From: a virus
Virus record (IMG/VR): IMGVR_UViG_3300037246_000385
Coordinates: 1-23,909 of that record
Strand: one strand, 5' to 3'
DNA: 23,909 nucleotides
In this document: positions 1 through 23,909 of the stretch, piece after piece
How the letters are laid out: each line of letters opens with the position of its first letter
Position numbering within the stretch: position 1 is the stretch's first letter
Position numbers and translations under genes: made by a program
Notes under the pieces: generated by a model
Told to the model about the DNA's origin: nothing
What the model saw: the letters and a program-made list of their open reading frames with translations, nothing else
Databases searched by the model: none

Positions 1-369
1 CAAAGGTTTAAGATAACTCTTTCTAAGACTGATTTTACAACTAAGTCCTATGATGACATAGAGATATTCCCTCATGTAAGGACTGCTTTTAGAACTTTTA
101 CTGATGAGGATGCTACTCCTTCAGTTAAGGGAGGGGAAGCATTTAAAACTGCCAATGGTCAGGCAACAACTATAACGGATTTTGATGACACTTATGACGG
201 ACAAGTATTTAGAGTTGTTATTGGTGATGCAAATACTACTATTGATTTTTCTAGCACTAACTTGAAGGGCAATGGTGGTGGTGATTGGAGTCCTGCCGTA
301 AATGATGCTATGACTTGTATCAGCGATGGTACAACTATATGGTGTGATATAAGCGATAATAGTGCGTAA
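1..369 (+). CDS. C-terminal part of a probable tail spike / fibre protein (5' partial)
   Basis: The reading frame is open from base 1 and stops with TAA at 367-369, giving the last 122 residues of a longer protein whose start lies outside the window. The end is rich in Gly, Asp, Thr and Asn, with motifs such as ATTITDFDD, YDGQVFRV and NLKGNGGGDW followed by TIWCDISDNSA. This pattern resembles the short beta-structured C-terminal domain that often closes phage tail spikes and beta-helix (pectate-lyase-like) host-binding proteins. Receptor binding or polysaccharide degradation is inferred from family resemblance only; the catalytic or helical part is not visible. The next gene starts immediately after the stop (TAA then ATG), so the two are probably co-transcribed. 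Confidence 0.6.
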   Translation, partial: QRFKITLSKTDFTTKSYDDIEIFPHVRTAFRTFTDEDATPSVKGGEAFKTANGQATTITDFDDTYDGQVFRVVIGDANTTIDFSSTNLKGNGGGDWSPAVNDAMTCISDGTTIWCDISDNSA

Positions 370-657
370 ATGGCTAGTATAGGTATGATATTGAAAACCT
401 TGGCATGTCTGCTGAAACTTAAATGCAAGCATACTTTTGATATGGTTGATTTGGAGCAAACCGGCATTCCAGAATTAGAACCACCTGAGACAAGAGGGTA
501 TGAAGAATGGGAACGATATTTCACTGCAATATATAAGCATGAATCCGTGACTAGAAGAGTGAAATGGCCTTGTTCAAAATGTGGCAAAGTATTCTATGCC
601 CATTGTGGGTTAGACATTGCACATGAAGGGAATATAGTAAGAAAGAAAAAGGCTTAA
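370..657 (+). CDS. small cysteine-containing protein upstream of terminase, unknown function
   Basis: This encodes 95 residues starting at the ATG that directly follows the upstream TAA. Its own stop overlaps the terminase start in TAATG. Metal-binding residues are arranged as CLLKLKCKH near residues 13-21 and CSKCGKVFYAHCG near 68-80, so a zinc-ribbon or zinc-knuckle fold is plausible. The middle is charged and probably helical (GYEEWERYFTAIYKHE). The small terminase subunit usually sits in this place, but no helix-turn-helix can be recognised, so I do not call it TerS. It has no clear Shine-Dalgarno site and may depend on translational coupling with the gene before it. Confidence 0.6.
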   Translation: MASIGMILKTLACLLKLKCKHTFDMVDLEQTGIPELEPPETRGYEEWERYFTAIYKHESVTRRVKWPCSKCGKVFYAHCGLDIAHEGNIVRKKKA

Positions 658-2384
658 TGGAACTAACCGATAACGACATAAAACAGTTAAACACCTTTGA
701 GAATTTCCTTAGTTTTCAGCCAACTTGGATATTCAGGGCGTTTATAAACTGCCCCAATAGGGTAATAGGACTATTTACTGGCAATCAGTACGGCAAGACC
801 AACTCTGCCATGTATCAGTATGTTTTAAGGGTATTAGGCGTACATCCTATTCCAGAAAAGAACGTACTTTATTTTGAATGTCCGAATAAGCATTACTACT
901 CGATTAAGACTAGGCCAGAAGATAATGTTTGTACTGAATGTGGAGAAAAGCTAGAGATACATAAGCGCAAGTCTAGGACTTATAGGCTTTGTGCTGAAAC
1001 ACTGCCAGGTGATAAGGGTGATACAGGTAAGGAAGGTACTTCTTCTGAAATAAAGAATACTGTTTATCCTGCACTAAAAACATGGCTACCTTCTATGTTA
1101 ATTAAGAAGGACATAACATTTAGAAACCCAGCCATGATAGTTAAAGACCCTAATGCAGGGATGGAATTCGGGGATTTGACTTATGAAGGTGGAGACATAA
1201 TATTTGAGTTTGTATCTTACAATCAGTCTACACAAAGTACAGCAGGAGTACAGCGACTAGGATGTTATTGTGACGAAGAACCGCCAAGTGATTTCTACAA
1301 GGAGCAGTTACCACGACTCTTACAGGAGAATGGTGACTTTATAATAGGTCTTACGCCTGCTTCCTATATCTCTTGGACTTATGATGAGATATTTGAAAAG
1401 GCAAGCATTTATTATCGCAGTAAAGTAATAGTAGACTACCTTGCTAAAGAAGGGCAGACAGTTAAGCAGATTGAAAAGACTGATTTTAATCTTGACATAG
1501 CAGTATTACAGGCCGCAACGGATGACAACCCTACGCTTGACCTTGATGTTATAGATGAGATGTTTAAGCACTATGACGACCCTGATGATATAGCAATTAG
1601 ACGTTATGGGATATTCAAACAGGTATCAGGTAGGATATTTAAGGATTTTGAGTATAGTACGCACTTTATAAATGGGGAGAAATATTTTCCTGATGGGATT
1701 CCTAGAGATGGGTGGGTTCACGCAAGGGGCATAGATTACCATCCACAGACCCCTTGGGCTAGTTCTTCGATGAGCCTGTCACCCACGGATGAGGCATTTG
1801 TATGGATTGATTTTAATCCTTCACCTGAGAAGTTGACAACAAAGGAGATAGCAAAGGAAGTGGCTCTCATGGGCAAGGATTACAAGTTTACACTTAATAT
1901 TATTGACCCGCTTGTTAAGGCAACAAGTGATGGTGGTGTAACCACGCTAGATGACTTTAATGGTGCTTTTTACGAATATAAGCAAGAGAACATAGGTACT
2001 GGTGGCTATTGGCAGGTTTGGGATACAAAAGGTGAAAAAGGTAGGGATGCTATAAGGACAAGACTTAAAAACTCTTCTAAAGTTGGAAAACCTTTTAACA
2101 ACAAGGTAGTTAAGGATGGCAGAACTCAATATCTTCCTACTTTATGGATTCTAGGTAATTGCAAAAATACAGCACAATCTATGAGACAGTGGAGATGGGA
2201 AGAATGGGCAGACCCTAAATCCAGAAACACTAAAGATGCGAAGAACAAGCCAATGCAAAAGTGGAGTCATTTCTGTATGGTTATAGAAGCTATATTTAAA
2301 GAGCCTGCGTTTAGGGCTAGAGACACTTCATATAGACCACCAGCACCAAGACAACACAATTACTTTAAGGGTAGGGGTAGATAA
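657..2384 (+). CDS. terL: terminase large subunit (packaging ATPase and nuclease)
   Basis: This 575-residue protein is the DNA-packaging motor. It hydrolyses ATP to pump DNA through the portal and cuts the concatemer. A Walker A-like loop GNQYGKT lies at 42-48, a Walker B-like strand ending in CDEEP at about 205-209 (D206, E207), and a coupling-motif candidate GLTPAS at 231-236. In the C-terminal nuclease half, acidic candidates are D360 (ARGID) and D417 (NIIDP); a third nuclease acid is not obvious. Between Walker A and B is a Cys/His insertion (C75, H79, C92, C95) that looks like a zinc ribbon. Length is normal for the family. The start is fixed by the TAATG overlap with the upstream gene, and the stop overlaps the portal start the same way. 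Confidence 0.93.
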   Translation: MELTDNDIKQLNTFENFLSFQPTWIFRAFINCPNRVIGLFTGNQYGKTNSAMYQYVLRVLGVHPIPEKNVLYFECPNKHYYSIKTRPEDNVCTECGEKLEIHKRKSRTYRLCAETLPGDKGDTGKEGTSSEIKNTVYPALKTWLPSMLIKKDITFRNPAMIVKDPNAGMEFGDLTYEGGDIIFEFVSYNQSTQSTAGVQRLGCYCDEEPPSDFYKEQLPRLLQENGDFIIGLTPASYISWTYDEIFEKASIYYRSKVIVDYLAKEGQTVKQIEKTDFNLDIAVLQAATDDNPTLDLDVIDEMFKHYDDPDDIAIRRYGIFKQVSGRIFKDFEYSTHFINGEKYFPDGIPRDGWVHARGIDYHPQTPWASSSMSLSPTDEAFVWIDFNPSPEKLTTKEIAKEVALMGKDYKFTLNIIDPLVKATSDGGVTTLDDFNGAFYEYKQENIGTGGYWQVWDTKGEKGRDAIRTRLKNSSKVGKPFNNKVVKDGRTQYLPTLWILGNCKNTAQSMRQWRWEEWADPKSRNTKDAKNKPMQKWSHFCMVIEAIFKEPAFRARDTSYRPPAPRQHNYFKGRGR

Positions 2385-4339
2385 TGGCAAAGAAAAAACA
2401 GTCAACGCCAAAGCATAGATTCGATAAGAGAATAGAAGATGCGGTAGCTTCTACTGTAGTTGATAGTGAATATCGAACTGCACAATCCAACAACACTGAT
2501 GCCAATGATGACTTTGAGGCGTTTGTAGACCTATTCGACTCAGAAAGAACTGAGCGAGAATATGATTGGATGAGTGACATATCTCTACCTGAATTTACTT
2601 CTCATATGCTTACTCAATGCTCTATTGACGTAGACCAGTATTTTCAGACTAGGGATTTCGTAGAGGCGTACCTACAAGATGAATCACCAGAAGCAGTAGC
2701 ACAAGCAAGTGCAGCCAAAGAACTTATAAATAGAACACTCAACCAAAAGCATCTCCATCACTACCAGAAGTATGTAAGGGCTAAGTTGATTAACCACCTT
2801 CAGGGTAATGTGTATATAGAATGTTGGTGGGAGCAAGAGACTAAGAGGGGCATTGTAGGCACTGAGACTATTGTTGAAGAACTCGATGTAGATGAGTTTG
2901 GCAACCCAATGATAGACTTTGAAGTGCAGATACCTGCGAGGCGTGTATTTGAAGTTGATGTAGAGGATGATATACCAGCAGTAGATAGGTTTAATTATGA
3001 AGTATATGACCCCAGAAATGTGTTTACTGACAACCAATATGTTTATTCTCTTCAGGATAAGCAGTATGTAATATTCAGGCTTGAAAGGACTTTAGATGAC
3101 CTTAAAATAGAGCAAGCCAAGCATGGTTACTTCAACCTTGATGTTGTAGAAGATTTGCAGATAAATGGTGACACGGAAGCTAGGAGAGACACCAAGAAAG
3201 ATGATAAGACTGTACCTGATAAGACGCCATCTAAGCAGATGGATATTCTTAGGCGTTATGGTAAGTTCTGGACTCTTGTTGATGTAAAAGAAGATGGTAG
3301 TGTTAAGGTAAAGCCGGGGCTTGATATAAATGGCGACCCTAAAGATGATGCCGAGCTTCTCGAAGTTCTTATCACTTACGCCTTGGTTGGTAGTAGTAAG
3401 GTAATGATAGGTTACCACCTTACTCCTTATCTTGATGCCAATGACCAGCCTTTTAGGCCCATCCTGAGAGGATTATGTTATGTCCACCCAACTAACGATG
3501 AAGGGCTTGGCGATGGTAAGTCATCTAGGGAATTACAGGTTGCCATTAATGATACGTTTAATATAAGTAATGATAGGGTTCAGCTTGCCACAATACCTAC
3601 ATTCATAACTAAAAAGTATGCTGTAGATGATAATGACACTTTGTACCTTGAACCTGGGCATAATATAGAGCTGGAAGACCCTAGTGACTTTAAAGAGCTT
3701 AAAATATCTGACAATATAGGTGGTGCGCTAAATCAGATAGCCATGCTTACAGGTGCTATGGATAAGGCTACCTCTATATTCCCTTCTACTATGGGAGCGC
3801 AGGTAAAGGCATCGACTACTGCTACAGCTATTGCTGGTGCTGAATCTCGTAGTGATATGAGGACTAATTACAAGTCTGTGACATTTGAGCATACAGCCTT
3901 ATCTGAAATGTATTGGATGATACAGCAAATGACTTATAGGTTTGCCCATGAAGAAACTGCATTTAAGTTGATGGGGGATAAGCTGTTTGATTTCGACCCA
4001 AGCAAGGACTACTACTATAAGCCGGTAAGTTCTTCTATTGAATCAGAACAATCCAAGGCTAATAAAATAAGAAGTTATATACAAATACTTGGTTATATTT
4101 CTTCTATTCCCCACCCTGATTCTGTTAATCAGATTAATCAGGTACTTACTAAGATATACGAATATATGGGTGATGAGTACGTTAGTTTTGGGAATAGTTT
4201 ATTGAATCCAAACATACCACTTACACCTCAAGGAGCGCAAGGTGGTAGTCCTGAAGCACTAGGTGGCGGTGGAGCAAGCAATCAGTTTGGTGGCGAGCAA
4301 TCAGGTGCAGAGCAATTTGTGAGGGAGGCTCAGTTCTAG
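2384..4339 (+). CDS. portal (head-tail connector) protein
   Basis: This 651-residue protein follows the terminase with a TAATG overlap. In tailed phages a large protein in this position forms the twelve-subunit portal ring at the capsid vertex. Supporting features are an acidic N-terminal region with WMSDISLPEF, a long helical and beta middle section, a segment like GLGDGKSSRELQVAIND near residues 375-391 that resembles the podovirus-type portal core, and a flexible Gly/Gln/Ala-rich C-terminus ending in SGAEQFVREAQF. Size fits the larger podovirus portals. The call rests on position, length and general pattern; I could not run a profile comparison. Confidence 0.85.
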   Translation: MAKKKQSTPKHRFDKRIEDAVASTVVDSEYRTAQSNNTDANDDFEAFVDLFDSERTEREYDWMSDISLPEFTSHMLTQCSIDVDQYFQTRDFVEAYLQDESPEAVAQASAAKELINRTLNQKHLHHYQKYVRAKLINHLQGNVYIECWWEQETKRGIVGTETIVEELDVDEFGNPMIDFEVQIPARRVFEVDVEDDIPAVDRFNYEVYDPRNVFTDNQYVYSLQDKQYVIFRLERTLDDLKIEQAKHGYFNLDVVEDLQINGDTEARRDTKKDDKTVPDKTPSKQMDILRRYGKFWTLVDVKEDGSVKVKPGLDINGDPKDDAELLEVLITYALVGSSKVMIGYHLTPYLDANDQPFRPILRGLCYVHPTNDEGLGDGKSSRELQVAINDTFNISNDRVQLATIPTFITKKYAVDDNDTLYLEPGHNIELEDPSDFKELKISDNIGGALNQIAMLTGAMDKATSIFPSTMGAQVKASTTATAIAGAESRSDMRTNYKSVTFEHTALSEMYWMIQQMTYRFAHEETAFKLMGDKLFDFDPSKDYYYKPVSSSIESEQSKANKIRSYIQILGYISSIPHPDSVNQINQVLTKIYEYMGDEYVSFGNSLLNPNIPLTPQGAQGGSPEALGGGGASNQFGGEQSGAEQFVREAQF

Positions 4340-5286
4340 TGCCATCCTTTAGAGACATATTAGATGCTTACAAAGGCTTTACTGAGGCGGGAGAACTTGC
4401 CATATCTTCTACTGCTGAATCTTTGCCACAGGCGATTAGGCAACCACTAGAAGCCGTAGGGAGAGGTGTGGAAGAGTTGTCTATGTCTGGTGCTGATGTA
4501 TTTATGGGTATGCCACCACAAGTGGGAATATTTGCTGGAAGAAGGGCTTTGGGTTTTGCAAAAGCACCAAATAAGTTCTCTAGTATGGCTGATAAGATGC
4601 AAAGGTTTGAGATAGACGATTCTCTTGCAAAAACTACAGGTAAAGCCAAGAGCATTAAGGGTGAACCTTGGAGGGTGGCAGAAACCAAGAGGGTTTTAGG
4701 GAAACTAGATGAAGTAATAGACCATCCTGAATTGTATAAGCAATACCCAGAGCTAAAAAACTATAAAGTTGTGATTAATAGATATGGTAGTAAAGGAAAT
4801 GCCTCTATAGATGATGTCAATAAAGTTATATATGTAGACGGTGTTAAGCCTCGTACTGGTATAACCAATACCGTATTCCATGAAGTCCAACATGCTGTGC
4901 AAGACATAGAGGGGTTTGTTAAAGGTGGTAGCCCTGAAGTCGGATTAGGACTTGGTCAAATAAGAAACCCCCAATCGGAAGCAGCTACGAAAGCAATACA
5001 TATTTTAAAATGGCGAGGCAAGAACGATAAAGCTTTGCAAGCATCTCTTAAAGAGCTAACTCCAGACATAAGAGAATTAGCTGAAGAATGGGCAAAAACA
5101 AAAAATATAAATGAATTGAAAAAGTTAAAAGGTAGTATAGATTTTGAAGCTTACCAACGCTTGGCAGGGGAGATAGAGGCTAGGGATGTTGAGGCGAGAA
5201 TGGCACTTTCTCCACAGCAAAGGCAAGCTATACAGCCTCTTTCATCGGAAGCGGCAATACCATTAGAGCAATTCATAGTAAGATAA
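4339..5286 (+). CDS. zincin-like metallopeptidase-domain protein after portal
   Basis: This encodes 315 residues from a GTG at 4339-4341 that overlaps the portal TAG (TAGTG). The core motif is VFHEVQHAVQDIEGF: H181, E182 and H185 form an HExxH zinc site, followed by Gly-rich sequence. A distal LAGEIEARDVEAR segment (275-287) could supply a third, acidic ligand at E278 or E280. The pair HE[IV]QHA..(D/E).EGF plus LAGE(I/V)EAR matches my memory of large polyvalent-protein-associated zincin domains found in phage and other mobile-element proteins. The region before it (HPELYKQYPELKNYKV) also fits. The first 75 residues contain small-residue and hydrophobic stretches. Substrate is unknown: it may mature the head, be injected, or act on host proteins. 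Confidence 0.7.
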   Translation: MPSFRDILDAYKGFTEAGELAISSTAESLPQAIRQPLEAVGRGVEELSMSGADVFMGMPPQVGIFAGRRALGFAKAPNKFSSMADKMQRFEIDDSLAKTTGKAKSIKGEPWRVAETKRVLGKLDEVIDHPELYKQYPELKNYKVVINRYGSKGNASIDDVNKVIYVDGVKPRTGITNTVFHEVQHAVQDIEGFVKGGSPEVGLGLGQIRNPQSEAATKAIHILKWRGKNDKALQASLKELTPDIRELAEEWAKTKNINELKKLKGSIDFEAYQRLAGEIEARDVEARMALSPQQRQAIQPLSSEAAIPLEQFIVR

Positions 5287-5290
5287 GGAG
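5285..5290 (+). promoter_or_regulatory. Shine-Dalgarno site supporting a TTG start
   Basis: AAGGAG sits 5 nt before the TTG at 5296-5298. No ATG or GTG in this frame is placed as well, so this site decides the start of the next gene. Confidence 0.7.
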
Positions 5291-5295
5291 TCAAT

Positions 5296-5598
5296 TTGGA
5301 TAATTTAACACCGACAGATATAGAGAAGTTTGTTGCTAAAGAAGGTAAAAAGGCACAAAGAACGCTCTCTATTCTAGGAAAGAACGAGCAATTACTAAAT
5401 GCAATACAGACTCCCATAGGTCAAGAGCTATTAAGCGATGCTCTACAAAACATAGATTGCTTGCTAGAGAAGATAATTGACGAGAAGGCAGATGAGAAAG
5501 ACAGGGCTGATTACAGAGCATTAAGGACTCTCACTATAAGATGGACTGAAAAGATACACGCTTACCAAGAAGCATTAATGAAGGTGAAAAATGTCTAG
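5296..5598 (+). CDS. small helical protein of the portal-capsid region, unknown function
   Basis: This encodes 100 residues from a TTG start with an AAGGAG site 5 nt upstream. It is charged and almost wholly helical, with segments TPIGQELLSDALQNID and LRTLTIRWTEKIHAYQEAL. Short helical proteins of this kind are common between portal and scaffold genes in environmental phages, but I know of no assigned function. Its last 8 bases overlap the start of the next small gene (ATG at 5591), which suggests coupled translation. Confidence 0.7.
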   Translation: MDNLTPTDIEKFVAKEGKKAQRTLSILGKNEQLLNAIQTPIGQELLSDALQNIDCLLEKIIDEKADEKDRADYRALRTLTIRWTEKIHAYQEALMKVKNV

Positions 5599-5752
5599 CA
5601 CGGAAGAATACATAGAGATACTTGATAATTTAGATAGTGATGAAGAAATCATTTGTTTTTTAGATGGTATATTCAACGAAGAGGATTGTGTTCCTGTTGA
5701 CGAAGAACAGATGAAAAGAATAGGCGAACTTGTTAAAGATGTAGAAATTTAA
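5591..5752 (+). CDS. 53-residue acidic protein, unknown function
   Basis: This short gene begins at ATG 5591, inside the end of the previous gene, and stops at TAA 5750-5752. An AAGGTG site at 5581-5586 lies 4 nt upstream. The protein starts MSSTEEYIEILDNL and ends KRIGELVKDVEI. It is very acidic, contains only two cysteines and has no recognisable domain. Position just before the scaffold gene suggests a morphogenesis accessory role, but that is inference. It is short, but start, ribosome site and tight packing all support it. Confidence 0.6.
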   Translation: MSSTEEYIEILDNLDSDEEIICFLDGIFNEEDCVPVDEEQMKRIGELVKDVEI

Positions 5753-5777
5753 TCAACAACAAAAGGGAGGAAGTAAA

Positions 5778-6581
5778 ATGAGTGAAGAAGTTACAACCGA
5801 AGCCGTAGAGCCAGAAGTCGCTGTTGAAGCCACTTCGGAAGCTACCGCAGAAGGGGTGACAGAAGAAGTTGTAGAGGTAAGTGCAACCGAAGCTGAAATA
5901 CCATCTGAGGAAGCACCACAAGCCGTACAACAAGCTCAAGAAGTAGAAGCACCTGTTGAGCCAGAGGATAATGCTGTTCGTTCACAACTTGGTCGCAAGG
6001 TCAAGTATATGGAAGACACCATGAATGAAACCCTTGGCAAGCTCGATGCTTTTCTTCAAAGCCAAAGCCAACCACAGTATCAACAACCTCAATATGCGCC
6101 ACCCGTTCAAGAGGAAGTTGAGGAAGAGTTCTTGACTAACAGGAATGTTGGAAGTGTGATTGAAAACTACATGACTCAGCACCAGAGCCAACAAAGTCAA
6201 GAGCAGGCACGGTATGAGAATGATTATGTAAAGATGACTAACAGGCTTGCCTCAGAAGTTGATGAAACTGATTACACTGAAATTAATACTGAAATGATGA
6301 CAAACTTTAATGTTCGTCATGGCAATGATGCTTCGGCTGATGCTGAAAGAAACTGGTTAAGGGCTGAAAGGGCTGTGCTTAGAAAAAGACAAGCCAATCC
6401 TGTCAGGAAAGCACCTCTAAAGCAGGAAAAGCCTTCTGCCCCTCTTGGTGGTGGTAGTGTGCAAAATGCGTCTGCAAAGAAAGTAAAAATGCCTAAATTT
6501 GATGATGCCACTCTTGCATATATGAAGAAAACGGGCATGACCGAGGAAAGGGCAGCTAAAATATTGGGAAACGCTCGCTAA
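5778..6581 (+). CDS. scaffold-like (capsid assembly) protein
   Basis: This 267-residue protein has the composition of a phage scaffold. The first 65 residues are strongly acidic and low-complexity (Glu, Val, Ala, Thr). A Gln/Pro-rich linker lies around 94-112 (SQPQYQQPQYAPP). The second half is helical and charged. The C-terminus is basic and ends in a short helix (MTEERAAKILGNAR), the type of tail that usually contacts the capsid protein. A GGGAGG ribosome site precedes the ATG. Position between portal and major capsid protein agrees. A scaffold would guide procapsid assembly and then leave or be degraded. No protease domain is fused to it. Confidence 0.75.
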   Translation: MSEEVTTEAVEPEVAVEATSEATAEGVTEEVVEVSATEAEIPSEEAPQAVQQAQEVEAPVEPEDNAVRSQLGRKVKYMEDTMNETLGKLDAFLQSQSQPQYQQPQYAPPVQEEVEEEFLTNRNVGSVIENYMTQHQSQQSQEQARYENDYVKMTNRLASEVDETDYTEINTEMMTNFNVRHGNDASADAERNWLRAERAVLRKRQANPVRKAPLKQEKPSAPLGGGSVQNASAKKVKMPKFDDATLAYMKKTGMTEERAAKILGNAR

Positions 6582-6598
6582 TTGCCAGCGTATAATAT

Positions 6599-7003
6599 AT
6601 GAGCAGAAGTAGAGCTAGAAGCAGCCGTAAGATTAAAGGTGAAGCCAGAACCATCCCTCTGAAGGGTAATAGTATTAGGGGCAATGGTGAGGATTCGGGT
6701 AAATATTATCGCTGTTGGAATTGTGGCTTTACGGTAGACTCTACCAGAGATTCAATAGGTGGAGAGCATAGTGGGTCTGGTGACAAGCAACTTGATTTCC
6801 ATGAACCAGCCTTGGGCGCAAAAGATACTTCGGATGAAGTGAATAATCTTTCCGTCTTAGGTGGTGATATAGGACATTTTGAGGTGGCACTAGAAAATGG
6901 GTCTGATGGTACGCCTAAAGAAATTAGGCATGACTTTCAATCCAACATAATAGGTGGTTGTCCGATGTGTGGTACTTTTAACTATAAGGGCGACTACAAA
7001 TAA
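6599..7003 (+). CDS. zinc-ribbon protein between scaffold and capsid genes
   Basis: This encodes 134 residues with two Cys pairs, YRCWNCGF (about 38-45) and GCPMCGTFNYKGDYK at the very end, likely forming one zinc ribbon with a long insertion rich in Gly, Asp and Ser. The N-terminus is basic (SRSRARSSRKIKGEAR). The only start in frame before the first Cys pair is ATG 6599; it has no Shine-Dalgarno site, so translation may depend on the upstream scaffold gene 17 nt away. Small zinc-ribbon proteins recur next to capsid genes in uncultured phages, but their role is unknown to me. Confidence 0.65.
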   Translation: MSRSRARSSRKIKGEARTIPLKGNSIRGNGEDSGKYYRCWNCGFTVDSTRDSIGGEHSGSGDKQLDFHEPALGAKDTSDEVNNLSVLGGDIGHFEVALENGSDGTPKEIRHDFQSNIIGGCPMCGTFNYKGDYK

Positions 7004-7025
7004 CCAATAATGGAGGTAATTTAAA

Positions 7026-7841
7026 ATGATTTCAGTAGTTCATGGTAGTCCACAGACCGTCTGGGTTCCAGTCGCTGTTGGTGCTACGGTCTACGTTGGA
7101 AGTATTGTTGCTGTTGATTTGTCTGCCATTGCAACAAGTGAAGGTCTTGTTGTAAGGGAGCAAGCTGACGGTGCTGCTAATACTACCAATAAAGATAGGC
7201 CATATGGTGTAGTAGTTGGTACAAACAGGAAAGAGCCTCTCTTTAGCTCTACTTATAATGCAGAGTACATCACTGATGAGGGTGTTGCTGGCCCTGCTAC
7301 TAGCTCGGTTGAGTATGTAGGTGTTGAGGGTGCTTGGGCAAAGGGTGAGAAGAGAGCTATGATTCATGTAGCACTTATCACCCCTAATACTGTACTTCGT
7401 GCGCCTTTCTACAATGATGCTGTAGGTACTGCTCCTGCTCTTCTGACCGTTTCTGTAGCTACTAGCAATGTTGCAGTTACAACCAACGCTTGTGATGTAG
7501 CTGGTGTTGCTGGCCTGGGTTCAATGTATTGGAGAACTGGCCCCAATGCAGGTTCTTACAGGATAACAGACGATAGTAGTGATGTAGATGCTACTTGGGA
7601 TATCCAGCTTGGTGCATCACCTACTCTCGGCGATACTGCTGTTCGGGTTGGAGTGCGTACTGCTGGTCTGTCTTATGTTCGTCTTGGTGATGATACCGTA
7701 TGTTCTTACATAAACACTTCTGAAACTGCTGCTACTAACTACGACATTATTCATGTTGTAAGACTTGACCTTAGTGTGGCTGGACGGGAGTATTGTGAGT
7801 TTATGTTTGATGGCGACCACTTCGCTAGTGTCAGAGCATAA
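7026..7841 (+). CDS. probable capsid accessory / decoration protein
   Basis: This 271-residue protein is beta-rich, with many Val, Thr, Gly and Ala and few charged residues, and lies directly upstream of the major capsid protein. A GGAGGT site at 7012-7017 gives the start. The first part, with VPVAVGATVYVGSIVAVD, resembles small beta-barrel capsid cement proteins. The second part contains YWRTGPNAGSYRITDD, a motif I associate with phage structural proteins near capsid genes. Likely role: binding the outside of the capsid to stabilise it. Other structural roles are possible. Confidence 0.55.
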   Translation: MISVVHGSPQTVWVPVAVGATVYVGSIVAVDLSAIATSEGLVVREQADGAANTTNKDRPYGVVVGTNRKEPLFSSTYNAEYITDEGVAGPATSSVEYVGVEGAWAKGEKRAMIHVALITPNTVLRAPFYNDAVGTAPALLTVSVATSNVAVTTNACDVAGVAGLGSMYWRTGPNAGSYRITDDSSDVDATWDIQLGASPTLGDTAVRVGVRTAGLSYVRLGDDTVCSYINTSETAATNYDIIHVVRLDLSVAGREYCEFMFDGDHFASVRA

Positions 7842-7867
7842 TATAAAGATATAGGAGGATAAATAAA

Positions 7868-8791
7868 ATGGGTGTTCCAATTACATCCTCGCAGCAAGTT
7901 AGGCTTCTTCAAGAGAACTTGCGTGAGGTAGGTGAAAAAAGGTACGAAGGAATTAAGTCTATGATTCCTGAAACATTCAGGGTTGTCGATTCCGATAGCG
8001 CATGGGAAGAGTTTTACGATGTAGGCTCTCTCCCTGATATTCCTGAATTTAACGGCAAGTTGTCCACGCTTTCTGTGGCTGCTGGCTTTCATAAGATTAT
8101 AGAGCCAAAGGAATTTGGTGCTAAGGTCAATATCGAAAGGAAGTTGATAGACGATAAGAAGTATGCTGTTCTTGATAACTTTGCAGGGAAGCTTATGGAC
8201 TCTGCAATGAGAACAAGGGAAAAGGCTGGAGTAAAGCTTTTCTCCAATTCTTTCTCTACTGCTTACGACTTTATGACCAAGAACGAGGAAGGCGTAGCAC
8301 TATGTTCTAGCTCTCATACCACTAAGTCTGGTGCTTCCACCGCTAATGGTTTTGATAACGCTGGTTCTTCCGCTATTAACAAGGTTTCCATTGCAGCTAC
8401 TAAAATCCTTATGAAGAAATTTAGGGATGACCAAGCTGAGAGAATACAAGTCTCTGACAACCTTGGGATAGTGGTTCCTGACGAGTTGGTTGATATAGCC
8501 AATGAAGTTAATAGCACTCCTAAGTCTATGGACACTGCTGAAGGCAACATAAACACACAGTACAATCAGTACAAGATTATCCCTTATTCACTTCTGGGGG
8601 ATACTAGTACTACTGACTGGTTTATGGTTGACCTTGACAAGCAGAAGGAAAGTGCTATCTGGCTAGACCGTATCAAGCCTGAAATAAGCTCAACTGTTGA
8701 TTTCAATACTTACCTGAAGGAAATCTCTGTCTACATGAGACATGCCTATGGTTATATTGATTGGCGTTGGGTTTACGGTCACAACGTATAA
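7868..8791 (+). CDS. major capsid protein (HK97-fold type)
   Basis: This encodes 307 residues with an AGGAGG site at 7854-7859 just before ATG 7868. The pattern fits phage major capsid proteins of the HK97 fold: a helical N-terminus (QQVRLLQENLREVGEKRYEG), an aromatic and acidic beta region, a long spine-like helix region with NFAGKLMDSAMRTREKAGVK, and a C-terminal segment with WLDRIKPEISSTVDF and YIDWRWVYGHNV. Position downstream of scaffold and a decoration-like gene agrees. I see no N-terminal delta domain or cleavage site, which is consistent with the separate scaffold. Capsids would be built from many copies. Confidence 0.82.
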   Translation: MGVPITSSQQVRLLQENLREVGEKRYEGIKSMIPETFRVVDSDSAWEEFYDVGSLPDIPEFNGKLSTLSVAAGFHKIIEPKEFGAKVNIERKLIDDKKYAVLDNFAGKLMDSAMRTREKAGVKLFSNSFSTAYDFMTKNEEGVALCSSSHTTKSGASTANGFDNAGSSAINKVSIAATKILMKKFRDDQAERIQVSDNLGIVVPDELVDIANEVNSTPKSMDTAEGNINTQYNQYKIIPYSLLGDTSTTDWFMVDLDKQKESAIWLDRIKPEISSTVDFNTYLKEISVYMRHAYGYIDWRWVYGHNV

Positions 8792-8810
8792 TTAATCTTT
8801 AACTTTGCTG

Positions 8811-8851
8811 GCTAGGGGGATTGTCTCCCTAGCTGGTAGCTTTAGGGCTAC
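8811..8851 (+). other. two adjacent hairpins after the capsid gene
   Basis: A 10-bp stem with one G-T pair is formed by GCTAGGGGGA (8811-8820) and TCTCCCTAGC (8824-8833) around the loop TTG. A second, 5-bp stem follows: GTAGC (8836-8840) and GCTAC (8847-8851). No T-tract follows, so it is not a typical intrinsic terminator. It could be an RNA-processing or stability element that lets the capsid message be used more than downstream genes. Confidence 0.55.
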
Positions 8852-8871
8852 TGGCAAAAAGGAGTATGAAG

Positions 8872-9435
8872 ATGGGAAGGACTAGATATTCAGGCCCAAT
8901 TAAATCAACTGGTGGATTTGAAGTAGGTGCAGCAGCAGAGGGATTGACGCCTGAAACAAATACAGAGGTTATTTCGCCTGATGGCGTTATAAATAATAGC
9001 GTTGTAGTCGCAAGCGGAGCAACCCTAACTGTAACAAAAGCTTTACATGCTAACACTAAGGTTATTGCTTTCGGTACGGCAACAGGAACTACCGTGACTC
9101 TTCCTGCCGCTACTGGTACTGGCAATAAGTACACGTTTGTTATCGCTACAACGGCTACATCTAATGCCAATATAATCAAAGTGGCTAATGCTACTGATGT
9201 TATGAATGGCAGCTTGAACCTTCAGCAAGATGATGATTCTGATGGTACAAGCAAGACATGGATGGCTGAAGTTGGTGATGATACTATGACTTTTGCTGGC
9301 GCTGCCACTACTGGCGGTATTGTTGGCAACAGAATAGAGGTCATTGACTACGCTGCTGGCTTTTTTACATGCACAGCATGGACTATATCTAGTGGTGGTA
9401 GTGAAGTTACACCATTTAGTGCAACTGTGTCTTAA
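8872..9435 (+). CDS. probable head decoration / surface protein
   Basis: AAGGAG at 8859-8864 lies 7 nt before ATG 8872 but only 1 nt before the earlier in-frame ATG 8866, so I choose 8872, giving 187 residues. The protein is beta-rich, dominated by Thr, Ala, Gly and Val. Motifs such as VTLPAATGTGNKYTFVI, IIKVANATDVMNGSLN and IEVIDYAAGFFTCTAW form a pattern I recall from small phage structural proteins encoded right after the capsid gene. A decoration or head-fibre role is likely but unproven. The gene is the last before a strong terminator. Confidence 0.6.
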   Translation: MGRTRYSGPIKSTGGFEVGAAAEGLTPETNTEVISPDGVINNSVVVASGATLTVTKALHANTKVIAFGTATGTTVTLPAATGTGNKYTFVIATTATSNANIIKVANATDVMNGSLNLQQDDDSDGTSKTWMAEVGDDTMTFAGAATTGGIVGNRIEVIDYAAGFFTCTAWTISSGGSEVTPFSATVS

Positions 9436-9443
9436 TTTTATTC

Positions 9444-9472
9444 GGGTGGGGCTTCGGCCCTGCCCACTTTTT
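9444..9472 (+). terminator. intrinsic terminator with UUCG tetraloop
   Basis: The arms GGGTGGGGC (9444-9452) and GCCCTGCCC (9457-9465) form a 9-bp stem with two G-T pairs, closed by the very stable loop TTCG, and are followed by AC and a T5 tract (9468-9472). It separates the capsid half of the structural module from the tail half. Confidence 0.9.
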
Positions 9473-9482
9473 AAACATGATA

Positions 9483-9520
9483 AAGTTCGCTTAACCGCCA
9501 ACTTGTTAAGTTCGCTTAAC
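9483..9520 (+). repeat. 13-nt direct repeat containing TTCG hairpins
   Basis: AAGTTCGCTTAAC occurs exactly at 9483-9495 and 9508-9520, a 25-nt spacing. The second copy forms a perfect 7-bp hairpin TGTTAAG-TTCG-CTTAACA (9504-9521); the first forms only a short stem. It lies between the terminator and the ribosome site of the next gene, where a promoter or operator would be expected. I found no convincing -35/-10 pair. Confidence 0.6.
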
Positions 9521-9555
9521 AGCCTAACTTAAAAAATCAAAGGAGAAACAAAGAA

Positions 9556-10122
9556 ATGAAATTTTACGGAGAAGTAGATAAGAATGAAAAAGGTACAAAC
9601 TCTTCAGAATACCCAGCGTGGTATCTGGAAACACATTTAGATGAATTGAACGAATCAATGAGCCGCAGAGAACGTGGAATAAAAAGGGGAGACATTCCTG
9701 TAGACAGTATTCCTTACGAAAGACAAGAACTTGCTAAAGAAAAAGCAAGATTCGATTCAATAATGAATTCAAAGCCAAAACTCGGTGACAAAGAGAAGGA
9801 TTTTCTAAATAAGAATTACAAGGATTTAAGTAGGAAAATTCAAGCCTCAATGTTCACACGCTCTGATATGATGTTTGGTACTGCTTCCGCACATGAAGAA
9901 GCAAGGCGCATGGTAGAACCCGTCATAGAGCTTACCAAGGAACAATTGGAATTGGCTGTTGATATAGAAGTAAAAGTAGTTGGTGAAAAAACAAGTCGCA
10001 ATGGGGCTTCTAAGTTATTTAAGCTTATAGGCAAGCTTCTTGGTGAACCCACTAACATAGAATGGCTTAGAAAAGATAAGGTTACTTCTGCTGGCAGGCC
10101 AAAGCAGACCGTAGCTGCATAA
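9556..10122 (+). CDS. helical protein at the start of the tail module, unknown function
   Basis: This encodes 188 residues with an AAAGGAG site about 10 nt upstream. The protein is charged and mainly helical, without membrane segments or cysteines. It contains YPAWYLETHLDELNESMSRR near the start and a basic C-terminus ending RPKQTVAA. I do not recognise a family. Position between the decoration-like protein and the neck adaptor suggests a head-completion or assembly role, but that is only context. Confidence 0.65.
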   Translation: MKFYGEVDKNEKGTNSSEYPAWYLETHLDELNESMSRRERGIKRGDIPVDSIPYERQELAKEKARFDSIMNSKPKLGDKEKDFLNKNYKDLSRKIQASMFTRSDMMFGTASAHEEARRMVEPVIELTKEQLELAVDIEVKVVGEKTSRNGASKLFKLIGKLLGEPTNIEWLRKDKVTSAGRPKQTVAA

Positions 10123-10135
10123 AAGGAGTTAATGG

Positions 10136-11050
10136 ATGGATGGCAAAACAGCTTTATATCGTTTAAGGAATCTTCTTCTTGAAGATGCTAACTCAGCATT
10201 TCTGGATGATAGAACTTCTTATGATTTCATTAATGCAGCAGCTAGTGAGTTTGTGCAAAGGACTAAAAGCCTTAAAAGTTCACAAGCAATCACTACTGTA
10301 GCAGACCAAAGAGGATACACGCTCAACGCTAACTTTATGGAGTTGTATCTCAAAGATAAACAAAACAAGCTATACCTTCCCTATAATGATGGGAGTTCTA
10401 GTTACAGCGAGTTTATCTATTGGAAGGATTATGAGGATTTGATTCTTGAAGACAATATAACGTCTGTTTCCATACCCTCCGGCTTCACCATTATAGATGA
10501 TGCAACCTTAGACTCTCAGGTGACAGGCACTGCTACAAGCGCAGGAGCGTCATCTGGGGGTCAATCTATCCTAACTGATACTGCTGCTGACTTCTCAGAT
10601 GTTAGTGCAGGGGATATAGTTCATAATACCACAGATGGCAGTGACGGGGTTGTTTTATCCAAGACATCTTCCACTGTTTTAGTTGTTGCTTTATTTGGTG
10701 GGACTGCGAATGATTGGACAGATTCAGATGCTTATGTAATACAACCACAAGGGCGTTTACAGCTTCAAATAGACCCACCATCGTCCACGGCAGGCCACAC
10801 CCTTACCGTTCATTACGTTCAGCGCCCAAGCCCCGTATATAGCGATTACGGCACTTTTAGGTTTCAGCCTCAACACATGGATGCAATCTTGAAATATGCA
10901 GCGTTTAACTATAAATACCGTGACCAAGACCCTAATTACGGTGATGCTTATTATCAGCATTGGGATAGGCAATTAAGAGAAGCAAATCACTCCCTCAATA
11001 AGTCTTTCAATAGAAAGCGTCTAAAAGTAAATATGAGAGCTAGAAGATAA
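10136..11050 (+). CDS. neck adaptor (head-tail connector) protein with beta insertion
   Basis: This encodes 304 residues from ATG 10136, with AAGGAG 7 nt upstream (an out-of-frame ATG at 10132 is ignored). The N-terminal helices (ALYRLRNLLLEDAN, DDRTSYDFINAAASEFVQRT) and the C-terminal helices (HMDAILKYAAFNYKYRDQDP) resemble phage adaptors that sit under the portal. Between them is a Gly/Ser/Thr/Asp-rich insertion of about 80 residues (roughly 130-208) that looks like a separate beta domain. The segment LTVHYVQRPSPVY closes the beta part in the way typical of these proteins. Its stop overlaps the nozzle gene start (TAATG), agreeing with a joint neck function. Confidence 0.7.
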   Translation: MDGKTALYRLRNLLLEDANSAFLDDRTSYDFINAAASEFVQRTKSLKSSQAITTVADQRGYTLNANFMELYLKDKQNKLYLPYNDGSSSYSEFIYWKDYEDLILEDNITSVSIPSGFTIIDDATLDSQVTGTATSAGASSGGQSILTDTAADFSDVSAGDIVHNTTDGSDGVVLSKTSSTVLVVALFGGTANDWTDSDAYVIQPQGRLQLQIDPPSSTAGHTLTVHYVQRPSPVYSDYGTFRFQPQHMDAILKYAAFNYKYRDQDPNYGDAYYQHWDRQLREANHSLNKSFNRKRLKVNMRARR

Positions 11051-13530
11051 TGAGAGAAGAAAAGTATGTGCCTTTAAAGATTCCTTTCGACCAAGGCATT
11101 AATGAGGTAGATGAACGTGGCTCTCTGCCTACGGGTGCGTTCTCACGTTGTCGAAACATGAGATGGCGCGGTAAAAAGGGCATGGAGCAAAGGCTGGGTC
11201 AAGTTAGACACCATACTCTTAACACAGACAATACTAATGAGATTACCTCTCTTTATAGCTTTAGCAAGGGGCGTATAACAGAAAGTGCTTTGTTTGCTCA
11301 GTATAGCAATGGAGAAATACGCAAAGCTACTGACAATCCTCCCACTGGAACTACTGGCGAATTTGGTAGTTCTGTGCTGGCTACAAGGTCTGGGGCTTCT
11401 CCTTCTTCATGGGCTAGTTTTAACGATTATCTGTTAATGGCTGATAGTGCAGGACAAGCACAGATATATACAGGCGCAGCGCAAAACCCAATCTTATTTA
11501 ATGTGTATAAGGGGACTGTGGCTATTCCTGATGTTCCAGAGGAAGGGGCTGATTATACACAGGAAGTAATAGATGGAAGGGCATCTACTGTTGCTGTATT
11601 AGACAGTCTTAGCACTCTAGCCAACCATGACGCTTTATTTATTGGTTTTGCTGTACCTATGAACAAGATGACGTTTACAATTCCAGCTACCAATGATAAT
11701 GCTTCTGTTGCTACACTATCTTACAGGAAGAGTGATAGTACCTGGGCTGACACTTCAGCCAGTGATGGAACAGATGTGGCTGGTGACACATTTAAGCAAA
11801 CAGGCTCTTTCGCTTGGACTCAGCCTTCTGATGAAATCCCGCACTTTGCCTTTGGTGGCAGTTTGTTCTGGTACAGAATAACATTCTCTGCGGCACTTGA
11901 TGCAGAAGTGGAAGTGTCTGCCATTACAGGTGAGAATACGGCTGGATTTCAAGATATAGTAAATATGTGGGATGGTGCATTGGTAGAACCACCAGAAGCT
12001 AGAGTTGAGGTTAGTGCTCCTACCCCTAACGCTTTTTTCACATACAGTTCCCAATCTATAAAGGCTGGGGATATAGTCGGTGGTGGAAGTTATGACTATA
12101 TTTACTTTAACTCGCAAGACCCATTGTTTGGGTTTTATATGGACGTAAAATTAACGCCCAACGCCACTGCTTCTACGACAATAGACCAAATTGCTTCATG
12201 GACGGGAGAAGCATGGACAGCAATGAGTTCTTTGAATGATGGTACTAATGGTGGTGCTAATTCAGGGTATGTGACTTGGGCTAGAAATACAAGCGTTAGG
12301 AAGCTAAACTTCCAGAGTTCCAGATACCATTCTTATTGGTATAGAATAAGGTTTGACAAGACATTATCTTCAAATCTTACTTGGGCTGTCCTGAACATGC
12401 CTTATTTTGACATAAACAACACCCATTACCCTGTGGCACAAAGTTGTTCCTCTTGGGATAAAAGAGCTTGGTATAGTTTTAATGATAATCATATTTACGG
12501 CACTGCAAAGTTCAACCCAACAGGCCTTAATGGTGATGATGCCGTTACGATTGACATAGGTGATAATAGGGCCAATAAAATAATTTGCATGAGAAGGTTT
12601 TACAACTTTCTATTGGTGTGGCAAGAAGAGCTTGGTGAAGAAGGTGGTGGGTTTCATATTGTCGAGCCTGGCCTTTCTGTAGCCGAGCAAGTTAACACTG
12701 GTGGAAAAGGTTACGACTCGGAAGTTATTTCCGACAGGATTGGCATCTTGAATAGTAAATGTGCCGTAGTTCTTGAAGATGTAGGCATGGGCGACCTTAA
12801 TATTGACAGGCCAGTAATGAAGGGTGTTTTCTTTATTTCTCGATATGGCGTGTATAAATCAGACGGTAGCTTCCTGAAGAATATATCTGGTGGTATTGGT
12901 AATCACTTCGACCCTTCTCGAAGCGAATGTATTAGGGCTGGATATGAAAAGAAACATTTTCTCACTTGGGATTCTACATACAATGTATTAAGAATGGGTC
13001 TTGTAAGTGGGTCTAGTGCAACAGAACCAAACAAGTTCTTTATTTACAACCCTGTCCGTGATATATGGGCTGAAGATACACTAGGGCAAAAACTATCTTG
13101 CCTTACTGAAGTCGGTGCAGCAAGTGGCGATGTCCCTGTGTTGCAATACGGTGGTGGTCAGGATGGGTTTGTTTATAGAGTTAATACAACTAATGACGAT
13201 ATATCAACCGCCATTGATGGTGATGTAATAATGGAACTCGATTCTGAAAAAAATAGGATTAGACTCACGCAAGAGCTATTAAAATGCAAAGTACAAAGTG
13301 CTGGCGATATTTCTAGGTCTGTATCCCAAAATGGTAACACTACTTATGAATATGCAAGGACTATAGACATGACAGCAAGGGTTCCAGGTGAGTCGTATAG
13401 GCGTGAGGAGCGATTGACAGACTCTATTGAAGGTGAGCATTTAAGTTTTAGATGGAGGAATAATATAGCTTCACAGTCCATGTATTTGCTTGATGTAGAA
13501 TTTAGGCTTAAGGAAAAGTTGAACAGATAA
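11050..13530 (+). CDS. tail nozzle-like protein (tail tubular protein B type)
   Basis: This 826-residue protein directly follows the adaptor, as in T7-like and P22-like neck and tail modules. The N-terminus (PLKIPFDQGINEVDE then RCRNMRWRGKKGMEQRLG) is the 'load data, list parameters' beta region typical of these propeller-like nozzle proteins, and blades with aromatic beta strands continue to the end. Two internal domains at about 193-290 and 350-450 look like copies of each other (shared DALF/DPLFGF start, Trp-rich beta, SLFWYRITF versus HSYWYRIRF, ending in similar strands). Such proteins form the hexameric tail tube end through which DNA passes. Both junctions are TAATG overlaps. Confidence 0.72.
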   Translation: MREEKYVPLKIPFDQGINEVDERGSLPTGAFSRCRNMRWRGKKGMEQRLGQVRHHTLNTDNTNEITSLYSFSKGRITESALFAQYSNGEIRKATDNPPTGTTGEFGSSVLATRSGASPSSWASFNDYLLMADSAGQAQIYTGAAQNPILFNVYKGTVAIPDVPEEGADYTQEVIDGRASTVAVLDSLSTLANHDALFIGFAVPMNKMTFTIPATNDNASVATLSYRKSDSTWADTSASDGTDVAGDTFKQTGSFAWTQPSDEIPHFAFGGSLFWYRITFSAALDAEVEVSAITGENTAGFQDIVNMWDGALVEPPEARVEVSAPTPNAFFTYSSQSIKAGDIVGGGSYDYIYFNSQDPLFGFYMDVKLTPNATASTTIDQIASWTGEAWTAMSSLNDGTNGGANSGYVTWARNTSVRKLNFQSSRYHSYWYRIRFDKTLSSNLTWAVLNMPYFDINNTHYPVAQSCSSWDKRAWYSFNDNHIYGTAKFNPTGLNGDDAVTIDIGDNRANKIICMRRFYNFLLVWQEELGEEGGGFHIVEPGLSVAEQVNTGGKGYDSEVISDRIGILNSKCAVVLEDVGMGDLNIDRPVMKGVFFISRYGVYKSDGSFLKNISGGIGNHFDPSRSECIRAGYEKKHFLTWDSTYNVLRMGLVSGSSATEPNKFFIYNPVRDIWAEDTLGQKLSCLTEVGAASGDVPVLQYGGGQDGFVYRVNTTNDDISTAIDGDVIMELDSEKNRIRLTQELLKCKVQSAGDISRSVSQNGNTTYEYARTIDMTARVPGESYRREERLTDSIEGEHLSFRWRNNIASQSMYLLDVEFRLKEKLNR

Positions 13531-14555
13531 TGGCTATTAAGCCTTGGACTCAAAAAGACGTTTTAGAACGCAGAAGGTCTACTGAGAAAGATTATCCACC
13601 GAAGAGAAAAAAGCATTGGATGGATAGTTTTGAGAGGAGAGAGCAATTCCATGAGGGTACATATAGACCATTTGGGTATCCTGTCTTACCACCAAAGGGC
13701 AGCGGATGCAAGGGAAGAGTTTTAAGGCCATTATCTCAGGTAACATGGGAATGTGGCGGGGAACTTCCAAAAACATTCCAGACAAGTGTTTCAGGTGCAG
13801 TTGGCAATGTTACATATTCTATGGATCCGTTTTGGTCTGAAGTTAACGAAAACTCTGATTTAGCGGTAATTGACGCAAGCGGTATCATCCAAATCGGAGA
13901 CGAAGATACTGAGGTTTGCCAAGGCCCTTATCCACCTTGGATAATATATACAGTATGTGATGATTGTGGATGTTCTCATGGAACTATATGGCTGGAGGAC
14001 TGTTCGGCTGATTGTGACCTTTGCATTGGTGTAGATTGTGATTTGCCAAGCCTAAGTGGGGCAGACACTATAGGGCCAGATACAACAGGGCAATATACTT
14101 TAGATGATGCACAGGGAGATGTATCATGGGCAATAAGTGGTAGTGGCTTTTCAATAGACCAGAATGGGTTAGTAACTACTTCTTCTGCTTGTGGGACGGG
14201 TGATATAACTGCAACTGATAGTTGCTGTGGAGAGTTTACTAAGAAGATAAGAAGCACTGATGGGATTTGGAATCTTATAAGTCACGAGACAGGCGGTATA
14301 GATGGTGTTTGGTGTACATTTAGGGCTGATACTTGTGCTAATGCTCACGGAGCAAGTAGTCCTATACAATCTGATATTATAAATGGACTTAAATATGAGG
14401 GTAGGTATCGTTGTATGTCTGGGAGTTGTACCGAGGAGTGTGAGCCTTTTGGGCCAGCCATACCCCCTCATTGGCCTAATGTCTGTGTATTGGCCGAGCC
14501 TCCACAAATACAATATGTGCATTATCTTGATATTTTTAATTGGATATGTCCATGA
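13530..14555 (+). CDS. cysteine-rich Ig-like protein of the tail region
   Basis: This encodes 341 residues, starting in a TAATG overlap with the nozzle gene. The N-terminal 45 residues are very basic and helical. Two Ig-like (bacterial BIG2-like) domains can be seen. The first, at about 72-152, includes VSGAVGNVTYSM and AVIDASGIIQIGDED. The second, at about 172-241, includes DVSWAISGSGFSIDQNGLVT and GDITATDSCCG. There are 20 cysteines, many clustered (VCDDCGCS, DCSADCDLCIGVDCD, CMSGSCTEEC), far more than in the neighbours. No signal peptide or membrane segment is seen. Ig-like domains in virion proteins often mediate weak binding to cell-surface glycans, so an adhesin or virion decoration role is inferred. 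The cysteines may bind metal or form disulfides after release. Confidence 0.6.
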   Translation: MAIKPWTQKDVLERRRSTEKDYPPKRKKHWMDSFERREQFHEGTYRPFGYPVLPPKGSGCKGRVLRPLSQVTWECGGELPKTFQTSVSGAVGNVTYSMDPFWSEVNENSDLAVIDASGIIQIGDEDTEVCQGPYPPWIIYTVCDDCGCSHGTIWLEDCSADCDLCIGVDCDLPSLSGADTIGPDTTGQYTLDDAQGDVSWAISGSGFSIDQNGLVTTSSACGTGDITATDSCCGEFTKKIRSTDGIWNLISHETGGIDGVWCTFRADTCANAHGASSPIQSDIINGLKYEGRYRCMSGSCTEECEPFGPAIPPHWPNVCVLAEPPQIQYVHYLDIFNWICP

Positions 14556-14935
14556 AACAGATAGAGATAATAGTAATGGCTGAGAATGTACAAGAGGTGA
14601 AAGATGCTCTGACTGCTAGGGATATTGAAACTAGAAGCATTAAAGACTTAGAGTTTATTGCCAACAACCAAAAACGTGACCATAGCGAGGGATGTTGTGG
14701 GCAAGGCAAGAAGTCACCATCAATGTTAAAGAAAGCTAAGAACTATGCTAAGACTATGGCTAGATGGATAAAAGCGGGGAGGCCGATAGTTGAGTTAAGG
14801 GAGTTGGCTAGTAGGTTAAGTATTTGTGGAGGCTGTGCTTCACTCAAAGGATATGAATGTACTGAATGTGGATGTCCTATGGACTCCAAAGCCAAGATGA
14901 ATATAGATAAACTTTGCGAATTAAATAAATGGTAG
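14552..14935 (+). CDS. zinc-ribbon phage protein, unknown function
   Basis: I choose ATG 14552, which overlaps the previous stop as ATGA, giving 127 residues. In-frame TTG 14540, ATG 14546 and ATG 14576 are alternatives. The C-terminal 40 residues carry SICGGCASLKGYECTECGC followed by KAKM and LCELNKW. This matches a widespread small phage motif with two Cys pairs, a Lys-rich turn and a terminal 'C...KW'. The rest is basic and helical (KKAKNYAKTMARWIKAG). It lies between the Ig-like protein and the internal virion proteins. I know no function; it may bind zinc and take part in virion assembly. Confidence 0.65.
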   Translation: MKQIEIIVMAENVQEVKDALTARDIETRSIKDLEFIANNQKRDHSEGCCGQGKKSPSMLKKAKNYAKTMARWIKAGRPIVELRELASRLSICGGCASLKGYECTECGCPMDSKAKMNIDKLCELNKW

Positions 14936-14944
14936 GAGGATAAT

Positions 14945-15664
14945 ATGGCACTTTTTTCACAACCTGGAGGTAGGGCAACGGGGAGGTTTGGAACTTTTGA
15001 GAGGGAAGCTGAAGCTAGGAGAAAAGCTGGAATTGCTATAGCTGGCGGTCAAGATAAAGGTCAAGCGCCTGAGTTCAGCTTGGAGCGTGTTAGAGCCTTG
15101 TCACAAGAACAAATGTCTCCTCAAATTAGTGCTGTAAGGAGGGCGATTCAAGGCGTTCAGGCTGGTCGTTTTGCCAATCCTCTTGCTAGAAGGGAAGCCA
15201 TCAGGGGTGCTGTCAGGGGTGGTGGTGAAGCTCTTGCTGGTATTCAAGCCGCAGGCACAAGGCAAGGACTAGCACTTCATCGTACTGAATTTGATGCCCA
15301 AATGGCAGAGTTTAGAAGGCAGGAAGAAGAAAGGTTGAGAGAAGAACAGAGGCAGACATTCAGAAGGCGTGATTTGGGTTCTTCGACCTACTTGCCTCCT
15401 GGTATGCCTGGAAGTGGTGGTAGACTTAGCCCCTTCACGGGCTTTGCCCCAGCGCCAGCACCTACAATGCCTATTCGCCTTCCAGGTGGTAGCGTAAGCA
15501 ATAGATTACTTGAAGGGACATCTTTTGCAACTGCCGGTGGTGGTGGAAAGCAATTGGGTGATATTGGCTTTTCATTTGGTAGTGAGCCAATAAATGTTGC
15601 ACCCACATTCGCACCTGATGATAGGCAACATGAATTACTGACACAATCTTTTGGGAGGACATAA
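14945..15664 (+). CDS. probable internal virion protein (helical, low-complexity end)
   Basis: This encodes 239 residues with an AGGAGG site just upstream, overlapping the previous stop. The N-terminal 140 residues are Arg, Ala, Gln and Glu-rich helices (for example MAEFRRQEEERLREEQRQ), suited to coiled coils. The C-terminal 100 residues are Gly/Pro/Ala-rich and disordered. It heads three large genes in a row and ends in a TAATG overlap with the next, a layout like the internal-core or ejection-protein block of podoviruses. Function is inferred from place and composition only. Confidence 0.5.
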   Translation: MALFSQPGGRATGRFGTFEREAEARRKAGIAIAGGQDKGQAPEFSLERVRALSQEQMSPQISAVRRAIQGVQAGRFANPLARREAIRGAVRGGGEALAGIQAAGTRQGLALHRTEFDAQMAEFRRQEEERLREEQRQTFRRRDLGSSTYLPPGMPGSGGRLSPFTGFAPAPAPTMPIRLPGGSVSNRLLEGTSFATAGGGGKQLGDIGFSFGSEPINVAPTFAPDDRQHELLTQSFGRT

Positions 15665-17445
15665 TGGCACGAAGAGTATCGACTCCACTGGGAGATAAAT
15701 TGTCCAACTTGACTGCTGAAGATATAAAGAATTTAGCATTGCTGGGAGTTGGAGGAACAGCACTTCTAGGCGAAAGGCCAGCCATATCTAGGTCAGAAAG
15801 AGTGCGTGGGCCATTTCCAACTAAAGTTCTTGGGCCGTTCCCTACTAGAGTCATACCAGAGGAAAGTCAGCTAATTGGAAGAAGTATAGCCCCAGGTGAA
15901 ACCTCTGAAAGAATACAGGGGCCGTTCCCTACTAGAGTTAAAGGGCCGTTCCCTACTAGAGCTGTCGGGCCATTTGCTAGATATTTCAGGGAAGGAGATG
16001 AACAATTTCAACCTACATCGCTACCTCCATCTCTTGAATCACAGCCATCACAGGCACAAGCAGGTGCGCCAGCCCCTCAACAGGAAAGGTTCTATGAATG
16101 GTTCGATGAGCAAGGATTGTACGGCCCGAAAGGACAACGCCATGCCACCAATAGGCCAGAAACAATACCACAGGGGGTAGATGTTACGCAAATACCCTTT
16201 GAAGCACCTTCCATAGAATCAGACCAAGCCAAGTTATTTCTAAGGGAAAGTGGGGATATTTCTCCTGAAACTATAGCAATGATGGGAAGGGCTAGTGAGA
16301 CTGATGAGGCAAGGGAAAACAGGATAGTTAGAGAGATAGTAGCAGAAACAGGCAAAAGCCCAGCAGAGGCTCGTCAGGCTTTCAGGTCAGCACGAAGCGA
16401 AATATCTGGAGAACCTCTAGCCCCTCCAATAATGTCTTTTGAGGAAAAGACTGCCACTAGGAATCAGATTGCTCAAAATGCACAGAGGATGCTTAATAGT
16501 ACCCAAGATGTTAATGAGAGGAATCAGATTATATCTGAATTTAATCAGACATTAAAAATGCACGGGCTAGATAAGATTGAAAAGCCAAAGGCAGAAAAGG
16601 TAGGCACTCCTAGTGCATTAGCAAAACTCATCAATGAGAGGGCAGCACTGAAAGCCGCAGGGGTACCTGACGACGACTCTAGAATAAAGGCTTATGATAG
16701 TAAAATATCTGGTACTGATATTGACATTGAAGGGTTAACCCAAGACGAGATTGACGTTTTCGGAGTACTCTTAGCCACTACTGGGAAAATGGCAAATGTC
16801 GGAAGAGGAAAGCTGGCCTCAAAGGTGCGGATAGCAATAGCTAAAAGCGCAGCTGGGCATGCTCTCAGGGACGACCCCGATGCTCCATCAGAGATACCTG
16901 GTAAAACACCTATGGAAGCCGCCTTTGAAGGAATGATTGGCCCCCAAGCTGATACTAGGTCTATTCAGATTGCTCAAAATTTCCTTGAAAAGCAGATAGG
17001 AGCGATGGGTAGTTTTGTAACCAATATAGAATTTCAAGTGGATAAGGTTAAAGAATTATCAAAAGACCTTAAAACATTCGATGTTCGTATACTCAACTTG
17101 CCGCTTCGTGCTGTAAGAGGGCGTATCAAGGGAAGCCCACTACAAGCCAAATATGATTTATATTTAACTGAAATTGAAAATGAAATAGGTAAGTTAGCCA
17201 GTGGTTCTTCAGCATCTATTGCTGAACTTTCCGTGGGCGCACAAGAAAGATGGGCAAAGATACATGATAAGAATTTAAGCGTAAAAGACATGATTTCTCT
17301 ATTAGAAGAGACATCAAATGCCGCAAGGATGAGGGAGCTGAGTGTCCAGCAACAATTGGATAAAACTAGGACAAAGATGAGGACAAGAGGTGGATTGACA
17401 GCACCAACAACTGGAAGTAAATTTAAAATAATCTCGGTGGAATAG
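15664..17445 (+). CDS. large internal virion / ejection-type protein with GPFPTR repeats
   Basis: This 593-residue protein starts in a TAATG overlap. Near its N-terminus are five copies of a short proline motif: GPFPTKV at 49, GPFPTRV at 57 and 86, GPFPTRA at 94 and a degenerate GPFAR at 102. After a Pro/Gln-rich linker the protein is long, helical and charged, with probable coiled coils. The last 120 residues (YLTEIENEIGKLASG, LSVKDMISLLEETSNAARMR) resemble a helical tail domain I recall from phage virion proteins. By position it is a candidate internal-core or DNA-ejection protein. The repeats may be a binding or processing motif. Confidence 0.5.
   Translation: MARRVSTPLGDKLSNLTAEDIKNLALLGVGGTALLGERPAISRSERVRGPFPTKVLGPFPTRVIPEESQLIGRSIAPGETSERIQGPFPTRVKGPFPTRAVGPFARYFREGDEQFQPTSLPPSLESQPSQAQAGAPAPQQERFYEWFDEQGLYGPKGQRHATNRPETIPQGVDVTQIPFEAPSIESDQAKLFLRESGDISPETIAMMGRASETDEARENRIVREIVAETGKSPAEARQAFRSARSEISGEPLAPPIMSFEEKTATRNQIAQNAQRMLNSTQDVNERNQIISEFNQTLKMHGLDKIEKPKAEKVGTPSALAKLINERAALKAAGVPDDDSRIKAYDSKISGTDIDIEGLTQDEIDVFGVLLATTGKMANVGRGKLASKVRIAIAKSAAGHALRDDPDAPSEIPGKTPMEAAFEGMIGPQADTRSIQIAQNFLEKQIGAMGSFVTNIEFQVDKVKELSKDLKTFDVRILNLPLRAVRGRIKGSPLQAKYDLYLTEIENEIGKLASGSSASIAELSVGAQERWAKIHDKNLSVKDMISLLEETSNAARMRELSVQQQLDKTRTKMRTRGGLTAPTTGSKFKIISVE
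15808..15981 (+). repeat. tandem-like DNA repeats encoding GPFPTR motifs
   Basis: GGGCCGTTCCCTACTAGAG occurs exactly three times, at 15832-15850, 15919-15937 and 15943-15961. A diverged copy lies at 15808-15826 and a shortened one at 15967-15981. Spacing is 24 nt within each close pair. The identity at DNA level, including silent positions, points to recent duplication or gene conversion within the coding region. Confidence 0.85.
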
Positions 17446-17446
17446 C

Positions 17447-18997
17447 ATGCCTACCTATACAGTAGAATCCCCAACGGGGCAGAGAATAAAATTTGATTGG
17501 ACTGATGTGAACCCTCCTACCGATGTAGACATGGAAGAGATATTTGCACAAGCAGGTGGAGGGCAGGAACAGCCCCTTTTGGAGGGGCAAGAAGCTAGGA
17601 GGGCCGCATTACCAGAAGCTCCATTAACCGCAGGGGAAGTAGCTGGTGGTGCAGTAGAATCATTTGTCCCTAGTGGTATTGAAGCCGCTCAAGCCATAGG
17701 CGAAGCAGTACTACATCCTGTCGAAACAGTTAAGGGCATCACTCAAGTTATCAGGGGTGCAGGCGGTAAAGCAAGTGAAGCCTTTTTAGGAGCCTTGGGT
17801 GTGCAAGCACCAGATATTGAAAGTGCGACACCAGAGGTTAGACAAGCCCTTGAGCAATCGGAAGAAGAAAAAGCGAGTTTTAGTGCTGTGGCTGATTTCT
17901 TCAAACAGAGATATGGGGGCATAGAAGAAGCAAAGCGCACTATTGCCACTGACCCCGTTGGGTTCATGGCAGACCTATCTTTATTGTTGAGGGGTGGCGG
18001 TGGCATTGCAGGTAAAATTCCAAAGGCAGGCAAGGTAGCCGAGACACTCCGGCAAGTTGGCAGGGCGGTAGAGCCAGTTAGGGCTGTGGCAGAAACCATT
18101 AAATTGCCATTGAAGGGTGCTGGAGTTGTAGCTGAAACCGTAGCTAAGGTTCCATTTAAGGGAGCCATCCCTAAAGTAGTGGGAGGCTTATCGCCAGAAA
18201 GATTAGCCGAGACTTTATTCCAGAGTGCTTTCAAAATGTCTAAAAAACTATCCCCTAGCGAGAGAGCGACCTTAACAAAAATAGGCATTAGAGATAAAAT
18301 ATTCCCGACACAACATGCTTTGGATGTTGTAGATAGAAAGATTAGCATCCTTGATAAGAAAGTAAGCAGGGCTATTTCTAGGAGTAGTAGGAAGTTCGAT
18401 GATGTGTCGGCAAACGAAGTAATCAAAAGCCTTGATGAACTAGAAACATTTTACAAGAATCAAGCCGTAGGTGGCCCTAAAGCACTAGAGACAATTCGAG
18501 AGATAAAGGAAACATTCGTTAAGGAGAGAGGGCAACGTATCCCGATTGCTAAGGCACAAAAAATAAAGCAAGCAACACAGCAAAGACTAAGAAAAGACTT
18601 TGGGGAAATGAAAACGCTTCAGAAAGAAGCACAGAAGGGGTTGTCTCATGGTTTGAGGGAGGAAATAGCAAAGATAGTTCCAGAAGCAGCTACTCTAAAC
18701 AAAGAACTCGCCTCTTATATCCGATTCCAGGAAGCACTTGAATCTGCGGTAGCTAGCATGCAAAACAAGGACATTCTTAGCTTGGGGCAAAAAGTAGTTA
18801 TTTCTGGTGCAGGACAGGGGCCATTATTCAAGATAACTGCTGGATTACTTGATGTGCCTAAAGTTAAGATAGCACTAGCTGTGGCATTAAGTGAGTCAAC
18901 TAAAATCTCTAAAGTAGAATGGGTTAAAAGATTAGGGGCACTTAAAGAGCCTGCATTCCAAGCAGGCAGAATACAACAACAAACGGGAGAAAGATGA
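17447..18997 (+). CDS. probable ejection / internal virion protein
   Basis: This encodes 516 residues starting 1 nt after the previous stop. The N-terminus TYTVESPTGQRIKF followed by VNPPTDVDMEEIFAQAG is a beta segment plus linker that I associate with phage internal proteins. Residues about 60-270 are Ala/Gly/Val-rich with amphipathic and mildly hydrophobic helices (GFMADLSLLLRGGGGIAG), as expected for a protein that can enter a membrane during DNA ejection. The remainder is charged coiled coil. A late hydrophobic stretch (VKIALAVALSES) lies near 475. No enzymatic motif such as a transglycosylase is visible. The role is inferred. Confidence 0.5.
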   Translation: MPTYTVESPTGQRIKFDWTDVNPPTDVDMEEIFAQAGGGQEQPLLEGQEARRAALPEAPLTAGEVAGGAVESFVPSGIEAAQAIGEAVLHPVETVKGITQVIRGAGGKASEAFLGALGVQAPDIESATPEVRQALEQSEEEKASFSAVADFFKQRYGGIEEAKRTIATDPVGFMADLSLLLRGGGGIAGKIPKAGKVAETLRQVGRAVEPVRAVAETIKLPLKGAGVVAETVAKVPFKGAIPKVVGGLSPERLAETLFQSAFKMSKKLSPSERATLTKIGIRDKIFPTQHALDVVDRKISILDKKVSRAISRSSRKFDDVSANEVIKSLDELETFYKNQAVGGPKALETIREIKETFVKERGQRIPIAKAQKIKQATQQRLRKDFGEMKTLQKEAQKGLSHGLREEIAKIVPEAATLNKELASYIRFQEALESAVASMQNKDILSLGQKVVISGAGQGPLFKITAGLLDVPKVKIALAVALSESTKISKVEWVKRLGALKEPAFQAGRIQQQTGER

Positions 18998-19125
18998 TGC
19001 CAAAAGGAATTGGATACAAAGGAACAAAGAAACCAAAGAAATCACCAAAGAAACCAAAGAGGGTAGCAAAGGCAAAATCCACCAAGCTCATAAATGGTGC
19101 TAAGAAATTCACAGCGAAGGGGTAG
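18997..19125 (+). CDS. 42-residue lysine-rich protein
   Basis: The start is one of two consecutive ATGs (18994, 18997) overlapping the previous TGA. GGGAGA at 18985-18990 favours 18997 with 6-nt spacing. The protein begins MPKGIGYKGTKKPKKSPKKP and holds 15 lysines plus one arginine with no acidic residue. Such KP-repeat tails resemble histone H1-like or DNA-condensing peptides. It sits among the internal virion genes, so packaging with the DNA is possible. A membrane-active or ribosomal-stalling role cannot be excluded. Confidence 0.6.
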   Translation: MPKGIGYKGTKKPKKSPKKPKRVAKAKSTKLINGAKKFTAKG

Positions 19126-19128
19126 GTA

Positions 19129-19446
19129 ATGCCAGATATTCACGGATTAAAAGAAATGTTAAACCAAGACGTACAACTACCATTTATGTTAGGCATGGTG
19201 GCAAGAGCCAGAACTCTTGTTATTGACAAGCCCATTATAACACTTATGGTATTGCTTCTTACAACTTCTATTACTGGCGGGGTTGCTATGTATAGATTGG
19301 GTGAAGCAGAAAAGACAATATCTAGGCTTATTGACAAGGTAGAGATTTTAACATTATCTAATAATTCATTAGTTGCTAAAGTGGAATATTTAACTGACAG
19401 CTTCGATAGACACTTAACTGGACATCCAGTAGCAATAGTAAAATAA
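19129..19446 (+). CDS. single-pass membrane protein with coiled coil, lysis candidate
   Basis: This encodes 105 residues starting 3 nt after the preceding stop. One strong membrane helix spans about residues 35-55 (IITLMVLLLTTSITGGVAMY), flanked by Arg and Lys, followed by a coiled-coil-like segment to about 94 (KTISRLIDKVEILTLSNNSL). One helix plus a coil is seen in some phage holins and in inner-membrane spanins. The position at the end of the late operon also suits lysis. The opposite strand has another holin-like gene beside the endolysin, so I do not name this one as the holin. Confidence 0.55.
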   Translation: MPDIHGLKEMLNQDVQLPFMLGMVARARTLVIDKPIITLMVLLLTTSITGGVAMYRLGEAEKTISRLIDKVEILTLSNNSLVAKVEYLTDSFDRHLTGHPVAIVK

Positions 19447-19466
19447 AATAGAAAGGAGAAAATATC

Positions 19467-19637
19467 ATGGGTAGTATACTAGCAGGAATCACTAAATCTT
19501 TAATCGCTACATTTCTAACTGAAAAAGTAATAATAAAGCTGATGTTGGAATTGGCAATTTACTTGGCTAATAAATCCAGCAATACTCTGGATAATAAGTT
19601 GGTCAAGATACTTGAAGATGCTTATAATAGGAAGTAA
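19467..19637 (+). CDS. 56-residue amphipathic protein at the end of the late operon
   Basis: ATG 19467 has an AAGGAG site at 19453-19458, 8 nt upstream, and the frame stops at TAA 19635-19637 just before a terminator. The protein begins MGSILAGITKSLIATFLTEK, continues with a hydrophobic helix (IIKLMLELAIYLANKS), and ends NTLDNKLVKILEDAYNRK. The last part resembles short phage proteins found next to holin or lysis genes, but the family is not identified. It could associate with the membrane and act with the upstream membrane protein. Confidence 0.65.
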   Translation: MGSILAGITKSLIATFLTEKVIIKLMLELAIYLANKSSNTLDNKLVKILEDAYNRK

Positions 19638-19644
19638 ATGGGTT

Positions 19645-19668
19645 GCCCCTCTTAATCGAGGGGCTTTT
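19645..19668 (+). terminator. intrinsic terminator of the rightward operon, within the end of a leftward gene
   Basis: The arms GCCCCTC (19645-19651) and GAGGGGC (19658-19664) form a 7-bp stem with loop TTAATC, followed by T4 (19665-19668). It ends rightward transcription. Its right half also encodes the last residues (EKPLD and stop) of the opposing gene. Confidence 0.88.
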
Positions 19669-19861
19669 CATATCCATCTATCTGCTCTTTTTTAAACGGC
19701 TTCCTGTTGCCCTTCTTGCACCATATATCTATTTTTCTAAATCCACAAAACTCCACACAACCACACGAATAGTATTCTCCTTGTGGTCTATTTTGATACA
19801 CAAAAGGGTCTGCCTCGGTTATAAATGGTTGACCACAATTATCACATTCCTTATATGCCAT
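19652..19861 (-). CDS. small zinc-ribbon protein, last gene of leftward module
   Basis: This encodes 69 residues with a GGAGG site 5 nt before ATG 19861. CDNCGQPF near the start and YSCGCVEFCG in the middle give two Cys groups suited to one zinc ion. The C-terminus is charged (KKGNRKPFKKEQIDG). No family is recognised. Its last codons lie inside the terminator of the opposing operon. It is preceded by a G-quadruplex motif and a TATAAT hexamer, so it may have its own promoter. Confidence 0.65.
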   Translation of the reverse strand: MAYKECDNCGQPFITEADPFVYQNRPQGEYYSCGCVEFCGFRKIDIWCKKGNRKPFKKEQIDGYEKPLD

Positions 19862-19876
19862 ATTTCCTCCATTATA

Positions 19877-19902
19877 CCCTTATCGCCCCAAATCCCGCCC
19901 CC
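19877..19902 (-). other. G-quadruplex motif upstream of the last leftward gene
   Basis: Read on the minus strand, the G runs are GGGGG (19902-19898), GGG (19896-19894), GGGG (19889-19886) and GGG (19879-19877), with loops of 1, 4 and 6 nt. This satisfies the standard four-run rule. TATAAT follows at once (19876-19871) and then the ribosome site. No matching -35 box is seen. Confidence 0.6.
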
Positions 19903-19963
19903 ACCTTGTTTTGGTATATAATCAATAGTAGGGCAAGGCTAGTCGCTTAAATACGCCTTGTGG

Positions 19964-20233
19964 TTAATCCTCGTTAGCTGTTTTTGAGTCAATTGGCAAT
20001 TCCTTCTTCAGTCTCCTAAGTTTTTCTTTTACCGCTTTCATTTCCTCCTCTGCCTCCCTTTTTTGCTTATGAGAATCCTCAATATCCCTAAAGTCTGAAA
20101 GTTTAGCTTCCATCCTGTTTGCCATTGATTGCATTTCCTCTATGAGTCCATGAAGATATGAGTAGTTTCTGGTTTCATTGCGCTTTCTCATTTCTTCTAG
20201 TACATCACGTGCTGTTCTATTAGGCCAACTCAT
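19964..20233 (-). CDS. coiled-coil protein, unknown function
   Basis: AGGAGG at 20241-20246 (minus strand) lies 7 nt before ATG 20233 and 4 nt before ATG 20236, so the protein has 89 or 90 residues; an upstream start at 20284 lacks a site. The N-terminus WPNRTARDVLEEMRKRNE and the segment YLHGLIEEMQSMANRMEA look like a conserved phage helical protein, ending in a highly charged coiled coil (EEMKAVKEKLRRLKKEL). It may multimerise. I cannot assign a function. Confidence 0.65.
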   Translation of the reverse strand: MSWPNRTARDVLEEMRKRNETRNYSYLHGLIEEMQSMANRMEAKLSDFRDIEDSHKQKREAEEEMKAVKEKLRRLKKELPIDSKTANED

Positions 20234-20297
20234 CATGCCACCTCCTTTAGTTTTGACTTTTCGCTGTTTATTTCCGCAATACACCCTTAATTGTCTA

Positions 20298-20323
20298 AAT
20301 AGGCCGCATTATGTCGGCCTATT
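20298..20323. other. 9-bp inverted repeat between two leftward genes
   Basis: AATAGGCCG (20298-20306) and CGGCCTATT (20315-20323) pair perfectly around an 8-nt loop. No T-tract follows on either strand, so intrinsic termination is doubtful. It could be an RNA-processing or protein-binding site. Confidence 0.5.
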
Positions 20324-20331
20324 AAACAGTT

Positions 20332-20523
20332 CTAAGGCTCTTTATATTTATTAATTGTAAGCAGTCCTACACAAATTGAAAACACTATACATTCTGTCCA
20401 TGTCAATATAGGTAAACGATGTTCTAAGTGTATTAGTATGTAGTTTGAGAAAACCCATAATATTGTGGCGTTTACAATCTGCATAAAAACATCATAAATT
20501 ATTCTTTTAATATAGTTTTTCAT
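20332..20523 (-). CDS. small two-helix membrane protein
   Basis: The start at ATG 20523 is set by AAGGAG (3 nt) and GGGAGA (9 nt) upstream, giving 63 residues; a longer frame to 20589 would cover a structured RNA region and lacks a site. Two hydrophobic helices can be seen (VFMQIVNATILWVFSNYILI and ECIVFSICVGLLTI), separated by a short polar and Trp-containing turn, with Lys/Arg at both ends. Such proteins are common in phages and may act as holins, antiholins or exclusion factors. A holin role is one option, but it lies several genes from the endolysin. Confidence 0.6.
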   Translation of the reverse strand: MKNYIKRIIYDVFMQIVNATILWVFSNYILIHLEHRLPILTWTECIVFSICVGLLTINKYKEP

Positions 20524-20540
20524 TTTCTCCTTTCTCCCAG

Positions 20541-20624
20541 CCCGCCTTAGAACCAGCGGGTCAACGCGACGCCTAACGGCGTCTTTCACTTCGTAGGGTG
20601 CGCTTTACAGGCGCGTGTTACCCT
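20541..20624 (-). ncRNA. candidate structured RNA / leader with three hairpins
   Basis: This gap between two leftward genes is much more GC-rich than its surroundings. Three stems lie in a row: AGGGT..ACCCT with inner GCGC..GCGC (20595-20624, 5-nt bulge); GACGCC-TAAC-GGCGTC (20568-20583, perfect 6-bp); and CCCGC..GCGGG (20541-20560, 10-nt loop). The last ends a few bases before the ribosome site of the 63-residue membrane protein. It may be a regulatory leader or a stable small RNA. It matches no riboswitch class that I recognise. Confidence 0.45.
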
Positions 20625-20629
20625 TGTCG

Positions 20630-20935
20630 TTAGAACCCTTCTAGTTTCATAGACTGGCAGGCATCAATATCTTTCTCCAAATAAGCTAGGCAGGTTTTTA
20701 GTTGCTCATATTCAAGTACAATCTCAGTACCATCAACATATTTTAGCACTTGAATTGTCAGCGCCACGCCAACTGCCATTTTGCCGTCCTTAGTTTTCAG
20801 CATACATTGGCTTTGTTCTATTATGGCTTCGTCATCAAACCACAAGGGTTCTAACCCGTCCTTCAACGCTGGACTTTTTACCACGGTGCCTGTTTTTTCT
20901 GCTGGTTCTATATCATCATCTTCTGCCCATGCCAT
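20630..20935 (-). CDS. acidic protein of unknown function
   Basis: This encodes 101 residues with AAGGAG at 20943-20948, 7 nt before ATG 20935. The N-terminus is acidic (MAWAEDDDIEPAEK). A middle segment, DGKMAVGVALTIQVLKYVDG, suggests a small beta fold. The C-terminus is helical with a few cysteines (KTCLAYLEKDIDACQSM). No known domain. It is followed by the GC-rich hairpin region. Confidence 0.6.
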   Translation of the reverse strand: MAWAEDDDIEPAEKTGTVVKSPALKDGLEPLWFDDEAIIEQSQCMLKTKDGKMAVGVALTIQVLKYVDGTEIVLEYEQLKTCLAYLEKDIDACQSMKLEGF

Positions 20936-20982
20936 CTGTTTTCTCCTTGGGCCAAAAGCCCGTTAAGTCAATTGTTATATTT

Positions 20983-21168
20983 TTATTCGCAAAATATACA
21001 ATAGCAATCGTCAGGATGCGGAAGGCTCTTTGATGCCTCAAGTTTAACTATATCCAGCAACCTATCTATCATCTCAACAGCATAGCAAGCATCATCATTT
21101 GAACTCATTCTTATGTGCGAGTCCTCTATCTCCTGCTCAAACTCTTCTATAACATTCTTCTTTCCCAT
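20983..21168 (-). CDS. 61-residue acidic protein with CxCxxC end
   Basis: AGGAGG (21175-21180) lies 6 nt before ATG 21168; an upstream in-frame start at 21207 has no ribosome site. The protein is acidic and helical and ends in HPDDCYCIFCE, a compact Cys cluster that could bind metal. A His and an acidic residue nearby could complete the site. Function unknown. Confidence 0.6.
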   Translation of the reverse strand: MGKKNVIEEFEQEIEDSHIRMSSNDDACYAVEMIDRLLDIVKLEASKSLPHPDDCYCIFCE

Positions 21169-21222
21169 CTCACTCCTCCTTTCTTTTAGCGAAAAATATA
21201 ACCCCACAATGAAGCGGATTGG

Positions 21223-21402
21223 CTAATTAGCGTTTTCTTTTTTAATTGGCTCCGCTGTTTTGCCACAACTAGGGCAATCTAGCCTCCCAATGTTACATTT
21301 GGCTATCCATTCTTTCCCCCATTCTTTGCCGCATTCCTGGCAAACCATCTCCTTGTCCATCCATTCTGGTCGATAATCGTCTAGTTTTATTATATTCGCC
21401 AA
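21223..21402 (-). CDS. zinc-ribbon protein with TTG start
   Basis: I place the start at TTG 21402, which has AAGGAG at 21411-21416, 8 nt upstream, giving 59 residues beginning MANIIKLDDYRPEW. A longer frame to 21513 would overlap the previous gene by about 95 nt and has no site. The motif VCQECGKEWGKEWIAKC plus DCPSCGKTAEP forms a classic short zinc ribbon. Small proteins of this form are frequent in phage early regions and may bind nucleic acid or proteins, but none has an established role that I can name. Confidence 0.7.
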   Translation of the reverse strand: MANIIKLDDYRPEWMDKEMVCQECGKEWGKEWIAKCNIGRLDCPSCGKTAEPIKKENAN

Positions 21403-21410
21403 CAGCTTAT

Positions 21411-21416
21411 CTCCTT
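21411..21416 (-). promoter_or_regulatory. Shine-Dalgarno site that decides a TTG start
   Basis: AAGGAG on the minus strand, 8 nt upstream of TTG 21402. It lies just before (to the left of) the stop of the preceding gene at 21419-21421, so the two genes do not overlap if this start is used. Confidence 0.65.
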
Positions 21417-21418
21417 CG

Positions 21419-21655
21419 TTAAGTTGCCCCACATATCGGGCAATCTCCCGGCAAATGGGCCTCATCACACTCCCTGGCCGCTTCGATAGTCGCTGAATAA
21501 TATGGGGTGTCATCTAGCAATTCACAAGGTATGCCGTTATAGTGCACCACTGTCCCCCTCGGAAAACTTGTGGGCAACCTAACCCGGTCATTCAACTTGG
21601 ACTTGTTATTACTCGGTTCTTTTTTTATAAGATATTGTGCTAACCATTGTGGCAT
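21419..21655 (-). CDS. small protein with one CPIC cluster, unknown function
   Basis: The start is ATG 21655 (78 residues), or TTG 21658 directly before it. AGGAGG at 21667-21672 is 11 and 8 nt away, respectively, so either may be used. The N-terminus MPQWLAQYLIKKEP is amphipathic. The middle contains RGTVVHYNGIPCELLDDTPY, suggesting a small beta barrel of the kind seen in short phage proteins with an SH3-like fold. The C-terminus ends DCPICGAT. I cannot assign a role. Confidence 0.6.
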   Translation of the reverse strand: MPQWLAQYLIKKEPSNNKSKLNDRVRLPTSFPRGTVVHYNGIPCELLDDTPYYSATIEAARECDEAHLPGDCPICGAT

Positions 21656-21676
21656 CAACTTCCCTTCCTCCTTTCC

Positions 21677-21701
21677 AGTTATTCCAATTTCTCGAATAAC
21701 T
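21677..21701. other. 8-bp inverted repeat upstream of a ribosome site
   Basis: AGTTATTC (21677-21684) and GAATAACT (21694-21701) pair perfectly around a 9-nt loop. It lies between the holin-like gene and the ribosome site of the next leftward gene. No T-tract, so more likely a processing or protein-binding element. Confidence 0.45.
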
Positions 21702-21721
21702 CATTAGTCATTATCGTGCGG

Positions 21722-21859
21722 TTAGAAAACTCTCTTTCTGGAAGAGGCTATCCCTATTAAGATAGCTCCAGCCAATATAGTGCCAAGACCTTCCTGCCAA
21801 GTCCGAGTCACAAATGCCACTAAAGACCACCCAATTAAAGCAAAACCAATTTGTTCCAT
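21722..21859 (-). CDS. 45-residue two-helix holin-like protein beside endolysin
   Basis: ATG 21859 is preceded by GGAGG and follows the endolysin stop by 29 nt; the frame ends at TAA 21722-21724. The protein is hydrophobic: EQIGFALIGWSLVAFV is the first helix and GTILAGAILIGIASS the second, joined by a short polar turn (TRTWQEGL), with a basic C-terminus (SRKRVF). This is the composition of a small class II-like holin. An overlapping longer frame (21711-21902) lacks a ribosome site and has no protein-like composition, so I reject it. The pairing with the cell-wall hydrolase makes lysis the best guess. Confidence 0.65.
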   Translation of the reverse strand: MEQIGFALIGWSLVAFVTRTWQEGLGTILAGAILIGIASSRKRVF

Positions 21860-21888
21860 TTTGTCCTCCGTAAGATAAAAGTTTTATA

Positions 21889-22317
21889 TCATTCAAACAC
21901 AAATGGATTAATAAACCCCTTCACATTATCCCGTGTATTCCAAGGTCGTACTTTAATGTAAGCATCCTGCTCTATAGCTTTGCTTTCATCGGTTGTCCTA
22001 GAGCCACCACCTGAAGCACCCATGCACAACTTAGGCGTTATGGCATACTCTGCATGGATAATCCTATCACCACTTTTATTTGTCCAGAACACCAGGCAGC
22101 CAGCAAACGGGTGCGGCACTGTCCTCTTTCCCTCTAGTCTATCCCATAGCCCTTGTGCTGTCCAATCACCCTTTCTAGGCAGAATCCCAACTGACTTTAA
22201 TATCTCTATACAGAAACCAGAACAATCAAATCCAGCAACAGGGTTATCTCCCCCCCAGAGATAGGGCTTTCCGTACATGCTCCACGCAACTTTATTGGCA
22301 ATTTCTACTTTAGTCAT
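21889..22317 (-). CDS. NlpC/P60-type cell-wall hydrolase (probable endolysin)
   Basis: This 142-residue protein carries the family signature: GKPYLWGGDNPVAGFDCSGF, with catalytic Cys at position 32, and HAEYAI with the likely catalytic His at 88. The third polar residue is not certain. The family cleaves peptide bonds in peptidoglycan stem peptides. No signal peptide or wall-binding domain is present, so it would need a holin, and a two-helix gene lies directly downstream. AAGGAGG at 22326-22332 gives the start. A virion-associated role is less likely given this position in the leftward cluster. Confidence 0.8.
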   Translation of the reverse strand: MTKVEIANKVAWSMYGKPYLWGGDNPVAGFDCSGFCIEILKSVGILPRKGDWTAQGLWDRLEGKRTVPHPFAGCLVFWTNKSGDRIIHAEYAITPKLCMGASGGGSRTTDESKAIEQDAYIKVRPWNTRDNVKGFINPFVFE

Positions 22318-22336
22318 TACTTCTTCCTCCTTGTGT

Positions 22337-22621
22337 TTATATAAGTGATTTATATTGTTGAGATTTATGACATTCGCAAGTAGCGTCCACTATCACACCA
22401 GCATCCTCCCACCACCCCGTTTGGTAAGAAAGAACATTATTCCAAGACCAATCGTGCTTGTCCTGCTGTTGTCCACATTTTTTACAGAATCTTCTAAATG
22501 GATTTCTGCTATATTCAAATATATCCTCCCCCCATATTGCTTCCGCTATCCAAGTGGATATATAGGCAAGAACAATAAGACACAAAGGTATAATTATCAA
22601 TCCTGAAAGCACAGCCTCCAT
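22337..22621 (-). CDS. membrane-anchored zinc-ribbon protein
   Basis: This encodes 94 residues. The first 28 are hydrophobic (MEAVLSGLIIIPLCLIVLAY then ISTWIAEAIW) and form a membrane helix. The rest contains CKKCG (46-50), then H56, and CECH at 82-85, a plausible zinc site. The combination of one helix and a Cys cluster is unusual. It sits directly upstream of the endolysin gene in the same direction, so it might modulate lysis or the host membrane, but that is inference. AAAGGAGG lies 10 nt before the start. Confidence 0.6.
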   Translation of the reverse strand: MEAVLSGLIIIPLCLIVLAYISTWIAEAIWGEDIFEYSRNPFRRFCKKCGQQQDKHDWSWNNVLSYQTGWWEDAGVIVDATCECHKSQQYKSLI

Positions 22622-22623
22622 AT

Positions 22624-22878
22624 CTACTCCACCTCCTTTAAAAAAGCAATAATGGCATCAGAAAACTTAGGCGGGTCAATCATGCTAGAACAGATCAATG
22701 GCATCAGAGGGAAGCCGACCAATACAAATTCTATCCGACCATGCTTATTTAAAAAGCCCTTCCACCATGCTTGCTCTATAGCCCACTCCCAAATAGCACC
22801 AAAGTGTTCCCAGGCTATGCCAAGGTTATCACTGTGACAACCATCTAGTGAGAATTGTATATGTTTAGGTATTTTCAT
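22624..22878 (-). CDS. 84-residue protein of unknown function
   Basis: AGGAGG at 22885-22890 lies 6 nt before ATG 22878, and the start overlaps the preceding gene by 14 nt. The protein is rich in Trp and aromatic residues (GIAWEHFGAIWEWAIEQAWW) with a hydrophobic stretch FVLVGFPLMPLICSS. It has no recognisable domain. A peripheral membrane or protein-binding role is possible. Confidence 0.6.
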   Translation of the reverse strand: MKIPKHIQFSLDGCHSDNLGIAWEHFGAIWEWAIEQAWWKGFLNKHGRIEFVLVGFPLMPLICSSMIDPPKFSDAIIAFLKEVE

Positions 22879-23131
22879 TTTTCCCCTCCTTTGGCTTTAA
22901 TAATCTATTTGCAATTGACTTTTTGATTGCACTGTTTAGATAAGCCTTCTCGCGGATATTAAAAGCATCGTTACCATTTAGTTCTATGCTAGTCATACCA
23001 TTTGCTGTCCATATTCTAATATCTTTACTTGTCACATTTACATATTCATACTGCGTTTGCACCCAATCGTGCGGGTTATCTATCATTTGCTTTGCTATAT
23101 CTTTGCAACCCTCTGATATTTTACAAAACAT
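22865..23131 (-). CDS. 88-residue protein of unknown function
   Basis: The start is ATG 23131 with AGGAGG at 23138-23143, 6 nt upstream (a GTG one codon earlier is less well placed). It overlaps the previous gene's stop as TGATG. The middle looks like a short beta region (RIWTANGMTSIELNG) and the end is basic. No family is recognised. Confidence 0.6.
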   Translation of the reverse strand: MFCKISEGCKDIAKQMIDNPHDWVQTQYEYVNVTSKDIRIWTANGMTSIELNGNDAFNIREKAYLNSAIKKSIANRLLKPKEGKNENT

Positions 23132-23514
23132 CACAAGCCTCCTTTCTTCAAGGCCAACTCTCTTTTAGCAAACCATATTATCTTATTAAGGTCACGCATT
23201 TCATCAGAATGGCTACATTCACCCATGCGGTAGCAAGCCTTGAATATATTACCTATAGAGAAGTTCATCTCTCTGTATTCTATCAGGTCTTGCAACTCAG
23301 TAGCTTTGGGTGGCAATTCATATTGTGAAGGCGTAGACCCACCATTAGCTTCATCATCCTTCTTTACTGGCATTACATCATAAGGATAATCAGTAGTGGG
23401 GCCATTCCATGTTCTGCAATTTGGGTTAGTACATAGCCACCTTTGACCATCTATGGTAGCTTCTACTATGGTTTTGCTGTTATGGACTTTGCGGCATTGT
23501 TTACATACAATCAT
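23131..23514 (-). CDS. zinc-ribbon plus DUF3310-like protein
   Basis: This 127-residue protein starts at ATG 23514 with AAGGAGG 4 nt upstream. The N-terminal 35 residues have two Cys pairs (VCKQCRKVHN and CTNPNCRTWNG), a zinc ribbon. A linker follows, and then a helical C-terminus with ELQDLIEYREMNFSIGNIFK, YRMGE and MRDLNKIIWFAKREL. This pattern is close to DUF3310 ('SaV-like') proteins, common in phages and sometimes annotated as nucleotide kinases, though their reaction is not well established. The fusion of the two parts is noteworthy. Function is uncertain. Confidence 0.6.
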   Translation of the reverse strand: MIVCKQCRKVHNSKTIVEATIDGQRWLCTNPNCRTWNGPTTDYPYDVMPVKKDDEANGGSTPSQYELPPKATELQDLIEYREMNFSIGNIFKACYRMGECSHSDEMRDLNKIIWFAKRELALKKGGL

Positions 23515-23909
23515 AATTCCTCCTTAATCTTACACACATTTCTTTGGCTTGGGTTTTCATAATTTCATCTATTTTGGCTCCATATTTTTTAGAGCCATAT
23601 CTTCCAGTCAAATAGTTTTTAACTGTAGGGCGTGAACATCCCACCATTTCTGCTATCGTATAAGTAGACAGCTTAGAATACTTTCTGGTTTTAGGCTTAG
23701 TAAATGATCGCCTGTTAAGTTGTTGCTGTGACGCAGTAACCCATCTACAGTTTCCCGGGGTGTAATCCCCATCATTATCTATTCTGTCAATTGAATGCTT
23801 TAATGAAGGCCTATCCCCGACATCTTTAATAAAGTCGGCACAGCTATCTATCCACCTTTGGCAAATAGAAATACCCCTTCCTCCGTAATTATGATAGTCT
23901 TTAGCTTTA
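23501..23909 (-). CDS. HNH-type homing endonuclease-like protein with C-terminal helix-turn-helix (5' partial)
   Basis: The frame is open from the window edge (base 23908) to TAA at 23501-23503, giving the last 135 residues. It reads YHNYGGRGISICQRWI, then HSIDRIDNDGDYTPGNCRW, the hallmark of phage HNH endonucleases, with catalytic or metal-binding His/Asp/Asn in DRIDNDG and GNCRW. A helix-turn-helix-like end follows (YTIAEMVGCSRPTVKNYL) and probably binds DNA. Such genes are selfish elements or take part in packaging. The gene overlaps the start of the next leftward gene by 14 nt, so it has read through that gene's ribosome site. Where it begins is outside the window. Confidence 0.8.
   Translation of the reverse strand, partial: KAKDYHNYGGRGISICQRWIDSCADFIKDVGDRPSLKHSIDRIDNDGDYTPGNCRWVTASQQQLNRRSFTKPKTRKYSKLSTYTIAEMVGCSRPTVKNYLTGRYGSKKYGAKIDEIMKTQAKEMCVRLRRNYDCM

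What the first reader, a model, noticed from the sequence alone, without database searches (positions are those of the whole stretch)
4339..5286. Zincin-like protein takes the place usually held by a prohead protease
The gene directly after the portal encodes HEVQH and LAGEIEARD motifs of a metallopeptidase-like domain, while no serine prohead protease (S14/S78/S49 type) is visible in the capsid block. It could be a new kind of capsid maturation enzyme, or an injected effector carried in the head.
Basis: partly seen in the sequence, partly recalled or inferred. Interest (0 to 1): 0.55.

Follow-up and report, generated by a model that had tools for sequence, protein, structure and literature searches.

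The report
Accessory phage zincin beside portal gene
The gene after this phage's portal encodes a lone copy of a protease-like zinc-enzyme domain that phages often carry in very large proteins predicted to be injected into the host; it looks like optional cargo rather than a new enzyme for maturing the capsid.

Summary
The ORF at 4339-5286 (315 aa) is real. It overlaps the portal stop by one base and carries HEVQH (181-185) and GEIEAR (277-282). It is a stand-alone zincin-like metallopeptidase of the kind found in large phage "polyvalent" proteins. Related domains lie in Pseudomonas phage AF gp16 and in the 3787-aa H66 gp60, which its record calls verified in virions by mass spectrometry. The predicted fold is nearest IrrE-type zincins, at a modest score.

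The "prohead protease substitute" reading is not supported. Of 36 phage contigs found with the portal, 33 run past its end; 0 of 33 have a zincin there or elsewhere on the contig, and their recognised capsid genes keep the window's order. In 27 of 33 nothing lies between the portal and the next gene. In one the slot holds an epimerase-like gene, in two an unrelated 106-aa ORF. Five capsid proteins compared align from residue 1, with or without the zincin.

Best reading: an accessory cargo gene, probably packaged and injected, acting in trans on host or co-injected proteins. Packaging, zinc binding, proteolysis and target are inferred, not shown. Novelty is low: a solo member of a known kind.

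The parts
4339..5286 (+). stand-alone zincin-like metallopeptidase gene (315 aa), accessory to the head block
4576..4659 (+). residues 80-107, remnant resembling LPD23 (RFEIDD); below detection by the Pfam LPD23 model
   Evidence: aligned to LPD23-bearing stretches of AF gp16 and H66 gp60; E91 and D94 at 90% or more in A2; P0001 itself has no LPD23 hit
4879..4893 (+). HEVQH, residues 181-185: presumed zinc ligands H181 and H185, general base E182
   Evidence: in register with IrrE HEISH
5167..5184 (+). GEIEAR, residues 277-282: presumed third zinc ligand E278 on the second helix (model helix 276-289)
   Evidence: two relatives read GEAVAR, which points to E278 rather than E280
2384..4339 (+). 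portal protein (SU10-like)
657..2384 (+). terminase large subunit (weak Terminase_6N match; conserved in relatives)
5296..5598 (+). conserved 100-aa gene that directly follows the portal in zincin-less relatives
5778..6581 (+). acidic, probable scaffold protein (position and composition only; no family match above cut-off)
7868..8791 (+). major capsid protein (Mu gpT-like), same N terminus in zincin-less relatives

Best explanation
An accessory phage gene, placed between the portal and the next conserved head gene, that encodes a solo zincin-like metallopeptidase of the type embedded in large phage polyvalent proteins. Shown: its conserved motifs, its relatives, a zincin-like predicted topology, and absence of the gene from related phages with the same head genes. 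Inferred: H181, H185 and E278 bind zinc and E182 activates water; the protein is made with the head proteins, packaged, and delivered with the DNA; it then cuts host proteins or co-injected proteins in trans, because it has no large cargo of its own to release.
For: Related domains in AF gp16 (2213 aa, beside LPD22 and LPD23) and H66 gp60 (3787 aa; record note: verified by mass spectrometry as part of the virion). PHROG families of giant proteins match P0001 and 59-60 of 62 aligned members. Of the 62, 36 match LPD23, 26 DUF6782 putative metallopeptidase, 10 Peptidase_M78/IrrE. The model (pLDDT 79.5, pTM 0.72) has an N-terminal helix, strands 143-147, 156-158 and 163-167, the HExxH helix 172-191 and the GE helix 276-289. 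IrrE/PprI rank first in VIA-align (Z 6.2, 6.1, 5.0), and the A2 sequence profile also picks IrrE, with HExxH in register, at a weak E of 0.04. Absent from 33 of 33 related contigs past the portal (positive controls). The slot is variable: one epimerase, two 106-aa ORFs, 27 empty, 3 unresolved. Solo copies flank recognised portals in other phages: directly after P22-type portals in L027 and L028, directly before SU10- or P22-type portals in L043, L045, L048, L090 and L094.
Against: No virion proteomics for this phage or for any solo relative. Foldseek against the PDB gave no match at E <= 0.001 (best 1.4), and unrelated FERM-domain rows reach Z 4.9 in VIA-align. P0001 has no Pfam hit above cut-off. 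GC content 0.41 equals that of neighbouring genes, so no sign of recent foreign origin. H66 gp60 aligns only over residues 39-198, up to just past HExxH, in the search. In the tree the window copy joins long forms with weak support (83).
Confidence: 0.62

Rival explanations
1. A new kind of prohead protease that matures scaffold or capsid in this phage.
For: Position in the head block next to the portal; no serine protease matched in the window.
Against: 0 of 33 related contigs carry it although they keep the scaffold and capsid genes; capsid N termini align from residue 1 in 5 of 5 compared. The contigs are fragments, so an unlinked copy in relatives is possible. From general knowledge, tailed phages such as P22 and T7 assemble with a scaffold and no protease.
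Confidence: 0.06
2. A zincin that processes another large virion or ejected protein of the same phage before or during packaging, as proposed for the polyvalent-protein metallopeptidases (for example P1 DdrB, PMC5512222 section 8).
For: The family is proposed to self-process polyvalent proteins; solo copies lie in packaging blocks; L070 has a PBECR5-bearing polyvalent-type gene next door.
Against: No large polyvalent protein was recognised in the window; the 593-aa and 516-aa late genes have no Pfam or PHROG match. A trans substrate has to be assumed.
Confidence: 0.2
3. A catalytically dead structural or internal head protein that keeps the zincin fold.
For: No activity has been shown for this protein; structural use of old enzyme folds is common in phages (general knowledge).
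Against: All presumed catalytic and zinc residues are intact, and conserved across very diverged relatives.
Confidence: 0.08
4. Not in the virion: a moron expressed late or in lysogeny that acts inside the producing cell.
For: The same slot in L016 carries an epimerase-like gene, which is not an obvious virion protein.
Against: The gene overlaps the portal stop by one base, suggesting co-translation with head genes; the best-studied embedded relative is recorded in virions.
Confidence: 0.2

Closest known systems
Zincin-like MPTase domain of phage polyvalent proteins (Iyer et al. 2017, PMC5512222)
   Same: HEXXH on one helix, glutamate on a following helix, variable insert between them, three-stranded core, found in phage late genes; relatives lie in giant proteins with LPD22, LPD23 or LPD3 domains.
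   Different: Here a single 315-aa protein without further recognised enzymatic domains. Its link to the paper's family rests on the description, not on a direct comparison with the paper's alignment, which was not available.
Pseudomonas phage H66 gp60 / F116-like giant virion protein, and phage AF gp16
   Same: Homologous stretch at 28% identity; H66 gp60 recorded as a virion protein.
   Different: 2213-3787 aa with several domains, encoded late in the structural block and not beside the portal.
IrrE/PprI (Peptidase_M78-like) zinc metallopeptidases
   Same: Best solved structures by both fold and profile, HExxH in register; 10 of 62 aligned members match Peptidase_M78.
   Different: Weak scores (Z 6.2; E 0.04); no helix-turn-helix regulator part; no family hit for P0001 itself.
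UniProt phage proteins named 'Large polyvalent protein associated domain-containing protein' such as A0A6J5PUX6 (420 aa)
   Same: Foldseek E 1e-11 to the model, of solo-like size.
   Different: 25% identity; genomic position not examined.

Membership tests
Zincin-like MPTase domain of phage polyvalent proteins | HEXXH motif on a helix | tested here: met
   HEVQH 181-185 within model helix 172-191
Zincin-like MPTase domain of phage polyvalent proteins | third-ligand glutamate on a second C-terminal helix | tested here: met
   E278 in model helix 276-289; GE..AR in 70 and GE.ESR in 11 of 82 relatives. Zinc geometry itself not measured: no coordinates at hand.
[quoted passage not shown]
   element order of the predicted model; IrrE/PprI first in VIA-align but at modest Z
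Zincin-like MPTase domain of phage polyvalent proteins | membership of one of the 12 clades of Iyer et al. | not testable with these tools
   their alignment and tree files are not held
Polyvalent protein (whole protein) | two or more domains of disparate activity in one polypeptide | tested here: not met
   only one recognisable domain in 315 aa; so it carries the domain but is not itself filed as a polyvalent protein
LPD23 (PF18838) | match to the Pfam model above cut-off | tested here: not met
   no hit for P0001; 36 of 62 aligned relatives match at E <= 0.01
Prohead (capsid maturation) protease | serine protease fold of S14, S49, S77 or S78 type (types recalled) | tested here: not met
   no such match; zincin motifs instead
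Prohead (capsid maturation) protease | kept together with its capsid and scaffold genes in related phages | tested here: not met
   0 of 33 related contigs
Prohead (capsid maturation) protease | cleaves scaffold or capsid protein | not testable with these tools
   needs virion proteomics or an assay
Injected head effector | present in virions and delivered to the host | not testable with these tools
   only an embedded relative, H66 gp60, is recorded in virions
IrrE/ImmA (Peptidase_M78) | match to the Peptidase_M78 model | tested here: not met
   P0001 no hit; 10 of 62 relatives match at E <= 0.01

The most novel reading that the evidence does not exclude
Solo zincins of this clade form a recurrent portal-adjacent cargo class: several unrelated phage groups (SU10-like and P22-like portals) each placed a trans-acting metallopeptidase next to the portal, so that it is packaged and injected as a host-targeting protease, independent of polyvalent proteins.
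Probability: 0.3. Interest if true: 0.5.

Novelty: new member of a known kind. Interest (0 to 1): 0.2.

Why it matters
It corrects an attractive but wrong reading (a metallo-type prohead protease) and shows that the position behind the portal is an optional slot in this phage group. If solo zincins are injected, they are small, single-domain versions of an enzyme otherwise buried in 2000-5000-aa proteins, and so the easiest place to find out what phage polyvalent-protein metallopeptidases cut, which the 2017 proposal left open.

Tried and rejected
Prohead protease substitute: rejected on presence/absence in relatives and on the capsid N terminus.

Pfam, NCBIfam and PHROGs on P0001: no hit above a curated cut-off (DUF6782 at 12.4 bits against 27; an ObgE model at 0.009, taken as chance); PHROG hits only to giant proteins of unknown function. 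PDB by sequence: none with the single protein, IrrE at E 0.04 with the profile. Foldseek PDB: nothing at E <= 0.001.

Portal against the phage collection: no match at 1e-5; capsid: 2 records, annotations not opened. EBPR podovirus 3 has a solo relative (gp3, 335 aa); I thought its gp4 and gp5 were terminase and portal, but neither has a Pfam hit, so this is not used.

Neighbour survey: profiles grown from session sequences found terminase or portal in 20 of 49 loci with a zincin ORF under 900 aa and 1 of 33 with a longer one. This contrast is biased, because a long ORF fills most of the 20-kb locus; some hits lie 5-9 kb away; sensitivity is limited. Of 20 neighbour proteins scanned by Pfam, 6 were portals and 13 had no relevant hit (1 PBECR5).

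Tree: window copy groups with six long forms at 83% SH-aLRT, not a firm placement; solo/long label changes at least 3 times by starred branches (11 on the tree; shuffled mean 18.0).

Rows dropped: alignment A2 holds P0001 and 61 of 82 relatives. 14 lacked GE..A[RN] in the cut-out fragment, 6 were near-identical to kept rows (98.9-100%), and L076 was left out for its length. So A2's conservation of that motif is partly by selection; the unselected counts are those.

Genome-contig scan: 80 of 200 relatives kept, from many bacterial phyla and one archaeal record; used only to see spread, not analysed further.

Papers: PMC5512222 seen as abstract, outline, searched passages and sections 8 and 29. 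Searches for a metallo-type prohead protease and for ejected polyvalent metallopeptidases listed 0 papers; LPD23 listed 2 irrelevant ones; one search listed only PMC5512222; one search listed one paper, not opened. The library lacks most subscription journals.

Full report
The thing itself. The ORF 4339-5286 encodes 315 residues and begins with a GTG that overlaps the last base of the portal stop. It has one HExxH (HEVQH, 181-185) and, 96 residues after the first histidine, GEIEAR (277-282). Eight diverse relatives chosen without regard to the second motif have H181, E182, Q184, H185, Y272, G277, E278, A281, R282 and R287 invariant. Among 82 relatives, 70 keep GE..AR and 11 read GE.ESR; one is cut by its contig end; residue shuffles give GE..AR in 0.012 per protein. 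Two relatives read GEAVAR, which makes E278 the likelier third zinc ligand (inference).

What it is. Pfam and NCBIfam do not name the single protein. Its relatives do. Tblastn found 43 phage records, none covering 80% of it. The matched stretches lie in phage AF gp16 (2213 aa, with LPD22 and LPD23), in H66/F116-type giant proteins (H66 gp60, 3787 aa, LPD23 and LPD3, recorded as verified in the virion by mass spectrometry), and in EBPR podovirus 3 gp3 (335 aa, solo). In a 62-row alignment, 36 members match LPD23, 26 DUF6782 'putative metallopeptidase' and 10 Peptidase_M78, and 60 match the PHROG family phrog_13543. P0001 itself keeps only an LPD23-like stretch (RFEIDD) below detection.

Fold. 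AlphaFold2 on that alignment gave pLDDT 79.5 and pTM 0.72, with the element order expected of a minimal zincin and the GE motif on the helix after the variable insert. Foldseek against the PDB has no significant match. The VIA-align second look puts IrrE/PprI first (Z 6.2, 6.1, 5.0), with selecase and ArdC zincins lower, but FERM-domain rows, which align only to the insert helices 199-278, reach 4.9. The sequence profile independently picks IrrE (E 0.04, 0.34) with HExxH in register. Against predicted viral structures 14 matches have E <= 0.001, 7 of them named large polyvalent protein associated. No coordinates were available, so zinc geometry was not measured.

Is it a capsid-maturation enzyme? 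The portal found 9 related contigs alone and 36 contigs as a profile, including those 9. Three of 36 end at or inside the portal gene. Of the other 33, none has a zincin in the fetched locus, nor in the whole contig (9 contigs, 24; the search does find it in the window and in two other zincin contigs). In 27 of 33 the conserved 100-aa gene follows the portal with no ORF of 55 aa or more between; L014 and L015 have a 106-aa ORF first; L016 has an NAD-dependent epimerase family protein (Pfam 1.7e-53) and then ends; L189, L198 and L199 have ORFs of similar size to the usual genes without a BLAST match. The recognised genes otherwise keep the order terminase, portal, 100-aa gene, scaffold, zinc-ribbon protein, 271-aa protein, capsid; single genes escape detection in some contigs. 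Several of the 33 are near-copies (L192/L193/L206, L014/L015, L183/L204, L179/L180, L198/L199), so fewer than 33 independent phages are sampled, and all are fragments. Capsid proteins of the window and four zincin-less relatives align from the first residue. A capsid-maturation role would demand that relatives with the same head genes do without it. The zincin is therefore accessory here.

Where solo copies sit. Of the 82 relatives, 49 are in ORFs under 900 aa (some cut by contig ends) and 33 in longer ones up to 5118 aa. Pfam-recognised portals flank solo zincins directly in L027 and L028 (zincin just after a P22-type portal), L043 and L090 (before a P22-type portal), and L045, L048 and L094 (before an SU10-type portal); L001 and L002 have zincin, terminase, portal. 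So placement next to the packaging genes recurs in different phage groups. On the tree the solo and long forms are intermingled, with at least three changes forced by well-supported branches; the window copy joins long forms, weakly.

How it most likely works. Shown: motifs, relatives, fold topology by prediction, accessory status. From the published proposal (PMC5512222; abstract, passages, sections 8 and 29 seen): zincin-like domains are the commonest domain of phage polyvalent proteins, bind zinc through two histidines and a glutamate, and either self-process the polypeptide or attack host proteins after injection; solo forms of several such domains are noted near phage structural genes. 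Inferred here: with no cargo domains of its own, this protein would act in trans, after packaging and injection, on a host or co-injected protein. The rival that it processes another virion protein of the phage remains open.

Verdict. Interest is low to moderate; the useful point is that a solo, small version exists beside the portal in several phage groups and could be used to test what these metallopeptidases cut.

Noticed in passing
L016:5767-6585: In a related phage contig the slot directly after the portal holds an NAD-dependent epimerase/dehydratase family gene (cut by the contig end); its terminase is also split into two ORFs (2116-3246, 3247-3918).
   Followed up: partly
window 6599-7003: Conserved gene between scaffold and capsid with two CxxC pairs (zinc-ribbon-like, weak Pfam hits below cut-off) kept in most relatives; role in the head block unknown.
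   Followed up: no
window 21889-22317 (-): Small NlpC/P60 family protein (Pfam 8.8e-09) on the opposite strand; also matches a minor tail protein PHROG.
   Followed up: no
window 15664-18997: Two large late genes (593 and 516 aa) with no Pfam or PHROG match; candidate internal virion proteins and possible substrates of the zincin.
   Followed up: no
L070:1779-3683: A gene with a PBECR5 nuclease domain lies directly after a zincin gene, another polyvalent-type domain beside it.
   Followed up: no
L024, L037, L063: A recurring trio of genes (about 1740-1790 aa, 700-730 aa, then a 554-aa zincin) followed by an ORF on the opposite strand; looks like an ejection-protein set.
   Followed up: no
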